Program-made: the position numbers and the translations under genes
In this document: piece after piece, positions 1-64,000 of the stretch
How positions within the stretch are numbered: the stretch's first letter is position 1
Layout of the letters: each line of letters begins with the position of its first letter
Source of the DNA: Chloroflexota bacterium
GTDB lineage: Bacteria; Chloroflexota; Dehalococcoidia; GIF9; UBA5629
DNA: 64,000 nucleotides
Assembly: GCA_016875875.1 (NCBI GenBank)
Contig: VGOP01000001.1
Location: 204,501-268,500 of the forward strand
Direction of reading: 5' to 3'
The notes under the pieces: model-generated
The model's input: the letters and a program-made list of their open reading frames with translations, nothing else
The model's database searches: none
What the model was told of the DNA's origin: nothing

Positions 1-1
1 G

Positions 2-256
2 AAGGGGCTGCTTTCTGCTTTCATAGCCTTTTTCCCCAGCATAACCATCGTAACCCTGTTCAGTATATATTTCGCCAGCGGTGTCGGTGCCACGGTTTCC
101 TATTTCAAGGGCATGCTGTTTTTGATACCAGCCTGGGTTCTTTATGCTGTCGCCATGATATTTATCCTGCCTCGGTGGGGGATTATACCTTCTGTTATCA
201 TCGGTGTATTCCTTTATGTGGCCGTTGCCTTGGTAACCATGCGGTTTGCCCATTAG
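2..256 (+). CDS. C-terminal end of a small integral membrane protein
   Basis: An open frame entering from the left edge ends at a TAG at 254-256 and gives 84 residues that are almost wholly hydrophobic. Three membrane segments are visible, roughly residues 4-23, 37-53 and 60-79, with an Arg-Trp-Gly turn before the last. The N-terminus lies outside the window. The pattern recalls GlpM/DUF3147-type four-helix membrane proteins, but that is only a resemblance and no function can be assigned. The DUF169 gene follows after 34 bases on the same strand, so the two may be cotranscribed. Confidence 0.6.
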   Translation, partial: KGLLSAFIAFFPSITIVTLFSIYFASGVGATVSYFKGMLFLIPAWVLYAVAMIFILPRWGIIPSVIIGVFLYVAVALVTMRFAH

Positions 257-290
257 TTGCTGTGGCAAAGTAGAACAGGAGAATCTAATT

Positions 291-1049
291 ATGGATACGG
301 GGCTTAAAGAAAAATTCAGTATGCTGTGGCAAAAGTACTTTAATGGTGCCGAATTTCCTATTACCTTCTATTATGCTGCTGAAGAAGGGCGTGCCGAGCT
401 GGTTAAGCCTACTTCGGGGCATAGGTGTGTAATCGGCGACCTGTCAAAGGTGAGGAAAGGAAGCTCTTTTTGCTACAATGCGGATTCAGTCGGTTGCTTT
501 GGTGGAAAAAGGTATATCGGATTTAGTCAAAAAATTATGCCTGACTTTGAATATTTCCTTTCCTGTGGAATTCAGGGCAAACTTGAAGGGGAACGCTATA
601 AGAAATCGCCGGAGCTTGTTAAGGAGGGGTTCAAATATGCACCTGCGTTTAAAGCCCCGGCTCGTTTCATAGTCTTCAAGAGGTGGGACAAGCTTGAAAG
701 TTCGGATAATCCGGAAGTTGTCACCTTCTTCGCCCAGCCAGACGTTGTGGCAGGTCTGTTTACGCTGGCGAATTTTGACGAAGCCGAGCCGAATGGGGTA
801 TTTGCCCCGTTCTGCGCCGGCTGTGGCTCGATTGTCCAGTATCCTTATCTCGAAGGGAAATCCAGGCGCCCCAGAGGCGTTATCGGCATGTTCGATGTCT
901 CGGCGCGGCCGTTTGCACCCAAAGAGGCGCTCACCTTTTCGGTGCCGATAAATAAGTTTACCCGGATGGTTGCTAATATGGAGGAGAGTTTTCTTATCAC
1001 CGGCTCGTGGAAGAAGGTGCAGAAGAGGATAGGTTCTGTTGCTCGGTGA
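291..1049 (+). CDS. DUF169 family protein
   Basis: The 252-residue product has the layout of the DUF169 (COG2043) family. It has an N-terminal helical part, a cysteine- and glycine-rich centre (SVGCFGG) and a C-terminal part with the family-like FCAGCGSIVQYPY and a GMFD.SARP..P motif. Members are soluble and of unknown biochemical role, often annotated as uncharacterised ArCR proteins, and their conserved cysteines suggest metal or cofactor binding. I chose the ATG at 291 over an upstream in-frame ATG at 246 because AGGAG lies just before it and the upstream start would overlap the preceding gene. An ABC transporter pair follows 31 bases later. The family assignment is fairly sure and the function unknown. 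Confidence 0.75.
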   Translation: MDTGLKEKFSMLWQKYFNGAEFPITFYYAAEEGRAELVKPTSGHRCVIGDLSKVRKGSSFCYNADSVGCFGGKRYIGFSQKIMPDFEYFLSCGIQGKLEGERYKKSPELVKEGFKYAPAFKAPARFIVFKRWDKLESSDNPEVVTFFAQPDVVAGLFTLANFDEAEPNGVFAPFCAGCGSIVQYPYLEGKSRRPRGVIGMFDVSARPFAPKEALTFSVPINKFTRMVANMEESFLITGSWKKVQKRIGSVAR

Positions 1050-1080
1050 GCAAAGGATTATTTCGTAATAGTATAGGCAT

Positions 1081-1764
1081 ATGTTAGAGGTTCGAAATCT
1101 AACCAAAATATACGGTCTTGGCGAGGTGGAGGTTAGGGCGTTGGATAGTGTGTCTTTCACTGTGGCGACTGGAGACATGGTCTGCATTATGGGCAAGAGC
1201 GGTTCAGGGAAATCCACATTGCTCAGGCAGTTAGGGCTGCTTGACAGGCCTACTTCAGGGCAAATAATTCTTGATAATGAAGCTGTAACCGAGCTGTCAG
1301 ATGACGCTAGAGCCACGCTGCGCCTCCAGCATTTGGGCTACGTTTTCCAGGAATATGCGCTGCTTGCGGAGCTGACCGCTCATGAAAATGTCTATTTACC
1401 TGGCATGATGCTCGGAGAAAAGGGAGTTGGCTTCAAGGAAAGGGCTAGAGAGCTGCTTGAGCTGGTTGGCTTGGGGCGCAGGATACGTCATTATCCTAAG
1501 GAATTGTCTGGTGGTGAACAGCAGAGGGTGGCCATTGCTCGTGCATTGATAAACAATCCCAGGATTATCTTTGCCGATGAGCCCTGTGCTAATCTGGACA
1601 CTATATCCAGTAAGAAGGTGATGGAAACATTGGTCAGTCTTAATCAGGAGATGAAGGTTACTGTTATTTTTGTTTCTCATGACCCCGACGATAAAAGATA
1701 TGCCCGAGGTTTAATCGTGCTCAGCGATGGCAAAATGGTGAAAAAAGGTAGTCCAATACAATGA
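1081..1764 (+). CDS. ABC transporter ATP-binding protein (MacB/LolD type)
   Basis: A 227-residue ABC ATPase with all the catalytic motifs. Walker A is GKSGSGKST near residue 39, a Q-loop glutamine sits in FQEYALL, the signature is [15 protein letters not shown], Walker B is IIFADEP, and the switch histidine is in VSHD. Length and sequence style fit the LolD/MacB/FtsE group, which powers mechanotransmission-type permeases that export lipoproteins, peptides or drugs rather than importers. Its stop overlaps the start of the permease gene by four bases (ATGA), the usual sign of translational coupling. The substrate cannot be told from sequence. Confidence 0.93.
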
Positions 1765-2969
1765 CCAGGTCATTGAGAGTGGCGATATTCCTGGCCTTAA
1801 AGTCGATTGTTAAGGGGAATGTCGGCGTCATTATATTAACAATTTTCATGTTAATCCTGGTGACCATGAATCTTCTCTTTGTCCCGGGGCTGATCAGTGG
1901 GGCAACCGTGAGCATGAATGCTATACTGATAAAGACCTATTCGGGAGATATTATTATCGAGCCTGAGGGTGATGATAATGTCATAAGCCACGCTGATGAC
2001 CTTATAGCCAGCATTGAATCTGTAGACGGTGTTGTAGCTGCCAGTGCCAGGAATAACATAAATGCCTACATCACTTTTGAAGATGAGCGGGTCAGTTGCG
2101 TTGTCACCGGGATTGAGCCAGCGCGGGAAAAAGCGGTTTTTGAGGTCGCGGAGTGTTTGATTGAGGGCAGATATCTTGATTCTCGCGACCGTGGGCAAAT
2201 ACTCCTGGGCGTTCAGCTAGCCGGTGCCGACCTTGAGGATATTGAGTTGTATTCCAGTTCATTGCGTCATGTGCACGCTGGTGACAAAGTGGTGGTAACT
2301 TATAGCAACGGCCCTGAGAAACAGTATACGGCTAAAGGTATATTTGATACGGGATTTATTCAAACTGACATGCAGGCTTTTGTGACCGAGCTGGAATTCA
2401 ATTCAGTAATGCCGAATATGAATAACAAGGCCAGCAGCATACGAGTCAAGCTAGAAGATGGCGCTGACCCTGAGATAGTAATTGAACGAATAGCCAGTCT
2501 AAGAGATGGCCTTGATTTCCAGACATGGGATGAGACTGCTGGGCTTGTGGAGAGCATGACTGATAGCTTTACTCTGATAAATCAGATACTAAACGTAGTC
2601 AACTACCTGGTAGCTGGAATTACAGTCTTCATAGTCACCTATGTTGATGTAATCAACAGGCGGCGCCAGATAGGTATACAGCGTGCCATAGGCATTAAAT
2701 CTAATTCCATTACCATCTCCTATTTAATCCGGGCGCTGTTCTATGCGGTGGTCGGGTTAATTATTGGTATTCTGGCATTCAAGTACCTGATAATCCCCAT
2801 AGAAGCCCGGCATCCCTTTGAGTTTCCCTTTGGTCCCGCCTATCTCACCACCAGGACTGCTTACACCGCGCGCATGGCTTTCATTCTGCTGGTCGTGTCG
2901 CTCGCAGCTGCGTTTATACCAGTGTGGCGGGTAATGAGGATAAAAATTTTGGACGCTATCTGGGGATGA
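1761..2969 (+). CDS. FtsX/MacB-like ABC transporter permease
   Basis: A 402-residue permease of the FtsX-like family. One N-terminal membrane helix (about residues 18-42) is followed by a large extracytoplasmic domain of about 220 residues (MacB periplasmic core-like) and then three helices near residues 275-400. A cytoplasmic segment NRRRQIGIQRAIGIKSN after the second helix is the typical coupling region of this family, whose members commonly read RRREIG.LRA.G. Only one permease is present, so the transporter is presumably a homodimer with the ATPase encoded just upstream. No lipoprotein or adaptor gene adjoins, so the cargo is unknown. Confidence 0.9.
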   Translation: MTRSLRVAIFLALKSIVKGNVGVIILTIFMLILVTMNLLFVPGLISGATVSMNAILIKTYSGDIIIEPEGDDNVISHADDLIASIESVDGVVAASARNNINAYITFEDERVSCVVTGIEPAREKAVFEVAECLIEGRYLDSRDRGQILLGVQLAGADLEDIELYSSSLRHVHAGDKVVVTYSNGPEKQYTAKGIFDTGFIQTDMQAFVTELEFNSVMPNMNNKASSIRVKLEDGADPEIVIERIASLRDGLDFQTWDETAGLVESMTDSFTLINQILNVVNYLVAGITVFIVTYVDVINRRRQIGIQRAIGIKSNSITISYLIRALFYAVVGLIIGILAFKYLIIPIEARHPFEFPFGPAYLTTRTAYTARMAFILLVVSLAAAFIPVWRVMRIKILDAIWG

Positions 2970-3050
2970 ATTGAATGACATTCTCTGCATTTCAGTGAGG
3001 TAGTCGGGATGTTCGATATCTTAGCATGGCCACTTCCTCCCGGAAATGTA

Positions 3051-3079
3051 CTGACATTAGCATCGGATGCGTGTATAAT
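3051..3079 (+). promoter_or_regulatory. Sigma70-like promoter of the GAF-GGDEF gene
   Basis: CTGACA at 3051-3056 and a perfect TATAAT at 3074-3079 are separated by exactly 17 bases. This is one of the best sigma70 matches in the window and lies 42 bases before the ATG of the cyclase gene. It indicates that the cyclase is transcribed separately from the ABC genes upstream. Confidence 0.7.
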
Positions 3080-3120
3080 TCAATTAGGCCAATATTAGAA
3101 AGATGTTTGGTGAATAGCCA

Positions 3121-4134
3121 ATGGCAAGCAAAGGCACGGAGAAAGAGCTCAAAAGATTAACAGCGATCATAGAGCTACACCATAGTATCGGCGCTAATTT
3201 AGAGTTGGAGCAGATCTGTCGTATATCGGTAAGAGAGCTTGCAGATGCACTGGGTTGCGATGGGTGTGCCATCATGTTGATTGAGGGCGATGAGGTCAAA
3301 ATCATGGCAGAAAAAGGCTTTGCCCAAACGTTTGGAGAGATGACATTTAGCGTTGACATGCCGGCCATAAGACATATATTAAATACGAAAGAAGATATCT
3401 TTACTGGAGATGTCACCAATAGTCCTGCTGCGAGCTGTGTCCCTCATGGATGTGCTATGAATTCTCTGATTTGCGCTCCTATTATGGTAGATGACGAAGT
3501 GAAGGGAATTATTCATTTAGATTCCTCGGAGAAGAATGCTTTTGATAGAGCGGATTTGGAATTTGCCCAACTTTTAGCTAAAGAGATTTCTATAGCCATG
3601 GAGAGGTCCTTTCTGTATTCTGAGGTCCGCGATAGTTCAATAAGTGATGGGCTAACTGGTTGCTTTAATCGCAGGAAATTTGATGTGGACATCGCTGTTG
3701 AGATTGCCACCGCTAAAAGATATAAAAAGCCACTATCGTTCTTCATGGTAGATGTAGATTGGTTCAAGAAGTACAATGATTTTCACGGGCACCCGAAGGG
3801 TGATGCGGTGCTAAACAAATTGGTGAATGTGTTGACATGCCATGTACGATCATCCGACAAAATATACAGGTATGGTGGGGAGGAATTTGCAATTCTGCTT
3901 CCGGATACTAACAAGGAGGAGGCTTCATTAATTGCAATTAGGGTGCAGGAAGCAATCGGGCAAGAGCAATTTGAGGGAGAGAAGGAAAGTCAACCCGATG
4001 GAAAGGTAACAGTCAGTATTGGCGTTGCCACCTTTCCGGTAGATGCTGATAATAAAGACGGACTGATAACGGCTGCCGACTCGGCGCTTTACAAAGCGAA
4101 ACAGTCCGGTAGAAATCGGGTTTGCGCTTTTTAG
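3121..4134 (+). CDS. GAF-domain diguanylate cyclase
   Basis: The 337-residue protein joins an N-terminal GAF sensor domain (about residues 10-160) to a C-terminal GGDEF domain (about 175-337). The active-site motif reads GGEEF, an accepted catalytic variant. Five residues upstream is RSSD, which fits the RxxD inhibitory c-di-GMP site, so an active, product-inhibited diguanylate cyclase making c-di-GMP from two GTP is likely. There is no membrane segment, so the enzyme should be cytosolic and sense a small ligand or redox state through GAF. The gene stands alone behind its own promoter. Confidence 0.92.
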   Translation: MASKGTEKELKRLTAIIELHHSIGANLELEQICRISVRELADALGCDGCAIMLIEGDEVKIMAEKGFAQTFGEMTFSVDMPAIRHILNTKEDIFTGDVTNSPAASCVPHGCAMNSLICAPIMVDDEVKGIIHLDSSEKNAFDRADLEFAQLLAKEISIAMERSFLYSEVRDSSISDGLTGCFNRRKFDVDIAVEIATAKRYKKPLSFFMVDVDWFKKYNDFHGHPKGDAVLNKLVNVLTCHVRSSDKIYRYGGEEFAILLPDTNKEEASLIAIRVQEAIGQEQFEGEKESQPDGKVTVSIGVATFPVDADNKDGLITAADSALYKAKQSGRNRVCAF

Positions 4135-4267
4135 TGACCAGTAATGATAATTAGAATTATGTACGCAATCTGGGGATAAACTCTTAGCCGTTTCGTTATT
4201 GCAGAAGCGTTGCAGGATATAAGGGATTAGGGCTTCAAATATTCGAGCACACAAAATAGCGATTTGT

Positions 4268-4339
4268 TACCGCCTACCTCAGCGGTAAAGTGGGCAGCTG
4301 TTAACTGCTTGGCCGTAGGTTCGAATACTACCTCGGGAG
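4268..4339 (+). pseudogene. Decayed tRNA-Asn (anticodon GTT)
   Basis: The segment aligns over its full length with tRNA-Asn. The anticodon stem 4293-4297/4305-4309 encloses the loop CTGTTAA with GTT at 4300-4302. The T-loop TTCGAAT is at 4320-4326, with four of five T-stem pairs. The D-stem keeps only two of four pairs and the acceptor stem about four of seven, so it should not fold into a working tRNA. The preserved 3' half with an eroded 5' half is what an old integration site at a tRNA gene would leave. It sits at the left edge of an AT-rich patch of unrecognised genes. Confidence 0.6.
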
Positions 4340-4403
4340 CTACCTACCATTAGAATCTTAGTCTAGACCCTCCAATAAGCCTCAACACCATTACTCTTGC
4401 TGG

Positions 4404-4412
4404 TGATATAAT
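4404..4412 (+). promoter_or_regulatory. Extended -10 promoter of the small winged-helix-like gene
   Basis: TGA followed directly by TATAAT (4407-4412) forms an extended -10 element. No good -35 hexamer is at 16-18 bases, which extended -10 promoters can tolerate. Transcription would start about ten bases before the ATG at 4429. Confidence 0.45.
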
Positions 4413-4428
4413 ATACGCAGGGGTAGTT

Positions 4429-4737
4429 ATGATAAGTGAGCTAAAAGCAGCACTCGACATAGTAGATAGCATACTTCAGAAAGCGAAGGCGAGTGCCGTC
4501 GAGAGGAACCGAGACAGAGTCCTAGTTGCGATTTACAGGCTTGGCGACAATGGCCATAAGTCAGTAACCCCAGAGCAATTAGAGACCCAAGGAGGGTTCT
4601 CGAAATCGCAGGTGCTGAAGGCCATTGAAGAGGCTGAGGAAAAGGACTGGATAATTGACGTATCCAGTTTCAGTGGGACGGCTTGGTTGCTTAAGCCAAA
4701 AGCCATCTACCACATTGAGGGACTACTGAAGCGCTAG
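4429..4737 (+). CDS. Small hypothetical protein, probably winged-helix
   Basis: A 102-residue protein with no name I can assign. The middle reads like a winged helix-turn-helix: a helix (LVAIYRLGDNG), then VTPEQLETQGGFSKSQVLKAIEEAEEKDWI, which resembles the recognition-helix region of MarR/TrmB-like domains, then a short strand pair. This could be a DNA-binding regulator or an adaptor. It is preceded by an extended -10 promoter and the ribosome-binding-like AGGGGT. It is the first of three genes in a patch without recognisable homologues between a tRNA remnant and a transposase remnant, which suggests acquisition by transfer. Confidence 0.6.
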   Translation: MISELKAALDIVDSILQKAKASAVERNRDRVLVAIYRLGDNGHKSVTPEQLETQGGFSKSQVLKAIEEAEEKDWIIDVSSFSGTAWLLKPKAIYHIEGLLKR

Positions 4738-4787
4738 AATAAACTGCAGGTTCGAACCACACCGAGTCCTTCATTAAATAATTTGCG

Positions 4788-5672
4788 ATGAACCAAAACA
4801 AGAATCAGAATAAAGAGCATCCAATTCGCCCTGATAAATGTATCAACAAGATTAGGGCTTCATGGCATCAAGTCAATTTGCCTCCAGAACCAAATGATTT
4901 GTTTAAGATGCTATCCTCTGCTTTTGGATGCTTTGCAGTCGCATTATTTCTGCTTGCACTATTCACTGCAGAACCCTCAAATAATAGCCTCTTGTTATGG
5001 CTGTCAGGTTTTTCCTTACTCCTCTCAATTTTCCTTTTTGTAGCTGTGTTCATAAGTAGACACCACCAAAAGTTTTATATATTTACCAAATTATTGGATA
5101 AGTACTTTGTAGCCTTCTGGATTTTTATGTTCATTCCTGTAGCTGCCCTAGGCAAAATAATAGATATACTTAATAATATGTCTAAAACTCCGGCACTTGG
5201 GCCATACCTACCTGTAATTAATGCAATCTTGATAATCTGTGGCATATTTTTCGTGGTGTATTTTGTAGCGGGAATATGGTTATCTTTCCGATTGCCAAGG
5301 GACCAAGTAACTAAAAGACCGATACCACGCTCACTCGAAATAGCATTTCTAGTATCAATTGTCATATGGGGAGTTATGATTATAAGCAATAAGTGGCCTA
5401 CCCAATTTCCAACAGCGCCATATGGATATATAATTTTGCTGATTCCCGTCCTAACATCGCTATCCATATATATGAAAAAGACTAGTAGAAAGCGGACAAC
5501 AGCAACTTTGGCTCTAGCATTCGTAGTACTCACCATCATATCGGTGGTTATAATTTGGTTATTACATGCAAATCCTGGTTGGCTCTGGTTCTGTTTTGGT
5601 TTACTCACAATTGCAATTGTCTTAATGGGGATTCGTATGAAAAGACTAGAAACCATGAATAAAACTACGTAA
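4788..5672 (+). CDS. Hypothetical polytopic membrane protein
   Basis: The 294-residue product has a charged N-terminal tail of about 40 residues (Asn/Gln/Lys rich, MNQNKNQNKEHP) followed by about eight hydrophobic segments up to residue 285. I recognise no transporter or enzyme signature. Base composition is clearly more AT-rich than in the flanking housekeeping genes, and many codons end in A or T. The gene lies between two other unrecognised genes in a likely acquired patch. A long antisense reading frame covers it, but the plus-strand frame has the credible start and membrane-protein pattern. Confidence 0.6.
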   Translation: MNQNKNQNKEHPIRPDKCINKIRASWHQVNLPPEPNDLFKMLSSAFGCFAVALFLLALFTAEPSNNSLLLWLSGFSLLLSIFLFVAVFISRHHQKFYIFTKLLDKYFVAFWIFMFIPVAALGKIIDILNNMSKTPALGPYLPVINAILIICGIFFVVYFVAGIWLSFRLPRDQVTKRPIPRSLEIAFLVSIVIWGVMIISNKWPTQFPTAPYGYIILLIPVLTSLSIYMKKTSRKRTTATLALAFVVLTIISVVIIWLLHANPGWLWFCFGLLTIAIVLMGIRMKRLETMNKTT

Positions 5673-5760
5673 ATAGAGACTTTTTAATTCGTTCTTATTA
5701 ACTAATAGTAATACAGGTTCGGGCCATCAGAAGCCTACTAAGTAGCTGAGCCTCGTATAA

Positions 5761-6654
5761 ATGAAGAGTAGACATATCACTAGATTTGGCTCACCTTTAT
5801 CTCGTACTGGGGCACTCTACTGTGTGTCCGACCAACAAGGCCTAATTCAAATGGACATAGACATGAAACTTACACAGCTACATGCAAAAGGCGTGCTTAT
5901 TACTTCAGATGTCAAATCTCAAGTTAAAATTGACGTAAAACAGAAAAGTACAGAATACCATGATAAAGTAAACCAGTTAGGTATCCCAGACAAACTTAAA
6001 GATTTTTTCTTAATAAAAAGGAAAAGGGATGCTGAACATTGTTCCCGAGACATTGTAGTGTCAGAATATGATTTGTTCTTATTAATACATAATTGCTCTC
6101 AGGTTCACTTTACACACCGTTCCAAGTTTAGACAACATATTCCTGCTCATTTAAGAGTATCACAGACTGATAGAGAGCAAATGAAATTAGGAAGTCCAAA
6201 GAAATTTCTGACAAAGACTAGGTCGGGTCTGTTGGAACGGAGATATATCCATGTACACTTATTTGAATGCGGCTCAGATTGGCATTGCTTTTATTTCAGC
6301 CATCAAGACATTGAACCATCAGGTGCCAACCACTGGAGATACGGTTGCCATTTACACTATGTAAGCCATCTATGGCCAAAATTAAGGAAGAAGTGGGTCT
6401 GGAATCAGTTCAATAAACGCTTCACAGAAATATCCGGCAGCCTCCATATAAGATTTGAGCCTTTTGAGTTTCCCCACCCAGACGAAGCTAAAGAAAGTAA
6501 CCTAATTAATGGAAGTACGCTACCGCCATGGGCGGTTGCCTTTGACCCTAATCTAGCTTGCGGGTGCGGTGCAATTGCATTACCTGTAGCCCAAGTAGCA
6601 ACTAGAGGATTGTGGGTAATTAAAGTATCCCCACCGTACAAATCAAATCAATAA
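5761..6654 (+). CDS. Hypothetical protein with a His/Trp-rich core
   Basis: A 297-residue soluble protein of unknown function. Its most striking part is about residues 160-225, rich in His, Trp, Tyr and Cys, where YIHVHLFECGSDWHCFYFSH is followed by NHWRYGCHLHYVSHLWP. Such clustered His/Cys residues could bind metal, but I know no family that proves it. The first 60 residues look less ordered and the true start may be an internal ATG near 5851 or 5863. The gene is AT-rich like its upstream neighbours, and a perfect 9-bp hairpin begins five bases after its stop. It is best treated as accessory-region cargo. Confidence 0.55.
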   Translation: MKSRHITRFGSPLSRTGALYCVSDQQGLIQMDIDMKLTQLHAKGVLITSDVKSQVKIDVKQKSTEYHDKVNQLGIPDKLKDFFLIKRKRDAEHCSRDIVVSEYDLFLLIHNCSQVHFTHRSKFRQHIPAHLRVSQTDREQMKLGSPKKFLTKTRSGLLERRYIHVHLFECGSDWHCFYFSHQDIEPSGANHWRYGCHLHYVSHLWPKLRKKWVWNQFNKRFTEISGSLHIRFEPFEFPHPDEAKESNLINGSTLPPWAVAFDPNLACGCGAIALPVAQVATRGLWVIKVSPPYKSNQ

Positions 6655-7057
6655 GATAGCCGCGGCATTTCTTGCCGCGGCACCCTATAGACCTTCTGGT
6701 AGATAATCTTGTGCCAACCTGCTTAACAATAGCCTGAGGGATGAGGTCAGCCATCAACAGCTGAGCCAATGTTCGAGAATCAATAGCATCGGTCTTTACT
6801 TTGGCTGAGGCGATAGCTTTCACCTTGAGCGGATGAGCAAGAATTATCTCTTCCACAAGGTCTTTGGCTAGCTCATATGTCTTGGACCAATTCCAACATG
6901 ACTCTATTACCATCTTGGTGTCAGCCTTATCCCCTATGAATTCTCTAAATTCCTCCTCGATATGAGCCAACCTCTTTGCCTTCACCTCTCCGGTTTCTGT
7001 GTTAATTAGAGTTGCGTGATCGTATTGCTTGTGACAGTCTAAACCTATATACTTCAT
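6620..7057 (-). pseudogene. IS110-family transposase, N-terminal remnant
   Basis: The start at 7057 has a strong AAGGAGGTGC site, and the first ~109 residues match the RuvC-like DEDD domain of IS110 transposases: the aspartate in YIGLD, the glutamate in VIES, and the TDAIDSRTLAQLL block with paired aspartates. At about 6730 the family sequence stops, where the normal chain would continue into a coiled region, and 36 unrelated residues lead to a stop. The C-terminal Tnp20 half with the catalytic serine is absent, so the protein cannot transpose. IS110 elements usually lack long terminal inverted repeats, so the ends cannot be placed. It marks the right part of the accessory patch. Confidence 0.8.
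6659..6681. terminator. GC-rich hairpin after the accessory gene
   Basis: A perfect 9-bp inverted repeat (GCCGCGGCA at 6659-6667 and TGCCGCGGC at 6673-6681) with a 5-base loop starts five bases after the stop of the upstream gene. No T-run follows on either strand, so it may be a weak terminator or a structured end left by the neighbouring insertion sequence. Confidence 0.45.
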
Positions 7058-7156
7058 TTGGCACCTCCTTGTGATGTATTTGGGTTTTCCCAAGCCTAAA
7101 CTTTACACCATAGACTGGGGAGGTGCATTATTCTTTCATGTTACCTGAATTGTTAC

Positions 7157-8677
7157 CTAGTTCGAGCTTCTGTGGCGGTATTGGAGGGCTTCGGCGAGGT
7201 GGTTGGCTTTGATGATTTCGGCTCTATCCAGGTCGGCTATTGTCCGAGCCAGCTTGAGGACGCGGTGAAAGGCACGGGCGGTGAGGTGGAGCTGTTTCAT
7301 GGCTGTCCGTAGCAGGCTCTGGGCTGGGGGGTCTACACGGCAGGATTCCTTGACTTCTATGGGTGTCATCTCGGTATTGCACATAAGCTTTGTGCCTTCA
7401 AAACGTTTCTGCTGAATCTGCCTGGCGGCTTCAACTCTAGCTCGAACCTTCCCTGAACTTTCGCCTAAGGTTTCATCGGTAAGCTTTTCGTATTCAACTC
7501 GTGGAACTTCTATGAAGATGTCGATGCGGTCGAGAAGCGGCCCGCTTATTCTTTTCTGATAGCGGGATATCTCGCTCGAGGAGCATTTGCATTCTTTAAC
7601 CGGGTCTCCATAATAGCCGCAGGGACAGGGGTTCATGGCGGCTACGAGCATGAAGTTTGCCGGAAAGGTGACACTGCCTTGAGCACGGCTGATGGTGACG
7701 ACCTTGTCCTCTACAGGCTGGCGCAATGATTCCAGAGACATGTGGCTGAATTCAGGGAACTCATCGAGAAAGAGGACACCGCGGTGGCTTAAGCTTATCT
7801 CACCGGGTCTGGGCCAATGCCCGCCGCCAACCAGTCCGGCATGGGAGATTGTGTAATGGGGTGAACGGAAGGGACGTTGGTTTATAAGTGGTGTATCGCT
7901 TGAGAGAAGCCCGCTGACGCTATAGATTTTAGTCACCTCCAGAGCTTCGGCTAAGGTCATCATCGGCATTATAGAAGGCAGGGCGCGGGCGAGCATGGTC
8001 TTGCCACTGCCCGGCGGCCCGGACATGAGGATATTATGACCACCAGTTGCAGCTACTTCTATGGCACGTTTGGCATGTTCCTGGCCTTTTATATGGGCTA
8101 AGTCAACATGGGAAAAGTCGGTGGTGATGTCTCTCCAGTCTTTATCCGGTTGATATTGGGGGATTGATATCTCACCTCGAAGATGGCTGACCAGTTGGGC
8201 TAGCGATGTAGATGGGATGACCTTAATGCCGTCCAGCATGGAGGCTTCATTGGCATCATCAGCAGGAACAAAGACATCTGACAAGCCTTTATCCCGGGCT
8301 ATAGCTACCATGGGCAGGATGCCGTGGGTGTGGCGTAAGCTGCCATCTAAAGAAAGCTCACCGAGGAAAAGCGTTTTTGTTACCTCGGCATATACTTGTT
8401 CTGAGCTGAGCAGTATGCCGATAGCGATAGGCAAATCGTAGGCAGGGCCGGCTTTCTTAAGGTCAGCCGGTGCCAGGTTCACCGTAATTCGCCTGGTTGG
8501 GAAAATGCAGCCGGAGTTGCGGATAGCAGCACGGACTCGTTCTCTGGCTTCCTGTACGGCGGTATCCGGCAGGCCAACGACGGTAAAAGAGGGAAGCCCT
8601 GGAGAGATATCAACCTCTACTTCGACAATAGCTCCTTCCAGCCCGACTACGGCGCAGCTCATTACCTTAGCCAGCAT
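7157..8677 (-). CDS. comM: YifB/ComM-family Mg-chelatase-like AAA+ ATPase
   Basis: A 506-residue protein with the full ComM architecture. It has an N-terminal ChlI-like domain of Lon-protease fold (VEVDISPGLPSFTVVGLPDTAVQEARERV), an AAA+ core with Walker A GPPGSGKTM and Walker B LFLDEFPEF, the zinc-like cysteine group CPCGYYGDPVKECKC, and a C-terminal helical Mg_chelatase_C domain. ComM is a hexameric helicase that aids branch migration during natural transformation and recombination. The ATG at 8677 is preferred over a TTG six bases upstream because it sits seven bases after AGGAG. The CinA-Nudix gene lies just upstream on the same strand. Confidence 0.95.
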   Translation of the reverse strand: MLAKVMSCAVVGLEGAIVEVEVDISPGLPSFTVVGLPDTAVQEARERVRAAIRNSGCIFPTRRITVNLAPADLKKAGPAYDLPIAIGILLSSEQVYAEVTKTLFLGELSLDGSLRHTHGILPMVAIARDKGLSDVFVPADDANEASMLDGIKVIPSTSLAQLVSHLRGEISIPQYQPDKDWRDITTDFSHVDLAHIKGQEHAKRAIEVAATGGHNILMSGPPGSGKTMLARALPSIMPMMTLAEALEVTKIYSVSGLLSSDTPLINQRPFRSPHYTISHAGLVGGGHWPRPGEISLSHRGVLFLDEFPEFSHMSLESLRQPVEDKVVTISRAQGSVTFPANFMLVAAMNPCPCGYYGDPVKECKCSSSEISRYQKRISGPLLDRIDIFIEVPRVEYEKLTDETLGESSGKVRARVEAARQIQQKRFEGTKLMCNTEMTPIEVKESCRVDPPAQSLLRTAMKQLHLTARAFHRVLKLARTIADLDRAEIIKANHLAEALQYRHRSSN

Positions 8678-8720
8678 ATTCAACTCCTGAGATAGTTAAG
8701 GGGTGAAGGGCATATACATG

Positions 8721-9638
8721 TCATTTAATCACCCGTGACAGGGCTTTCGCCAGCCCGGGGACAGTCTCATATTTTTTGAGCTCTCTTGGTTTAATCCACG
8801 TAACCTCGGTATGTTCCCAATCGGTCTTGATTTTTTCCGGAGCCCTTACGTGAAAGAGGAATGGATGCACTATCCATTTTCGGTTCAGGCTTTTGTCGAT
8901 GATTTCTAACGGCTTGCCCCTTTTTACCAGCTTCAGGTCTTTTTTATACAGCTCTGTTTCCTCGCTGATTTCGGTGAATGCCTGGTCATCGGCGTTTGTC
9001 TCGATGTAGCCGCTGACGCCTGCCCAGCTTCTGCGGTAGGTGCTAACCCGACCGCTCCGTCTCAAAATCAGGATTTTACCACCATGCTCAAGGAAGCAGG
9101 TGACTACGTGCTTTTCTTCTAGAGTGCTATCGGTTACTTCGCTGAGGCATTTTTGCAGATACTCTTTTAATAGGGTCAATGCCATTTCAGCAGCCTTTTG
9201 CTTATTTTGCTCGCGGCTGTCTGAAAAGTGATGCTCTTTAGCCAGGGCCGCGTCTTTGGCTGATAGACCAAGATAGAATAATCCTACGGGTTTCCCCGGC
9301 GTGGCACCGGTGGGCCCGGCAATGCCGGTATCGGAAATGCAGATATCTACTTTGAGAAGCTTCCTGCCACCTTCAGCCATCTCTATTGCTGTCTGGGGAC
9401 TGACGGCGCCATGTTTTTTGATGGTCTGTTTTTTAACCTCAGCAATGTCTGTTTTGGCTTCATTGCTATAGGAAACGATTGAGCCTTTATAGTAGTCGGA
9501 GCTGCCCGGAACGTTGGTTATTTTATCGCTTATCCTGCCGCCGGTGGCTGATTCCACTGTGCCAATGGTCAGTAGTTTACCGGTTTTGGCCTGATATTCT
9601 TTGAGAAGCTGGGCGATCTCGTCTTGTAATGCTGTCAT
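8721..9638 (-). CDS. CinA/PncC-type amidase fused to a Nudix domain
   Basis: The 305-residue chain has two domains. Residues 1-165 are a CinA C-terminal (PncC, nicotinamide-nucleotide amidase) domain with VESATGG, VSPQTAIEMAEG and DTGIAGPTGATPGKPVGLFYLGL. Residues 176-300 are a Nudix fold with a degenerate Nudix box at 210-230 (the E..EE core kept as FTEISEETEL, the usual REx core Arg and the late Gly missing, two residues shorter than consensus). PncC hydrolyses NMN to NaMN and ammonia. Many Nudix enzymes split ADP-ribose or NADH, so a joint role in pyridine-nucleotide salvage is plausible. The start has AAAGGAGG three bases upstream. The Nudix activity is uncertain because of the altered box. 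Confidence 0.85.
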   Translation of the reverse strand: MTALQDEIAQLLKEYQAKTGKLLTIGTVESATGGRISDKITNVPGSSDYYKGSIVSYSNEAKTDIAEVKKQTIKKHGAVSPQTAIEMAEGGRKLLKVDICISDTGIAGPTGATPGKPVGLFYLGLSAKDAALAKEHHFSDSREQNKQKAAEMALTLLKEYLQKCLSEVTDSTLEEKHVVTCFLEHGGKILILRRSGRVSTYRRSWAGVSGYIETNADDQAFTEISEETELYKKDLKLVKRGKPLEIIDKSLNRKWIVHPFLFHVRAPEKIKTDWEHTEVTWIKPRELKKYETVPGLAKALSRVIK

Positions 9639-9712
9639 GTGCCTCCTTTTTCCGCCGATTATAAGGCTGGGCCAATTTTAACAGAAACTTAGATGTGTAA
9701 GCTAGGGGAGAT

Positions 9713-9762
9713 AGTCCTGAGATTGCCATGCCTTCGGCTCGCGATGACCATGGGGGAAAGAC
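9713..9762 (+). repeat. Intergenic repeat-like tract overlapping an annotated start
   Basis: The stretch from GAGATTGCC through GCCTTCGGCTCGCGATGACC has the wording of the short dispersed repeats of the form ATTGCC...CTCGCAATGACA that fill gaps in many bacterial genomes. Only one copy is seen here, so the call rests on resemblance. It matters because the longest frame of the next gene starts inside it. Confidence 0.35.
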
Positions 9763-10588
9763 TGCCATGGCGCGGAGACTCTCCAGCTTTCCTGATATAA
9801 TTAGGGCTGTGGAGGATTTGTCAGATACAATAACTTTTCTCGGCACGGCTGGTGCCCGGTTTGTAGTAACCAAGCAGTTTCTGGCCTCAGGTGGTGCCTG
9901 GCTGAATTTTAGTGGCACTGAGATACTTCTTGACCCCGGTCCCGGCTGTCTTGTTCACAGCGTTAAAAGGAAACTCGGTGCTTCCAAGCTGAAGGCTATC
10001 ATCCTGTCTCATAAACATTTAGACCATTCCGGCGACATCAATATTATGATTGAAGCTATGACCGAGGGTGGTTGGAAGCAGCGGGGTGTAGTATTCGCCC
10101 CATCGGATGCTCTTAATAATGATGCTGTAATTCTGCCGTACTTGCAAAATTATCCACAAAAGATAGATATTTTGTCTGAAGGCAGTTCCTATTCTATAGA
10201 GGATATCTCTTTTGAAACTCAGGTGAAACACAGACATCCTGTTGAGACCTATGGTTTTGTTTTCAGAACGCCGCGGCATACGCTTGCCTGGATTACCGAC
10301 ACCAGGTATTTCGATGGACTGTCCAGCTACTATCGGAGTGAGCTATTGGTTATAAATGTGGTCATGCTGGAGACTAAGGGTGGGATTGACCATTTGTCTA
10401 TACCTGAAGCTAAGCAGATAATCTTGGAAGTGAAACCGAAAATTGCCGTACTCACCCATTTTGGCATGTCAATATGGCGGGCTAAACCCTGGGAATTGGC
10501 ACAGAAGCTGAGCCAGGACACAGGTATTAAGGTTATTGCGGCTCGTGATGGCATGAGGTTTGATTTGGCGAAGTTGGAAGAGCTATAG
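9728..10588 (+). CDS. Metallo-beta-lactamase-fold hydrolase (RNase Z-like)
   Basis: The MBL motif HKHLDHSGD, a second-metal aspartate in AWITDTRYFD, KHRHPVETYGF and the C-terminal LTHFGMSIW give a complete di-metal site. The opening TFLGTAGARF..... and the GA.LNFSGTEILLDPGPG block resemble the RNase Z/phosphodiesterase branch of the superfamily. The substrate is unknown. The longest frame begins at ATG 9728, but its first ~30 residues lie in a repeat-like tract. The family core only begins near residue 33, so a GTG at 9809 or TTG at 9818 is a more likely start. The gene is divergent from the CinA-Nudix gene. Confidence 0.85.
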   Translation: MPSARDDHGGKTAMARRLSSFPDIIRAVEDLSDTITFLGTAGARFVVTKQFLASGGAWLNFSGTEILLDPGPGCLVHSVKRKLGASKLKAIILSHKHLDHSGDINIMIEAMTEGGWKQRGVVFAPSDALNNDAVILPYLQNYPQKIDILSEGSSYSIEDISFETQVKHRHPVETYGFVFRTPRHTLAWITDTRYFDGLSSYYRSELLVINVVMLETKGGIDHLSIPEAKQIILEVKPKIAVLTHFGMSIWRAKPWELAQKLSQDTGIKVIAARDGMRFDLAKLEEL

Positions 10589-10619
10589 AAGCGTGGTGGT
10601 TCGTTTTACCTGCAGTCGT

Positions 10620-10748
10620 TTAATCGCCTTTCTTCAGTCTGGGCAGGGAAATCAGCAGTCTGAACATTACATAAAGTACGAAGATGAGCAAGAGTATGCC
10701 TATTAGTAGGGCTAGAAAAAAGAACTCAAGCATGAAGATGGGCAGCAT
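10620..10748 (-). CDS. Possible single-helix small membrane protein
   Basis: Reading from ATG 10748 gives 42 residues, mostly one long hydrophobic helix (FFFLALLIGILLLIFVLYVM) followed by a basic tail ending LPRLKKGD, which is the make-up of small bitopic membrane proteins. No clear ribosome-binding site precedes this or the longer start at 10853. The 345-base stretch between the MBL gene and the DUF72 gene holds nothing else I can support. Confidence 0.3.
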   Translation of the reverse strand: MLPIFMLEFFFLALLIGILLLIFVLYVMFRLLISLPRLKKGD

Positions 10749-10936
10749 CAGGGTGGAGGAAATCCCTGAGAACTTTCTAGTTTTGATAAAGCTGCGGCGA
10801 TTGTTTATCCAGACGAAGCCCTGGTTAAGGAGCTTCGGTGGAGTTGCTGGCACGGGAAGCCTTGGTTGGCTGTTAGGCTATTTCATTGGTAGTTAATTAT
10901 AGCTTGAGGTAATGGCGAAGTCCATTTTGGGTAGTG

Positions 10937-11665
10937 ATGCCTGAATATTATATCGGGACAAGCGGCTGGCATTATGAACACTGGCGGGGGTTTTTTTATC
11001 CTGATGAGCTAGCTAAGCCGAAGTGGCTGGACTTTTATGCTCGGTATTTTAATACTGTAGAACTCAATAACAGCTTCTATCGTTTGCCTTCGGAAAAAGC
11101 CTTTACCAATTGGCGGGAATCTTCATCCAGAGGTTTTGTTTTCGCCGCTAAAGTCAGTCGCTTCATCACACATATAAAAAGGCTAAAGAATGTGGAAGAG
11201 CCGATGCAGAATTTTTTGACACAAGCTGATTTCCTGCGAGATAAGCTTGGGCCGTTTCTATATCAGTTGCCTCCGGGTATGAAGCGTAATGATGAAACCT
11301 TGGAGACATTTCTGGCTATCTTACCTCGCCAGTATCGCCATGTCTTCGAGTTTCGCCACGAGTCATGGATTGATGATGGTGTTTTCAATATCCTAAAGGA
11401 ATGCAATGCTGGCTTGTGTGTCTTCGATATGCCCGATTTCACCTGCCCAGTGGCAGCTACGGCTGATTTCGCCTATGTCCGTTTTCATGGTAGCACCGGC
11501 TTATATTGTAGCTGCTATAGCGATGAGGAACTTTCAGGTTGGGCAAAGAAAATCGCTGAGATGGGGAAAAATCTGAAGGCAGTTTATATTTATTTCAATA
11601 ACGATGCAGGAGCTTATGCGGTGAGAAACGCCAAAACCTTAGCACGGTTATTAACTGAAATTTAA
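10937..11665 (+). CDS. DUF72 family protein (YecE-like)
   Basis: A 242-residue protein with the signature opening of DUF72: YYIGTSGWHYEHWRGFFYP, then YFNTVELNNSFYRLPS, FAAKVSRFITHIKRL, LYQLPPGMKRN, FEFRHESW and YVRFHG, ending YIYFNNDAGAYAVRNA. The family folds as a TIM barrel and is widespread, and its role is unclear (suggested links to nucleic-acid or sugar processing are unproven). The length fits the family. ATG 10937 is preferred over the GTG one codon upstream. A double-hairpin repeat lies just after the stop. Confidence 0.92.
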   Translation: MPEYYIGTSGWHYEHWRGFFYPDELAKPKWLDFYARYFNTVELNNSFYRLPSEKAFTNWRESSSRGFVFAAKVSRFITHIKRLKNVEEPMQNFLTQADFLRDKLGPFLYQLPPGMKRNDETLETFLAILPRQYRHVFEFRHESWIDDGVFNILKECNAGLCVFDMPDFTCPVAATADFAYVRFHGSTGLYCSCYSDEELSGWAKKIAEMGKNLKAVYIYFNNDAGAYAVRNAKTLARLLTEI

Positions 11666-11676
11666 CAGAGCATATA

Positions 11677-11733
11677 GTGGCGAGGCTTTAGCCTCGCCAC
11701 TAACTCGATTCCGGGCGACCCTAAAAGGTCGCC
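11677..11733. repeat. Double-hairpin REP-like element
   Basis: Two inverted repeats lie side by side. The first is GTGGCGAGGC at 11677-11686 with GCCTCGCCAC at 11691-11700 (10 bp, TTTA loop). The second is GGCGACC at 11714-11720 with GGTCGCC at 11727-11733 (7 bp, 6-base loop). It lies between converging genes and could stop transcription from both sides, though T-runs are lacking. The phrase resembles dispersed palindromic repeats, but no second copy is in the window. Confidence 0.6.
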
Positions 11734-11805
11734 GTTACATGTGTGGGATAAGTGGGTCGGCCCTGATTTCGTGACTATATTGGTGGGGTTATCGTTGGCT
11801 GCGGG

Positions 11806-11991
11806 CTATTTCTTGAAGGCTTTGCTTCTGATGGCGAAGAGTAGGAGCCCGACGCCAAGTACGCACCAGGTTATAGGGCAAGGTAATGGAAAGCCAGGGA
11901 TTGGGTTGGGTATTTTGGCGACTATCAGTATCACGTCTACAAGCAACAGTGCGCTACCGATTATCAAAAGCCACCTTGATGCCTTTAACAT
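11806..11991 (-). CDS. Small two-helix membrane protein
   Basis: The 61-residue product has two hydrophobic segments (about residues 5-25 and 38-56) separated by a proline-rich turn (KIPNPIPGFPLPCP) and ends in a basic tail, RSKAFKK. A strong AAGAGGAGGTG site lies directly before the ATG at 11991, and a TATAAT on the same strand lies at 12023-12018, so the gene is very probably real despite its size. The function is unknown. It stands alone between the DUF72 gene and uvrC. Confidence 0.7.
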   Translation of the reverse strand: MLKASRWLLIIGSALLLVDVILIVAKIPNPIPGFPLPCPITWCVLGVGLLLFAIRSKAFKK

Positions 11992-12055
11992 GGTTCACCT
12001 CCTCTTGCCGTAATCATATTATAACTGACAGCACTTGTCTAGCCAGTGAACGTAA

Positions 12056-13861
12056 TCACAGGTATTCCTTTATCTTTTCAGCAAGCTTGTTGGTTATTCC
12101 TGCCACCTTGGCAAGCTCATCCATCGATGCCTCTTTGATACCCCGCACTGAGCCGAATTTCCTAAGCAATATTTTTTTGCGCTTAGGGCCGATGCCCGGA
12201 ATGCTATCCAGAGCTGAAGCTATTCCTTCTTTTTGCCGCAGTCTTTGATGGTAGCCTAAAGCGAAGCGATGGGCTTCATCTCTAATCCTTTGCAGCAGGT
12301 ACAGCGCTGCGGAAGTATGCGGGATATCAAGTGGTTCGGGTTTACCGGGTATGAATACCTCCTCTTTTTCTTTAGCCAGGCTAGCAGCTGGAACAGAGTC
12401 CAACCCCAGTTTCTGCATCACTTCCAGGGCGGCATTGAGATGGCCTTTGCCGCCGTCGATGAGAACGAGGTCAGGTATTATTACCCACTTTTCTTCAGCA
12501 GTCAAACGGTGTTTAAATCGTCGTCTTAACACCTCCTGTATCATAGCGTAGTCGTCTATGCCTGCTACTGTCTTGATTCTGAAACGTCGGTAATGTGCCG
12601 GCTTGGGTAAGCCTTTATCGAACACAGCCATACTGCCGACCGCGAGATTGCCTCGGATATTGGAAATATCATAGCTCTCTATCCTCAGCGGAATTACGGG
12701 TAGGCCAAGTCTCTCCTTCAGCTCTTCCAGGACGAGGGCGGATTCGATGAGTGTTGATTGTTTGGCCTGGTATAAGGCTAATCCCTGACGCGCGTTTTCC
12801 ACGACTATATCCATTAGCTGCCTCTTGGTTCCTTGACGTGGCACGTGCAATTTAACCGGTGCGCCTCTTTGATTTGCTAGCCATCTGGTGATAACCTCAG
12901 GCTCCTCAATGGGATACTGGAGCAGGATCAGTGGTGGTATTGAGGAAGCTGAAGCATAGTATTGTTTGATGAAGCTGGTCATTATCTGGCTCGGTTCTTC
13001 ATCGCGGATGCCGTCTAGCAGAATATAGTCACGGCCGATGAGTTTGTTGCTGCGGATGAAGAAGATTTCTACGTAAGCTAAGTCCTTGGTCTGTGCCAGG
13101 GCAATGGCATCTTGGTCACCTCTTACAGCAATAGCAATCCTCTGTCCTTCAATAACCCTTTTTATGGCTTGGATTTGGTCACGGAGTAGGACTGCTTTTT
13201 CGAACTGGAGTTGCTGCGAGGCCTTTTCCATTTTGTGTCTGAGGTCTCGAAGAACTAGCTCTTGCTTGCCTTCGAGAAACATGATGACTTGCTTTATTAC
13301 TTCGTTGTAATCTTCCTTGCTTACAACACCGATGCAGGGCCCCAAGCAGCGATTGATGTGATACTCAAGGCAAGGCTTGGCATCTTTGCTCGTGATTGTC
13401 TTGTTGCAAGAGCGGAAGGGGAAGATTTTCTTAATTAATCTTAATGTCTGGCGTAAAGAGCTGGCGTTAGCGAATGGACCGAAATACCTGTCCCCGTTTT
13501 TGTGGAAACGACGAGTAATGTGGACACCCGGCCAATCATTTTTGAGGTCTATCTTAATGTAGGGAAAGGTTTTATCGTCTTTTAAGCGCACATTGTAGCT
13601 GGGGCGGTACTTCTTAATTAGGTTGCACTCCAGGATGAGGGCTTCCTGCTCCGAGTCGGTAACTATGGTCTCGAAGTCGCCTATCCCAGCTACTAGCCGC
13701 TCCGGCTTGGATGATAGATTAGTGCTGGGGCTGAAGTAAGCTCTCATCCTGTTGCGAAGGCTGGCTGCTTTGCCGACGTAAATGACTTTACCCTGGTTGT
13801 CTTTAAAAAGATAGACTCCAGGCTTTGCCGGCAGTGTTTTTAACTGATCCTTGATAGACAT
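12056..13861 (-). CDS. uvrC: Excinuclease ABC subunit C
   Basis: A 601-residue UvrC with all parts in order: an N-terminal GIY-YIG nuclease (PGVYLFKD...VIYVGKAASLRNRM) for the 3' incision, the cysteine pair region CLEYHINRCLGPC, a UVR helical motif near residue 200 that contacts UvrB, the RNase H-like domain (ESYDISN and LVLIDGGKGHL) for the 5' incision, and a C-terminal helix-hairpin-helix pair (SIPGIGPKRKKILLRKFGS). It cuts both sides of bulky DNA lesions in nucleotide excision repair. The longer frame from 13933 adds 24 unrelated residues. MSIKDQ at 13861 is the family start. The neighbouring recombinase is transcribed divergently. Confidence 0.97.
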   Translation of the reverse strand: MSIKDQLKTLPAKPGVYLFKDNQGKVIYVGKAASLRNRMRAYFSPSTNLSSKPERLVAGIGDFETIVTDSEQEALILECNLIKKYRPSYNVRLKDDKTFPYIKIDLKNDWPGVHITRRFHKNGDRYFGPFANASSLRQTLRLIKKIFPFRSCNKTITSKDAKPCLEYHINRCLGPCIGVVSKEDYNEVIKQVIMFLEGKQELVLRDLRHKMEKASQQLQFEKAVLLRDQIQAIKRVIEGQRIAIAVRGDQDAIALAQTKDLAYVEIFFIRSNKLIGRDYILLDGIRDEEPSQIMTSFIKQYYASASSIPPLILLQYPIEEPEVITRWLANQRGAPVKLHVPRQGTKRQLMDIVVENARQGLALYQAKQSTLIESALVLEELKERLGLPVIPLRIESYDISNIRGNLAVGSMAVFDKGLPKPAHYRRFRIKTVAGIDDYAMIQEVLRRRFKHRLTAEEKWVIIPDLVLIDGGKGHLNAALEVMQKLGLDSVPAASLAKEKEEVFIPGKPEPLDIPHTSAALYLLQRIRDEAHRFALGYHQRLRQKEGIASALDSIPGIGPKRKKILLRKFGSVRGIKEASMDELAKVAGITNKLAEKIKEYL

Positions 13862-13903
13862 GGGAATTCTGCCACAATGTATTGTAGCATCGGATGGAAA
13901 AAG

Positions 13904-13932
13904 TTGACAAAAAGTTTTAAAAATTTTACACA
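13904..13932 (+). promoter_or_regulatory. Possible promoter of the XerC/D-like gene
   Basis: A perfect TTGACA at 13904-13909 is followed after 17 bases by TACACA at 13927-13932, a poor -10. It lies 53 bases before the recombinase ATG in the uvrC-recombinase divergent gap. Confidence 0.4.
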
Positions 13933-13984
13933 TATACGTAGCGTTGCTCGGTTTGTTGTGCTAGAATAAGCAGGGCGTTGTGAA

Positions 13985-14848
13985 ATGGAAGAAGACATAA
14001 AGTCCTTCCTCGATTACTTAGCCAGCGAGAAAAAATATTCCAAAAACACTTTGGCAGCTTATAATAACGATTTGAATCAGCTAGCCAACTATGTGAAATC
14101 GGAGGGCTCATCGGCTGGATTTGACCTTTCGGAGCCTAGATTTAACGCTGAACTTTTGCCAGGTTATCTGCAAAGTCTGAGGGGAAGAAGGTACACGCCA
14201 TCTACAGTAGCCCGCAAGATAGCTGCAGCTAAATCCTTCTTCAAGTTTATGGTGGATAGAGGCAGGCTGAGAAGCGATTTGGCACCGAATCTGGCTTCAC
14301 CTAAGGTGGGCAAACCACTACCTAAGCCCTTACCTGTTTCCGAAGTCCGTCGGCTGTTATCGGAACCAGCAAAGCTTTCCACCGTCGACGCAAAGAGAGA
14401 TAAAGCAATGCTGGAGGTGCTTTACGCTACTGGCTTAAGAGCCAGTGAACTGATGGCGCTAAACACACGAGATATTGACCTGAAGAAGAATACTGTGCGG
14501 TGCTCGGGTTCTAGGGCTCGAGTTATTCCTATTGACCCACCTGTAGCACGGCTTATTAAAGAATATGTTGATGCCGTTCGTCCTGATTTATTGAATGATG
14601 AAAAGGAAGTCGCTTTGTTTCTTAATCGCCGTGGCGAACGGCTTACCCGGCAAGGATTCTGGCAGATTGTTCAGGGGTATGCCGATAGGGTTGGGCTTAG
14701 TGGTAAGGTCACGCCTCGCAGTCTGCGGCATAGCTTTGCTGCCCATAAGCTTAAGAGTGGTGCCGACTTGCAATCTGTACAGGAGCTTATGGGACATGCT
14801 CATATTTCTACTACCAGGGTTTATACTCAGGTGGAGGTTCGTCCTTAA
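13985..14848 (+). CDS. XerC/XerD-like tyrosine recombinase with altered catalytic residues
   Basis: A 287-residue protein of XerC/D size with an N-terminal SAM-like core-binding domain (FLDYLASEKKYSKNTLAAY) and a C-terminal catalytic domain. Arg152 (GLRASEL), Arg248, His271 (MGHAHIS) and the nucleophile Tyr280 (RVYTQV) are present. The first position of the HxxR box is Arg245 (TPRSLRHS) where the family has His, and the beta-hairpin at 172-182 has no lysine where the family has GKGxKxR. Two of the six catalytic positions therefore differ. It could be the chromosome-dimer resolvase with a tolerant site or a degenerate paralogue. The downstream small gene is close and codirectional. Confidence 0.85.
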   Translation: MEEDIKSFLDYLASEKKYSKNTLAAYNNDLNQLANYVKSEGSSAGFDLSEPRFNAELLPGYLQSLRGRRYTPSTVARKIAAAKSFFKFMVDRGRLRSDLAPNLASPKVGKPLPKPLPVSEVRRLLSEPAKLSTVDAKRDKAMLEVLYATGLRASELMALNTRDIDLKKNTVRCSGSRARVIPIDPPVARLIKEYVDAVRPDLLNDEKEVALFLNRRGERLTRQGFWQIVQGYADRVGLSGKVTPRSLRHSFAAHKLKSGADLQSVQELMGHAHISTTRVYTQVEVRP

Positions 14849-14889
14849 TCTGCGGCGAAGCATAACGCTAGATTTTTTGGAGTAAGATT

Positions 14890-15141
14890 ATGGGTAAAAA
14901 ATCGCGACGGAAAGCTAAATATCGAGCAGGTGGCAAGTTCGCACACAGAGTCCCGGTTGAACGTGTTTATCCGCCTAAACCAACGCTAGAATCTAAAGCA
15001 GTAGTGCCTTCGGTTGAACCATCTGTCCCTTCAGTTCAAGCAAAACGCTATCAATACATATTACCTGAGTTGCGGCACATCGGTATAATTTCCGGTGCTC
15101 TATTTCTTATCCTTATTATATTAACCTTTATTCTCCGTTGA
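14890..15141 (+). CDS. Small basic tail-anchored membrane protein
   Basis: 83 residues: a strongly basic N-terminus (MGKKSRRKAKYRAGGKFAHR), a proline/serine/valine-rich linker, and one C-terminal hydrophobic helix (about 62-82) ending at Arg. This suggests a tail-anchored protein with its basic part in the cytosol, possibly touching nucleic acid or ribosomes, but no function is known. GGAG lies eight bases before the ATG. Its stop overlaps the TTG start of the methyltransferase gene by four bases, so the two are coupled. Confidence 0.7.
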   Translation: MGKKSRRKAKYRAGGKFAHRVPVERVYPPKPTLESKAVVPSVEPSVPSVQAKRYQYILPELRHIGIISGALFLILIILTFILR

Positions 15142-15797
15142 AGTCTAAAGGTAGTAATTGTGTGGGTTTAGAGGCAGCTAGAGCCAGACTGTTCGATTGC
15201 CTCAAGCAAGAGATCCGCGATAGACGTGTGCTTTCAGCTATGGCACGCGTGCCCCGCGAACTCTTTGTATCACCTGACTATTATCATGCAGCTTATGAAG
15301 ACATGCCTTTGGGTATTGGCTTTGGACAGACTATTTCTCAGCCTTTTATTGTGGCTTTGATGACCCATGCTTTGGGACTCAAAGGCGATGAAAAGGTGTT
15401 GGAGTTAGGAACTGGAAGCGGCTATCAGACAGCAATATTAGCTGAACTGGCGAAATGGGTAGTCAGCATAGAACGTATTCCTCAATTAGCTGAATCGGCC
15501 AGGCGTGTTCTGAACCAGCTCGGTTATACTAACTTTGAGATTCACACGGCTGGTACGGCTTTGGGCTGGCCAGCAGTAGCACCCTATGATGCCATAATAG
15601 TTACTGCTGGTGCTCCCCATGTCCCTGACGCATTGCTTGGACAACTAGCTTTAGGGGGGCGACTGGTCATTCCCGTAGGTTCGAGGTGGGAGCAGGACTT
15701 GCTCAAAGTTACCAGAAGAAAAAGGAAAAATCTAGTTAAAAGTCTGGGTGGCTGTCGCTTTGTACCTCTTGTAGGTAAAGGCGCTTGGGAAGAATGA
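15138..15797 (+). CDS. pcm: Protein-L-isoaspartate O-methyltransferase
   Basis: A 219-residue class I SAM methyltransferase with the Pcm pattern: VPRELFVSPDYYHAAYEDMPLGIGFGQTISQP, SAM-binding motif I VLELGTGSGYQTAILAEL, the acidic end of strand 2 in SIERIPQL, and YDAIIVTAGAPHVPDALLGQLALGGRLVIPVG. It methylates isoaspartyl residues in aged proteins so that they can revert to aspartate. The TTG start overlaps the preceding small gene (TTGA). An in-frame GTG a few codons in is an alternative. Confidence 0.95.
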   Translation: MKSKGSNCVGLEAARARLFDCLKQEIRDRRVLSAMARVPRELFVSPDYYHAAYEDMPLGIGFGQTISQPFIVALMTHALGLKGDEKVLELGTGSGYQTAILAELAKWVVSIERIPQLAESARRVLNQLGYTNFEIHTAGTALGWPAVAPYDAIIVTAGAPHVPDALLGQLALGGRLVIPVGSRWEQDLLKVTRRKRKNLVKSLGGCRFVPLVGKGAWEE

Positions 15798-15813
15798 GGG
15801 CTCGCAGGCGTGC

Positions 15814-16089
15814 CTATATGATCTCGTAATTAAGAACCTTTCCCTGCTGGGCGTTGATTTCTATTCTAAACCGGTATTTATTTGCTGATTTAGGACCAGT
15901 AAAGCGGCTGAGTGAGCTTCGAGACCGTATGGTGAGGTCACCGCACAAATGATATATGTGGCTGTCATCTGTGGCTATGAGCTGGCAGCCACTGAAACTG
16001 ATTTTAGATTCATAGCATTTGGAAAGCAGAAACTTTTCAGCGATTTGCTGTGCTTCAACTTCAGTCAATAATATTTTATCCTCAGTCAT
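15814..16089 (-). CDS. Hypothetical protein, 91 residues
   Basis: The product starts MTEDKILLTEVEAQQIAEKFLLSKC and continues as alternating strands (YHLCGDLTIRSR, KYRFRIEINAQQGKVLNYEII). The helix-then-strands layout, ending in a strand that reads like N.. GKV..Y, is reminiscent of PepSY-type or single-domain alpha/beta proteins, but I do not recognise it. It is the last gene of the minus-strand group that carries Fe-S and molybdopterin genes, 34 bases downstream of the Fe-S protein, so it may be cotranscribed with them. No signal peptide is seen. Confidence 0.55.
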   Translation of the reverse strand: MTEDKILLTEVEAQQIAEKFLLSKCYESKISFSGCQLIATDDSHIYHLCGDLTIRSRSSLSRFTGPKSANKYRFRIEINAQQGKVLNYEII

Positions 16090-16123
16090 TTTGGTACCAC
16101 TTCACCATTTTCAATGCCAAGAT

Positions 16124-16792
16124 TCATATCCCTGCCCTTGGTATAAAGATAGGACCTACGCCTGATTTAGCTACCAGGGAGCCTACCGGGCAGACGTTAA
16201 CACAGGCCAGGCATGAGGTACAGCCTGCCTCGGCTAAGGTCATGCCTGAGAAGGTACAGACGACAGTTTCGATACCTCTGTAGGCGAAATCGAGTATGCC
16301 TGAGCCTTGCTCGTGACATACCCAAACACATTTGCCACATAGGATGCATTTATTGGGGTCATAAGTAAACAGGGTATGGCTTGAATCTATAGGTAAATTT
16401 TGAGGTATGCGCCTAAACCGCTTAGTCTTCAGTTTCAGGCTAAGTCGAGAGGCCGTATTCTGCAGCTCGCACTTTCGGTTCTTGGCACAATTGGCGCAGT
16501 CAAGGTGATGATGACTGAGAAGAAGCTCAAAGGCGGTGTTCCTCAGCCTTTTGACTTTGGGGGTGTTCAGGTGCACTACCATGCCATCGCTGGCTGGCTC
16601 AGTGCAGGCAGTAATCGGGGCACTTCTGCCTTCGATTTCCACAAAGCAAAGACGGCAGGACGCAAAAGGCGTAATGGCTTCCCTTATGGCGCATAGATTA
16701 GGTATATAAAGTCCGTTATCCAGGGCCACCCAGAGGATTTTAGTTCCTTCTTTAGCCTTGATCTCAATACCGTCAATGGTTAAAGTAAACAG
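16124..16792 (-). CDS. NuoG N-terminal/HoxU-like Fe-S protein, probable CTG start
   Basis: The protein carries the electron-relay half of NuoG without the catalytic part. It has a [2Fe-2S] ferredoxin domain with four cysteines (NLC, CRLC, ITAC), a His-Cys [4Fe-4S] motif (HHHLDCANCAKNRKC), and two [4Fe-4S] clusters (CILCGKCVWVCH and CTSCLACVNVCP). It matches the first ~220 residues of the NuoG-like protein at 21012-23003. A GTG at 16729 would remove the first strand of the ferredoxin. The frame is open upstream, and CTG at 16792 lies ten bases after AGGAG and gives FTLTIDG, aligned with ITLTING of the paralogue. It is a likely electron-transfer subunit for a hydrogenase or formate dehydrogenase. 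Confidence 0.8.
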   Translation of the reverse strand: MFTLTIDGIEIKAKEGTKILWVALDNGLYIPNLCAIREAITPFASCRLCFVEIEGRSAPITACTEPASDGMVVHLNTPKVKRLRNTAFELLLSHHHLDCANCAKNRKCELQNTASRLSLKLKTKRFRRIPQNLPIDSSHTLFTYDPNKCILCGKCVWVCHEQGSGILDFAYRGIETVVCTFSGMTLAEAGCTSCLACVNVCPVGSLVAKSGVGPIFIPRAGI

Positions 16793-16799
16793 CTTTTTG

Positions 16800-17366
16800 C
16801 TACTCCTGTTTAGACTTTATAAAATCATTTTCTAAAAGGTCGGCTAGGCCTTTGATGTTGTCCAAGGAAAACTGTGTGGCCTTGGTTTCCAGTGGCTCGT
16901 CAGTGGCTATAGCTATGAGGTTGTTAATGTGGCCGAGTGGTGGACCGACTGCCTTGCGGTGAATCTCCAGCTTAGGTGTGTTGCTCTGCTTGAAGCCTTC
17001 GGCGAGGATAATATCATAATCTTCGCCGAAGAGACTGGCTATCTCGTTTAGGTCAGGCTCTTCAGTAACTGGTTTGATTAGCACAATCTGGTCCGGTGAA
17101 ACGATGGCTGTAGCGTCACTGCCAGCTTGAATGTGACGCCAGCTATCTTTACTTGGTTTATCAAAACTTAGCCTATGTGCGGAGTGCTTGATAGTGGCTA
17201 CACGATAGCCTCTTGACTTTAGCTCCGAAATCAGCGTTTCAATAAGCGTGGTCTTTCCTGATTTCGATTCACCTACAATTGCTACTATGGGAGGCATAAA
17301 TTCAACTGCCGTGGAAGTGGAGGCAGAGACCTTTGACTTCAACATTTCCTGTAGGCCTTTTTCCAT
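16800..17366 (-). CDS. mobB: Molybdopterin-guanine dinucleotide biosynthesis adaptor MobB
   Basis: A 188-residue P-loop protein with Walker A GESKSGKTT, then GYRVATIKHSAHR, SWRHIQAGSDAT and DIILAEGFKQSNTPKLEIHR, all typical of MobB, the GTP-binding helper of MobA in making the bis-MGD or MGD cofactor of molybdenum/tungsten enzymes. The first ~23 residues precede the usual start and the ATG near 17345 or the one at FMPPIV are alternatives. The 17366 start overlaps the nifU-like gene by 28 bases and has AAAGGAG close by. No molybdoenzyme catalytic subunit is evident in the window. Confidence 0.9.
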   Translation of the reverse strand: MEKGLQEMLKSKVSASTSTAVEFMPPIVAIVGESKSGKTTLIETLISELKSRGYRVATIKHSAHRLSFDKPSKDSWRHIQAGSDATAIVSPDQIVLIKPVTEEPDLNEIASLFGEDYDIILAEGFKQSNTPKLEIHRKAVGPPLGHINNLIAIATDEPLETKATQFSLDNIKGLADLLENDFIKSKQE

Positions 17367-17788
17367 GGCTCCTTTCTAATGGTTATATAGTCCTGAATTG
17401 CTGCTTTGACTGCATTGGTAGCTAACAGAGCACAGTGGTGATTGCCTTCAGGTAGTCCTCCCAAAGCTTTCAGGATGTCGTCTTGATTTATAGCCAACGC
17501 CTGTGATACGTCTTCCCCTTTGATTATTTCCGTGGCCATGCTGCCACAGGCGGCGGTTGTGCTGCAGCCATCTGTCCAAAAAGTGACATCTGTTATCTTG
17601 CCATTTTTTGCCTTAAGCCGTATCTCCATGGTCTCTCCGCAAGAACTGGTTGCGGAACCAAAACCATCAGGATTTGGGATTCTGCCTGCGTTTCTAGGGT
17701 TCATGGCATGGTCAATGGCCGTTTCGGTATATACTTTCTTCATCGCTTCCATTATTTGTTTTTCTAGCTCATCGAATTCATCAGTCAT
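17339..17788 (-). CDS. NifU-like iron-sulfur cluster scaffold
   Basis: The chain of 149 residues is a NifU_N/IscU-type scaffold. It opens with the ETAIDHAMNPRNAGRIPNPDGFG block and has the three cluster cysteines in SSCGETM, DGCSTTAACGSM and HHCALLA. It would assemble [2Fe-2S] and [4Fe-4S] clusters before delivery. ATG 17788 is chosen because AGGAG lies seven bases upstream. The longest frame (from 17863) adds 25 residues not found in the family. It sits between mrp and mobB and next to many Fe-S proteins, which fits a role in hydrogenase and NuoG-like maturation. Confidence 0.9.
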   Translation of the reverse strand: MTDEFDELEKQIMEAMKKVYTETAIDHAMNPRNAGRIPNPDGFGSATSSCGETMEIRLKAKNGKITDVTFWTDGCSTTAACGSMATEIIKGEDVSQALAINQDDILKALGGLPEGNHHCALLATNAVKAAIQDYITIRKEPWKKAYRKC

Positions 17789-17807
17789 ATTCAGTCTCCT
17801 AGATGTT

Positions 17808-18821
17808 CTAAGTTTGTTTTGCCTTAATTGGTAGTGCTTGGATGAAGTTCTGGCTAAGGACATCTAATATTTCTGAGCTGTAACGCTCGATTTTACCCTG
17901 GTCGCAAAGCTTAGCCAGTTCAGGGTCAACAGGTATTTGGGCTAAAAGGGGTGCACCTGCTGCCTCTGCCATTTCCTGGCTTCGGCTTTTACCGAACAGC
18001 TCCAGCCTTTTCCCGCTGTCAGGCAGGGTGAAATAGCTCATGTTCTCTACAACTCCAAGTATGGGAATATTCATCTGTTTTGCCATTCTTACTGCTTTCT
18101 TCACCACCATTGCTGCCAACTCCTGAGGACTGAATACTATGACTGCCCCGGATACTGGAAGGGTTTGCATTACAGTCAGAGGAGCATCGGCAGTGCCTGG
18201 CGGCAGGTCTACTATAAGATAATCCAGTTTACCCCAGAGCACTTCTTCCCAGAATTGTTGAATGACCTTACTTATAATAGGCCCGCGCCATATTACTGCA
18301 TCATCCTCGTGTTCCAAGAGAAGATTGATAGACATAATACTGATGCCCAGTTTTGACAAAACTGGCAAAATGCCTGTTTCGCTGCTGCTGGGCCGAACAC
18401 CGCTGAGGCCAAATATCTTTGGCATGCTGGGGCCGGTGATGTCCGCATCGAGGATGCCGACCTCGTTCCCCTGGCGGGCGATGGCAATACTGAGAAGGGC
18501 TGCCACCAGTGACTTGCCTACGCCACCTTTGCCGCTCATGACGGCAATCACATAGCTGACATCGTTGATATCTTTGGGTGGGGCCTGGACGAAATTTACA
18601 TTTGCTTGACTTACACCCGGCAGTTGCCCGATAGTGTCACTGACTTTGGATTTCAGCCAGTCTTGAGTACTTGGGTTCAGGGCTGCAGAGGCGAGGGTTA
18701 TGTCGACTTTCTGGTCAGAAATAGCGATTTCATGGATTAAATTTAATTTTACCGGGCTGCGCATGGCACCCTGTATCAGTATTTCCTCCAGGCTTTCTCT
18801 TACTTGTTGCTCATTCACCAT
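17808..18821 (-). CDS. mrp: Mrp/ApbC-type Fe-S carrier ATPase lacking the CxxC
   Basis: The 337-residue protein has an N-terminal DUF59 (MIP18-like) domain (residues 1-80) and a deviant-Walker ParA-like ATPase with GKGGVGKS at 97-104, DADITGPSMPKIFGL, and DYLIVDLPPGTADAPLT. Mrp/NBP35 proteins carry a [4Fe-4S] cluster bridged by a C-terminal CxxC after ENMSYF. Here that position reads TLPDSGKR (265-272) with no cysteines. The protein could still bind nucleotide and a cluster in another manner. It is followed closely by nifU-like and mobB. A terminator-like hairpin separates it from hoxH upstream. Confidence 0.9.
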   Translation of the reverse strand: MVNEQQVRESLEEILIQGAMRSPVKLNLIHEIAISDQKVDITLASAALNPSTQDWLKSKVSDTIGQLPGVSQANVNFVQAPPKDINDVSYVIAVMSGKGGVGKSLVAALLSIAIARQGNEVGILDADITGPSMPKIFGLSGVRPSSSETGILPVLSKLGISIMSINLLLEHEDDAVIWRGPIISKVIQQFWEEVLWGKLDYLIVDLPPGTADAPLTVMQTLPVSGAVIVFSPQELAAMVVKKAVRMAKQMNIPILGVVENMSYFTLPDSGKRLELFGKSRSQEMAEAAGAPLLAQIPVDPELAKLCDQGKIERYSSEILDVLSQNFIQALPIKAKQT

Positions 18822-18939
18822 TAATTTCGCTCCTATGTCTTTCGCCTTTGGCGTCTTGATCTTGCCATCTCCTAAGTTTACTAATTTTGGGCGTCAGATT
18901 CAAAGGCTGTTGATCTTTTGCTCGAGTATATAAAAGAGC

Positions 18940-18961
18940 AGGCCCCCTTTGTTGGAGGCCT
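18940..18961 (-). terminator. Terminator downstream of hoxH
   Basis: On the minus strand an 8-bp stem (18961-18954 with 18947-18940, one G.U pair, 6-base loop) is followed by GCTCTTTTATA. The wobble pair is only possible in the minus-strand RNA, which supports use on that strand. It would separate the hydrogenase operon from mrp. Confidence 0.5.
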
Positions 18962-18999
18962 ACGATGGTTTGCTTTTGGCGATTTGTGGGCATAGAGTA

Positions 19000-20436
19000 T
19001 TATCTTGTTATCTCTTTTATAAGTTTGCCATCAACCGATATGACCTGAATGTTAAAAGGCATTTGGCCGATAGCGTGTGTTGAGCAGGAGAGGCAGGGGT
19101 CGTAGCAGCGAATAGCTACCTCAACTCGGTTGAGTATGCCTTCGGTGATCTTGTTATTCTTTATGTGCGTTTTGGCTACCTGATAGACTGCCATGTTCAT
19201 AGCGGCGTTATTATTACCCGTGGCTACTATGAGGTTTGCTTTGCGAATTTTGCCAGTATCGTCTACCCAGTAGTGATGGAATAGGGTGCCCCTCGGGGCT
19301 TCAATGACACCAACGCCCTGCTCGTTGTATTTATCTGAAGTAACTATCAGGTCAGTTGAGCATATATCCTTGTCCTCTAGTAGCTGGTGGGCTCTTTCGA
19401 TGGCATAAAGCAGTTCTATGAGGCGGGCATAATGATAGTATAATGAACCTTCTACTATGCCGTTGTTGCCCAGTTTCTTAAAGTTCTTAAGTTCGGCATT
19501 GGCTAGCGGAGTAGATATTCCCTCACTAACGTTGAGTCGGCCAAGCGGCCCTGTCCGGTAAATACCCTTGGGATAGCCCACCTTCTTGTAGAAGGGGAAC
19601 TTAAGATAAGACCAATCCTCTACATGCTCACTGATGATATCAAGGTAATTGGAGGGGTTGAACTGGCTTTCAAGAACTTTTCCCTTTCGGTCGATTAGCC
19701 TCAATTTGCCGTCATAGAACTCCAGATTGTTGTTTTCATCCACCAGCCCGAGGTAACCTGTGGGAAAACTGGCGCAGGTGCAGACAAAGTCTTTGTCTTT
19801 TTCGTAATAGCCCTTAATTATGCCTATTGCAGTCTGAGCATCGGCAATAGCCCAGCCTATCTGTTTTAGGAAGTGGTCTCGGTCAGCGGTGGATAGAGCA
19901 GTATTCATGCCGCCAGGCACGGCACCTATGGGGTGAACCTTTTTGCCGCCCAAACTCTTGATGATTGCTTGTCCGAAGCTGCGGAGCTTTACTCCCTTGG
20001 TGGCAAGCTCTGGATTTGCGGCAATCAAACCGATTACATTCCTCTTTGCCGGGTCAGCATCCATACCGAGAAGCAAGTCCGGGCTGGCCAGGTGGAAGAA
20101 ATGAAGAGCGTGGGACTGGATATATTGCCCCATGTGCATCAGCTCGCGTAGCAATTTAGCCGGGCGGGTTAGCTCAACTCCTAAAATCGCATCGCAGGCT
20201 TTAGCTGCGGTCAGATGGTGGCTTACCGGGCAGATGCCGCAGATTCTGGGCGTGATTACTGGCATCTCCCAGAAAACCCTACCCTCACAAAATTTTTCGA
20301 AGCCTCGAAACTGTGTTACATTGAACTTGGCATCAGTAACATTGCCTGCCTCGTCTAGCTGGATAGTTACTTTGCCATGTCCTTCAATTCGGCTAACCGG
20401 GTTTATTTCAATAGTTTTTTTAACTTTAGAAACCAT
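19000..20436 (-). CDS. hoxH: [NiFe] hydrogenase large subunit, bidirectional type
   Basis: A 478-residue large subunit. The N-terminal Ni-binding motif is RICGICPVSHH, the C-terminal one DPCLSCSTH, and the conserved EAPRGTLFHHY carries the active-site arginine. The 25 residues after that histidine (AIGQMP... to KEITR) should be clipped by a maturation protease. Short linkers and lack of extra domains match group 3 enzymes (HoxH/MvhA). With HoxY, NuoE-, NuoF- and NuoG-like partners upstream it forms a group 3d-like NAD(P)-linked bidirectional hydrogenase in the cytosol. It follows hoxY by 13 bases, and a terminator-like hairpin follows it. No protease gene is nearby. Confidence 0.95.
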   Translation of the reverse strand: MVSKVKKTIEINPVSRIEGHGKVTIQLDEAGNVTDAKFNVTQFRGFEKFCEGRVFWEMPVITPRICGICPVSHHLTAAKACDAILGVELTRPAKLLRELMHMGQYIQSHALHFFHLASPDLLLGMDADPAKRNVIGLIAANPELATKGVKLRSFGQAIIKSLGGKKVHPIGAVPGGMNTALSTADRDHFLKQIGWAIADAQTAIGIIKGYYEKDKDFVCTCASFPTGYLGLVDENNNLEFYDGKLRLIDRKGKVLESQFNPSNYLDIISEHVEDWSYLKFPFYKKVGYPKGIYRTGPLGRLNVSEGISTPLANAELKNFKKLGNNGIVEGSLYYHYARLIELLYAIERAHQLLEDKDICSTDLIVTSDKYNEQGVGVIEAPRGTLFHHYWVDDTGKIRKANLIVATGNNNAAMNMAVYQVAKTHIKNNKITEGILNRVEVAIRCYDPCLSCSTHAIGQMPFNIQVISVDGKLIKEITR

Positions 20437-20449
20437 GTCTTCACCTCTT

Positions 20450-20986
20450 TCAATCGAAGCGCATCATATCGCTGGGCAGAACAGGGATTCTGCCTGCCAG
20501 GAGTTCGTTTAAGGCATATAAGATAGCTTTAGGTTCTGGTGGGCAGCCTGGAACGTAGCAGTCCACCTTTACTATATGATTCGCTGGTTTCACTTGGTCA
20601 AGGAGTGCCGGGACACCCGGTGGGCGAGGTATTTTGCCTTTGTGGGTGCTTTCAGTCTCAATGTAACCACGCCTGAGGGCATCTTCTTTGTCGAAACTAC
20701 TGCGCATGGCGCACACGCCACCGAAGCAAGCGCAATCACCCCAGGCCATAAGAATCTTGCAATGTGCCCTGAGCTCCTTGAGCACTTCCTCCTCTTCAGT
20801 ATTGCCGACAGAGCCTTCCACGATGCCGACGTCTACCGGCACGAATTCCTTTATATCGGTTATAGGACTTCTGGAGAATTCAACGACCTTAGCTAGCTCG
20901 ATTATTGCCTCATCGATATCTAAGAATGACATATGACAACCAGCACAGCCCTCTAACCAAACCGTAGCTACTTTGACCTTTGCCAT
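20450..20986 (-). CDS. hoxY: [NiFe] hydrogenase small subunit, bidirectional type
   Basis: The 178-residue protein is a short small subunit typical of HoxY. It has WLEGCAGCHMSFLD for the first two cluster cysteines, a third in GDCACFGG and the last in YVPGCPP, making only the proximal [4Fe-4S] cluster. The C-terminal extension with medial and distal clusters is missing, as is normal when electrons leave to a diaphorase module. There is no Tat signal, so the enzyme is cytosolic. It lies between the NuoG-like gene (25 bases) and hoxH (13 bases). Confidence 0.94.
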   Translation of the reverse strand: MAKVKVATVWLEGCAGCHMSFLDIDEAIIELAKVVEFSRSPITDIKEFVPVDVGIVEGSVGNTEEEEVLKELRAHCKILMAWGDCACFGGVCAMRSSFDKEDALRRGYIETESTHKGKIPRPPGVPALLDQVKPANHIVKVDCYVPGCPPEPKAILYALNELLAGRIPVLPSDMMRFD

Positions 20987-21011
20987 GTTATCAACTCCTT
21001 ATTTTCGATTG

Positions 21012-23003
21012 CTATTTCTTCATATGTTTTGAGATTTCACGCAATATCTCTGGATCTGCTTTGATGTCATCAGATGGTTTGATGAGGCGCGAGGTTGACT
21101 TGGCTACACCGTCCAGCGTACTGTATTTTTCGCCTACTTCTGCCCAGATTGGCGATGGTAACACCACGTTGGCCTTCGACATTGCAGATGAGAGATAGCT
21201 TGACTGAACAACTACGAATTCCAATCCTTTGCCAAGGTTGGGCAATTGTGATGCGTTAACATAATCATCAGACAGAAGTATATATAAAGCCTTCACGTTG
21301 TTTCCGGTTAGGTTTTTCATAATAGATTGCGATGTATGGGCTATTCCCATATCCCACGCTCCACGGCTATTTCCCTTAGGTTTTAGAGAAATGATTCGTG
21401 GTTTCCCTGCGCCTTGGCTGCTGGCGATAGTTGCCAGATTGAGTAGAGACGTTATCAGTCCAGGATTTTTATGTTGCAGAATGCCTTCACCGTAGATGAT
21501 AACGCTGTACTTAGCCTTGCTGAGCATCTCGGCAGCCTCAAGAAGGTCATCAGCGCCGATACCAGCCTGTTCACTGCCTTGCTTTACATTAATGTCCTTG
21601 AGGGAGGCTGTTATTTTTTTTACCTGGGCAGAGTCTTTCTTGGCGCCTTTATCGATGACAGCTTTGGTCAGGGTGCTTAGAGCTAATGACTCTTTGCCCT
21701 CTTTTGGCTTCAACCATAGTGCTGTGTGGTAAGAGAAGGCATTTTGCGCCGGGTCTATAACGATGAGCTTTGCCTTGTTCTGCCTTGCTGCTCGGGCGAT
21801 ATAAGAACCGGCTACAGGATGGCTTTCAAGCGGATTGGCACCTACTACGAGTATGCAATCAGCTTTAAGTATCTCTTCTAGCAAGGTCTCGGTGTCCAGT
21901 CCTGCCTTCTCTTGGTAAATGTTGATGCCCTGGGCGGTGGCTCTATAGATATCTCCGTCGAGAGTATCGATTAACTTGCTACCGATAGTCCCGGTAATGA
22001 ATTCCTTAAAAGCTTTGAGGGACTCGTTGCTAGCTTGGCTTGACGCGATGCCGGCTATACTGTTATTGCCGTATCGTGACTTCAGTTCAGCGAGCCTCTT
22101 AGCTACTATGTCTATGGCTTCACTTAAAGGTCGGGATTCGAGCTTACCGCGACCGTTTTTTACCAGTGCTGTATCGATTCGTTCGTGCTTTCTGTACAAG
22201 GGAGCAAAGCGTCCTTTGTGACAAAGTATGCCGCGCTTGTCGGTGAGGTCAGGGCTATCAATTCTGACTAGCCTGTTATCCTTGACAAGTGCCTCAATTT
22301 GACAACCAACTCCACATACTGGACATACACTATTTACCTTTTTGCATTCTTCAGGTCTACCTTTGTAGGCGCTGTTTTTGGAGAAGATGGCGCCAGTAGG
22401 ACAGACCTGGAAACAGGCTCCGCAGGAAATGCAGGATGATTGCCCCAGAGGTTGATTAAGGTCGGCGACAACCATGTCTTTCCAACCGCGGTAGCCAAAG
22501 TCCAGTGTGTGAACACCGACAATTTCATCGCAAGTCCTGATGCATCTGCCGCACAGAATGCAGCGATTATGGTCAATAACTAGGTAATCGTTTACTGAGT
22601 CTACTGGTAAGGCGGGCCATGAATATGGATACCGGGCATTGTCCATCTGGTACTTATAAGCGAGATTCTGCAGTTCACAATCGCCGCTGGCTACGCACTG
22701 AGCGCACAGGTGGTTGCGTTCAGTGAAGAGGAGTTCTAGAACCAGGCGACGGTACTTCTCCAGCTTCTCGTTGTGGGTGTGTATCACCAATCCGTCCCGT
22801 GCTGGATAAGTACAGGCAGGCACCGGTCGTCTCTCTCTTTCGATTTCGACTACACAAAGGCGACAAGCGCCGACATCGTTCAGTCCCTTGTAGTGACAAA
22901 GCGTCGGTAAATCAATACCGTTAGCTTGGCAGATATCAAGAACAGTATCACCCTCTTTGCCTTTAACCTGATTACCATTTATTGTTAGAGTTATCTCTTT
23001 CAT
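21012..23003 (-). CDS. NuoG-like Fe-S subunit of the bidirectional hydrogenase
   Basis: A 663-residue protein: a [2Fe-2S] ferredoxin domain (residues 1-80, PTLC, CRLC, PACTYPARDG), a His-Cys cluster motif (HLCAQCVASGDC), two [4Fe-4S] motifs (CILCGRCIRTCD and CISCGACFQVCP), a further four-cysteine cluster (CPVCGVGC...ILCHKGRF), and a molybdopterin-oxidoreductase-fold half (about 270-663). NuoG homologues keep this fold without necessarily binding molybdenum. In HoxEFUYH systems HoxU is the short form. Here the longer NuoG-type wire links NuoEF to HoxY. The gene lies two bases from the NuoF-GltD gene, so translation is probably coupled. Confidence 0.9.
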   Translation of the reverse strand: MKEITLTINGNQVKGKEGDTVLDICQANGIDLPTLCHYKGLNDVGACRLCVVEIERERRPVPACTYPARDGLVIHTHNEKLEKYRRLVLELLFTERNHLCAQCVASGDCELQNLAYKYQMDNARYPYSWPALPVDSVNDYLVIDHNRCILCGRCIRTCDEIVGVHTLDFGYRGWKDMVVADLNQPLGQSSCISCGACFQVCPTGAIFSKNSAYKGRPEECKKVNSVCPVCGVGCQIEALVKDNRLVRIDSPDLTDKRGILCHKGRFAPLYRKHERIDTALVKNGRGKLESRPLSEAIDIVAKRLAELKSRYGNNSIAGIASSQASNESLKAFKEFITGTIGSKLIDTLDGDIYRATAQGINIYQEKAGLDTETLLEEILKADCILVVGANPLESHPVAGSYIARAARQNKAKLIVIDPAQNAFSYHTALWLKPKEGKESLALSTLTKAVIDKGAKKDSAQVKKITASLKDINVKQGSEQAGIGADDLLEAAEMLSKAKYSVIIYGEGILQHKNPGLITSLLNLATIASSQGAGKPRIISLKPKGNSRGAWDMGIAHTSQSIMKNLTGNNVKALYILLSDDYVNASQLPNLGKGLEFVVVQSSYLSSAMSKANVVLPSPIWAEVGEKYSTLDGVAKSTSRLIKPSDDIKADPEILREISKHMKK

Positions 23004-23005
23004 GT

Positions 23006-26000
23006 CTATTCTCCTACCTCAAGGTCACATCTTAGGCATCGGCTGGCTTCTTCCCTCGCTTCCTTCGTGGTATAGGGGAGGACCGCCTCTTTAAAGGATG
23101 TCTTCTTATCAGCAGTGGCGATCTCAGCAATCTTTATCCTGGATTTTTCTTTTAGTTCCTCCTCGGTGGGCAGCACGGAGGGAACGGCTATGGACTCATA
23201 TCCATTGCGTTCGACCAAGGGCGAGAGTTCTTCTCCGCGGAGGTATCGTCTTATTGAGGAGGCTGCTCTTTGTCCTGCAGCTATGGCTTCGATTACTGTG
23301 GCTGCACCTGTGTGCGCATCTCCACCTGCGAAAACTCCTTTGCGACCAGTGGCTAGAGTTCGTGGGTCAGCTGCTATTGTGCCTCCCTTCGTTGTGCTTA
23401 TCCCATCTCCTTTTAGGAACGATGTATCAGGTCTCTGCCCTGTAGCTTTGATAACTGTATCGACGTCCATAGTATATTCGGAGCCGTTGATTTGGTAAGG
23501 AGTCTTTCTGCCACTCTTGTCAAACTCCTTCAGTTCCATACGAACGCACTCAACTCCTTCGACTTTGCCGCCCTTCCCCAGAACCTTTACTGGTGCTATT
23601 AAGCAGTGAATGTGGATGCCTTCTTCTTCAGCAGCCTCAATCTCTTCGTCTATCGCCGGCATGTCTCTCTTTTCTCTCCTGTAGAGAATATGCACCTCTT
23701 TAGCACCTTTTTTTAGGGCTACCCTGGCGGCATCGATGGCTGAGTTACCACCACCAACGACAGCCACTGTTTGTCCCACCTTTATTTCCTTCCCTAAGCT
23801 TGTTTCTCTCAAGAAATCAATGGCATCAAAGACTCCATCTAGGTCTTCGCCCGGGATTCCCATCTTATCACCTTTATGGGCACCAGTAGCGATAAATACC
23901 GCTTGATAACCGTCTTTCAGCAATGATTCGGCCTCGGTGACAGGTGTGTTAAGTCTTATATTCACCCCGAGCTTTTTGATGGTTTCGATCTCTTTATTCA
24001 GCATATTCTTGGGGAGACGATACTCAGGGATGCCTACCGCAAGCATTCCACCAGCCACGGGTAGGGCCTCAAATACGGTAACTTGGTAGCCTTCTCGAGC
24101 AAGGTCCCAGGCTGCTGAAAGTCCTGCTGGACCTGCGCCGACAATCGCTACCTTCTCTTTTTTCCTCTCTTTTATTTCAGGGATGTATTCGAACCCGTGC
24201 TCAAAGGCGTAGTCAGCAGCGAACCTTTTTAGATGTCTGATTGCAATCGGTTCGTCAATTTGACCTCGTCGACATTTGCCTTCACAGGGATGGTGACATA
24301 CCCGGCCAACACTCAGTGGGAACGGAAGCCGTTGCACGATGAGGTCATAAGCTTTCTCAAATTCACCTGCCTTTATGAGAGCAACGTATCCTGGGGCGTC
24401 GAGGCCAACAGGGCAGGTGTGCTGACATGGTGCCTTGAATAGAGCCTGGCAGACCACGGCCGGACACTTCTTATCTATGATATGCGCTTCATATTCCTCT
24501 CTGAAGTGACGAAGTGTAGTGAGCACCGGATTAGGTGCTGTTTGTCCTAACCCACAGATAGAAGCAGAGCCGACCATTTCAGCTAGTTCCTCTAATATGG
24601 CGAGCTCTTCCATGGTGCTTTTGCCATCTGTGATCTTGGTCAGAAGTTCAAGCATTTTTGGTATTCCAGCACGGCAAGGGGTGCATTTACCGCAAGATTC
24701 ATCTCTGGTGAATTGGAGAAAGAACTTGGCGACGTCGACCATGCAGCTATCCTCATCCATTACCACAAGTCCGCCTGACCCCATGATGGCTCCTAGGGCA
24801 GTGACGGCTTCGTAGTCGACGGGAGTATTCAGGTGCTCGATCGGGATAACGCCGCCGGATGGGCCACCTATTTGTACCGCCTTGAATTTTTTGCTGGCAG
24901 GTATACCACCGCCGACGTCAAATACAATCTTGCCTAGGCTGGTACCCAAAGGTACTTCAACGAGGCCGGTGTTGGTCACCTTCCCTACCAGACACAGTGT
25001 CTTTGTACCCTTGCTGGTTGCAGTGCCTACGCTTCCGAACCAATCAGCACCTTTCCAGATTATCTGGGGGACATTTGACCAGGTCTCTACATTGTTGAGT
25101 GTAGTTGGCTTGCCAAAGAGCCCTTTGTTGGCTGGGAATGGTGGTCGCTGGCGAGGATTTCCTCGCTTTCCTTCAATTGAGATTAAGAGGGCGGTTTCTT
25201 CACCGCAGACAAAGGCACCGGCACCCGGGAATATGTCCAGGTCGAATTCAAAGTCAGTACCCAGAATGTTTTTACCCAGAAGACCGTATTCTCGAGCCTG
25301 TGTTATGGCGTGATTCAACGTCTCGATAGCAAGAGGGTATTCAGCACGGACATATGCATAACCTTGGCGGACATTGCCTATGGCATAGGCTCCTATTGCC
25401 ATGCCCTCAATTATTGAATGAGGATTACCCTCAAGAACAGCGCGGTTCATGTAGGCACCGGGGTCTCCTTCATCACCGTTGCAAACAACGTATTTTTCAT
25501 CACCCTGAGCGCTGCGGACAAATGACCACTTTGTGGCAGTGGGAAAGCCCGCTCCTCCTCGTCCTCTTAAAGCAGCTTTTCCGACCTCTGCGATGACTTC
25601 GTCTGGCTTCATTTGTGTCAGGGCTTTAGCCAGAGCTTGGTAGCCATCTCTGGCAATGTATTCATCTATATTCATTGGGTTAAGGTCTTGGTTGTGCATT
25701 ACCCTTATTTCTTGAAGCTTGATTAACGGGTCCTCTGGGTCAAGTTTCCATTCCTCCACCACCTTATCTCTAACAAGATGCTGCTCAATTACCTGTGGAA
25801 CTTTGTCCTCGGCAAGGTCGTAATAAGTAGTTTTGCCTTTTGTGGGATGGACAATCGTGACCACTGGCTCTCGGTCACACAAACCGACGCATGCTGCTTT
25901 CAGCACGGTGACATCTGATAATTTGCGGCTTTCTATGCCTCGTTGAAAAGCCTCGAGAGACTTGTTTGCTCCCGAAGATATGCCGCATGTTCCGAGGTGA

Positions 26001-26095
26001 ACCTTGACTTGGATTTTCTTATCTTGTTTCGACAGGTTCTCACGGATTTTGTCTCTAAGCTTTGTAAGTTCTTCTACCGACGCAAGTCGTTTCAT
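23006..26095 (-). CDS. NuoF-type diaphorase fused to a GltD-type NAD(P)H oxidoreductase
   Basis: A 1029-residue fusion. Residues 1-105 are a thioredoxin-like [2Fe-2S] domain (HLGTCGISSGA, AACVGLCDREP). About 130-540 is NuoF with NADH/FMN glycine-rich segments (GRGGAGFPTATKW, NGDEGDPGAYMNR) and the [4Fe-4S] motif CGKCTPCRAG. About 550-1029 is a GltD-like part with Fe-S cysteines (CQHTCPVG and CHHPCEGKCRRG), FAD-binding VAIVGAGPAGLSAAW, NAD(P)-binding VAVVGGGNSAIDAAR, and GVFAGGDAHTGAATVIEAI. Two flavin sites and several clusters on one chain would suit electron bifurcation or NADH/NADPH exchange coupled to H2. It is joined at both ends to hydrogenase subunit genes by gaps of ten bases or fewer. 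Confidence 0.93.
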   Translation of the reverse strand: MKRLASVEELTKLRDKIRENLSKQDKKIQVKVHLGTCGISSGANKSLEAFQRGIESRKLSDVTVLKAACVGLCDREPVVTIVHPTKGKTTYYDLAEDKVPQVIEQHLVRDKVVEEWKLDPEDPLIKLQEIRVMHNQDLNPMNIDEYIARDGYQALAKALTQMKPDEVIAEVGKAALRGRGGAGFPTATKWSFVRSAQGDEKYVVCNGDEGDPGAYMNRAVLEGNPHSIIEGMAIGAYAIGNVRQGYAYVRAEYPLAIETLNHAITQAREYGLLGKNILGTDFEFDLDIFPGAGAFVCGEETALLISIEGKRGNPRQRPPFPANKGLFGKPTTLNNVETWSNVPQIIWKGADWFGSVGTATSKGTKTLCLVGKVTNTGLVEVPLGTSLGKIVFDVGGGIPASKKFKAVQIGGPSGGVIPIEHLNTPVDYEAVTALGAIMGSGGLVVMDEDSCMVDVAKFFLQFTRDESCGKCTPCRAGIPKMLELLTKITDGKSTMEELAILEELAEMVGSASICGLGQTAPNPVLTTLRHFREEYEAHIIDKKCPAVVCQALFKAPCQHTCPVGLDAPGYVALIKAGEFEKAYDLIVQRLPFPLSVGRVCHHPCEGKCRRGQIDEPIAIRHLKRFAADYAFEHGFEYIPEIKERKKEKVAIVGAGPAGLSAAWDLAREGYQVTVFEALPVAGGMLAVGIPEYRLPKNMLNKEIETIKKLGVNIRLNTPVTEAESLLKDGYQAVFIATGAHKGDKMGIPGEDLDGVFDAIDFLRETSLGKEIKVGQTVAVVGGGNSAIDAARVALKKGAKEVHILYRREKRDMPAIDEEIEAAEEEGIHIHCLIAPVKVLGKGGKVEGVECVRMELKEFDKSGRKTPYQINGSEYTMDVDTVIKATGQRPDTSFLKGDGISTTKGGTIAADPRTLATGRKGVFAGGDAHTGAATVIEAIAAGQRAASSIRRYLRGEELSPLVERNGYESIAVPSVLPTEEELKEKSRIKIAEIATADKKTSFKEAVLPYTTKEAREEASRCLRCDLEVGE

Positions 26096-26104
26096 TATAC
26101 TCTC

Positions 26105-26623
26105 CTATCGATATGAACTCATGATGTCTTTTAGCTGGCTTGGCTTTACTTTTCTATGAACATCCTCCTTGATTGCCAGAACTGGAGACAGCCCACAGCA
26201 GCCGATGCATCTTACCGTCTGTAGGGAGAATTTGCCGTCGGGCGAAGTCCCACCAGACTCAAGACCAAGATCTTTATTCAGAGTATCGAGAAGTTTCTGG
26301 CCACCCTTAACATAGCAACTGGTACCTAAGCAGACCTGAATTACATATTTACCTTTTGGCACCATTGTGAAGAAGGAGTAGAAGCTAGTTATGCCATACA
26401 GTTCACTCAGGGGGATTTTCATTTCCTTAGATATCGCTTCCAGGACATCAGGTGGCAGGTAGCCGATAAATTCCTGAACCTGTTGTAGTACCCGGATTGG
26501 AGCCCCTGCTTGCCCATCAGTGGCTGCAACTATTTTTTTGATTTGCTGTATTGTTTTACTGCCAATCGCCTTGCTTGTTTTTACCTTTGTTGATGTAGCC
26601 TTTCCTGCTTGTTTCAAGGTCAC
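26105..26623 (-). CDS. NuoE-like [2Fe-2S] subunit of the bidirectional hydrogenase
   Basis: 172 residues. An N-terminal Lys/Thr-rich stretch precedes a NuoE (thioredoxin-like [2Fe-2S]) domain: LLQQVQ-type helix IRVLQQVQEFIGYLPPDVLEAIS, YGITSFYSFF, then cluster cysteines in CLGTSCYVKGG and VRCIGCCGLSPVL. It pairs with NuoF in complex I, Hox and bifurcating hydrogenases and holds the N1a-type cluster. It is the first gene of the five-gene minus-strand operon, with the strong AGGAGGTGACC site and a TATAAT promoter upstream. Confidence 0.93.
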   Translation of the reverse strand: MTLKQAGKATSTKVKTSKAIGSKTIQQIKKIVAATDGQAGAPIRVLQQVQEFIGYLPPDVLEAISKEMKIPLSELYGITSFYSFFTMVPKGKYVIQVCLGTSCYVKGGQKLLDTLNKDLGLESGGTSPDGKFSLQTVRCIGCCGLSPVLAIKEDVHRKVKPSQLKDIMSSYR

Positions 26624-26776
26624 CTCCTAGAATATAACTGGTGTTCCAAATTGTGAGTTTAGCAATGCGCTAAAGTATATCGCATCGGCCTTTGGCTCTA
26701 ATTCCTGAGGGACTTTAGTTTCATGTGGACATGTTGGACATCTGGTTAAATAGAATGCAGCTTGCATAACCGACGA

Positions 26777-26805
26777 ATTATAGCATATGACCTCATTGGC
26801 TGCAA
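26777..26805 (-). promoter_or_regulatory. Promoter of the bidirectional hydrogenase operon
   Basis: Read on the minus strand, TTGCAG (26805-26800), 17 bases and a perfect TATAAT (26782-26777) form a sigma70-like promoter. The start of transcription would lie near 26770, about 147 bases before the nuoE-like ATG. Confidence 0.55.
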
Positions 26806-27005
26806 AAACACTTTAATCGTCTAGTACGTTGGCGGCACACAGTCTCCTTATCGTTTTTTATTTCTGGGCCACCACATAGGCTTTTGGCTTTCTGATGATA
26901 TATGTAGTCTGGTTTGAGACTTGACTTAAATAACAATCCGCCTTGTTTCTTTGAATGGTGATAGGTAAAATTGCCTATTTTTTGCAGGATAAGAGGTGAA
27001 ATTAC

Positions 27006-27034
27006 TTGTTTCTTACAATTACAATGGGTATAAT
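27006..27034 (+). promoter_or_regulatory. Promoter of the Mvh-type hydrogenase operon
   Basis: TTGTTT at 27006-27011, a 17-base spacer and a perfect TATAAT at 27029-27034 form a sigma70-like promoter, with a leader of about 115 bases before the ATG at 27157. Confidence 0.55.
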
Positions 27035-27156
27035 TGCAACGGCAAATTTTTGGTAGCGGCCATGATGTGCTTAGAGATTCTCCCGCTGTATCGCAATAAA
27101 GCTGTTCCTTGATATTTTGCTTTTAGAGAATCCCATCTATAGTAAGGAGGTTTAAT

Positions 27157-28950
27157 ATGTGGAAAACCGAAGCTACCGGAGTCGCACATGCTGAAATTGC
27201 AGTAAGGCAATGTCTGCCGCCATGTCAAATCAAATGCCCGATAAATGAGGATATCCAGCGGACAAATGTGCTCATCTCTCTTCTCCCAGATGACCTGGAT
27301 TTGGCAAAAGAAGGCATCATCCAGATTAGTGACTATCTCTACGACAAGAATCCTTTTTTCAACATCTGTGGTTACATCTGTGGTATTTGTGAACTGGAGT
27401 GTAACTATGGTAAGAAGGGCGGGGCAATCAAAAGGAGGTTGCTCAAAAGGTTCTTGTCGGATGTCTATACCGGCCATTTGAAGGAGCGAGAGGAATGGGA
27501 TGTTCTTAGGGACAAGGAGAATGTGGCTGTCATAGGTGGTGGGCCCGGTGGGCTGATGTGTGCCTACCATCTGAGCAAGAAAGGATATCGGGTAACTATA
27601 ATCGAAGCCTCTGACCGACTTGGTGGAGCGCTATGGTTGGTGCCAGACTATCGCCTGCCCAAGGATGTTCTGCAAACCACGGTCGAGAACCTTGTAAGGA
27701 TTGCCGGTATAGATGTCAGGTATAATAGCCGGCTGGGGGCAGGGAAGCTGACACTGGAGAAATTGAAGAACGAGGGCTATAAGGCAGTGTTCTTTGCAAC
27801 AGGGTTACCATATCCCAGAGTCCTGACATTTGAGGGGAAGTCTTTGGAGGGGCAGGATCTGTCTGGTGTGATGTATGGTCACACCTATTTGTACGAAGTT
27901 AGCCACAACAATATTGCAGCAGATTATTTCAAAGGCAAAAAAGTCATAGTCACAGGCGGTGGCAATGTAGCCTTTGATGTGGCCAGGTCAGCTAGGAGGC
28001 AGGGAGCAGAGGTAACAGTCGTAGCTCTCGAGCGCGATGACAAAGACCATAGAGATGGCATACCGGCTGACGAAGAGGAAATCCGTGGGGCATGGGAAGA
28101 GGGTTTGAGGATAGTCTATAGCCGCGGCGTGAGAAATATCGTTGGGCAGAATGGCAAATTCAAGGGCATCAACTGTCCAACATGTGTTAGCGTATTTGAC
28201 GAGGAAGGGTTCAATCCGAAGTTCGATTGTACTGACTGTATAGATTTAGAGGGTGATGTGCTTATAATCACGGTGGGGCAGGCTCCTGACAGGCCTCTGC
28301 TCCAGAAAGAAAATCTTTTGGATGAGCGGGGTAGAATTGATATTGACCACTTAACGCTGCAGAGTCCAAACAAGCCCTGGCTATTCATAGGTGGTGATGT
28401 GAGGAGGGTCGGATTCATGATAGAAGCTATGGGTGAAGGGCTTGTGGCTGCGGAATCAATTGACAGGTATTTGAGGGGTGTGGATATGAAGGCGGGTCGA
28501 AGAAGAGATTACGAGGGATATGAGATTCCAGTCAGGAGAGACTATAAGCCTGAGCCTGCGGTGCTGTGGATACCACCTGAAAACAGAATGCATTTTCAAC
28601 TTTTTGAGAAAGGCTTTACGCTAAAAGAGGCTATAGAGGAGGCGAGAAGATGTGTCACTTGCGGACCCTGCCTATCTTGCAAAGCCTGCGTATCAATTGG
28701 TTTTCAGAAGTCTTTGAGTCCAGTTGAGGTGGACGCAGCAAGATGTAGCGGCTGTGGCCATTGTGTCTATGTCTGTAACTATTATTCCGCTCATTTGGTT
28801 AATTTTGGCGGCAAAATCACATCTGAGACGGATATGTTCAAGTGCAAATCTTGTGGCATGTGTGTTGCGGCTTGTCCGTCTCAGGCCAGAAAAATGATTG
28901 ATGATGATACGGCAGACAAAATAGCCAAAGTATACGCATCTCTGTCGTAG
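27157..28950 (+). CDS. GltD-like flavoprotein with C-terminal ferredoxin clusters (Mvh operon)
   Basis: A 597-residue electron-transfer protein. It has an N-terminal GltD Fe-S part (CLPPCQIKCPINEDI, CGYICGICELECNYGKKGG), an FAD Rossmann motif (VAVIGGGPGGLMCAYHL), an NAD(P) Rossmann motif (VIVTGGGNVAFDVARSA), a GGD motif near residue 410, and C-terminal clusters CVTCGPCLSCKAC, CSGCGHCVYVCN and CKSCGMCVAACP. It probably passes electrons between NAD(P)H or ferredoxin and the hydrogenase subunits encoded downstream, taking the place of HdrA in methanogen-type complexes. AAGGAGG lies eight bases before the ATG. It is the first gene of a four-gene operon. Confidence 0.9.
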   Translation: MWKTEATGVAHAEIAVRQCLPPCQIKCPINEDIQRTNVLISLLPDDLDLAKEGIIQISDYLYDKNPFFNICGYICGICELECNYGKKGGAIKRRLLKRFLSDVYTGHLKEREEWDVLRDKENVAVIGGGPGGLMCAYHLSKKGYRVTIIEASDRLGGALWLVPDYRLPKDVLQTTVENLVRIAGIDVRYNSRLGAGKLTLEKLKNEGYKAVFFATGLPYPRVLTFEGKSLEGQDLSGVMYGHTYLYEVSHNNIAADYFKGKKVIVTGGGNVAFDVARSARRQGAEVTVVALERDDKDHRDGIPADEEEIRGAWEEGLRIVYSRGVRNIVGQNGKFKGINCPTCVSVFDEEGFNPKFDCTDCIDLEGDVLIITVGQAPDRPLLQKENLLDERGRIDIDHLTLQSPNKPWLFIGGDVRRVGFMIEAMGEGLVAAESIDRYLRGVDMKAGRRRDYEGYEIPVRRDYKPEPAVLWIPPENRMHFQLFEKGFTLKEAIEEARRCVTCGPCLSCKACVSIGFQKSLSPVEVDAARCSGCGHCVYVCNYYSAHLVNFGGKITSETDMFKCKSCGMCVAACPSQARKMIDDDTADKIAKVYASLS

Positions 28951-28984
28951 GTGCTCAAAGTAAGTATTGTTAAGGAGGGCAACA

Positions 28985-29431
28985 TTGAGCGAATACAAAC
29001 CCAAAGTAGTGTGTTTTTCCTGTAAATTTAGCTGGGGGTATCTGACAGATGAAGCTAAACTCTCGAACGAAATTGAAAACTGGATACCCATTATTTGTAC
29101 AGGAAAGATCGATGCCACGCATATAATCAATGCGTTCGAAGAAGGGGCCGATGGGGTTTTGATACTTGGTTGTCCAGAGGGAGACTGCCATTATCAAGAC
29201 GGCAACTACGAGGCAAAAAAGAGAGTTTATCTACTCCGTACACTGCTGGAGTCTATGGGTATAGAGAAGGAAAGGATTAGGATAGAGCTATCCACTGATC
29301 CTGAGGGCAAGAGAATCCCGCAGCTAGTGAAGGAGATGAGCAAGGGGCTCAGAAAACTGGGCCCATTAAGGAAGGCCGAAACGGCAGACAAGATGCCGAA
29401 AGAGGTAATTAAAGCTAAAGGGGGAAAATAA
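28985..29431 (+). CDS. mvhD: MvhD-type Fe-S adaptor subunit
   Basis: A 148-residue protein of the MvhD/VhuD family. It has an N-terminal CFSCKFSWGYLTD, a central GADGVLILGCPEGDCHYQDGNY, and RVYLLRTLLESMGIEKERI, as in F420-non-reducing hydrogenase delta subunits that hold a [2Fe-2S] cluster and join the hydrogenase to a flavoprotein. The start is TTG 28985, seven bases after AAGGAGG. An upstream in-frame ATG at 28967 would place that site inside the gene. It ends one base before the small-subunit ATG. The usual partner HdrABC is not in the window, so the GltD-like protein upstream is the likely partner. Confidence 0.88.
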   Translation: MSEYKPKVVCFSCKFSWGYLTDEAKLSNEIENWIPIICTGKIDATHIINAFEEGADGVLILGCPEGDCHYQDGNYEAKKRVYLLRTLLESMGIEKERIRIELSTDPEGKRIPQLVKEMSKGLRKLGPLRKAETADKMPKEVIKAKGGK

Positions 29432-29432
29432 G

Positions 29433-30395
29433 ATGGCGAAACCAAAAGTTGCCATTTGTTGGCTGGGAGGTTGTGGTGGCTGCGACGAGGCGGTTGTAGA
29501 TATAAATGAAGTGATACTTGGTGTGGCGAGTGCGGTTGATTTTGTTTTGTGGCCAGTAGCGCTGGACTTTAAATATCACAGTGTTGAAGGTATGAAGAAT
29601 GGTGAAATCGCATTGAGCGTGATAAATGGAAATGTCAGAAACTCGGAGCAAGAAGAGGTAGCAAAGTTATTGAGGGAAAAATCTCAACTGGTTCTTGGCT
29701 TTGGTTCCTGTGCCTGCTTCGGCGGAACGCCTGGATTGGCTAATCTCACCACAAAAGAAGATATTTTCAACTGGGTCTATCGTGATGCCCCAACTGTAGT
29801 TAATCCCGATGGTAACTATCCTCAAATAAGTACTCGTGTCGCTGGAAAAGAACTCACTCTGCCCGAATTCTATAAACATGTCCATGCATTGAATGACATA
29901 ATCGATGTCGATTATTACTTGCCTGGATGCCCTCCTCCCCCCCATCTAGTGATGTACGCCGTGAGCGCAGTTCTCGAAAATAAGCTTCCACCAAAAGGCT
30001 CAACCCTGGCACCTCAGAGGGCCTTGTGTGATAGCTGCAAACGCAATAATTCAAAGCCAGAAAGACTAGCGATAAGGGAGATTAAGAGGATTCACGAGGT
30101 GGAGACAACCCCTGATATTTGTTTTCTGGCTCAAGGGGTAATCTGTCTGGGCATTGCCACCCGTGATGGCTGTGGAGAATCATGCTTAAATATAAATATC
30201 CCGTGCCGGGGATGCTTTGGTCCCGTGGAAGGAGTTGCTGATTCCGGAGCTAAGTTTGTCTCCGCCTTGGCATCAATTCTAGATGTGCAGAGCGATGAGG
30301 ACATAGCGAGGGTTGTAGACCAAATTATTGACCCTGTAGGGTATATGTACCGATTCTCACTTCCTGCTTCGACATTGAGAAAAAAACAGGGTTAA
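29433..30395 (+). CDS. mvhG: [NiFe] hydrogenase small subunit, Mvh type
   Basis: A 320-residue small subunit with the proximal cluster motif CWLGGCGGCDEAV, GFGSCACFGGTPG and YYLPGCPPPPH, and unlike the HoxY protein a C-terminal part with two more cluster motifs (CDSCKRN, CLGIATRDGCGESCLN and CRGCFGP). Three [4Fe-4S] clusters are therefore likely, as in MvhG/FrhG. No signal peptide, so cytosolic. It lies between mvhD and the large subunit, 26 bases before the latter. Confidence 0.93.
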   Translation: MAKPKVAICWLGGCGGCDEAVVDINEVILGVASAVDFVLWPVALDFKYHSVEGMKNGEIALSVINGNVRNSEQEEVAKLLREKSQLVLGFGSCACFGGTPGLANLTTKEDIFNWVYRDAPTVVNPDGNYPQISTRVAGKELTLPEFYKHVHALNDIIDVDYYLPGCPPPPHLVMYAVSAVLENKLPPKGSTLAPQRALCDSCKRNNSKPERLAIREIKRIHEVETTPDICFLAQGVICLGIATRDGCGESCLNINIPCRGCFGPVEGVADSGAKFVSALASILDVQSDEDIARVVDQIIDPVGYMYRFSLPASTLRKKQG

Positions 30396-30421
30396 AGAAT
30401 TAGATAGAAAAGAGGTGCACT

Positions 30422-31885
30422 GTGACCAAAAAGATAACTATAAATCCAATAACTAGGCTTGAGGGACACGGGAAAATTGAGATTTTCCTAGATGATAAGG
30501 GTAATGTAGACGATGCCTACTGGCAAGTAGTGGAACTCAGGGGTTTTGAAAGGTTTTGCCTGGGTAGGCCGGTTGAGGAATTGCCACGCATTGTTTCCAA
30601 CATCTGTGGCGTTTGTCCAACTCCCCATAATATGGCATCTGTAAAAGCCCTAGATGACTTGTATGAAGTGGAACCAACACCCACCGCCAAGCTGATAAGA
30701 CAACTCCACTATAACGCATTCATGGTGGAAGACCATTTGCTGCATTTCTTTATTCTTGCTGGCCCTGACTTTGTGCTCGGTCCAAGTGCTGACCCGGCGG
30801 AACGGAACATTCTTGGTGTAATCGCAAAGGTGGGATTGGAAATCGGTGGCAAAGTTATTGAGGTGAGGAAAAGATGCCGTGAGATAATCCGGTATATTGC
30901 CAGTAAGCCACCCCATCCTGAAGGTGGCTTACCTGGAGGGGTATCCAGGGGTATCACTGAGGAGGACAGGAAATGGATGAAGGAGACTGCTGACTTTTCT
31001 GTCGAATTTTGCCAGTTTGCTCTGGAATTGTTTAAGCAGATTGTCCTGGACAATAAAGAATACCTGAACCTTGTCCTGAATGACGCTTACAAACTGAACA
31101 CCTATTATATGGGGCTGGTTGATGAGAATAACCGAGTGAGTTTTTATGAAGGTAAATGCAGGGTGGTCAATCCCAAGGGCGAGGAGTATGCCTTGTTTGA
31201 CTATCACGACTATGTAAATCACATAGGGGAGTGGGTCGAACCCTGGACATACATAAAGCTAACTCACCTTAGGAAGATAGGCTGGAATGGCCTGAACGAT
31301 GGTGAGGCAACATCATTGTACCGTGTAGGGCCGCTGGCGAGATTAAATGCAGCTGACAGTATGTACACACCTCTGGCACAGAGGGAATACGAGGCAATGT
31401 TTGATATACTAGGCGGCAAGCCAAGTCATCATACTCTGGCTTTCCATTGGGCAAGGTTGATCGAGGCTCTCCAGGCTGCAGAACATATGCAGAGGATTGC
31501 TAATGACCCTCTGCTGACCAGCAAAGATATACGCAATATGGCGCTCAGATTGAGCAAGGTTGGGATTGGTTGTGTCGAGGCAGCACGTGGAACTTTAATC
31601 CACCATTATGAAGCTGATGGAGACGGAAAAACCACGAAAGTGAATCTTATCGTAGCGACCCAGCACAATGCAGCTCCCATATGTCTGTCTATTAAAAAAG
31701 CAGCTATGGGATTTGTCAAGGGGCCGGAGGTAAAGGAAGGTTTACTTAATATGGTAGAGATGGCTTTTAGAGCCTATGACCCTTGTCTGTCCTGTGCTAC
31801 CCATGCCCTGCCGGGCCGGATGCCCCTGATGTTGAATATAAGAGACCGAAATGGCAGCCTGATACGAACTGTGCAGAGACCGTAA
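30422..31885 (+). CDS. mvhA: [NiFe] hydrogenase large subunit, Mvh type
   Basis: A 487-residue large subunit starting at GTG. The C-terminal motif DPCLSCATH is intact and is followed by 25 residues for protease removal. The conserved EAARGTLIHHY is present. The N-terminal motif reads SNICGVCPTPHN, so the usual Arg two residues before the first Cys is Asn, and the fourth residue after the second Cys is still His. Group 3c (Mvh) affinity is inferred from the operon: flavoprotein, MvhD, MvhG, MvhA. A histidine kinase and a receiver protein follow on the same strand after 218 bases of non-coding sequence. Confidence 0.93.
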   Translation: MTKKITINPITRLEGHGKIEIFLDDKGNVDDAYWQVVELRGFERFCLGRPVEELPRIVSNICGVCPTPHNMASVKALDDLYEVEPTPTAKLIRQLHYNAFMVEDHLLHFFILAGPDFVLGPSADPAERNILGVIAKVGLEIGGKVIEVRKRCREIIRYIASKPPHPEGGLPGGVSRGITEEDRKWMKETADFSVEFCQFALELFKQIVLDNKEYLNLVLNDAYKLNTYYMGLVDENNRVSFYEGKCRVVNPKGEEYALFDYHDYVNHIGEWVEPWTYIKLTHLRKIGWNGLNDGEATSLYRVGPLARLNAADSMYTPLAQREYEAMFDILGGKPSHHTLAFHWARLIEALQAAEHMQRIANDPLLTSKDIRNMALRLSKVGIGCVEAARGTLIHHYEADGDGKTTKVNLIVATQHNAAPICLSIKKAAMGFVKGPEVKEGLLNMVEMAFRAYDPCLSCATHALPGRMPLMLNIRDRNGSLIRTVQRP

Positions 31886-32103
31886 GCCAGACTTCAGGGG
31901 TTGCGCTATACCTGTTTCGGAGTTATCATTTGACTTGAGTGAGCGATAGATTACAGCAGGGCATGTTTCAGCACGGAACTTTGGATGCTCCTTGGAGCGC
32001 AATTTGGTCAGATAACAGTTGTCCAGGTTTTGTACTTTAATACGTTGCCATGCCAGGCAAACTGAGGCTATTAAATACCAAGTAGCCCTAAGCAGTCCTG
32101 AAG

Positions 32104-33537
32104 ATGAATAATACGCCCTCTGAAGAGAAAACGACGGACTACTCCCCTGAAGAGAGAGCACTGATACTGCGACTCAGGGTGTATGTCAATATGAGATGGC
32201 TGGCCATTCCAGCAATCATTATTGCCACCCTGGTAGCATCAAGAATATTTCAGATTGGCTTCCCCACCATCCCTGTCTACGTTATTTGCGCAATTATCGC
32301 CTTCTATAATTTTTTGCTGTTTCGCTGGACACGAGGTCTGCAGAATCAAAAACCTGAGTTGGTCATCAGGAAAACGGAAGCCTATGGCAACGTCCAGGTA
32401 TTTCTTGACTTGGTAATGCTCACTGCGCTGCTACACTTTACGGGGGGAGTAGAAAATCCGTTTCTATTTTTGTACATAATTCATACTAATGCAGCAGCTA
32501 TATTTCTATCCAAACGGAGGGTATATGAACTAACCACTTTAGCCATGGTGATGTTTACGCTTCTGGTTTTTTTGGAATATTTTGGCATAATACCACATGT
32601 AAATCTCGAGGGATTTGTACCCCCAAATCGATATAGGGAATTAGGCTTTGTCATCCCTGTTTTGGTTGCTTTGGTGACTTTGGCTTACGCCACAGTCTAT
32701 GTGGCCACTGCTATTGTCGGTGAGCTGAGGAGGCGACAACGTGAAGTGATGATATTGAAAGATCAGCTCCTTGAGCAAAGAAGGATAGAGTTAGAGCAGA
32801 TTTCCGGTGAGGTAGTTAAACTGATTGAGGAGAGGCGTCATTTTGTCCGGTTCCTCAGCGTTGTGGCTCATGACCTTCAATCCCCTCTTGTTGCTACCCA
32901 GAGCATACTATCCTATATATTGGATGGGTATACTGGGCAGATCACTGATGGTCAAAAAGATCTGATGCAAAGGGGTATCAGGAGAATCGATGGGCTGCTG
33001 ACGCTTATTACTGACCTGTTAGATATACCTCGTATCGAAGCCGGTCAGCTCAAACGCGAGATGAGGGAAATCTCTGTGAACGAGGTGATCAAACAGGCTA
33101 CGGATGGTCTCGATAACTTGGCAAGGCAGAAGGGGATAACACTGAAAGTTGAATTACCTAAAAGTTCGTCTAAAATATACGGAGCAAGCCGCAGACTGCA
33201 GCAGGTGGTGACGAATCTGACGAGCAATGCCATCAATTACACACGTGAGGGCACGGTGCTGATCAAAGTGGCAGACGGCGACAGCGAAGTACGAGTTGAT
33301 GTAATAGATACCGGAATTGGCATCCCACCCGACGACTTACCTCGACTTTTCGATGACTTTTTCAGGGGGAGCAATGTGGGAGCAAAGGGAACTGGATTAG
33401 GGTTATCCATATCTAAGAGAATAATTGAAGCTCACGGTGGCAAAATTTGGGCTGAAAGTCCCTGCCCTGAAACTGGCAAGGGAAGCAGGTTTACCTTTAC
33501 TTTGCCGAAAGGACAGGTGGTTGTGCGGGAAGGCTAG
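32104..33537 (+). CDS. Membrane-bound sensor histidine kinase
   Basis: 477 residues: six hydrophobic segments between about residues 30 and 210, forming a membrane sensor with no large external domain, a coiled linker ([25 protein letters not shown]), a HisKA domain with phospho-accepting His in [12 protein letters not shown], and a HATPase_c domain with N box ([13 protein letters not shown]), [11 protein letters not shown] and GTGLGLSIS. It phosphorylates itself from ATP and passes phosphate to a receiver, very likely the one at 33591. Its position after the Mvh operon suggests, but does not prove, control of hydrogen metabolism or of redox state. Confidence 0.92.
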
Positions 33538-33590
33538 CTAAAAAACTGTATTTATTGTCTCAGAATAAATAACTAAGGAGGTAATCGAAC

Positions 33591-33968
33591 ATGAAACAGA
33601 GGCCGAAGATTCTACTTGTTGACGATGACGTTGATCTTGTGACAGTGATGAGGGGAGCTTTGGAAAGTAAGGCTTACGAGGTGATTGTAGCTTACAACGG
33701 GCAAGAGGGCTTGGAAAAGGCAAGAAAGGAGAAACCTGACTTAGTCGTTTTGGATATATTGATGCCAGTAGCAGACGGTTTTGTCTTCGCTGACCAATTC
33801 CGTAAAGACCCGTCGCTTGCCAAGGTTCCTGTCCTAGCACTGACTAGCTTTTCAGAGTCACTCGGCCAGCCTTTTGCATTTGATGTTTCTGAGTACATAT
33901 CAAAGCCTATTAAACCAAAGGATTTAGTGGCTAAGGTTGAGGAGTTTCTTAAAAAGACAGGGTCTTAG
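33591..33968 (+). CDS. Stand-alone response-regulator receiver
   Basis: A 125-residue single REC domain: acidic pair LLVDDDVDL, phospho-acceptor Asp in LVVLDILMPVADGF, Thr/Ser switch in ALTSFSES and Lys in YISKPIKPKDL. No DNA-binding or enzyme output is attached, so it acts by protein contact or in a phosphorelay. AAGGAGG lies nine bases before the ATG. It follows the histidine kinase by 53 bases and is its probable partner. Confidence 0.93.
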   Translation: MKQRPKILLVDDDVDLVTVMRGALESKAYEVIVAYNGQEGLEKARKEKPDLVVLDILMPVADGFVFADQFRKDPSLAKVPVLALTSFSESLGQPFAFDVSEYISKPIKPKDLVAKVEEFLKKTGS

Positions 33969-34037
33969 AAATCAAGTTGCTGCTACCGGCCGGTGAGAGA
34001 AAGCGGGAAGTTCCTGATGTAGCCTCTGGTTTTTACA

Positions 34038-34256
34038 TTAGGTGGAATACTGTTTGGTGTAGATTCTGTACACAGTCTCATTGTTTGCTGTGAAGCACTC
34101 TGTGCAGCCTTCACATTCTTCAGGTTTGACTTCCTCAAGATATGTCTCAATTCCCAGTTCTCGGTACATCTCTAAAGTCCTTTTGAGATGGGCACCTCCG
34201 GTGACGGAGGCGATCTTCCAGCCTTCGGCTTCCAACCGTTGTTGAGTCTTGGACAT
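34038..34256 (-). CDS. Small protein with CxxCxxC motif
   Basis: 72 residues with no recognised family. The N-terminal half (GWKIASVTGGAHLKRTLEMYRELGIETYLEEV) looks like one alpha/beta unit, and CEGCTECF plus TVYRIYTK form a possible metal or redox motif and final strand. The single gene faces away from the two-component genes. Coding status is supported by the balanced composition and the mixed alpha/beta pattern rather than by any match. Confidence 0.55.
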   Translation of the reverse strand: MSKTQQRLEAEGWKIASVTGGAHLKRTLEMYRELGIETYLEEVKPEECEGCTECFTANNETVYRIYTKQYST

Positions 34257-34392
34257 TTTGTTTATCTGTGTCCAGTGATTTTATCAGAAAATGCTAACAA
34301 GTGTCTCTGCTATCCGAAAGTTAGACATATCGGCGGTGCTTCAATTATACTGCGAGATTAGAAAGAAACCGTCTTACAATGAGGAGGAAATC

Positions 34393-35265
34393 ATGTTCAA
34401 GCACGAGTACGCTGATGTTAACAATGTCCGCCTTCACTATGTGACTGCAGGCAAGGGTAACTTAATAATGTTTCTCCACGGCTTTCCCGAGTTCTGGTAC
34501 GAGTGGAAAAATCAGCTTGCTGAGTTCGGTCGAGATTACCAGGCTATGGCTCCAGACATGCGTGGCTATAACTTGTCATCGAAACCTGCCGAGGTTGAGC
34601 AATATCGGATGAAGTATCTGGTCGAAGACATTCGTGCTCTTGCTGAGCACCTTGGCCATAAGAAGTTAATCCTCGTGGCGCATGATTGGGGTGGGGGAGT
34701 GGCGTGGCCGTTCGCCATGCGCCACCCAGACTATCTTGAGAAGCTCATCATAGTCAATGCTCCTCATCCCATTACCTTTGTGCGCGAACTGAGTGACAAC
34801 CCAGCGCAACGGAAAGCCAGCCAGTACATTCTGGTGCATCGCACCGCTGAGGCTGAGGAGATACTGTCTCGAAACAACTACGCTGTGCTTGTAAGTGGTC
34901 TCTTAGAGGATGGCCTTAAGCAGGGCTATTTCACAGAGGAAGACCGCAAAGCATATATTGAGGCCTGGTCACAGCCAGGTGCGCTTACCGGCGGCTTAAA
35001 CTACTACCGGGCTGCTCATCTCGGCTCCTTTACTGGAGAAAGCGACGAAGTCTTGTCTGCAGACCCATCGCTATTTTCGGTTAAAGTGCCGACGCTGGTA
35101 ATCTGGGGCGAGCAGGACAAGTATCTGCTCACCGGTAATCTGGAAGGTCTTGAAAAGTACGTATCCAACCTGATAGTCAAGCGTATACCTGATGGCTCGC
35201 ATTGGGTCATCCATGAGAAGCCGGCCCTTGTTAATGTCTACATCAGGGAGTTCATCGAGCGTTGA
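34393..35265 (+). CDS. Alpha/beta-hydrolase, epoxide-hydrolase-like
   Basis: A 290-residue alpha/beta hydrolase. It has the oxyanion motif HGFPEFWYEW, nucleophile Asp in VAHDWGGGVAW, a cap region (about 130-220) with Tyr residues, a third acid in IWGEQDKYL and the catalytic His in DGSHWVIHEKP. The Asp nucleophile and HGFPE motif point to soluble epoxide hydrolases and haloalkane or fluoroacetate dehalogenases. The latter differ in halide-binding residues, and without modelling the substrate remains open. ATG 34393 with GAGGAGG six bases upstream is preferred over a longer frame from 34291. It is a single gene ahead of the acyl-CoA genes. Confidence 0.9.
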   Translation: MFKHEYADVNNVRLHYVTAGKGNLIMFLHGFPEFWYEWKNQLAEFGRDYQAMAPDMRGYNLSSKPAEVEQYRMKYLVEDIRALAEHLGHKKLILVAHDWGGGVAWPFAMRHPDYLEKLIIVNAPHPITFVRELSDNPAQRKASQYILVHRTAEAEEILSRNNYAVLVSGLLEDGLKQGYFTEEDRKAYIEAWSQPGALTGGLNYYRAAHLGSFTGESDEVLSADPSLFSVKVPTLVIWGEQDKYLLTGNLEGLEKYVSNLIVKRIPDGSHWVIHEKPALVNVYIREFIER

Positions 35266-35376
35266 ATTTCTCAGTTGGCTTTGCTGCGAAATTGAACATG
35301 GGGGTAGCAAGCCTGTTCATCTTGACAATGGCCTTGCACTTTCCTATGCTTATTTTTTGGTTTGAGGAGGACAATT

Positions 35377-36114
35377 ATGAAAATACCTACGGTCGGCATT
35401 GTCGGTGAGGGTGAGCTTGCAGCGAATTTACAGGAGCTTCTGGTAAAGGCAGATTTTAAGGTCATTGCCTCCGATTTAAGTGGAGATTATGCCAAGCAGG
35501 TGGTAGATGTTGACTTGGTCATTGAGATTGCTCCTGAAGATATTGCCGTAAAGAAGAAGGTGTTCAAAAACTGTGACGCCAAGTGCAGCAATGAGGCGAT
35601 CCTGGCAACGACTACGGCCAATCCGTGGGTGACGCAGTTAGCTAGGGCGACCAAAAGGCCGGAGAAAGTCATCGGGCTTAATTTCACCAAGAATCCGTTT
35701 GAGGAGAAATATCTAGTTCAGATAGTTAGGGGATTGCAGACTTCTGATGAGACAATCCAGACTGCGAGAGAGTTTCTAGCGAGGGTTGGGATTACTGCTG
35801 TAAACCTTGGGGAGACCCCAGGCTTTATTCTGGATAGGGTGATTGCTTCTATAGTCAACGAGGCGGCTGTGATGTATTCATCGAAGCTGGCAACCAAGGA
35901 AGACATTGACAACATGATGAAGGTCTGCGTGAACTGGCCTATGGGGCCCTTCGAATTTGCCGATATTTTAGGTGTGGATAAGATAGTGGAGATTCTGGAC
36001 TCTATGTCGCAGCAGCTCGGCCATCGATATCAGCCTTGTTTTTTACTCAGGAAGATGGTAGATGCCGGTTGGCTGGGAAAGAAAACAGGACGCGGGTTTT
36101 ACGTATATAGCTAG
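35377..36114 (+). CDS. Degenerate 3-hydroxyacyl-CoA dehydrogenase paralogue
   Basis: A 245-residue protein aligned with the full-length dehydrogenase encoded just downstream but about 40 residues shorter near the N-terminus. The Rossmann motif is GEGELA instead of GAGVMG. The catalytic His of the GMHWFNP motif is Asn102 (GLNFTKNP) and the partner Glu is Gln115. The C-terminal domain (GFILDRVIASIVNEA... WPMGPFEFAD, GKKTGRGFYVY) is well kept. It may be a non-catalytic binding or regulatory protein, or may act on another substrate. ATG 35377 has GAGGAGGAC upstream. It forms a pair with the active paralogue, 47 bases away. Confidence 0.85.
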   Translation: MKIPTVGIVGEGELAANLQELLVKADFKVIASDLSGDYAKQVVDVDLVIEIAPEDIAVKKKVFKNCDAKCSNEAILATTTANPWVTQLARATKRPEKVIGLNFTKNPFEEKYLVQIVRGLQTSDETIQTAREFLARVGITAVNLGETPGFILDRVIASIVNEAAVMYSSKLATKEDIDNMMKVCVNWPMGPFEFADILGVDKIVEILDSMSQQLGHRYQPCFLLRKMVDAGWLGKKTGRGFYVYS

Positions 36115-36161
36115 CACGCATCAGGGGGAAAAAGAACTTTGAAAACGTTGGAGGCATGAAA

Positions 36162-37025
36162 ATGGAAGTCAAGAAGATTGCAGTATTAGGAGCCGGTGTT
36201 ATGGGGCATGGAATTGCCCAGATTTGTGCTCAGGCAGGATATCCGGTTAATTTGCGAGATACTAAAGATGAATTTGTGGAGACCGGTATCGGCAAGATTC
36301 GGAAATTCTTAGGCGGCAGCGTTGAGCGCCAGAGGATGACACAGGCTGAAGCCGATGCTATATTGAGACGAATTAAAGGCATAACTGACCTGAAAGAAGC
36401 GGGCAATGATGTTGACTTAGTTATCGAGGCTATAGTTGAGGATATTAATATAAAGAAGGAACTCTATAGGGAACTCGACCAGATATGCCGTCCGGACACT
36501 ATATTTGCGTCTAATACCTCGGCTCAGTCAATCACTGAGATGGCGATGACAACCAAGCGGCCTGACAAGTTTATCGGGATGCACTGGTTTAATCCTGCCC
36601 AGCTCATGCGGGGGATAGAGGTCATTACTCATGATAAGACCTCCAAGGAAACCCTGGACGCTGTGGTGAATTTATGCAAGAAGCTGGGCAAGGAGCCGGG
36701 GATATGTAAGGATTCGCCGGGATTTATTGTGAACAGGCTTCTCCAGATCTGGTATAACGAAGGCCTGAATATGTACGATGAAGGCATAGCTGAGCCACAG
36801 GACATAGATACGGCTTTAAAAGTGGCCTATAATTTCCGAATGGGACCTTTTGAGCTGCGCGACTTGGTCGGTCTTGATATTGCTCTGGCCAGTACCGGGA
36901 CACACTACTGGGAGTTGATGCGGGAGCAATTTAGACCGCCGAGGTGCTTGATTATGAAGGTTAAGGCCGGGGACCTCGGCAGGAAGACCGGTAAAGGGTT
37001 TTATGATTATAGGTCGGAAAGTTGA
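36162..37025 (+). CDS. 3-hydroxyacyl-CoA (hydroxybutyryl-CoA) dehydrogenase
   Basis: A 287-residue NAD-dependent dehydrogenase: Rossmann motif GAGVMGHGIAQI, SNTSAQSIT, catalytic His in GMHWFNPAQLMRGIEV and Glu in the same block, CKDSPGFIVNR and the C-terminal MGPFELRDLVGLD and GRKTGKGFYDY. The length fits the short 3-hydroxybutyryl-CoA type. It converts 3-hydroxyacyl-CoA to 3-oxoacyl-CoA in beta-oxidation or the reverse in synthesis. ATG 36162 lies seven bases after GGAGG, so it is preferred over the ATG at 36156. Confidence 0.93.
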   Translation: MEVKKIAVLGAGVMGHGIAQICAQAGYPVNLRDTKDEFVETGIGKIRKFLGGSVERQRMTQAEADAILRRIKGITDLKEAGNDVDLVIEAIVEDINIKKELYRELDQICRPDTIFASNTSAQSITEMAMTTKRPDKFIGMHWFNPAQLMRGIEVITHDKTSKETLDAVVNLCKKLGKEPGICKDSPGFIVNRLLQIWYNEGLNMYDEGIAEPQDIDTALKVAYNFRMGPFELRDLVGLDIALASTGTHYWELMREQFRPPRCLIMKVKAGDLGRKTGKGFYDYRSES

Positions 37026-37095
37026 GTTGAGTGATGCTGCTTTTGCACAGGTTTACATGGGATGTTACACTTAATTAGAAAATATGAGGTGACAA

Positions 37096-37767
37096 ATGAA
37101 AATCAACGTTATGACTGACATTCTTGAAGCTAATGACCGCATTGCTGCTGTCAATAGCGATGTCTTCAATAAGAATCGGAATTTGGTTCTTAACCTGATG
37201 AGCTCACCGGGAGCAGGTAAGACGACCTTGCTGGAGAAAACAGGTGAAGCACTCAAGGGCAAGCTCCGCCCCGGTGTCATTGCCGGTGACATTGAGACCA
37301 GCCGAGATGCAGAGCGGCTGCAAAAATATAAGCTGCCTGTGGTGCAATTGACTACCGGTAGCGCCTGTCATCTCGATGCCAATATGATTGCTTCAGCCCT
37401 ACCTCATATTGACCTAAAGGAAATTGACATTTTGATTATTGAGAACGTAGGAAATCTTGTCTGTCCTGCCGAATTCAAGCTAGGAGAGGATTACAAGATT
37501 ATGATGCTCAGTGTAACCGAAGGTGATGAGAAGCCTCTCAAGTACCCACTAATGTTTCGAGAATCATCGCTACTTCTCATCAATAAAATTGATTTGCTGA
37601 AATATACCAATTTCAATTTGAAGGAAGCGAAGACAAACGCACGAAGGGTCAACCCTGATCTGGACATTATAGATATCTCCTGCACCACAGGTGAGGGGAT
37701 TTCAGATTGGATGGCGTGGCTTAATCAGCACTACCAGAAGAAGTTTGGGGCTAAAACGCGTGCATGA
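37096..37767 (+). CDS. hypB: Hydrogenase nickel incorporation protein HypB
   Basis: A 223-residue SIMIBI GTPase with Walker A SSPGAGKTTLLEKT, GDIETSRDAERL, the metal-site motif GSACHLDANMI, ENVGNLVCPAEF and the guanine motif NKIDLL. HypB drives GTP-dependent nickel insertion into [NiFe] hydrogenase large subunits. The N-terminal His-rich or CxxCGC metal-storage segment of some members is absent. It overlaps hypA and lies 5 kb from the Mvh operon. The other hyp genes (C, D, E, F) are not in the window. Confidence 0.96.
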   Translation: MKINVMTDILEANDRIAAVNSDVFNKNRNLVLNLMSSPGAGKTTLLEKTGEALKGKLRPGVIAGDIETSRDAERLQKYKLPVVQLTTGSACHLDANMIASALPHIDLKEIDILIIENVGNLVCPAEFKLGEDYKIMMLSVTEGDEKPLKYPLMFRESSLLLINKIDLLKYTNFNLKEAKTNARRVNPDLDIIDISCTTGEGISDWMAWLNQHYQKKFGAKTRA

Positions 37768-38101
37768 AATGGCGATCGCCCGGAACATAGTTAACATTGC
37801 CGTTGCTGCAGCCGAAAAAGAAGGTGCCAAAAGAATTACTAAGGTCAATGTGGTAGCAGGGGAGTTGAGGGGGATTATCCCAGCACAGCTTATCTTTAGT
37901 TTTGGGCTGATGTCTGAGAATACCATCGCCAGCGGGGCTTATCTTGACCTGGAGATAATGGCAGTAATGGGGAAATGCAAGAAGTGCGGTGAGACATTTG
38001 TAGTAAGGGATTATCGTTATGCTTGTTCCAGGTGTCAGAGCGAAGATATACAAACTCTTAGCGGGACAGAGCTTAGAGTAAAAGATATCGAGGTTGAATA
38101 A
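37760..38101 (+). CDS. hypA: Hydrogenase nickel chaperone HypA
   Basis: 113 residues starting GTG-CAT-GAA-ATG at 37760, giving the invariant N-terminal MHEMA, whose His binds nickel. The GELRGIIPAQLIFSFGLM block and the zinc site CKKCGETF and CSRCQSEDI are clear. The longer frame from 37691 would add 23 residues inside hypB and hide the nickel-binding N-terminus, so the GTG start is near certain. It overlaps the end of hypB by eight bases. HypA hands nickel to HypB and the hydrogenase precursor. Confidence 0.96.
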   Translation: MHEMAIARNIVNIAVAAAEKEGAKRITKVNVVAGELRGIIPAQLIFSFGLMSENTIASGAYLDLEIMAVMGKCKKCGETFVVRDYRYACSRCQSEDIQTLSGTELRVKDIEVE

Positions 38102-38122
38102 CAAGGCGAGGAGAGTGAATTT

Positions 38123-39223
38123 ATGACCGAGTTAGTCTATGAGAAGCTAGCCGATGCGTTGAGTATTAGAGGCGGAGGAATTCCTGCCGTGAAGTGCGAG
38201 GAGTTTTTCGCCCTGCTGGGGGAGCTTTTCACTCCTGAAGAGGCGGAACTGGCAATTAAATTGCCCATCAGTCCTATTCCTGCGGAGACCTTTGCTAAGG
38301 AGATAGTTGGCGGTGATCCCAAAGAGGTTAAAGGCCTTCTGGAGACTATGGCGGATAAGGGAACTATCTTCACAGTTGACCGAGATGGACAGAGGTTTTA
38401 TGTTCTGATGCCCCTTGTCCCGGGCATCTTCGAGATGCAATTCATGGGTGGAGAAGTGAGTGAGCGTACCAAAAGGCTGGCTCGCCTTTTTGACGATTAT
38501 TTTGATTTGGCTAGGGAAGTGGAAGCGCACCACCCAGCCGTCTCTAAAGGCTGTACCATTGTTCCTTTTGCCAGGGTGATCTCGGTGGAGACTGATATAC
38601 CAACGGATGTTACAATCCATCCCTACGATAGGGTTTCTAAATATATTGCCAAGGCCGACCATATAGCGGTTGGTATTTGCTATTGTCGCCATCACGGGGA
38701 ATTGGTAGGGCATCCCTGTAGTAAACCCAAGGACGTGTGTATGGCTTTCGGTCCTCAAGCCAAGTATGTCGCCGAGCGCGGCTTTGCCAAGCTGGTATCG
38801 AGGGAAGAGGCACTTAAGGTTCTCGACCGTTCTGAGGAAGCCGGTCTGGTGCATTGCTCCAGCAATACCGGTAAATATATCAACTTTATTTGTAATTGCT
38901 GCGGCTGCCACTGTGGTATTCTTCAGAGCATTAAGCGGGGCGTCATTCCCATGGGGGCGGTCTCCAGCTTCATCGTGACGGTGAATGAGGATGAATGCAG
39001 CGGCTGCGGTACCTGCATAGACAGATGCCAGATGGATGCTCTCTTTCTGGATGGAGCTATGCTGATTCGTAAAGCCGAGCGCTGCATTGGCTGTGGGCTG
39101 TGCATCTCAGTCTGCCCGACAGAGGTATTGAAACTGGAACTCAGGAAGGGGGCAGCAGTGCCGCCTCATGACCAGCGAGAGCTTAATGCGGCTATGATGG
39201 TTTCCCTGCAGCAGTTTAAGTAA
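38123..39223 (+). CDS. Cysteine-rich 4Fe-4S ferredoxin-domain protein
   Basis: A 366-residue protein. Residues 1-100 look like a winged-helix region (LFTPEEAELAIKLPISPIPAETFAKE). The centre has an unusual Cys/His group, GICYCRHHGELVGHPC, followed by CNCCGCHCGI. The C-terminal ferredoxin domain has CSGCGTCIDRCQMD and CIGCGLCISVCP, for two [4Fe-4S] clusters. I recognise it as a common anaerobe ferredoxin-type protein of unproven role. It follows hypA by 21 bases, so it may serve hydrogenase assembly or electron supply to the B12-dependent mutase (reactivation) encoded next. That role is inference. Confidence 0.8.
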   Translation: MTELVYEKLADALSIRGGGIPAVKCEEFFALLGELFTPEEAELAIKLPISPIPAETFAKEIVGGDPKEVKGLLETMADKGTIFTVDRDGQRFYVLMPLVPGIFEMQFMGGEVSERTKRLARLFDDYFDLAREVEAHHPAVSKGCTIVPFARVISVETDIPTDVTIHPYDRVSKYIAKADHIAVGICYCRHHGELVGHPCSKPKDVCMAFGPQAKYVAERGFAKLVSREEALKVLDRSEEAGLVHCSSNTGKYINFICNCCGCHCGILQSIKRGVIPMGAVSSFIVTVNEDECSGCGTCIDRCQMDALFLDGAMLIRKAERCIGCGLCISVCPTEVLKLELRKGAAVPPHDQRELNAAMMVSLQQFK

Positions 39224-39273
39224 TGCTAGATATGGGGTTATCCCCATATCTAGAAACGGGTTCAGGAGCGGCT

Positions 39274-40929
39274 ATGCCGAGCAAGAGCAAGAAAGAGTGG
39301 CAGGAAACTACTCTAGATCCAACGTTGAAGCGCTTCCCTGAGAGACAGGAGAGTTTCGAAATCACCTCAGGAATTCAGATTGAGCCAGTCTATGTGTCTG
39401 AAGACCTTGGGGAATTCGATTATGTTGCATCCTTGGGTTATCCCGGCGAATATCCGTTTACCCGAGGTATTCAACCGACAATGTATCGAGGCCGAATATG
39501 GACAATGCGCCAGTATGCTGGCTATGGAACAGCCGAGGAATCCAACCGTCGCTACCGTTATCTCCTGGAGCAGGGACAGACCGGTTTAAGCGTTGCTTTT
39601 GATTTACCAACCCAGATAGGTTATGACTCTGACCACCCGCTAGCCAGAGGGGAAGTTGGCCGGCTTGGTGTAGCCATAGATACCCTGGAGGATATGGAAA
39701 TCCTGTTTAAGGATATACCTTTGGACAAGATAAGCACCTCGATGACCATTAATGCCACTGCTCCCATTCTTCTGGCCATGCACATTGCTGTAGCTAAAAA
39801 GCAGGGGGTTGACCTTGCTAAGCTCGATGGGACAACACAAAATGATGTTCTGAAAGAGTACATCGCTCGGGGGACGTATATTTTTCCACCTCGCCCTTCG
39901 ATGCGGCTGACCGCGGATATTTTCGCCTATTGTAGCCAATATCTTCCCCGTTGGAATACCATCAGCATAGGGGGTTATCACATTAGAGAGGCTGGTGCTA
40001 CTGCAGTTCAGGAGATCGCCTTTGCCTTAGCCAATGGCACTGCCTATGTTGAGGCTGCTCTCAATGCTGGGCTAGAAGTAGATGACTTTGGTGGTAGAAT
40101 CTCGTGGATATTTCAGACTAATAACAACTTCTTCGAGGAGATTGCCAAACTGAGGGCAATCCGCAGGATGTGGGCCAAGATAATGAAGGAGAGATTTAAA
40201 GCCAAAGACCCGCGTAGCTGGATGTTCCGCACCCACATCCAGACTGGAGGGTCAACATTAACAGCCCAGCAACCTATGAACAACATCGTTAGGGCTACTT
40301 ATCAGGCGCTGGCTGCGGTGCTCGGTGGAGTACAATCTATGGCTGTTTCCTGCTTCGATGAAGCTGTGTGTCTGCCTACAGAGGAGTCAGTGCAATTGGC
40401 TTTGCGAATTCAGCAGATTTTAGCCTTTGAAAGCGGTGTTGCTGATGTCGTTGACCCTGTCGGTGGCTCCTATTTCGTAGAGAGCCTTGCTGATACTCTG
40501 GAAAGAGAGGTCAACAAGTATATTGTCAAAATCGATAGCCTTGGTGGTGCTGTAGCTGCCATTGAGCAGGGATTCCAGCAAAGAGAGATTCAGGAGAGTT
40601 CTTTTCGTTACCAAAAAGAAGTTGAGGAAGGCAAAAGGACAGTAGTTGGTGTTAACAGATTTGTCTCTCCATATCCCAAAGTAGAAAAGTTGCTCCGAGT
40701 TGATGCAGAGCAGGAGACAAAGCAGGTGGCGCGTCTGCATCAGATTAAGAAGAATAGAGATAATTCGAAAGTGAGTCAGACGCTTAAGAGACTGGAGGAA
40801 GTAGCTCGAAGCAAGGACAATACTGTGCCAGCCTTCATTGAAGGTGTCGAGGCTTATGCCACCTTGGGTGAGATGTGTGATGTGCTTCGCCGCATCTTCG
40901 GTGCTCAGAAGGAGTACTTAGTATTCTGA
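39274..40929 (+). CDS. Methylmalonyl-CoA mutase-type acyl-CoA mutase, large subunit
   Basis: A 551-residue TIM-barrel subunit of the B12-dependent acyl-CoA mutase family. Substrate-pocket motif TMRQYAGYGTAEESN (Tyr as in methylmalonyl-CoA mutases, where isobutyryl- and 2-hydroxyisobutyryl-CoA mutases have Phe or Ile), PPRPSMRLTADIF with the carboxylate-binding Arg, GGYHIREAGATAVQE and FRTHIQTGGSTLTAQQP. The C-terminal cobalamin-binding domain (DxHxxG) is absent, so a separate small subunit is needed and is not adjacent. ATG 39274 with CAGGAG is preferred. An ATG at 39223 overlaps the previous stop. It probably links propionate or succinate metabolism. Confidence 0.93.
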   Translation: MPSKSKKEWQETTLDPTLKRFPERQESFEITSGIQIEPVYVSEDLGEFDYVASLGYPGEYPFTRGIQPTMYRGRIWTMRQYAGYGTAEESNRRYRYLLEQGQTGLSVAFDLPTQIGYDSDHPLARGEVGRLGVAIDTLEDMEILFKDIPLDKISTSMTINATAPILLAMHIAVAKKQGVDLAKLDGTTQNDVLKEYIARGTYIFPPRPSMRLTADIFAYCSQYLPRWNTISIGGYHIREAGATAVQEIAFALANGTAYVEAALNAGLEVDDFGGRISWIFQTNNNFFEEIAKLRAIRRMWAKIMKERFKAKDPRSWMFRTHIQTGGSTLTAQQPMNNIVRATYQALAAVLGGVQSMAVSCFDEAVCLPTEESVQLALRIQQILAFESGVADVVDPVGGSYFVESLADTLEREVNKYIVKIDSLGGAVAAIEQGFQQREIQESSFRYQKEVEEGKRTVVGVNRFVSPYPKVEKLLRVDAEQETKQVARLHQIKKNRDNSKVSQTLKRLEEVARSKDNTVPAFIEGVEAYATLGEMCDVLRRIFGAQKEYLVF

Positions 40930-40962
40930 CGCTAACATTAGGTTAGAAAGCAGGAGCCAAAA

Positions 40963-41493
40963 ATGAGGACATTAGATTGCGTTAAGAAAGAGGAAATAAG
41001 GGATTTACTGGGCAAGGGGTGGCTGACTCACGATGGGATGTGGTTCTTCAATGTATGCCAAGAATTCGGTATTGAGAGAGCAAATACATTGAACAGAGCT
41101 GCCATAAAATCTGTGTCCGTGATTTAAGCGCAAAGGCTTGCAAGGATTCTAGGTGCAGAGGGAAAACGGCTGAAGAGCTTTGAAGAAGTTAAGGAATTCC
41201 TACTGGCAGGTATGGAATTTATTTTGACATACTCAGTTTTCAGCAAGTTCCGTGTGAGGATTCCCTCAAAAAATGTTTTGCATTGGGAGTGGGAGAATCA
41301 GGAATGCTTTGCTTATAAAGGCATGAAGCGGATGGGACTTATAGATAGGTACGTATGTGGTGTAGTCTACAGAATTGAATACTGGTTTCAGAATTTGGGA
41401 CTTAAATTCACTAGTAGTCCAAAGATAGAAAAATGCCTGATGCATGAGAAAGGCTACTGCTCCGGAGATTTTGAATTTCTCTTTGACGATTGA
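40963..41493 (+). pseudogene. DUF6125-like gene interrupted by an in-frame TAA
   Basis: From ATG 40963 (CAGGAG upstream) the frame gives 54 residues (MRTLDCVKKEEIRDLLG, GMWFFNVCQEFGIERAN...AIKSVSVI), then TAA at 41125-41127. The same frame continues without a break for 121 more residues (AQRLARILGAEGKR... CLMHEKGYCSGDFEFLFDD) to TGA at 41491. Both parts belong to one protein similar in layout to the DUF6125 family, ending in a Cys-rich tail. A single base change of CAA or GAA to TAA explains it. A restart at ATG 41212 is possible but has no good site. It is probably a recent nonsense pseudogene. Confidence 0.65.
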
Positions 41494-41504
41494 TTATTCT
41501 TAAG

Positions 41505-41957
41505 TCAACTCTCGCTTCTTCTTCTCACGAGGTGGGCTGTTTCGGTTTTGGCGACAGTGTCGCCTTTCTGGTTTTTGCAGATGCTGCGGTGGATTACGAT
41601 TCCTCTCTCGGGGTTTCTGGTCTCCCTCTTTTCAATTACCTCGCCGTGAACCCTCAAGGTATCTCCGGCTCTTAGTGGACTCGTTATTTTCACTTTGTCT
41701 ATGCCGACGAGGGCAACCATGGTTTCCTCGTCCCAGAACCCAGATTGTTCCTCAAGTCCTCCCATGATAAGGAGAGTCAGCCTACCCGGGGCAATCCTTG
41801 TCTCGAAAGCGGTTTTCTTTGCCTCTTCTTCGTCCCAAAATATGGGTAAAGTGAAGCCGGCGAGCCCGACCATTATATTTATCATTCCTTCGCTTATAGT
41901 CCTGCCCGGCGTTATGAATTTTTCTCCTACCTGGTAATCTTCCCAATGTTTAGCCGT
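41505..41957 (-). CDS. MaoC-like dehydratase, apparent ACG start
   Basis: The hot-dog-fold MaoC domain is complete only if read from 41957: AKHWEDYQVGEKF, TPGRTISEGMINIMVGLAG, PLRAGDTLRVHGEVIEKRETRN and GIVIHRSICKNQKGDTVAKTE. The codon at the expected start is ACG, six bases after GGAGG, with no ATG, GTG or TTG in a suitable place. The first ATG (41885) would cut off 24 residues including the usual first strands. A one-base change of ATG to ACG is likely, so expression may be low or the gene may be silenced. The usual MaoC active-site Asp-His pair is not obvious. Role: hydration of enoyl-CoA-like thioesters. Confidence 0.7.
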   Translation of the reverse strand, partial: TAKHWEDYQVGEKFITPGRTISEGMINIMVGLAGFTLPIFWDEEEAKKTAFETRIAPGRLTLLIMGGLEEQSGFWDEETMVALVGIDKVKITSPLRAGDTLRVHGEVIEKRETRNPERGIVIHRSICKNQKGDTVAKTETAHLVRRRSES

Positions 41958-42004
41958 GTTTCACCTCCCAACAGAATCTCTTTGTTCTTAGATTAACGTC
42001 AGCT

Positions 42005-43189
42005 TTATCCCAAATCTCTGCCTAGAATGGCGACAGCGCTTACCTGAGGAGGGCCACCGAAAGTGTGGGATAAACCCAGTTTGACGTTCTTTAGCTGGCG
42101 CTCAGGTGTTTGTGCCTTGCCCTGTATTTGCTTATAGACTTCGTATGTCATTCTCAGGCCGCTGGCGCCTACCGGGTGACCGAAGCATTTCAAGCCGCCG
42201 TCTGCGTTTACCGGCAATCCTCCGAAAAGCTCAAAAAAGCCGGCATCTATGTCCTCTTTCGCTTTGCCTTGAGCACTGAAGCCAAAGTTTTCGTAAATAA
42301 TGAGCTCGGTGATAGTAAAGCAATCGTGAACCTCAGCGATATTAAGCTCTTCGCGAGGATTGCGTATCCCGGCTTGCTCGTAGGCTTGGCGTGAGGAGTT
42401 TTGCAAAGCGTCCCAGTTTAGCCAGTCAAATTTGGGACGGGCATGCGGTAGCAGGGGGTCGAAGGATTGTCCTAAACCTTTGATATAAACTGGGTCAACT
42501 CTGAATTTCTTTGCCTGGCTGGCTGGAACCAGGATGGCAGCAGCCGCGCCGTCGCTGTTGCCACAGCAATCGAAGAGCCCCAGAGGCCAGGCGATGATTG
42601 GCGCATTCATTACCTGCTCTAATGTTATCTTGTTGCGAAAATGGGCTTTGGGGGACATGCTGCCATTGTTGTGGTTTTTGACTGCAATCTTGCCGATAGT
42701 TGTCTTGCCCTCCTCTGGGCTTAGTCCATAAGTGTAGAAATACCTGGTAGCGATGAGCGAAAAGCTGCCTGGTGAAGTACGGCGGGCCTCCAATACCGGC
42801 CCCATACCTCGGCCAGTACCAAGGCCAGGGAAGCCTGTATCCTTGAGTTTTTCCACGCCGAGGGCCAATACAATGTCATACATTCCGGAAGCCACACCAA
42901 AGCAGGCGTTTCTTAAGGTTTCGTGTCCAGTAATACACCAGTTTTCAACACGTGTCATGGGGATGCGCAGTTTCAAGGGATTGACCCCGTGGGTAGCTCC
43001 TATGCCAGTTACCGGGGCAGTCACCGTTCCAAACCAACAGGCCTGGATGTCCTTGGGGTCGATGCTGGCATCTTCATAGGCTTCATAGGCAGCCTCTATA
43101 GCTAAATCGTCAAGGCCTAAGTCCCAGCACTCTCCAAACTTGGTGCAACCCATACCTATTATGGCAACTTTATCTTTTATGCTCTCCAT
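42005..43189 (-). CDS. SCP2-type thiolase (acetyl-CoA acetyltransferase family)
   Basis: A 394-residue thiolase of the archaeal/SCP2 type, with the nucleophile Cys85 (VENWCITG), the catalytic VHDCFTITELI histidine and the GGLKCFGHPVGASG motif. All catalytic residues are present, so it should cleave or condense acyl-CoA thioesters. It lies 12 bases upstream in sequence (downstream in transcription) of the HMG-CoA-synthase-like DUF35 fusion, the arrangement seen in archaea where thiolase, HMG-CoA synthase and a DUF35 protein form one complex. Confidence 0.92.
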   Translation of the reverse strand: MESIKDKVAIIGMGCTKFGECWDLGLDDLAIEAAYEAYEDASIDPKDIQACWFGTVTAPVTGIGATHGVNPLKLRIPMTRVENWCITGHETLRNACFGVASGMYDIVLALGVEKLKDTGFPGLGTGRGMGPVLEARRTSPGSFSLIATRYFYTYGLSPEEGKTTIGKIAVKNHNNGSMSPKAHFRNKITLEQVMNAPIIAWPLGLFDCCGNSDGAAAAILVPASQAKKFRVDPVYIKGLGQSFDPLLPHARPKFDWLNWDALQNSSRQAYEQAGIRNPREELNIAEVHDCFTITELIIYENFGFSAQGKAKEDIDAGFFELFGGLPVNADGGLKCFGHPVGASGLRMTYEVYKQIQGKAQTPERQLKNVKLGLSHTFGGPPQVSAVAILGRDLG

Positions 43190-43201
43190 TACTCTCGCCT
43201 C

Positions 43202-44629
43202 CTATCTTATCGGCCGACATTTCCAGAAGTAGTTGTACATGCCGGCCCCTTCGTAAATTTTTCTAAAGGTCATTTCGACTGGCATGTTGATCTTAATCTC
43301 CTTAGGGTCACAATCTGTCATTACGCAGTATATTCTCGCATTCTCTAACTCTGATTCGATGACCATTTGTGGAATTATGGGGTCATCACTTCTGCCAGCC
43401 AGGTTGTCCAAAGAGAAGGTGAACACCTTCCCCTTTTTATCTGAGAGCCTTACCTCATCATAGTTATCTTTAGATTGGCATTGGTAACACACCCGCTGTA
43501 TCGGGAATGTGACCAGACCGCAATTCTTGCATTTGCTGCCGTGAAAGCGAAGAGACCAGTTGCGTTCTCGCCAGCTAACGCTGGCTGATGGAAAGAGACG
43601 GAAAGATTCTCCGGGTTGCGGTTCCAATATGCCACGATAACTTAGGTATCTCTCGTAGGTGGGCAACATCCGCTTTGAGGCTAAAAAGCCTTTTACTCCA
43701 CGCTTGCCTGTTTTGATTTTGTCCACCTCGGCTGTGACTTCGATGAGGAAGGCGTCGCTGCCGTCTCCATAACTGGCAACGAGTAGTTTGTCGCTTTCCT
43801 TGGCATCCTCTAGAGCTGCTGCCAATAATAATAATGAATGGGCACAGCCGCATACTCCTAGGTTGTTAACTAACAAGTCCTGAAGTTGCGTTTTTGGGTC
43901 AAAACCTAGCTGTCGGGCAAGCTGTTGCTGAGTTCTGGCAGTAGGCGCGTAAAGCACTGCTTTAGTGACAGACCCCGCCGCAAGGTTCTGCTTTTTCATT
44001 AAGCCTGAGATTGCTTTGGACATATTTTCAATGTAACCGTGCTCAATTATGAACCTGTCTTCCCAAGATTGCACGAAGGTGTCCTTATCCAGTCTCCAGA
44101 CATCGTACATCTCGTTGGATATTGTGTAGCTGGCCTTGACATTGGCAACTGGCTTTCCATTTTTGCTTACCAATAGAGCTGTTGCGGCATCGCCGAAGTT
44201 TTGCTCATAATCCGAACGAGGGTATCCCAGACGACAATCAGCGGCGGTAACAATTATGTTTTGTGCCGAACCGCTGTTGACTGCATCCAACGCTGCTCTG
44301 AGGGCGGTGGTTCCGGCTCGTAGACTATTACCAAAATCGGCGGTGACTATCTCTGGTTTCAAGTCGGCGGCACCTGCTACTAAAGTGGCACATTGCTTCT
44401 CCCGGAAAGGTGCCGTAGTGGAAGCGAAATACAAGCCGTCAACACTGTTGCGGTCAATTCCGGCGAGGCAATCGAGCACTGCCTCTATGGCCATGGTGAC
44501 GGTATCCTCATCGTTGTTGGCTATGCTCCGCTCGCCGCCCAAAGATGGCCTGCCCCAGGCAGCACCGATGGCATCTCGACTCAGTCGCCACAGCGGCACG
44601 TAAGCTCCGTAAGAGATGATTCCTGACAT
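43202..44629 (-). CDS. HMG-CoA-synthase-like protein fused to DUF35
   Basis: 475 residues. Residues 1-330 have the thiolase fold of archaeal HMG-CoA synthases (GIISYGAYVPLWRLSR, VDGLYFASTTAPF, TADFGNSLRAGTTALRAAL, AADCRLGYPRS). About 360-475 is a DUF35 unit: zinc ribbon CKNCGLVTF...CYQC plus OB fold. The position of the nucleophilic Cys is Leu103 and that of the catalytic Glu is Thr, so ordinary HMG-CoA synthesis is doubtful. DUF35 units in such complexes bind CoA. ATG 44629 with AAGGAGG is preferred over a longer frame from 44692. It is the first gene of a short minus-strand operon with thiolase and MaoC. Confidence 0.85.
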   Translation of the reverse strand: MSGIISYGAYVPLWRLSRDAIGAAWGRPSLGGERSIANNDEDTVTMAIEAVLDCLAGIDRNSVDGLYFASTTAPFREKQCATLVAGAADLKPEIVTADFGNSLRAGTTALRAALDAVNSGSAQNIIVTAADCRLGYPRSDYEQNFGDAATALLVSKNGKPVANVKASYTISNEMYDVWRLDKDTFVQSWEDRFIIEHGYIENMSKAISGLMKKQNLAAGSVTKAVLYAPTARTQQQLARQLGFDPKTQLQDLLVNNLGVCGCAHSLLLLAAALEDAKESDKLLVASYGDGSDAFLIEVTAEVDKIKTGKRGVKGFLASKRMLPTYERYLSYRGILEPQPGESFRLFPSASVSWRERNWSLRFHGSKCKNCGLVTFPIQRVCYQCQSKDNYDEVRLSDKKGKVFTFSLDNLAGRSDDPIIPQMVIESELENARIYCVMTDCDPKEIKINMPVEMTFRKIYEGAGMYNYFWKCRPIR

Positions 44630-44862
44630 CAAAAAGCCTCCTTGTATCCTAAGCTTTATTTGAAGGTTGATTTCTTTCTGAGAAAAGCGCACAAATTGAT
44701 TTGGGATAAAAGGTAGATGTTTTTATAAAATCCGTCCCAGCCAGAAGCTTCACATATTATAACACAGGGTTCAAGGTCCGCGAGGAGTTAACATGGGGAC
44801 TTGACAACAACCGTGCAATGTATAAAGATAGATGTCACGACTAATGTTTTAAAGGAGGTGTC

Positions 44863-45432
44863 ATGTTGAACAAAAAATACAAATTCGCGGTGCTGTTTAT
44901 TGCCATGTTGCTTGTTCTAGGCCTTACCTTGCCGGCATGCACGTGCCAGAAACCGACTGAGACGGAGAAGCCGCCGGCTCCACCCGGAGAACCAGCGGCT
45001 CTATCGTTCGAGGCTGCTGAGTATGTGAATGCAGACCGTGGTTTCTCTGTGAAATACCCTAAGGAATGGCTGCAGCAACCAAGTGAAGAGCCAACGACTG
45101 TTTTTTATGCTGCTGCGGAGAAAAGAGTTCCTGCGTTGAGTATTTCTGTCCTGGGTGGTGCCACTTTTGCTGAGGCACTCACTGCCGCTTTGGCGCCGGC
45201 TGGCTCGGATATCAAAATTACTACTGAGCGGGCGTCGACTTTGGCGGATGGCAAATCGGCCTCTGAAGCTGTGGTTAAGTGGAAGGTTCAAGGATTTGGG
45301 GCTGACACCTTTGCCCTCGGTGTTAAGAAGGGCGACAAATGGGTCATAGTTGCCATAACTACCGTGTCTCTACTGGCAAAGTACGATGAAGCGCTATTTT
45401 CAGAAATAGCACATACCCTAAAATTCAAATAA
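44863..45432 (+). CDS. Secreted lipoprotein
   Basis: 189 residues with a lipoprotein signal: Lys-rich start, hydrophobic helix and lipobox LPAC at about 23-26, followed by a Pro/Glu/Lys linker and a globular domain (about 50-189) that starts with the PsbP-like phrase RGFSVKYPKEWLQQ. Similar surface lipoproteins in anaerobes hold a PsbP-fold domain of unknown function. AAAGGAGGTG precedes the ATG at 44863. A TTGACA at 44801 and TATAAA at 44821 lie upstream but with poor spacing. It stands alone on the plus strand within a minus-strand cluster. Confidence 0.85.
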   Translation: MLNKKYKFAVLFIAMLLVLGLTLPACTCQKPTETEKPPAPPGEPAALSFEAAEYVNADRGFSVKYPKEWLQQPSEEPTTVFYAAAEKRVPALSISVLGGATFAEALTAALAPAGSDIKITTERASTLADGKSASEAVVKWKVQGFGADTFALGVKKGDKWVIVAITTVSLLAKYDEALFSEIAHTLKFK

Positions 45433-45490
45433 GGAGTACTTGAGCATTTTACAGCTTGGATGTAGCTCTACTGGTAAAATAAGGTAGGGG

Positions 45491-45700
45491 CTAAGGAGAG
45501 CGCGTTTTAGATAGCGTCTTATAATCAGCAACTAGCTCTCGCAATATCTTCTCACGATAGTTCGTGTAGAAGATATTTGCTTTGTCAATAAGTTTGTAGA
45601 AAATCTCCTCCCCCTTCTTGTGTCTAAGGTTGGGAGTTATCCTTATATTGCTCCGATTAGAGATTTCAAATCCTACTAATCCTTTAGTAGTATAGTGCAC
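45491..45700 (-). pseudogene. CaiB/BaiF CoA-transferase fragment
   Basis: A 69-codon frame whose core (NLRHKKGEEIFYKLIDKANIF, YTNYREKILRELVADYKTLSK) matches the class III CoA-transferase motif that normally reads D.RKPKG.EIF.KLV..ADV...NFRP.VL..LG.DY..L. The preceding N-terminal catalytic part and the rest of the ~400-residue enzyme are missing, so it is a broken remnant. It lies just downstream of the DUF35-SCP2 gene, so a full CoA-transferase was probably once part of this cluster. Confidence 0.65.
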
Positions 45701-45705
45701 TTGAA

Positions 45706-46713
45706 TTACTTCGCTGTCTTTTCCTTCTGCTCCATGACTAAGAATCGAGCCAATCTATCGAGTTTGAAAATGGTGTTGAACTCCAGATTCTTGCTTATCC
45801 ACAGCTTTTTCATTATGACGGAGTCGGTAATAGCGCCCTTATACATCAGCCCGTCAAGGAGAGTCTTGGGGTCTTCACATGCCATGACAAAGTCGGGAGA
45901 CGCTAGCTTCTTGTCTTCAATCCTGAAATCGCCGTTATCTATGTACATAGCAAACTCGCTGGCCTTTGTCTTCACCGCGATATTCCGCTTCCAACCTTCA
46001 ATCGCTTTACGAGCGCGTTTTGATTGGCTCATCTTAATGGCCAGAGCCAGCATCTCCTTAAGACACTGTTTGTAGTTGGCCATGTCCTTGTCAGTTGGCT
46101 TAGAAAATTGAGGTTCTTTTGGTGCTGCCCAGTTTAATTCAGACTCCTGGAGCCCTTCCTTGGCAACTTGCTGTGGAGTCAGTTCCGAAGTGGGCACACA
46201 GTAGATATCTGATATCTGCCCTACGCGCTCGTCTCTGAAGATCACCTTGACCTCTGTGCCCTTTTTGATTAATCCAGGCACCAGTATTCCTGTGGTGGTG
46301 TAAAGCATGACGCTCAGGGCTGTATCGGCGCCCTTTAGTATTACACGTCCCCTGCCGAAGGGCGCTTTGTCCAGAAACAGTGAAGTGGCGAAGTAAGTAA
46401 TGGGTGGGGTTGTGTTCATCCTGCCTATTTGGCCGACTTCTACCGGCTTGGTGGGTGCGAACTCGCAGTCAGGGCAATGGGTCATCATAGGTGGAACCCT
46501 GACCATGCCACACTTGGAGCATTTGCAGCCGAGAATTTTCCTTTCGTTTTTAATGGCGAGGAAGAAGGGCGAAAGCTCACCTATGCTTCGCTCATAAAAG
46601 GTAAACATTGCATCGTTCTGTAACAGGTAGTCTTGATTCTCAAGAGTTATTACTCTGCTTCTTATTTCTGGTATGAACTCGTCCGGTATAATTTTTCGTC
46701 TCTTTTCTGACAT
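45706..46713 (-). CDS. DUF35 zinc-ribbon/OB-fold protein fused to SCP2 domain
   Basis: 335 residues. An N-terminal helix region (1-55) leads into a zinc ribbon (CKCSKCGMVRVPPMMTHCPDC) and an OB fold (about 90-170, TPPITYFATS... VEVIF-type strands), which is DUF35. The C-terminal 130 residues are an SCP2/sterol-carrier domain (AVKTKASEFAMYIDNGDFRIEDKK.. PDFVMACEDPKTLLDG). SCP2 domains hold lipid or acyl-CoA chains, and DUF35 bridges thiolase-fold enzymes. It is 16 bases downstream of a Cys-less thiolase-like gene and its probable partner. Together they resemble Ltp2-ChsH2(DUF35) steroid side-chain aldolases. Confidence 0.87.
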   Translation of the reverse strand: MSEKRRKIIPDEFIPEIRSRVITLENQDYLLQNDAMFTFYERSIGELSPFFLAIKNERKILGCKCSKCGMVRVPPMMTHCPDCEFAPTKPVEVGQIGRMNTTPPITYFATSLFLDKAPFGRGRVILKGADTALSVMLYTTTGILVPGLIKKGTEVKVIFRDERVGQISDIYCVPTSELTPQQVAKEGLQESELNWAAPKEPQFSKPTDKDMANYKQCLKEMLALAIKMSQSKRARKAIEGWKRNIAVKTKASEFAMYIDNGDFRIEDKKLASPDFVMACEDPKTLLDGLMYKGAITDSVIMKKLWISKNLEFNTIFKLDRLARFLVMEQKEKTAK

Positions 46714-46729
46714 TATTGGACCTCCTTAA

Positions 46730-47926
46730 TTATTCATGTTCCAGTGTTGCGCACACTGTATATTGGGCGACGGTGCTTCCTGTGCCGTGTATCAGAGCGG
46801 TTTTGAGCTTCCTTTTAATTAGCTCGTTTCTGGCTGACCAGACTGACATTATGTTGCTAGCACCAACAGCATGCCCACAGTAGGTCAGACCGCCGCATGG
46901 ATTGACCAGATATTTACCACCCGGCAATATAAGTCCATCTTCGATAAGGGAGTCAACTGTTTGGTAGGGTACCAAGCCAAACTCCGCCATACTGATTTCA
47001 AGTTGTTGAATGAAGGCATCGTGGAGTTCGACTATCTGTATAGCCTTTACGGGATCTTTTATGCCGGCCATTTCGTAAGCGCGGTGGGCACCGAGGTAAT
47101 CGGAAACGATGTGAGACATATTTTTCTGATTCTTACCGGCAAAGGAGTGTTCATTAGCTTCCCCTACGCCTGTGATCCAGATTATTGGCTTTCCACTATT
47201 CTTGGCTATGACCTTTGCTGTTTCCTCTTCAGCCAGGATTAGAGCCGCGGCACCTTCGCTATAGACGCATATCTCCAGCTCTTTGAAGGGGTAAACTATG
47301 TACCTCGAGTTCATTACCTCTTCAGGAGTTACCTGGTCAAATTGTCTTTGGGCATAGGGATTGCCTCTCACTTGTTGGCTGAGCAATGCAGATATCTGAG
47401 CAGTGACCTCTGGTTTTAGAGTGCCTGGATATTCATCCATGTAGCCCAAGACTACTTCGGCGTAGCTATCTGAAGCACTCCAGCCTATTTTCTGCTCAAA
47501 AAAGGTATCACCCGACCAAGCGATAGTCTTGATTACCTCTGGTGTTGCTGACATGGATGTAAAATCAAAGCAATCGGTAGCCTTCTCCACGCCCAAGACC
47601 AGAGCGGTTTTGAATCTTTCTCCGGCCAGATAAGCATGGGCTGCTGATAAGGTATAAGCACCTGTTGCCCCACCATTACTTATGCGTATGCCAAACTTAT
47701 TTTGCATTCCTAATATGCCTTGCAAGGGATGCTCTGGAATACAAGCCCTTTCGAAGATGTCGTTGTATATTCCGTAAAAGACAGCGTCTACATCCTTGAT
47801 AGAGATAGCTGTATCTGCGACCGCTTCCCTAGTGGCCATCTGGGCCAGTTCGTAATAGGTTTTCTGATACCATTTGCCTCTAAAAGGTGTTACCGCTGCG
47901 CCTACAATTCCAACTTTTTTTGCCAT
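46730..47926 (-). CDS. Thiolase-fold protein lacking the nucleophilic cysteine
   Basis: 398 residues with a complete thiolase fold and ELHDAFIQQLEI and GGLTYCGHAVGASN in place of the usual HDxF and GHP motifs. The N-terminal nucleophile region reads ISNGGATGAY, so the Cys of ENxCxSG is Gly86. A thiolytic thiolase is thus unlikely. In the Ltp2 family a thiolase fold that lost its cysteines works as a retro-aldolase on beta-hydroxyacyl-CoAs with a DUF35 partner. A DUF35-SCP2 gene follows here directly (16-base gap). AAAGGAGGC lies before the ATG at 47926. Confidence 0.85.
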   Translation of the reverse strand: MAKKVGIVGAAVTPFRGKWYQKTYYELAQMATREAVADTAISIKDVDAVFYGIYNDIFERACIPEHPLQGILGMQNKFGIRISNGGATGAYTLSAAHAYLAGERFKTALVLGVEKATDCFDFTSMSATPEVIKTIAWSGDTFFEQKIGWSASDSYAEVVLGYMDEYPGTLKPEVTAQISALLSQQVRGNPYAQRQFDQVTPEEVMNSRYIVYPFKELEICVYSEGAAALILAEEETAKVIAKNSGKPIIWITGVGEANEHSFAGKNQKNMSHIVSDYLGAHRAYEMAGIKDPVKAIQIVELHDAFIQQLEISMAEFGLVPYQTVDSLIEDGLILPGGKYLVNPCGGLTYCGHAVGASNIMSVWSARNELIKRKLKTALIHGTGSTVAQYTVCATLEHE

Positions 47927-48070
47927 ATATTCTTTTGCCTCCTTTAGTTTTTATCTTGCGACACCTAGTTTCCTTTTTTTACGCCATATTGATATTTTCG
48001 AATTCTTATCCGCCTTGGCGTCAGTTCCGTGCATAAAGAAGCATCTAGGTTTTGGCCGTGAGCCTTGATC

Positions 48071-49855
48071 TTAAGCACCTTTCGATCCTATGAAGAATCC
48101 TTTAGGGTCGAATAACCTGAGCAGGGTTACCTCTTCTTCAGTCGGTGGCTCAGCTTTCTTCAAATTCGGGGCAACTTCGAGTTCCCAGCCGACCTTTTCT
48201 TTTATCTCGGCTACGGCCTCTTCTGCCTTCTGGTTTGCCTGGGAAGGAATATAGGCTGTCAGCGTAAAGGTTTCCTTATCTCCAATCTTTTCGAAGACGC
48301 CGACATCTGTGACCAGTGTCTTCACATTTTTCCCAGGGCAGGTGATGTACGGCACTTTCTCCACTAGCCTCAACTTGCCTGAGTTAGTCACGACCACTGT
48401 TTCCCTATTGTTGGTAGCTATATCGTTGGCTCCTCCAGAACCTACTAGGTATGTTACACCCGGAATTTTTGTCGAGTTTATATTTCCGAATTTATCCACC
48501 TGGCCGGCTGCTAAGACACCTATACATTGATTAGATGGACCGCTGACAAATATGCCAAGCATTGTCTCTATATTATTCAGGATTTTACATGTTGGCATGC
48601 AATAGTAACTGAATATGGTTGGGTCTGACGCCCTCGGCGAATAGCCGTACATGCCTATCTCAGCCATTATATCTACATCATGCCCTCTTTCTTTAAGTCT
48701 GTGGATAGCTAGCCAGGAAGCTAAGTTCGAGAGGCCTACACCAGTTAATATAGTCTTATATTCTCCCATGATGAATTTGTCAACTATGATATGAGCGGCA
48801 GTTATAGCCATCTTCTCTGCCAGGTTTGGTTGCCTATTAAAATCGATCTTTGGTATTTCAGTCGTTATCTCAGCTTTCCACGAGTCAGAATCTGCCTTTT
48901 GTTTCAGGTAAAGGAGTCTGTCTCTGCCAACTTTTGAAAGGTACTCGTCATTGTCTTTACAACTCAGGATCCAAGTTTTTATCCACTTCAAGAATTTGTC
49001 CTCATCTCTTGAGGCATTCCTGACATCAGTAAAAAAATCGTAGTCGTCGAAGTAGTGCTCGAATTCGGGTAATCCACAGTTTGTCATTCCGCCGGGATGG
49101 GCCCCGTAAGGCACCTCGCATACCGCCTTGACCATATAGGATGGGATTCGGACTAGGTGTGAATGTTTGCGTACATATTCTGTGGGGACAATTTTTTCAG
49201 CGCTAACTATAACTCCGTTTTTCGCCCCCCAAGCCCCAAAGACATCGGGTCCCAAGGGATAGGTCATTATTAAATTCCCGCAGCGGTCTGCAGCAATGCC
49301 ATGAACTAAGGTTATATCAGGTCTTAAAGCTTTCATCAGCCCAATTTTCTCCCCCGGGTCAAATGGGTCAGCTATGACGGTAAACGATTCTTTGTTTTCC
49401 TCCTCCATGGAGCTGCCCACGAGTGACCTGGTGGGGGTGAAACCCCATCCCATTGCTCCAGCCAGAAGTCTTTGTGGGATGGTAAGCATCGTCCAGTTCT
49501 CGAACTCCACCTTGCCAGACAGGTAAGCTTTTTGAATAACGGGGTTTGGTCCAGGTGATGGATAAACATCACCGGCGTAACTAGTTATGATTTTCTTAAC
49601 CAGTTTTCCTTGAATTAAGGCGAGCACGGTTACACTAACACCATTGCTTATAAGGGTGAAATCTGGATTTTTACCCCAGAATTCCCTTACAAGCTGGTAG
49701 AATAAGGCTCCACCTCTCCCTGCAAAATGGATGGTCATTCCTTTCTTGACGTGCCTTCTTATGGCTTCCTCCAACGAGCATAGCTTGTCCTCTCCTTCAA
49801 CTACAGGCACTTGAAACCTTGAGTCTATGAAAGCCCTCAGCTCTTTTGCGTCCAT
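48071..49855 (-). CDS. Fused two-domain CoA-transferase (glutaconate/3-oxoacid type)
   Basis: 594 residues with two class I CoA-transferase halves. Residues ~1-320 are the A half (GMTIHFAGRGGALFYQLVREFWGKNPDFTLI, DIVHG-like ITLVHGIAADRCGN). Residues ~350-594 are the B half (MAITAAHIIVD, GVGLSNLASWLAIHR, MAEIGMYGYSP with the likely acyl-accepting Glu, YLVGSGGANDIATN). Fusion of A and B occurs in some members, and the usual form has two genes. It moves CoA between acids and would activate or release substrates of the nearby acyl-CoA cluster. It starts the minus-strand run from 49855 to 45706. Confidence 0.88.
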   Translation of the reverse strand: MDAKELRAFIDSRFQVPVVEGEDKLCSLEEAIRRHVKKGMTIHFAGRGGALFYQLVREFWGKNPDFTLISNGVSVTVLALIQGKLVKKIITSYAGDVYPSPGPNPVIQKAYLSGKVEFENWTMLTIPQRLLAGAMGWGFTPTRSLVGSSMEEENKESFTVIADPFDPGEKIGLMKALRPDITLVHGIAADRCGNLIMTYPLGPDVFGAWGAKNGVIVSAEKIVPTEYVRKHSHLVRIPSYMVKAVCEVPYGAHPGGMTNCGLPEFEHYFDDYDFFTDVRNASRDEDKFLKWIKTWILSCKDNDEYLSKVGRDRLLYLKQKADSDSWKAEITTEIPKIDFNRQPNLAEKMAITAAHIIVDKFIMGEYKTILTGVGLSNLASWLAIHRLKERGHDVDIMAEIGMYGYSPRASDPTIFSYYCMPTCKILNNIETMLGIFVSGPSNQCIGVLAAGQVDKFGNINSTKIPGVTYLVGSGGANDIATNNRETVVVTNSGKLRLVEKVPYITCPGKNVKTLVTDVGVFEKIGDKETFTLTAYIPSQANQKAEEAVAEIKEKVGWELEVAPNLKKAEPPTEEEVTLLRLFDPKGFFIGSKGA

Positions 49856-50053
49856 GTTGGTACGTTAATGGTTTCTTTGATGCAGCTTTGATGTCGCACA
49901 ATTTTGCCTGAGTATCCGTGCAGGCAAACTGAGATTTGTCTAAGTAGGTCAGGCTTATCAGATGTTAGCATCTACATGCGTAGCTGTCAATTTTATTTGG
50001 TATGTCGTTGTTTGCGCTTTGAAGAAGCTTGATGCTACAATGTGTTCAAAGCT

Positions 50054-50629
50054 ATGGTGCTCAGTGACAGGACAATTAAAGACGAGATCGCCAAAGGCAG
50101 GATTATTATTGAGCCTCTAATCCCGAATTGCATCCAGCCAGCTAGTGTTGACCTTCATTTGGACAAAAAGCTCATTGTTTTTAAACCGCAACGGCATCCT
50201 GCCTATATAGATGTCAGGCGTAGCCTGGATCACTTGCATGAGCTTGTAGAGCTTGATGGGGATGATGCTTTTTTCCTTAATCCTGGTGAGTTTGTCCTGG
50301 CCAGCACGTTGGAAGCGATTACTCTGCCAGATGACATAGTTGGAAGACTTGAGGGGAAAAGCTCTCTGGGGAGAATTGGGCTTCTAATCCACTCAACAGC
50401 TGGTTATGTTGATCCGGGTTGGCAGGGGCACCTTACCATCGAGCTATCCAATGTTGCCAAATTGCCGATTACCCTTTATTATGAGATGAAGATTGGGCAA
50501 ATCTCTTTCCTTAAGCTAACCTCTTCTGTAGACAGGTTATATGGGGCAGCTGAGTTAGGGAGTAGATATCAAGGGCAGGCCGAACCGACTGCTAGTAAGT
50601 ATTACAAGGATTTTGTAAAGGGGTCATAA
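50054..50629 (+). CDS. dcd: dCTP deaminase
   Basis: 191 residues with the Dcd/dUTPase fold: ILSD-type start (MVLSDRTIKDEI), PASVDLHL, GEFVLASTLE, the signature GRLEGKSSLGRIGLLIHSTAGYVDPGW with the nucleotide-binding Ser-Ser and catalytic Glu, and QGQAEPTAS at the C-terminus. It converts dCTP to dUTP, and bifunctional forms go to dUMP. A GTG at 50042 is an in-frame alternative, but the family starts at MVLSD. It leads straight into ribD (TAAGTG), an odd partner for riboflavin genes. Confidence 0.94.
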   Translation: MVLSDRTIKDEIAKGRIIIEPLIPNCIQPASVDLHLDKKLIVFKPQRHPAYIDVRRSLDHLHELVELDGDDAFFLNPGEFVLASTLEAITLPDDIVGRLEGKSSLGRIGLLIHSTAGYVDPGWQGHLTIELSNVAKLPITLYYEMKIGQISFLKLTSSVDRLYGAAELGSRYQGQAEPTASKYYKDFVKGS

Positions 50630-51742
50630 GTGCTAGCTCGTCCTAGAGATTTCATGGAATGCGCTTTATCATTGGCTGGTTTAGCCTTAGGTTATACAAG
50701 CCCTAATCCGGCGGTAGGTGCTGTTTTGGTTAGAGATGGGTTAGTTGTTGGGTTTGGTCATACCCAGCCGCCAGGTTCTATCCATGCTGAGATAATGGCG
50801 CTTCGACAGGCGGGGCCGAGGGCTAAAGGTGCGACGTTGTATGTTACATTAGAACCTTGCTGCCATCATGGACGTACACCACCATGTACCCAAGCCATAA
50901 TTGACGCCGGCATTTCTGAAGTTCATATAGCTTTGATCGATCCCAACCCCTTGGTTTCGGGAAAGGGAGTAAGAATATTGGAAGAAGCTGGAATTAAGAC
51001 GTTCGTTGGTCATTGTGAGGAGGGAGCTCGGGAGCTAAACGAGGGTTACATTAAGTTTATTTCTACTGGTATCCCATTTGTGATTGCCAAATTCGCTATG
51101 AGTCTTGATGGCAAAATTGCCACTCAAAATGGCGATTCTAAATGGATAAGTGGCGAAGAATCCCGGAAATTTGTGCATTACCTGCGTCATATAGTTGATG
51201 CCATTATGGTGGGAGCAAATACCGTAGTTGCTGATGATCCTCAGCTTTCGGCCAGGGGGTGCAGTGGTAGGGGGGGTAAGACCAAGCTGCAGCCTTTGCG
51301 GGTTATTGTTGATGGTAGAGGTCGGACACCAATATCAGCTCGGGTTTTTGAAGAACCAGGAAAAACTCTCGTTGCCGTAGCTACCCCCTTTAATGCGAAA
51401 AAGGCGGATGACTTTAGGAAGGCTGGCGCTGAAATTGTGGAATTGCCAGCCAAGAAAGGTGTAATAGATTTGCAGGAGCTATTGAACGTGTTGGGGAAGC
51501 GGGAGGTCGCCAGTGTTTTGGTTGAGGGGGGGAGCGGACTTTTCGGTTCGTTATTCGACCGTGGTCTGGTAGATAAAGTGCTGGCTTTCATTTCGCCTAT
51601 AATAATTGGTGGGGATGAAGCCAAGAGCGCTGTCGGTGGTAACGGCGTTAACAAGGTTGCTGATGCTCTACATCTAAACCAGGTTAAGATAATAGAATTT
51701 GGCGATGACCTTTTGATCAGTGGCTATGTGGGTGGCAAATAG
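50630..51742 (+). CDS. ribD: Bifunctional deaminase/reductase RibD
   Basis: 370 residues. An N-terminal zinc deaminase (HAE with active-site Glu, LEPCCHHGRTPPCTQAI) and a C-terminal reductase of DHFR-like fold (FAMSLDGKIATQNGDSKWISGEESR, VDAIMVGANTVVADDP, LVEGGSGLFGSLFD). It carries out the second and third steps of riboflavin synthesis from the GTP cyclohydrolase II product. The GTG at 50630 adjoins the dcd stop. It is the first rib gene of four. I saw no FMN riboswitch before the operon. Confidence 0.96.
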   Translation: MLARPRDFMECALSLAGLALGYTSPNPAVGAVLVRDGLVVGFGHTQPPGSIHAEIMALRQAGPRAKGATLYVTLEPCCHHGRTPPCTQAIIDAGISEVHIALIDPNPLVSGKGVRILEEAGIKTFVGHCEEGARELNEGYIKFISTGIPFVIAKFAMSLDGKIATQNGDSKWISGEESRKFVHYLRHIVDAIMVGANTVVADDPQLSARGCSGRGGKTKLQPLRVIVDGRGRTPISARVFEEPGKTLVAVATPFNAKKADDFRKAGAEIVELPAKKGVIDLQELLNVLGKREVASVLVEGGSGLFGSLFDRGLVDKVLAFISPIIIGGDEAKSAVGGNGVNKVADALHLNQVKIIEFGDDLLISGYVGGK

Positions 51743-51744
51743 TA

Positions 51745-52377
51745 ATGTTTACTGGGATAATTGAGGAGATTGGTATAGTTAGGGGGGTTAGCCCTGGGCG
51801 CTTGACCATGGAGGCGAAAAAGGTGCTTGAAGACACCAAGCTAGGTGATAGCATATCTGTAAACGGAGCTTGCTTAACAGTGACATTGATAAGGAAAGAT
51901 AATTTTTCTGTTGACGTTATGCCGGAAACAATCAAGCGCACAAATCTTGGTAGGCTCCATTATGGAGACCTGGTGAATTTAGAGAGAGCTATTTTGGCTG
52001 AAGGACGCGTCGGTGGCCATTTTGTGCAAGGACATGTGGATGATGTTGGGGAAATCCTGTCATTACAGCCTGAAGAGGGCGCTTGTATTGCCAGAATTTC
52101 AGCACCGGCTAATTTGCTGTCTTATGTGGTGACCAAGGGCTTTATCGCTGTTGATGGTGTTAGCCTTACTGTTATTGATTATGACGATTTTTCCTTTTTG
52201 GTTTCTGTGGTGACTTACACCCGTGAGCATACTACATTGGGTAGTAGGAAACCAGGCGATATGGTTAATCTTGAGGTGGACATTTTCGCTAAGTATATAG
52301 AGCGGCTTAAACAAAGAGATAATCGTGGTGTGACGCCGGGTTTCCTTGAGGAGCATGGCTTCTTAAAAACGAGGTGA
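51745..52377 (+). CDS. ribE: Riboflavin synthase alpha chain
   Basis: 210 residues with the tandem lumazine-binding repeats of riboflavin synthase: MFTGIIEEIGIV at the start, SISVNGACLTVT, MPETIKRTNLG, GGHFVQGHVDDVG, then the second repeat VDGVSLTVID and a final dimer helix YIERL. It joins two 6,7-dimethyl-8-ribityllumazines into one riboflavin. It lies two bases after ribD and seven before ribBA, so the genes are tightly coupled. Confidence 0.97.
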   Translation: MFTGIIEEIGIVRGVSPGRLTMEAKKVLEDTKLGDSISVNGACLTVTLIRKDNFSVDVMPETIKRTNLGRLHYGDLVNLERAILAEGRVGGHFVQGHVDDVGEILSLQPEEGACIARISAPANLLSYVVTKGFIAVDGVSLTVIDYDDFSFLVSVVTYTREHTTLGSRKPGDMVNLEVDIFAKYIERLKQRDNRGVTPGFLEEHGFLKTR

Positions 52378-52384
52378 ATTTCAA

Positions 52385-53602
52385 ATGGGATTTGCTACTG
52401 TTCCTGAGGCAATCGAAGATATAAAAGCTGGCAAATTTATCATCATAGTTGATGATGAGAACCGTGAGAATGAAGGTGACCTGGCAATTGCTGCGGAAGT
52501 GATTACTCCAGAGGCAATTAATTTTATGGCCAGGCATGCTCGTGGACTGATATGCCTGCCTATAATCGGTCACCGCTTAGATGAATTGAGGGTCCCACTG
52601 ATGGTTCAGGAGAATACGGCGAAGTTCTCCACAGCCTTTGCCGTGTCTATTGAGGCTAAACATAAGACTTCTAGTGGTATTTCAGCTCATGACCGTGCAG
52701 CAACTGTAAAGGCTGTACTTGACCCCAGTACTAAACCTGAGGATTTAGCTCGTCCCGGCCATACATTTCCTATTCGAGCTAGAGAGGGTGGTGTGCTGGT
52801 GCGTGCTGGCCATACCGAGGCTATAGTAGATTTAGCCAGGTTTGCGGGGCTTTACCCGGCCGGTGTTGTCTGTGAGATTATGAACGAAGATGGTACTATG
52901 GCCCGTTTGCCTCAGCTTGAAGTGATGGCAGATAAGTTTGGAATTAAGATTGTGAGTATAGCCGATTTGATAACCTATCGCCGTCGCAATGAGAAGTTGG
53001 TGGAAAGGATAGCTGAAGCCAAATTGCCTACCAGGTATGGCGAATTTGTCGTTATTGCCTATAGGAGCAATGTTGATCCAGATGAACAGGTAGCCTTGGT
53101 TAGAGGCGATATATCTGGTGACGAGCCGGTGCTAGTGCGAGTTCACAGTGAATGCCTTACTGGTGATGTTTTCGGCAGTCTACGCTGCGATTGTGGTGGT
53201 CAAATTGCATTGGCAATGGAGAAGATTGCTGCCGAGGGGCGTGGTGTCTTTCTTTACATGCGACAGGAGGGTAGGGGGATAGGTTTCCATAATAAATTGC
53301 GAGCTTATGCTCTTCAAGACCAGGGTTTAGATACTGTGGAGGCCAATATTGCCCTGGGTTTTGATGCTGATTTGAGGGATTATGGCATTGGTGCCCAGAT
53401 ATTAGCCGATTTGGGTTTACATAAGATTCGCTTGTTGACTAATAATCCGAAGAAGGTAATCGGTTTGGAGAGCTACGGACTTCACATAGTGGAGACTGTG
53501 GCTTTGAGAACACCGCCTACTCCATACAATTTGGAATACTTGAAAACTAAGCAGAAAAAGCTGGGACATCTGTTGAAGGTAGATGAAGCCGATGAGGCTT
53601 AA
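52385..53602 (+). CDS. ribBA: Bifunctional DHBP synthase/GTP cyclohydrolase II
   Basis: 405 residues. The N-terminal half is 3,4-dihydroxy-2-butanone-4-phosphate synthase (IIVDDENRENEGDLAIAAE, DRAATVKAV, RPGHTFPIRAREGGVLVRAGHTEA). The C-terminal half is GTP cyclohydrolase II with zinc site CLTGDVFGSLRCDCGGQ, RQEGRGIGFHNKLRAY and LLTNNPKKV. Both entry steps of riboflavin synthesis lie on one chain, as in many bacteria. Operon position three of four. Confidence 0.97.
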   Translation: MGFATVPEAIEDIKAGKFIIIVDDENRENEGDLAIAAEVITPEAINFMARHARGLICLPIIGHRLDELRVPLMVQENTAKFSTAFAVSIEAKHKTSSGISAHDRAATVKAVLDPSTKPEDLARPGHTFPIRAREGGVLVRAGHTEAIVDLARFAGLYPAGVVCEIMNEDGTMARLPQLEVMADKFGIKIVSIADLITYRRRNEKLVERIAEAKLPTRYGEFVVIAYRSNVDPDEQVALVRGDISGDEPVLVRVHSECLTGDVFGSLRCDCGGQIALAMEKIAAEGRGVFLYMRQEGRGIGFHNKLRAYALQDQGLDTVEANIALGFDADLRDYGIGAQILADLGLHKIRLLTNNPKKVIGLESYGLHIVETVALRTPPTPYNLEYLKTKQKKLGHLLKVDEADEA

Positions 53603-53626
53603 GCTGTGAGTTAAGGAGGAAGTTAT

Positions 53627-54097
53627 ATGGCTAAGAAATACGAAGGCATGTTATTAGGTAAGGGGCTGAAATTTGGTGTGGTTGTTTCTCGGTTCAATGA
53701 AATTATAACTACAAGGCTGCTTGATGGAGCAGAAGACGCTTTTCTTCGTCATGGCGTTAGTGAGCAGGATATAGATGTCGCTTGGACGCCTGGCTCTCTA
53801 GAGATTCCTTTGGTAGCTAAGAGACTAGCAGAAAGTGGCAAATACAATGCTATTGTTTGTCTCGGAGCCGTCATTCGCGGCGGCACGCCACATTTTGAGT
53901 ATGTAGCTTCTGAGGTGAACAGAGGCATCTCTCGGGTGAGCATGGATACCGGAGTGCCCGTCATTCAAGGCATAATAACTGCGGATACTCTGGAGCAGGC
54001 TATCGAGCGAGCTGGAGCTAAAGTAGGCAATCGTGGTTTTATGGCAGCATCAAACGCCATAGAAATGGCAAACCTGCTTAAAAGTATCGGAAGCTGA
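53627..54097 (+). CDS. ribH: 6,7-dimethyl-8-ribityllumazine synthase
   Basis: 156 residues with the lumazine synthase pattern: [57 protein letters not shown] with the catalytic His, [20 protein letters not shown] and [17 protein letters not shown]. It condenses the butanone phosphate with the pyrimidine to the RibE substrate, and many form 60-subunit capsids. AAGGAGG is seven bases before the ATG. It is the last rib gene and converges with a minus-strand gene eight bases on. Confidence 0.97.
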
Positions 54098-54104
54098 GAA
54101 GCCA

Positions 54105-54356
54105 TTACGTAACCTTATATACGTGATCCCCGGCTCTCACACGGTCGGTTACTTTAACACCAATGGCATCTCCAGCCTTGCCTTCGGTTACATTAGCGTT
54201 GTCAATCTGCATGGACTCAACGGTAAATTCAAGGTCTGTAGTGTGCCCTTTGATGTGAATCTTGTCGCCGACTTTTAATGTGCCGGTTAGTGTTATACCG
54301 GCTACCACAGGCCTGGCGAAGAAGTCGCTTACCTGCCCAATCTCAACCTCTGGCAT
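54105..54356 (-). CDS. Stand-alone EF-Tu domain-2-like protein
   Basis: 83 residues forming one beta-barrel like domain 2 of translational GTPases: VEIGQVSDFFARPVVAGITLTGTLKVGDKIHIKGHTT, then VESMQIDNANVTEGKAGDAIGVKVTDRVRAGDHVYKV. The G domain is absent, and this is the normal length of the small translation-elongation-factor-like family. Its role is not established. AAGGAGGTGACC stands before the ATG at 54356. The 250 bases to the next gene hold no further gene I can support. Confidence 0.85.
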   Translation of the reverse strand: MPEVEIGQVSDFFARPVVAGITLTGTLKVGDKIHIKGHTTDLEFTVESMQIDNANVTEGKAGDAIGVKVTDRVRAGDHVYKVT

Positions 54357-54604
54357 CTAAGGTCACCTCCTTCCTTTTTATTTATTTGCCTTTAGTATAT
54401 GTTTCTGGCTTAAATAAATCAATAGTTTCGAGTTGACATAAAACGGATATGACGTTGACAGTCCCAGTCATTAGGTGTTAACATTTCGGGGGTTCTGTGA
54501 GTAAGGAGCGTTTCGAAGGGGCTTGGTTGAAAGGAGGCGGGATAGTATTAATTTTGTTAACGTAATCATGGCGAGACGCAAGAATCTCAAATAAGGAGGA
54601 TACT

Positions 54605-55381
54605 ATGGCTTATGAAAATTTGATCGTTGAACGTGAAGAGAATATCGGTATAATCACATTGCACCGTCCGCCGGCTAACCCGATAAACCTCGCTGTCCTA
54701 GATGAGCTTGAAGCGGCTCTGAATGAATTTGAAAAAGATAAGACAATAAGAGCCTTAATTATCACAGGTGCTGGTGAAAAAGGTTTTTCAGCAGGCTTTG
54801 ATGTAAAGACAGGTGGGACACCGGAGGGTGAGAAAGCTATGGACAAAGGTCAGGTGGTATTTAGCCAAATTGAGAAATACCCCAAGCCTGTGATTGCAGC
54901 TATAAATGGTTTTGCTCTTGGCGGTGGCTGTGAATTGTCGATGGCGTGCCACTTCAGGATAATTGCTGATTCCGAAAAAGTGGTCATGGGCCAGCCTGAG
55001 ATAAATCTGGGTATCATACCTGGCTGGGGTGGTACTCAGAGGTTGCCCAGATTGGTGGGTAAGACTAAGGCGCTTGAGATGCTACTGCTTGCGACAAGAG
55101 TCGGGGCTGCCGAGGCTCTAAGTATCGGCCTGGTAACTAAGGTGTCTAAACCTGAGGAGCTGATAAAAGATGCTAAAGAGCTCGCCAAAGCACTGGCTAA
55201 GAAGGCGCCGATTGCCATGCAGATAATTCTTGATGCAGTGGCTCGTGGACTCGAGACAACTACTGATGAAGGACTGAAGATTGAACTGGCGGGTTCTCAG
55301 AGGGTTGCGAAGACAAAAGACGCTATGGAGGGAATGATAGCGTTTATTCAGAAACGCGAGCCAGTTTACACAGGTGAATAG
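54605..55381 (+). CDS. Enoyl-CoA hydratase/isomerase family protein
   Basis: A 258-residue crotonase. NPINLAVLDELEAALNEFE, oxyanion-hole GAGEKGFSAGFDVK and AAINGFALGGGCELSMACHFRI, and the second catalytic-Glu region GQPEINLGIIPGWGGTQRLPRLVG. Glu positions fit a hydratase acting on 2-enoyl-CoA. AAGGAGG is seven bases before the ATG. It is followed 42 bases later by a 3-hydroxyacyl-CoA dehydrogenase, which would use its product in beta-oxidation. Confidence 0.94.
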   Translation: MAYENLIVEREENIGIITLHRPPANPINLAVLDELEAALNEFEKDKTIRALIITGAGEKGFSAGFDVKTGGTPEGEKAMDKGQVVFSQIEKYPKPVIAAINGFALGGGCELSMACHFRIIADSEKVVMGQPEINLGIIPGWGGTQRLPRLVGKTKALEMLLLATRVGAAEALSIGLVTKVSKPEELIKDAKELAKALAKKAPIAMQIILDAVARGLETTTDEGLKIELAGSQRVAKTKDAMEGMIAFIQKREPVYTGE

Positions 55382-55423
55382 ACGTTCTAATGCGGCACTC
55401 AAATAGAAAGGGGAATTTTTGAA

Positions 55424-56572
55424 ATGAAAGTAGAAGACATCAAAAAAATTGCAGTCATGGGGGCGGGTGATATGGGGCATGGAATTGCCGAGGTAGCGTT
55501 ATTGGCCGGCTATAAGGTGGCAATGCGGGACATTGAACAGAGATTTGTTGATAAGGGCCTTGCCAGAATCAAGGAGAGTCTGGAAAAGCTTGTGGAAAAA
55601 CAGAAGGTCACCGAAGAGAACAAAAAGGCAATGCTGGCGAACATTGAGATCTTTGTTGACATAGACAAGGCTGTCAAGGATGCCGATTTTGTAATTGAAG
55701 CCGTTCCTGAGATTATGGACTTGAAGAAGCAAGTTTTTCAAGCGCTGGACAAGGCAGCACCGAAACATGCGATTCTGGCTTCAAACACTTCTAATATGAG
55801 CATCACGGAAATCGCCGCCACTACCCAGAGACCTGAGCAAGTAGTTGGCGTGCACTTTTTTAATCCTGCTGTACTGATGAAGCTCGTTGAGGTCATAAAG
55901 GGAGGCAAGACCAGCGAAGAGACGATGAAGACAGCTTATGACCTGGCGCTAAAGATGAACAAAGTTCCGGTCAGGGTTGAGAAAGACTCCATCGGCTTTG
56001 TTTACAACAGGGTCAATGCCCCTAATGGAATTCTCCTTGGTGAAATAGTTGAAAGAGGCTTGGCTACCCCTGAGGAAATTGACGCCAAGATGCGGAAAGT
56101 GGGCATGCCCATGGGTCCATACGAGCTCATGGACTATGTCGGGTTGGATGTTGCCTATCATAGTGCTAGTTACTTTGCTGAGCGGTTGTCACCGGACTTT
56201 AAGCCGCGTAAGTGGATGAAAGCGAAAATGGATGCTGGTACCCTGGGCAAGAAGTCAGGAAAGGGGATTTTCGATTGGTCTAAAGGGAGACCGGAGATAG
56301 ACTTGTCCAAGGCAAAAGAAGATTTCGACCCAACCGACTTGATTGCTATACAGGTGAATGAAGCCACGAAGTTGCTCGAAGCGGGGGTGGTAAAGAGCGC
56401 AGATGATATTGATAAGGCGATGGTTAATGGAGGTGGAGCTGCGTTCGGCCCATTCCAGCTTGCCAAGGGGATAGGATATGACAAGCTAGCTAAGAGATGC
56501 GAGGAGCTGGCTAAGAAATTTGGCGTTAAGACGTTTGAGCCGACTGAAACATTAAAGAGTGGGAAGATCTGA
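55424..56572 (+). CDS. 3-hydroxyacyl-CoA dehydrogenase, long form
   Basis: 382 residues with NAD motif GAGDMGHGIAEV, SNTSNMSIT, catalytic GVHFFNPAVLMKLVEV, the middle DSIGFVYNRV and MGPYELMDYVGLD, then a second C-terminal helical repeat (about 290-382, ATKLLEAGVVKSADDIDKAM, GGGAAFGPFQLA), as in the longer archaeal and anaerobe-type dehydrogenases. It oxidises 3-hydroxyacyl-CoA with NAD. It is the second gene of a two-gene set with the hydratase, ended by the hairpin terminator at 56607. Confidence 0.94.
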   Translation: MKVEDIKKIAVMGAGDMGHGIAEVALLAGYKVAMRDIEQRFVDKGLARIKESLEKLVEKQKVTEENKKAMLANIEIFVDIDKAVKDADFVIEAVPEIMDLKKQVFQALDKAAPKHAILASNTSNMSITEIAATTQRPEQVVGVHFFNPAVLMKLVEVIKGGKTSEETMKTAYDLALKMNKVPVRVEKDSIGFVYNRVNAPNGILLGEIVERGLATPEEIDAKMRKVGMPMGPYELMDYVGLDVAYHSASYFAERLSPDFKPRKWMKAKMDAGTLGKKSGKGIFDWSKGRPEIDLSKAKEDFDPTDLIAIQVNEATKLLEAGVVKSADDIDKAMVNGGGAAFGPFQLAKGIGYDKLAKRCEELAKKFGVKTFEPTETLKSGKI

Positions 56573-56606
56573 GCCAGGATTAGAGGACTGAGTTAAAATA
56601 TAAATC

Positions 56607-56645
56607 GGGGTCTACATCTAAATTACTGATGTAGGCCCCAATTTG
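56607..56645 (+). terminator. Rho-independent terminator of the hydratase-dehydrogenase pair
   Basis: A 12-bp stem (GGGGTCTACATC at 56607-56618 and GATGTAGGCCCC at 56628-56639, one G.T pair) with a 9-base loop is followed by AATTTGTTG. It begins 34 bases after the dehydrogenase stop. It is the strongest hairpin in the window, although the T-run is weak, and it could also serve the small minus-strand gene on the other side. Confidence 0.7.
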
Positions 56646-56681
56646 TTGCGTGGGTTTCGAGGTGGGCACTTGTCATTATCG

Positions 56682-56813
56682 TTACAGATACCAGACACAA
56701 GCTGCGGCTGCTACGCTTAACAGGCCGATAATTGAAAAGACAAGCCCGCTCAACAGACCCAAGAGCCCCTTGTCTTGAGAAACGATGCCTGTGAGTTTGT
56801 TGATTCTTTCCAT
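56682..56813 (-). CDS. Very small membrane protein (43 residues)
   Basis: Read from ATG 56813 to TAA at 56684-56682, this frame gives MERINKLTGIVSQDKGLLGL followed by one hydrophobic helix (about residues 16-41) ending CVWYL. It is below common length cut-offs, but AAGGAGGTAAGGAG precedes the ATG at good spacing. The basic/polar start and single helix are typical of real small bitopic proteins. The function is unknown. Confidence 0.6.
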   Translation of the reverse strand: MERINKLTGIVSQDKGLLGLLSGLVFSIIGLLSVAAAACVWYL

Positions 56814-57052
56814 CTCCTTACCTCCTTGTTACCTCTTTCATTATTTATAACGATCAAGCAGTAAATTAGTTTATTTAGGAGCTTCTAGATATATTATCTG
56901 CTTTATATCGTTTGAAGTGAATCGGGCGTCCGTATGATTTTCAATCGTAGAAACGCCTTACGACTAATGGCTATAGTTGCCAGCCACTTTTCCTAGTCCT
57001 TTTGTCCGATAGATAATATAATAGAAGACAGGCGGGTCTGCGGGAGTCGGTG

Positions 57053-57781
57053 ATGGTTACACAGATCATAGCCGGAGTGTATCTGCTCAGCGGCTTTTTG
57101 GGTGCTGGTGTTTGGGGTGCCAATGCATACCTCCTGGTTGATGATGGGCTGACGCTGGTAGACACCGGATTCTTTGGCCGGGCGGACCGAATATTAGAAC
57201 AGATAAAAGAGCTGGGCTATTCTCCTTCTGACGTAACCAGAATTATCATTACACACCACCATGCTGACCATATTGGCAGCCTGGCTGAGTTGAAGAGGGT
57301 TACGCAAGCAGAAGTTATCGCTCACCCGGCTGATGCTCCGTATATTGACGGCAGTTTGCCCCAGCCTGGGCCAGCAAGACCACAATGGTTGGGTAAGTTT
57401 TTGGCTCGTTTTAGCTGGCTGTGGTCTACTGAGCCGGTGGCGGTGGATGTGCTGGTCAACGATGGCGATGAACTGCCAATATTGGGTGGCGTTAAGATAC
57501 TGCACACCCCTGGACACACGCCCGGGAGCATCTGCTTATATTTGCAGAGCAAAGATTTGCTCATCGCCGGTGATTTGCTCGCTAACCGCTTTGGCTTAAG
57601 GCTGCCCTCCAGGGGGTTCACCGTCGATACAGCTCAGGAGATGCAATCTATCAAGAGAGTAGCTGTCCTGGAATTCGATATTATCTGCTTCGGTCACGGC
57701 TCGCCGATTATGCAAAATGCCCATCAGGCAGTCGCTGATTTTGCTGACAGACTTGCTCCATCTCCTGAGTCTAATAAATAG
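57053..57781 (+). CDS. Metallo-beta-lactamase-fold hydrolase (glyoxalase II-like)
   Basis: A 242-residue MBL protein with the full motif set: NAYLLVDDGLTLVDTGF, the metal motif THHHADHIGS, HTPGHTPGSICLY, AGDLL and the last metal ligand in FGHGSPIM. The pattern fits general glyoxalase-II or MBL thioesterase-like proteins, and the substrate is unknown. ATG 57053 is one codon after a GTG. A TATAAT lies at 57017-57022, but a good -35 was not found. It is a single gene between two unrelated units. Confidence 0.9.
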   Translation: MVTQIIAGVYLLSGFLGAGVWGANAYLLVDDGLTLVDTGFFGRADRILEQIKELGYSPSDVTRIIITHHHADHIGSLAELKRVTQAEVIAHPADAPYIDGSLPQPGPARPQWLGKFLARFSWLWSTEPVAVDVLVNDGDELPILGGVKILHTPGHTPGSICLYLQSKDLLIAGDLLANRFGLRLPSRGFTVDTAQEMQSIKRVAVLEFDIICFGHGSPIMQNAHQAVADFADRLAPSPESNK

Positions 57782-57896
57782 CAGACCTATAGGCTTTGTG
57801 TCATGTTCGATGAATTAAAAGGTATTCTATTTTGAGTCGAGTTATCGTATAATCTAATAATATATACCTGCGGCGGAAGCGGACAGGAACTTTGCG

Positions 57897-59150
57897 ATGA
57901 ACTGGTTCGAGAGACATCTTAACTGGAGTCTTTTTTTCGGAAGCAGCCTGTTGCCCCTTGTTGTGAATATGTTTTTGTGGGCTATATTGTTTGCAATGTT
58001 TTGGGGCGAGTTAGCGCCTGTAGTGGGTTCCGGCATGGATGGACTTTCGGAAGATGTGGTGACGTCGATGTTTCTTCAGGCTTTGCCTATATTTATTATT
58101 CTCATTTTAGTAAATCTAGCGCTGTCTGTCTTTGCTTTCATTGTAGTGTGGTGGTATCTGGGCCAAAAGGCAAGAAGTAAATGGTTTTTGCTCTTGGTTA
58201 TAGTTCCAGGGGCGCTAGCTGGTATCGTTCGCGACTCTAATCTTATTATTAGCCTGTTAATATCCTTAGTTTCGCTGGTTTGTATTATTATCTTATACCG
58301 TTTGGAGAATCGAGCAATCGGCTATGGTGGCGATTTTGTCAGCGAACCGGTCACTGACCGATGGCCTGATACGGGGCAATTCAATGTGCCCGGCAATAAC
58401 TGGCAGCCAAAAGAGCTTGAGTATAGGGATGTCAGCGTTGCCAGCGAAAAAGCCCCTCCGGAAGCCCCTGCAGAAGCGAAAGTGATGATAGAGAGGACGA
58501 GTAGTCAGTGGACGGTGAAGAAGCCAATCTTGTTGGATGATGTCGGGGTGGTGATAAAGTGTTTTTATCATCCGGATGGTGACGCAGTTAATTCATGTTC
58601 CAGATGTGGGCAGTACGTTTGCAGTGAATGTGATTATGTGACTGGTACTCACCCAATATGTCGCAATTGCTGGGGGAAGCGCTCGGGGGGTCCTGGATTA
58701 GCTGTGGCTGCTAGTACGCAGAAAAGTGTAGGGTTAGGCAAATCAGAGAAACGGAAAGCGGAGGAAAGTGAATGGTTTCGAGAATTTATGCTGCTGTATG
58801 AACAAGCGCTCCCTGTTATTAGCATTGTTATCAAGAAGGGTGAGGATGGACTGCCAGCTTCACCCCTGGACTTGATGGAGGGGTTAAAGCTGCGCCCGGT
58901 GCTGGACCATGTCCAAAATCTGTCCGAACCTAAGCAGAAGGAGTTGCAAGAGGCAAAGAAGGAATTTGAGCAAGTACTTTCGAATTGTATCAAGGTTGCT
59001 GAGGCAGCGGCAGAGTTTGTTAGTTTGGGTGGAGAGGTCACACCAGGTCAGGCAGATTTTGCACGTGTAATCGGTGGCATAGAAATGGCAAAGGGACTCA
59101 TGGTGGTGCTTTCCGAGAAGTTAACCTCTTTGTTTCAGTCTCAAAAGTAG
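57897..59150 (+). CDS. Membrane protein with B-box-type zinc finger
   Basis: 417 residues. Four membrane helices lie between about residues 12 and 140. A linker is followed by a B-box-like zinc motif at about 220-262 (CFYHPDGDAVNSCSRCGQYVC, CDYVTGTHPICRNC), then a charged C-terminal helical region (about 285-417, LQEAKKEFEQVLSNCIKVAEAAAEFV). B-box fingers of this kind appear in many bacterial membrane proteins of unknown function. ACAGGAA lies ten bases before the ATG, and a TATAAT at 57848-57853. Confidence 0.75.
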   Translation: MNWFERHLNWSLFFGSSLLPLVVNMFLWAILFAMFWGELAPVVGSGMDGLSEDVVTSMFLQALPIFIILILVNLALSVFAFIVVWWYLGQKARSKWFLLLVIVPGALAGIVRDSNLIISLLISLVSLVCIIILYRLENRAIGYGGDFVSEPVTDRWPDTGQFNVPGNNWQPKELEYRDVSVASEKAPPEAPAEAKVMIERTSSQWTVKKPILLDDVGVVIKCFYHPDGDAVNSCSRCGQYVCSECDYVTGTHPICRNCWGKRSGGPGLAVAASTQKSVGLGKSEKRKAEESEWFREFMLLYEQALPVISIVIKKGEDGLPASPLDLMEGLKLRPVLDHVQNLSEPKQKELQEAKKEFEQVLSNCIKVAEAAAEFVSLGGEVTPGQADFARVIGGIEMAKGLMVVLSEKLTSLFQSQK

Positions 59151-59503
59151 TTTAAGTATGCCGCAAATTCCGGTAATTTTTAGCCATGAGTCGGGCTTCT
59201 GAATCGCTGCCAACATTGCAAAGCTGGTGAAGCTGTATAGCTTGCCTAGCTACCAATTAGGGCGCAATGTGTGGTGGGTACGGTGTGGCAGGCTACCAAC
59301 GTTCAGCCTAGTACCCTCGTTTGTTAGCTCATATTACCTCATATTACCTTTTTACTATACACAACGTTACCTTTAGGCTATTTACAATAGTCCTATGGGG
59401 TAGTATATTGGAACTAGATGAAGTTAACGATAAATGACCGAACTTACCAGGCAGACGTGGTGACTCATCTAAACAAAAGAGGCAGGTAAATAAACAACTC
59501 AAG
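59151..59503. other. Intergenic region with a short tandem repeat
   Basis: The 353 bases hold no gene. The unit CTCATATTACC occurs twice in tandem at about 59329-59350 in an AT-rich part that could contain the promoter of the PAS gene. The rest shows nothing I can name. Confidence 0.4.
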
Positions 59504-60691
59504 ATGAACGATTTCGCAGAATTGGCTCAAGTTGCGATACATTGTGCTGGGACAGATATTTACATTGTCCAGAATGGAAAAAAATCTCAGCATGTTAACT
59601 CACTGCGCCAGGAGCTAGAAGGCTATACAGAGCAAGAACTGAGAGGTATGCACTCTCTGGATCACATTTATCCTGATGATAAAGAAGCAGTCGGGAAGAA
59701 GGCAACAGAAAACTCGAATGGCCACCATCTACTGTCCTATGAGCACATGCCTATAAAGAAGAACGGAAAGAAGAACGGTAATGGCAAGGCAATTTGGGTA
59801 CTAGAGAAAGCCACCTCAACTGAATACAGAGGAAATCAGGCCGCCGTGGGAAGCCTTGTGGACCTCATCGAACACGAGCGGTTGGAAGAAGCCATAACAG
59901 ACTCGGAGGAGAGGTATCGGGCTATCTTGAAGGAGATGCAAGATGCCTATTTCGAGGTAGACCTTGATGGTAATTTCACTTTCGTTAGTGATTCGCTGTG
60001 TCGTCTTCTAGGATACGCTAGAGAAGAGCTGCTAGAAATGAACTTTCGAGACCATATAGCCGAAGCGGGTGCTGAAGCTGTGTATCAGGCCTTCAATAAA
60101 GTCTATAATACCGGAAAGACGATCAAAAATCTTACTTATGAAGTCACTCATAAGAATGGTACCACTGTGATTGCTGAGACCTCGGCTTCTCTATTAAGGA
60201 ATGAGCAAGGAGAGATTATCGGATTCCGTGGTATTGGCCGCGATGTTACTGAACATAAGCGTGCGGAGGAAGCTTTAAGACGGTCGGAGGAGAGATATCG
60301 GGCCATGCTGGATGAGATGGAAGAAGGCTACTACGAGGTAGACCTTGCTGGAAATATCACCTTTGTCAATGACTCAATTTGTCGCCAATTCGGATGCGCT
60401 AAAGAAGATTTAATCGGTATGAACTATCGCTTCTATGTGCCCAAGGAGGATGTAGAGGGCGTGTATAAGACCTGGAATAAAGTCTACCGGACAGGCGAGT
60501 CCCTAAAATCGTATCATTTTGCAATTACTAAAAAGGGTAGAACACAAATATTCTTAGAAAACTCAGTCTCTCTTTTGCGTGATAATGAGGGAAAGATAAT
60601 CGGTTTTCGGTCAATCAGCCGTGATGATACCGAGCGTAAGCAGCTTGTGCAAAAACTTGCTGAGCTGGCGTGGCCATCCATGACTTGCTGA
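59504..60691 (+). pseudogene. Multi-PAS sensor protein broken in its output domain
   Basis: 395 residues. PAS folds lie at about 10-115 (partial), 130-250 and 255-380. The last two start SEERYRAIL and SEERYRAML and end GFRGIGRDVTEHKRAEE and GFRSISRDDTERKQL. After the last PAC segment the frame reads LAELAWPSMTC and stops. One frame over, the bases spell AIHDLLTGRGPTRHFYC, the start of a GGDEF output domain (HDxLTGLPNR). A 5-base duplication near 60669 (CTGGC-GTGGC) explains the frameshift. The GGDEF body itself is absent and tRNA-Lys sequence begins about 90 bases on, so the gene was truncated by an insertion or deletion at that tRNA. Confidence 0.7.
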
Positions 60692-60780
60692 CTGGCCGAG
60701 GCCCCACTCGCCATTTCTACTGCTGATGCCACTGCTAAATCAAGGCAAGGATACTCTGAAAGTTCTTGATTTTATCGGAG

Positions 60781-60830
60781 TGGTGGGCCGTACAGGATTC
60801 GAACCTGTGACACCCTGATTAAAAGCCAGT
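60781..60830 (-). other. 3' half of tRNA-Lys(TTT), likely attachment-site scar
   Basis: On the minus strand the 50 bases form the 3' half of tRNA-Lys from the anticodon stem to an encoded CCA (60783-60781): anticodon loop CTTTTAA, then a perfect five-pair T-arm ACAGG/CCTGT with TTCGAAT, and an acceptor end reading ACGGCCCA before CCA. The 5' half (acceptor, D-arm) is missing upstream of 60831. An attachment site that covers the tRNA from anticodon loop to 3' end is standard for tyrosine-recombinase islands, so this is one edge of an integrated element or its relic. Confidence 0.8.
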
Positions 60831-61134
60831 TGTTAATTTTCGTGCAATTTCACCGCATCCCAGATACGGATTTCCCTTCCGGCACAGCCCTCTTTTCACC
60901 TAGCCAGGTGCTCAAATTACCCGGGTTGGCAAGACGATTCGAGTACCCCCTCGGCCTATAAAGTAGCATGATTGGCTGATAATTCCAACACCCCATGTAC
61001 TTGGAGTGCAAAGCATCTGTTGCTGTGCAGCTCTCAGGAGAGCCATGGCGTAATGTCGTGTCATAGCAGCCCCCTGAACCTATGCTTGGCTCCAATGTCA
61101 CAAAACGGGCTACTGTGCAGCGGGATGCAACTTA
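60831..61134. other. Gap between tRNA scar and hybrid kinase
   Basis: These 304 bases contain no frame I trust. The short frames have unnatural composition. No integrase remnant is recognisable here. Confidence 0.4.
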
Positions 61135-63759
61135 CTACTGACCTCCGGTCAAAGCGCGCTTCACCTCTCCGCTCAACTGCTCAGGATTAAAAGGCTTGTC
61201 AATATGGGCAACTTTAGTCTCGGAGAGGAACTTTTCAGTATCGGCACCCATAATACCGCCGGTGATGAAGACCACTCTCCGGGCTAACGATTTGTCTATC
61301 TTTTGAATACGCTTGTAGAAGTCCACGCCACTTATGCCTGGCATCTTGATATCCACCAGGATGAGCTTGTATTTCTGGCTCTCAATTTTCTTCAGAGCAT
61401 CAGCAGCATTATCTACAGTCTCTACCTTGTACCCTTCACCAGTTAGCACCCGATTGACAACGTCCCTTATCACTTGTTCATCATCCACCACCAGTATCCT
61501 GACTTTGCCCGCCTTCTGAGATTTTTTAACATCTGGCTTGGGCGGCTTTGGCAGTACGGCTTCGGTGACTACAGGTAGTTCAACGATAAAGGTAGCACCA
61601 TTGCCCGGCTTGCTTTCGACGTATATCTTTCCCTTATGTTCGGTTACTATGCCATAGCACAGGCTCAAGCCCAGCCCTGTACCCTGACCTACCTCTCTGG
61701 TGGTGAAAAAGGGGTCGAATATCCTATCCATGACCGCTGGCCTTATTCCCGGGCCATCGTCCTGGCAGCATATCTTTATGGTGTTATGGCTCTTCTCCGT
61801 AGTTATGGTGATCTTGCCCTTGCCGTGAGCCAGCTTCATTTCCATCTCGGCGTTGACGATTAAGTTGAGCAGCACCTGCTGGATCTGACCCGGGTCAGCC
61901 ACAGTTTCGAGCACATCAGTAGTCAGCCGTGTAACAACTTCAATGTTGTTGACCCTCAGGTGATAAGCTCGCAGGACGAGTGTACTCTCTATAAGCTCGT
62001 TGATATCCACCAGCTTTTGCTGCGGCTCAGTCTGGCGAGAGAAGGCAAGCAGCCTCTGGATGATGCCGGCCACGCGTCGAGCGCCGTCATTGATAGCTTC
62101 CAAATCGCTCCTGATGCCCGGCGGGACGTCCTCTCGGTCCATAAGCAACTGGGCATAGCCGACGACTGCGGTGAGAGGGTTATTTATCTCGTGGGCAACA
62201 CCGGCTGCCATCTCGCCCACAGAAGCCAGACGGCTTGTCACCTGAGCCTTTAGCTCCAGTTGTCTCCTCAACTCTTCAGCCTTCTTGCGCTCGGTGATGT
62301 CACTACAGGCGCCGATCATCCTGTAGGGCTGGCCGTTCTCATCTCGCAGGGCAGTACCCTGGTCTGTCCAGTAAAGGTAGGCGCCGTCCTTGCGCTTGAT
62401 TCGGTACTCTTCGGCATAGGGCGTGCCTTTCTTAAGGTGGCCGTCCCGCGTGGCATTGACGCGGTCGATGTCGTCGGGGTGGATGGCCTTCTCCCAGGCA
62501 TCTCGGGTGCGGGGGAATTCAGCTTGCCCGTAGCCCAGTATTTTATCGATTCTGCCGTGCCAGTCTAGCCTTCCGCTGGTCATGTCCCAATCCCAGATGA
62601 GGTCGCTGGCGCTGGCGGCAGCGAGACGGAAACGCTCTTCGCTCTCAGCTAGTTCGTCTCTGGAGACCATTGTCTCATTAAGCTGTGCGGTCATGCGGTC
62701 AAAGGCACGCGACAGCTCGCCGGTTTCGTCCTTTGAGGCCGTGCCCACCCTGTACTCCAGGTTGCCGTCACCGATCTCCTCAGCGCCTTTGACCAGTAGG
62801 TGTAACGGTCTGGTGATGGTGCGGGCAAAGAGGAAGGCCAGCAAGGCCGCGGCCAGGGCGGCGGCAAAGATGCTGCCAGCCACCACCCATCCCAGCCGGA
62901 TGATTGGCGCAAAAGCCTCAGCCTGGTCTATCTCTGTGATGATGCAGACGTTAAAAGATGGCAGCCATGTGTAAGCGCCGATGACGGGCACGTCGCGGTA
63001 GTCTTTGTAGAAGCCCACGCCATCTTTGCCCGTCAAGGCAGCTTCCACGCCTTGGGTGTGGACTGCTTTCTTCAAGGAATAGCCCTTGCCAAACCGTGGC
63101 TCGGTGATGAAGAAGTTGAACTTATTTACCAGGTAGGTGTCCTCGGTCTGGCTCAGGCCGCTGCGCTGCTCCATAATCTTGGACAGCTCGACCAGGTTAA
63201 CTTGGCCGGCGAGGACGGCAATCAGGTTGCCCTGCCTGTCCTTGACGGGTGTGCCGATGACCATAACCGACTGCTCCAGCGTGGTGGAATAGTAGGTATC
63301 TTGGACATAGGTGCGGGTCTTGCCCCCGATATAATAAGGTTCACTTTTTTTGTACGTGCCCTCTTGCCTCTCGTTCGTAGAAGCCAGTACCAGCCCATCA
63401 CGGGGACATATTATGAACAGCTCGAAAAACCCCCCATATTGCAACCGAGGTTTCAGATGGTCCTCGATGGTGCTTTTCTGGGCCTGGCCATATGCGGGGT
63501 CAGATGTGTCACATGATACCAGCACTGCGGCGTACTCACTGACTAGGGGGCGTTGAGCCAGCTCCTCTATACTTTGCTCGTTGCCATGCACCCATCTTTC
63601 AAGCTCGGCTTCTCTGAGTATGTTGGTGGAGATAAGGTGACTTATGGTCTGCTGCTCTATTGTCCGCCGCCCGTTTTCGTAGGCCAGGTAGCCCACGATG
63701 ACCATGGGCACAATAGCAAGCAGTAGGAAAAGGATAGTCAGCCTGGGTGTAAGCTTCAC
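61135..63759 (-). CDS. Hybrid sensor histidine kinase with receiver
   Basis: 874 residues: a membrane helix at 7-27, an extracytoplasmic dCache-like sensor (about 30-285, GKTRTYVQDTYYSTTLEQSVMV-type), a second helix (about 290-315), HAMP, a PAS/PAC block (about 375-490, DLIWDWDMTSGRLDWHGRI), HisKA with His in GEMAAGVAHEINNPL, HATPase_c (NLIVNAEMEM, DDGPGIRPAV, GTGLGLSLC) and a C-terminal REC domain with phospho-Asp in LILVDIKMPGISG. It is a phosphorelay kinase for an external small-molecule ligand. The start overlaps the binding-protein stop (ATGA), which hints at a sensor linked to a periplasmic binding protein. Confidence 0.93.
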   Translation of the reverse strand: MKLTPRLTILFLLLAIVPMVIVGYLAYENGRRTIEQQTISHLISTNILREAELERWVHGNEQSIEELAQRPLVSEYAAVLVSCDTSDPAYGQAQKSTIEDHLKPRLQYGGFFELFIICPRDGLVLASTNERQEGTYKKSEPYYIGGKTRTYVQDTYYSTTLEQSVMVIGTPVKDRQGNLIAVLAGQVNLVELSKIMEQRSGLSQTEDTYLVNKFNFFITEPRFGKGYSLKKAVHTQGVEAALTGKDGVGFYKDYRDVPVIGAYTWLPSFNVCIITEIDQAEAFAPIIRLGWVVAGSIFAAALAAALLAFLFARTITRPLHLLVKGAEEIGDGNLEYRVGTASKDETGELSRAFDRMTAQLNETMVSRDELAESEERFRLAAASASDLIWDWDMTSGRLDWHGRIDKILGYGQAEFPRTRDAWEKAIHPDDIDRVNATRDGHLKKGTPYAEEYRIKRKDGAYLYWTDQGTALRDENGQPYRMIGACSDITERKKAEELRRQLELKAQVTSRLASVGEMAAGVAHEINNPLTAVVGYAQLLMDREDVPPGIRSDLEAINDGARRVAGIIQRLLAFSRQTEPQQKLVDINELIESTLVLRAYHLRVNNIEVVTRLTTDVLETVADPGQIQQVLLNLIVNAEMEMKLAHGKGKITITTEKSHNTIKICCQDDGPGIRPAVMDRIFDPFFTTREVGQGTGLGLSLCYGIVTEHKGKIYVESKPGNGATFIVELPVVTEAVLPKPPKPDVKKSQKAGKVRILVVDDEQVIRDVVNRVLTGEGYKVETVDNAADALKKIESQKYKLILVDIKMPGISGVDFYKRIQKIDKSLARRVVFITGGIMGADTEKFLSETKVAHIDKPFNPEQLSGEVKRALTGGQ

Positions 63760-64000
63760 CTGGCTTTAACTCCGTAGATTTCTTCCAGGAACCGCATGGT
63801 ATATGCCTGGTTCACATCAAAGGGAGCGGTAATGATCCCTTCCTCCAGCAATATCTGGTACATGCCTTCCCACCGCTCGGCTTTCATCCAGCCTATCTGG
63901 TCCTCGCCGGTGTGCACCAGCGGCAGTTGAGCTTCCATCATCTTGCTCTGGAGTTCAAGTTCAGGTTCTTTAGCATATTTTAGTGTCATCTCTACAGCCA
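63756..64000 (-). CDS. End of an NMT1/THI5-like substrate-binding protein
   Basis: The open frame enters from the right edge and gives a C-terminal segment: EMTLKYAKEPELELQSKMMEAQLPLV, W..ERWEGMYQILLEEGIITAPFDVNQAYTMRFLEEIYG. The pattern WE.M...L...G.I..P.D...A.T..FL is that of ABC-type SsuA/THI5-like (NMT1) binding proteins. Its N-terminus and signal peptide are outside the window. The stop overlaps the hybrid kinase start (ATGA), so the kinase may read the binding protein's ligand. Confidence 0.7.
   Translation of the reverse strand, partial: AVEMTLKYAKEPELELQSKMMEAQLPLVHTGEDQIGWMKAERWEGMYQILLEEGIITAPFDVNQAYTMRFLEEIYGVKAR

Follow-up and report, generated by a model that had tools for sequence, protein, structure and literature searches.

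The PncC/CinA amidase occurs in several described architectures. The simplest is the single-domain protein, represented by AtCinA of Agrobacterium tumefaciens (2A9S) and YgaD of Escherichia coli. In AtCinA, activity is abolished by the substitutions S31A, Y58A, K63A, and R145A and falls by 94% with T105A and by 28% with C32A (PMC5384747). Full-length CinA, such as that of Thermus thermophilus (4ct8), has the domain order COG1058-KH-PncC, so that PncC is joined to a pyrophosphatase domain; Lys301 and Thr340 are its proposed catalytic residues (PMC4246079). Now and then CinA domains also occur joined to domains of other kinds, cases that one study noted and set aside (PMC3855486). The principle of coupling an NMN-handling enzyme to a Nudix domain has been described too, in NadM-Nudix, an NMN adenylyltransferase/ADP-ribose pyrophosphatase (Francisella 2r5w; PMC3680494). 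A PncC-Nudix fusion, on the other hand, is not described in the literature searched.

Such a fusion is encoded in the 64,000-nucleotide stretch of Chloroflexota DNA (class Dehalococcoidia) analyzed here, referred to as the window. How does it compare? It has the fold and catalytic residues of the single-domain amidases but differs from them in an Ala at the Cys32 position and a C-terminal Nudix domain. Like full-length CinA, it joins PncC to a pyrophosphatase domain, but one that is unrelated in fold and C-terminal rather than N-terminal, and the genome carries a separate full-length CinA. NadM-Nudix has an adenylyltransferase where the fusion has an amidase, and its Nudix domain belongs to another subfamily.

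We explain the gene product as a bifunctional enzyme. The PncC half would convert NMN to nicotinate mononucleotide (NaMN) by means of a Ser30/Lys62 dyad, with NaMN feeding NAD synthesis, and would be the genome's intact NMN deamidase. The Nudix half would belong to a MutT/Ap4A-hydrolase-like family and work as an active pyrophosphohydrolase that depends on metal, its most likely substrate being a nucleotide or dinucleotide from the turnover of NAD or adenylates. As for origin, the fusion goes back to a pair of neighboring pncC and nudix genes, an arrangement common across the class. Computation shows the fusion itself, its conservation and fold, the intact residues, the gene-pair ancestry, the repeated fusion, and the loss of catalytic residues in CinA; the NMN reaction, the Nudix activity, and the Nudix substrate are inferred. 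We give this explanation as a whole a probability of about 0.68.

The fusion gene

The gene lies at 8721..9638 on the minus strand and encodes 305 amino acids from an ATG start codon that is kept in congeners. A possible ribosome-binding site, AAGGAGG (9642..9648, minus strand), is only 3 nt from the ATG. The amidase domain spans residues 20-161 (9156..9581, minus strand) and matches PF02464 with an E value of 2.1e-49 (167.6 bits against a Pfam cut-off of 23.5); this N-terminal part also passes the NCBIfam model TIGR00199, nicotinamide-nucleotide amidohydrolase domain (129.8 bits against 68.9). The Nudix domain, residues 180-300 (8739..9101, minus strand), matches PF00293 at 2.7e-5 (24.7 bits against 21.1), and no NCBIfam Nudix model scores above its cut-off on the protein. 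The two Pfam matches are separated by a linker, residues 162-179 (9102..9155, minus strand), where the structure model has its lowest pLDDT, about 81. Neither COG1058 (PF00994) nor a KH domain was found in the protein by Pfam.

Relatives were sought among 60 related genomes. About 20 members of the fusion genome's own family (f1), together with G030 from a sister family, f2, carry the same open frame at 53 to 87% identity, and the fusion is therefore genuine and not an assembly artefact. The domain matches and these in-frame relatives bear out the original prediction of a PncC-Nudix fusion without COG1058. Both halves are under purifying selection: against two congeners, dN/dS is about 0.09 to 0.12 for the PncC half and about 0.05 to 0.11 for the Nudix half. 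Counted against our explanation is that, elsewhere in the order, families f3 and f4 mostly manage with a lone PncC of about 170 to 180 amino acids (48 to 68% identical). No Nudix remnant follows the lone pncC genes examined in these families; unrelated genes come next.

Modeled with relatives in AlphaFold2, the fusion has a mean pLDDT of 90.5 and a pTM of 0.58, so that confidence is high within each domain but not in how the two are placed relative to one another. Foldseek matched the first half to CinA structures (2A9S, E value 3e-16) and the second to NudI, Ap4A hydrolase, RppH, and MutT, with NadM-Nudix 2r5w at a low TM-score. It had been considered that the second half might lack the Nudix fold altogether; the confident prediction and the PDB matches speak against this. 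A model of the Nudix half made without relatives reached a pLDDT of only 44 and was set aside. A viral fold search returned only generic PncC and Nudix proteins.

The amidase half and the fate of CinA

Does the amidase half carry the residues that matter? Mapped by alignment onto 2A9S, S30, Y57, K62, T104, and R142 occupy the catalytic places of AtCinA. These five catalytic or binding residues are kept in all 44 PncCs compared from the lineage, whether fused, paired, separate, or lone. Genome-wide checks, made family by family, found only two PF02464 proteins in the fusion genome, the fusion itself and a full-length CinA (L002) of 411 amino acids with COG1058, KH, and PncC domains. The amidase site of this CinA has Arg in place of the catalytic Lys. 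Because the amidase half of this CinA has lost the lysine, the fusion seems to be the genome's working NMN deamidase, the amidase role having apparently passed to it from CinA. The genome also encodes an NAD synthetase and an NAD-dependent ligase, the latter being a source of NMN.

The loss is not peculiar to this genome. Of the order's 37 full-length CinAs, 33 lack one or more of the five residues, through differing substitutions; the varied losses can be seen in L002 and L129 to L164. Since the residues are kept in the PncCs and lost in most CinAs, it would be PncC or PncC::Nudix that takes the amidase role, and PncC::Nudix most likely supplies NMN deamidation where the order's CinA has largely lost it. 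The takeover would not be absolute, because two fusion-bearing genomes, G007 and G016, have CinAs with all five residues, and because the PncC part of CinA is still under purifying selection in the fusion's genus and therefore retains some role. The other two intact CinAs belong to G006 and G011, incomplete genomes in which no fusion was detected.

The Nudix half

The Nudix box, residues 210-230 (8949..9011, minus strand), reads GYIETNADDQAFTEISEETEL. Relative to the classic GX5EX7REUXEEXGU it is two residues shorter, with a shortened loop, has R replaced by T and G by E, and lacks the Glu of GX5E. To this extent the box is degenerate, as had been noted from the sequence, but the metal-binding glutamates of REUXEE are present as E223, E226, and E227. 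In an alignment of 75 distinct family sequences, E223 and E227 are invariant and E226 is found in 73, while R194, W205, G210, E275, and W281 are invariant or nearly so. The short loop and the absent Arg are common to many of these relatives. Because the catalytic glutamates are conserved, nothing indicates that the activity has shifted away from hydrolysis, and catalysis by the Nudix half is likely. Might it instead be mainly a nucleotide sensor or scaffold that regulates the amidase? The departures from the classic box would fit such a role, as would the pairing of the family with IF-2B-like proteins, possible ligand-binding partners in which the isomerase Cys is missing (described below). 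The conserved glutamates, however, are unlike what lost catalysis would leave, and stand-alone forms of 140 amino acids are common, all of which makes a mainly regulatory Nudix half very improbable.

What, then, would an active Nudix half hydrolyze? A family profile searched against the PDB found M. mazei MutT, NudG, NudI, and Ap4A hydrolases at about 1e-7 to 1e-5. These MutT/NudG/NudI and Ap4A-hydrolase proteins are the nearest solved relatives in both sequence and fold, but the Nudix half is only about 20% identical to them and has a box two residues shorter and a signature of its own (W205AGVSGY, H258PF, and DWEH).

The original prediction had the Nudix domain replacing the ADP-ribose (or NADH) pyrophosphatase of COG1058, as a separately evolved pairing with the NMN deamidase. 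Precedents for such couplings exist in COG1058-PncC itself and in the fusion of NadM to a Nudix ADP-ribose pyrophosphatase (PMC3680494), and 2r5w is among the fold matches, albeit at a low TM-score. Yet the genome has the 411-amino-acid CinA with its COG1058 motifs, VGDN and GGLGPTQDD, so the Nudix half is not replacing a missing pyrophosphatase. Nor is a specificity of the proposed kind supported. An SQPWPFPxS array marks NADH-type Nudix proteins, and a downstream Pro marks ADP-ribose types; by eye, both are absent after the box. No family-specific NCBIfam match to an ADP-ribose or NADH pyrophosphatase was obtained, and the PDB neighbors are of the MutT, Ap4A-hydrolase, and RppH types. A replacement of COG1058 is thus improbable. 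A full CinA alongside an inactive fusion had been named as a combination that would count against the NAD-salvage idea; of the two, only the full CinA was found.

Origin from an adjacent gene pair

When 393 genomes of the class were searched for pncC-nudix and the DNA of the loci was read, pncC and the same Nudix gene were found as separate, adjacent, co-directional genes in 16 genomes of other families, including closed 1.4- to 1.5-Mb genomes of family f5. In these pairs pncC comes first, and 14 to 164 bp, mostly less than 60, lie between the matches. Further fusions occur in family f14 (L093, 328 amino acids) and in family f135 (L123, with a truncated Nudix match). In trees of each half, the f14 and f135 fusions sit amid unfused neighbors, apart from those of f1 and f2. 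AU tests rejected the grouping of every fused PncC in one clade (p 0.0003) and likewise that of f1/f2 with f14 (p 0.023) but not that of the f1/f2 fusions alone (p 0.36). Together, the trees and tests imply at least three independent PncC-Nudix fusions out of an ancestral gene pair. The functional tie between the halves that the original prediction proposed gains support from these recurrent fusions and from the gene adjacency elsewhere.

Genomic neighborhood

Directly downstream of the fusion, after a gap of 37 bp, is a comM/yifB-like gene on the same strand (7157..8683, minus strand; PF01078/PF13541/PF13335), a pair that is conserved in f1. The window also contains uvrC. In the f5 genomes (L105:2564-4273 and L106), an RNase PH gene follows the pncC-nudix pair on the same strand. 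A second reading of the Nudix half is that of a house-cleaning enzyme clearing away ApnA or nucleoside triphosphates that are damaged or in excess, the fusion then reflecting co-expression in DNA maintenance with no shared pathway. These neighbors fit it, as do the nearest families (NudG, NudI, MutT, and Ap4A hydrolase); the presence of NTP-sanitising enzymes among the closest solved relatives was counted against our own explanation, since such enzymes require no connection to NMN. However, comM and uvrC are not neighbors outside the family, and at least three independent fusions plus 16 adjacent pairs, all specifically with pncC, make for a tighter tie than co-expression would. We regard house-cleaning as unlikely, although it deserves to be kept in mind, and prefer a Nudix substrate in NAD/adenylate turnover.

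On the other side of the fusion is a divergent gene for a metallo-beta-lactamase (MBL)-fold hydrolase (9728..10588, plus strand; PF12706), which neighborhood clusters identify as a neighbor of pncC both within the order and in f13. It scores under the cut-offs for RNase Z and PhnP. The window also holds a truncated IS110-family transposase fragment (PF01548) at 6620-7093. Two other contexts were discarded: a link to tRNA 2'-phosphotransferase and its ADP-ribose cyclic phosphate, as the genome has no PF01885, and a role in defence, for which there was only a weak PADLOC match of 18.8 bits over the Nudix half.

A possible wider nucleotide-turnover module

The Nudix family is not confined to pncC loci. 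At an E value of 1e-8 it is present in 64 of 400 Chloroflexota genomes, mostly stand-alone. One recurrent partner is an IF-2B-like protein. Family f28, which belongs to the same class, has Nudix::IF-2B fusions (L084:1196-2491 and L086:2035-3378); they can be likened, by architecture alone, to Nudix::eIF-2B proteins such as Haloferax HVO_1934 (so annotated in PMC8576121), which are without PncC. In f63, of another Chloroflexota class, Nudix comes first, followed by IF-2B and then PncC, and three of the four loci have the last two fused as IF-2B::PncC (L062:1920-3341, L063:35-1483, and L070:85-1476, each with the Nudix gene directly upstream). In f13 and several further families, IF-2B adjoins the pncC-nudix pair, sometimes accompanied by MBL and TatD genes. 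In the fusion genome itself, the IF-2B-like gene sits next to a TatD gene on a different contig.

Two further arrangements were seen. A HIT-like region precedes the Nudix domain in L087:1336-2370 and L090:1918-3348, with HIT scores just below the Pfam cut-off; L088 and L089 resemble these by eye. Outside the phylum, the closest Nudix relative (54%), in a Thermosyntropha MAG (L053:5995-7202), overlaps an IF-2B-like gene and has no pncC nearby.

Could these partners form a ribose-1,5-bisphosphate pathway of Nudix, PhnP-like MBL, and isomerase? All 15 aligned IF-2B-like proteins have Ser in place of the isomerase's catalytic Cys, and since the corresponding C135S substitution inactivates the P. 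horikoshii enzyme (PMC5789824), such a pathway is unsupported. The partners also score just 107 to 136 bits against TIGR00511 (cut-off 314), and the MBL protein scores 31 bits against a PhnP cut-off of 272.

The links of Nudix to IF-2B and of IF-2B to PncC suggest a wider nucleotide-turnover module. It is possible, at slightly less than even odds, that PncC, this Nudix family, and the Cys-less IF-2B-like protein make up an undescribed Chloroflexota module, one that shows all three pairwise fusions and that would displace CinA as the NMN deamidase in the order.

Overall, NMN deamidation appears to have left CinA and, on three or more occasions, to have been rejoined to an unrelated, probably active pyrophosphohydrolase, while the amidase site of CinA decays across the order. 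The two functions of CinA would thereby be separated in nature, which helps in asking what either one does by itself. For the widespread Nudix family, it offers a concrete, assayable link to NAD turnover and to the IF-2B-like proteins.

Follow-up and report, generated by a model that had tools for sequence, protein, structure and literature searches.

Islands residing in tRNA genes are defined, in the description of Islander, by a displaced 3' fragment of the target gene, and the same description distinguishes crossover subsites within such genes (PMC4383910). Fragments of tRNA genes have likewise been presented as integration remnants (PMC9897764). In Dehalococcoides, islands are described at tRNA-Ala, tRNA-Arg, tRNA-Val and tRNA-Lys, with repeated tRNA fragments in the plastic regions of the chromosome, and a repeated island at tRNA-Lys is mentioned for strain 195 (PMC2764846). 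Dehalococcoides ssrA islands, by comparison, are described as standing in tandem downstream of one RNA gene, each closed by a fragment of that gene (PMC3146451).

Against this background we examined a window of 64,000 nucleotides from a Dehalococcoidia genome (C1:204501-268500, where C1 is a 280-kb contig of a 1.97-Mb assembly in 20 contigs) that carries half of a tRNA-Lys gene between two convergent reading frames (Table 1). The locus resembles Islander-type islands in its 3' fragment, in the presence of an intact cognate tRNA, in a crossover near the anticodon and in the tyrosine recombinases found at other copies; it differs in that the integrase and the paired tRNA of the window fragment are not on its contig (PMC4383910). 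The tRNA islands described for Dehalococcoides belong to the same broad bacterial group and share the repeated tRNA fragments, but they come from another lineage, and the likeness noted here is one of description (PMC2764846). The ssrA islands use a different target and a serine recombinase as integrase, whereas the source genome uses tRNA-Lys and tyrosine recombinases (PMC3146451); we therefore rejected an ssrA island, with its ssrA fragment and CcrB-like serine recombinase, as an identity for the site, the fragment being tRNA-Lys and the recombinases at the other copies matching PF00589. As islands with repeated tRNA fragments, one of them at tRNA-Lys, have already been described in Dehalococcoides (PMC2764846), the window half is a well-known sort of footprint.

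Table 1. Features of the half-tRNA locus and tRNA-Lys copies elsewhere in the genome (window positions unless a contig is named).
Feature	Position	Strand	Remarks
PAS-repeat protein without GGDEF domain	59504..60691	+	truncation common to G003 homologue
Out-of-frame GGDEF-start remnant after 5-base insertion	60674..60723	+	limits by eye, against G000:C6, G001:C18
Putative attachment core (attR type): 3' half of tRNA-Lys(TTT), CCA encoded	60781..60830	-	the half tRNA-Lys of C1
45-base core common to other copies	60781-60825	-	within the half-tRNA 60781-60830
5' side of core, place of absent tRNA 5' half	60831..60892	-	D-arm not seen
dCache-HAMP-PAS-HisKA-HATPase-receiver hybrid histidine kinase	61135..63759	-	first gene on presumed island side; 54.7% GC
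NMT1/THI5-like substrate-binding protein, C-terminal part	63756..64000	-	runs past window edge
Intact tRNA-Lys(TTT)	C12:23816-23888		beside tyrosine integrase
Half tRNA-Lys	C11:45263		
Half tRNA-Lys	C16:645		
Half tRNA-Lys	C16:21296		

Direct reading of the minus strand from 60830 to 60781 gives CTGGC-TTTTAATCAGGGTGTCACAGGTTCGAATCCTGTACGGCCC-A-CCA, a stretch that spans the anticodon arm through to the encoded CCA. The anticodon loop reads CUUUUAA, with the anticodon UUU at 60823-60821; the T-arm occupies 60792-60808, the 3' acceptor strand 60785-60791 and the CCA 60781-60783. These 50 bases are 94% identical to the intact tRNA-Lys of the same genome, and ARAGORN called no tRNA across the 64-kb window, so that the original prediction of a tRNA-Lys 3' half with encoded CCA is confirmed. 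The Rfam tRNA model scores the half at 19.2 bits against a cut-off of 29, matching over model positions 9-63. Given this identity, and the 40 bases shared without change by five copies in the genome, a chance likeness to tRNA-Lys can be excluded on sequence grounds. Direct repeats of at least 24 bases in the window include no second copy of the core, with one unrelated 53-base pair listed, and the arm-like repeats around the window copy amount to a direct repeat of 9 bases and an inverted pair of 17 bases (76% complementarity), neither of which is persuasive. Scans of 60600-61250 returned two promoter-like sites (0.3 expected), both on the minus strand within the PAS gene, as well as one terminator-like site (0.5 expected). 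Elsewhere in the window, at 4275-4331 (plus strand), a tRNA match scores 24.4 bits, short of the cut-off of 29; by eye it resembles a decayed tRNA-Asn(GTT).

To place the half among its relatives within the genome, we scanned the assembly with a 25-base pattern, allowing up to three mismatches and using the reversed pattern as a control. The pattern occurs in six places and the control in none. One of the six, on C14, belongs to another tRNA, by eye tRNA-Lys(CTT), and was set aside; the remaining five copies of the tRNA-Lys 3' end comprise one intact gene, on C12, and four halves. All five are identical over 40 bases (CTTTTAATC...GGCC) and diverge upstream of CTTTTAATC, and the window copy differs from the C11 and C16 halves by one substitution over the 45-base core. 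The intact gene lacks an encoded CCA, its end reading ..GGCCTACATT, TACATT. The intact tRNA-Lys(TTT) that the original prediction proposed to look for is thus present, and the second copy that it also sought exists elsewhere in the genome (one on C11 and two on C16); neither the pattern scan nor a similarity search found a partner on the same 280-kb contig.

The other copies reveal what such halves accompany. On C16 the two halves are direct repeats that lie 20.65 kb apart and bound an island. The first copy is followed by two tyrosine recombinases (PF00589, 2.8e-34 and 8.1e-36; ORFs starting at 813 and 2530), and the cargo includes a protein of 1068 residues that matches N6-methylase and Eco57I models, together with a DnaN-like protein under its model's cut-off. 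On C12, a 469-codon open frame with a PF00589 match runs convergently against the 3' end of the intact tRNA-Lys. Before the C11 half stand an N6-methylase, which also matches HSDR_N, and a gene recognized by eye as HsdS-like. The interpretation of the window half as an integrase attachment core is well supported by the island between two copies on C16, by the divergence of the copies at the anticodon region and by the integrase at C12. The window fragment moreover has some of the properties of an island border, namely an intact cognate tRNA from which it stands apart, and a start at the anticodon crossover subsite. It lies on a different contig from the intact gene, and overlaps between contig ends do not order the two. 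The right end of C1 and the left end of C7 do share 127 bases; we discarded this overlap as a guide to contig order, because both ends enter one repeat.

When an element integrates at a tRNA gene, the tRNA is made whole again by the 3' half that the element brings, while the original 3' half is displaced to the far end of the insert. The anatomy for this is seen at C16 and C12 and would apply to the window copy by extension: an integrative element would have recombined at the anticodon-loop region of tRNA-Lys(TTT) through a tyrosine recombinase and left the displaced 3' half behind, at a gene that, with one intact copy and four halves, appears to have been used repeatedly in this genome. We put at about three in four the probability that the window half is a product of integration at tRNA-Lys, either as a border or as a scar; between a border that still stands and the scar of an earlier one, we judge the odds to be about even.

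Since the displaced 3' fragment is expected at the far end of an element, the orientation of the window half would place its element on its 5' side, at higher coordinates. On that side, the segment C1:265330-279695 has a GC content of 51.2%, compared with 46.2-47.9% across 47 overlapping windows of the same length taken at lower coordinates, and the compared part of the kinase stands at 53.9% against 47.1-50.9% in 10 homologous stretches. The higher-coordinate side is in the same order in none of three same-genus genomes. Further along, C1:273163-279272 (L052:12164-18273) encodes an amino acid permease, a D-cysteine desulfhydrase-like enzyme, a glycyl radical enzyme and an activase, names that all rest on matches under exact-function cut-offs. 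The glycyl radical enzyme finds a match at 1e-60 in 39 of 84 genomes (the source genome counted) but identity reaches about 80% in no genomes other than G009 and G020, which belong to another genus, against at most 40% in other same-genus genomes. An IS3 transposase on this side is 94% identical to one on C12. No PF00589 match occurs in the 14.4 kb from the half-tRNA to the contig end, the presumed island side, and the sole such match in the window is a XerC/D-like protein at 13985-14848; the integrase and left end of the element would thus lie past the contig end or have been lost.

On the lower side, genomes G001-G003 offer no match between 57019 and about 59343, so that this stretch too may be accessory. 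The 441-base junction at 60690-61130 occurs in one of 30 family genomes, the source genome itself (E 1e-17). An unoccupied site was sought in relatives and not found, the flanks being unjoined in G001-G003, which are incomplete genomes. We rejected G001:C18 as an empty site, because the PAS-GGDEF gene that comes after the end of a kinase gene there has the same orientation as the kinase, a different arrangement. Two further observations concern recombinases: G001:C40:2629-3006, compared with window position 57019, holds a weak recombinase-like remnant 31 bases from the end of the G001-window similarity, and at G000:C6:5296-9861 three tyrosine recombinase genes, or pieces of them, follow one another close to a tRNA at C6:10330.

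The original prediction attributed the truncation of the neighboring PAS gene, whose stop codon lies 89 bases from the half-tRNA, to the same island border. Alignment by eye with the PAS-GGDEF genes of G000:C6 and G001:C18, which have no insertion and whose ORFs continue through the GGDEF motif, shows a 5-base insertion that puts the GGDEF start out of frame, in agreement with the predicted frameshift and subsequent loss. DNA similarity to the PAS homologues ends at 60697 for two of the three compared and at 60691 for the third, that of G003. The 5 bases had been called a duplication; the insertion stands, by eye, but its origin by duplication is ambiguous, the site reading TGGCG-TGGCC in the window and TAACA-TGGCC in the G003 copy. 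This G003 homologue (C1:1146575-1147777; residues 1-394 of 395 align at 60% identity) has, by eye, the same insertion, lacks GGDEF and runs into its neighboring gene, and searches of G003 reported no tRNA-Lys copy near it. The half-tRNA therefore does not explain the truncation, and the proposal that an island border cut the PAS gene is not supported; on these alignments, the truncation is an event separate from integration. Nor could the convergent PAS/kinase pair, which DNA-level hits had suggested as a conserved arrangement, be retained as such, as the PAS and kinase matches lie on the same strand and continue as single genes.

If the half arose by integration, it may nonetheless be an orphan: excision, deletion or rearrangement may have separated it from its element, or it may have been carried in by an element inserting at a secondary site. 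In either case no border would exist there now. We consider such a scar a serious candidate, at somewhat less than an even chance. It would account for the lack of a tRNA-Lys partner on the contig and of an integrase nearby, and the single substitution, together with an imperfect 5' stem, suggests decay. The C11 half, not the window copy, carries the downstream flank found after the intact tRNA-Lys in G009 and G003 (in G003 this flank also follows a half), and G032 provides a precedent in a stray half beside tRNA-Glu, 91 kb upstream of its tRNA-Lys. The shift in GC content and synteny at the half-tRNA, by contrast, is what a border would produce.

Explanations that dispense with integration fare worse. 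A second tRNA-Lys gene could have decayed in place by deletion of its 5' half, a history compatible with the full CCA end of the window copy and with a GGGCTGT at 60884-60890 (minus strand) that could pair with the acceptor strand. We regard it as improbable, since the 105-base stretch at the site folds no better than shuffled sequence (z 0.34; 126 of 200 shuffles fold at least equally well), neither ARAGORN nor the Rfam model at its cut-off recognizes a tRNA, and the fragment begins where displaced halves begin in other genomes. Similarity of the 5' side of the core to any other copy extends at best about 16 bases past the core, in G027. An assembly chimera could likewise have formed at a core that is present five times in the assembly; this is very improbable, as the contig-end overlap of 127 bases is more than twice the length of the repeat, suggesting that the assembler spans the core and making a false join there unlikely, and the 441-base junction matches once in the genome.

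Integration at tRNA-Lys may also have taken a more elaborate form. Four halves, of which G032 has two and G029 and G031 have one each, have upstream flanks with 138-144 bases in common, at 76-91% identity; at the C11 half the shared module extends for only 23-25 bases (25 in L002), and the half of locus L140 was compared with these flanks by eye. This end module of about 140 bases, next to half-tRNA-Lys at L079, L091, L073 and L092, includes a TTGCTAACATTTTTGCTAACG-like motif in paired form. In the pattern TTGCHRAC-AT(3-5)-GCYRAC, the paired motif occurs at eight distinct places among all loci examined and not at all in 20 rounds of shuffling loci of at least 5 kb. Five of the eight lie within 160 bases of a tRNA-Lys core (C11, C12, C16, G032 and G038), a nearness partly built in because many of the loci were chosen for carrying the core; in L140 a sixth follows the intact tRNA-Lys at a distance of 18 bases; the other two, in G029 and G031, are 530 bases and 2.5 kb away. 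The paired motif is absent from the 64-kb window.

In G032:C3:8098-12969 (L111) and L140:56-3626, stretches of 1.5-3.5 kb lie between tRNA-Lys copies. They contain no ORF matching a small recombinase model. Their genes are an MqsR-like toxin gene (PF15723) plus a neighbor, a GHKL-like ATPase gene plus a neighbor, or a kinase-TPR pair, all names other than MqsR being assigned by eye. Such stretches may have been moved in trans. On a broader proposal, tRNA-Lys would be an array site for small cassettes that lack an integrase, have conserved ends with the paired motif, and depend for movement in trans on prophage-like integrases, the elements of which bear the same motif at their own ends, with the window copy an ectopic or decayed member; we hold this to be rather unlikely.

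Integration at tRNA-Lys, the reading that we prefer, can be followed through the order. A search of 84 genomes with the intact tRNA-Lys (74-base query, E 1e-9) returned 121 rows: 78 near full-length matches, 33 three-prime fragments (beginning no earlier than query position 20 and ending no earlier than 69), seven of five-prime type and three set aside (contig-edge fragments in G030 and G066 and an internal match in G049). The 33 three-prime fragments fall in 18 of the 84 genomes and all start at positions 21-32, 26 of them at 27-32, a distribution partly set by the cut-off, as E 1e-9 cannot see short fragments of the T-loop type. Twenty-five, in 11 genomes, are at least 94% identical to the query; those of low identity may be diverged whole tRNAs. 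The same 40-base core was found in 13 named stretches, 10 titled Dehalococcoidia, Chloroflexi or Chloroflexota, two Atribacteria, where the match is part of an intact tRNA-Lys, and one Stahlbacteria; taken with the kinship of the other genomes, these titles suggest that the source genome is one of the Dehalococcoidia. Exact searches of viral contigs with two 40-base core patterns gave no match. In G003, C1:422353-422594 holds two inverted half-tRNA-Lys copies about 150 bases apart, near a run of N.

These results caution against blaming the break in a gene on a half-tRNA simply because the two are neighbors. They point to frequent use of tRNA-Lys for integration in this order of Chloroflexota, and the 45-base core would serve as a sequence tag for locating the ends of islands in fragmented genomes.
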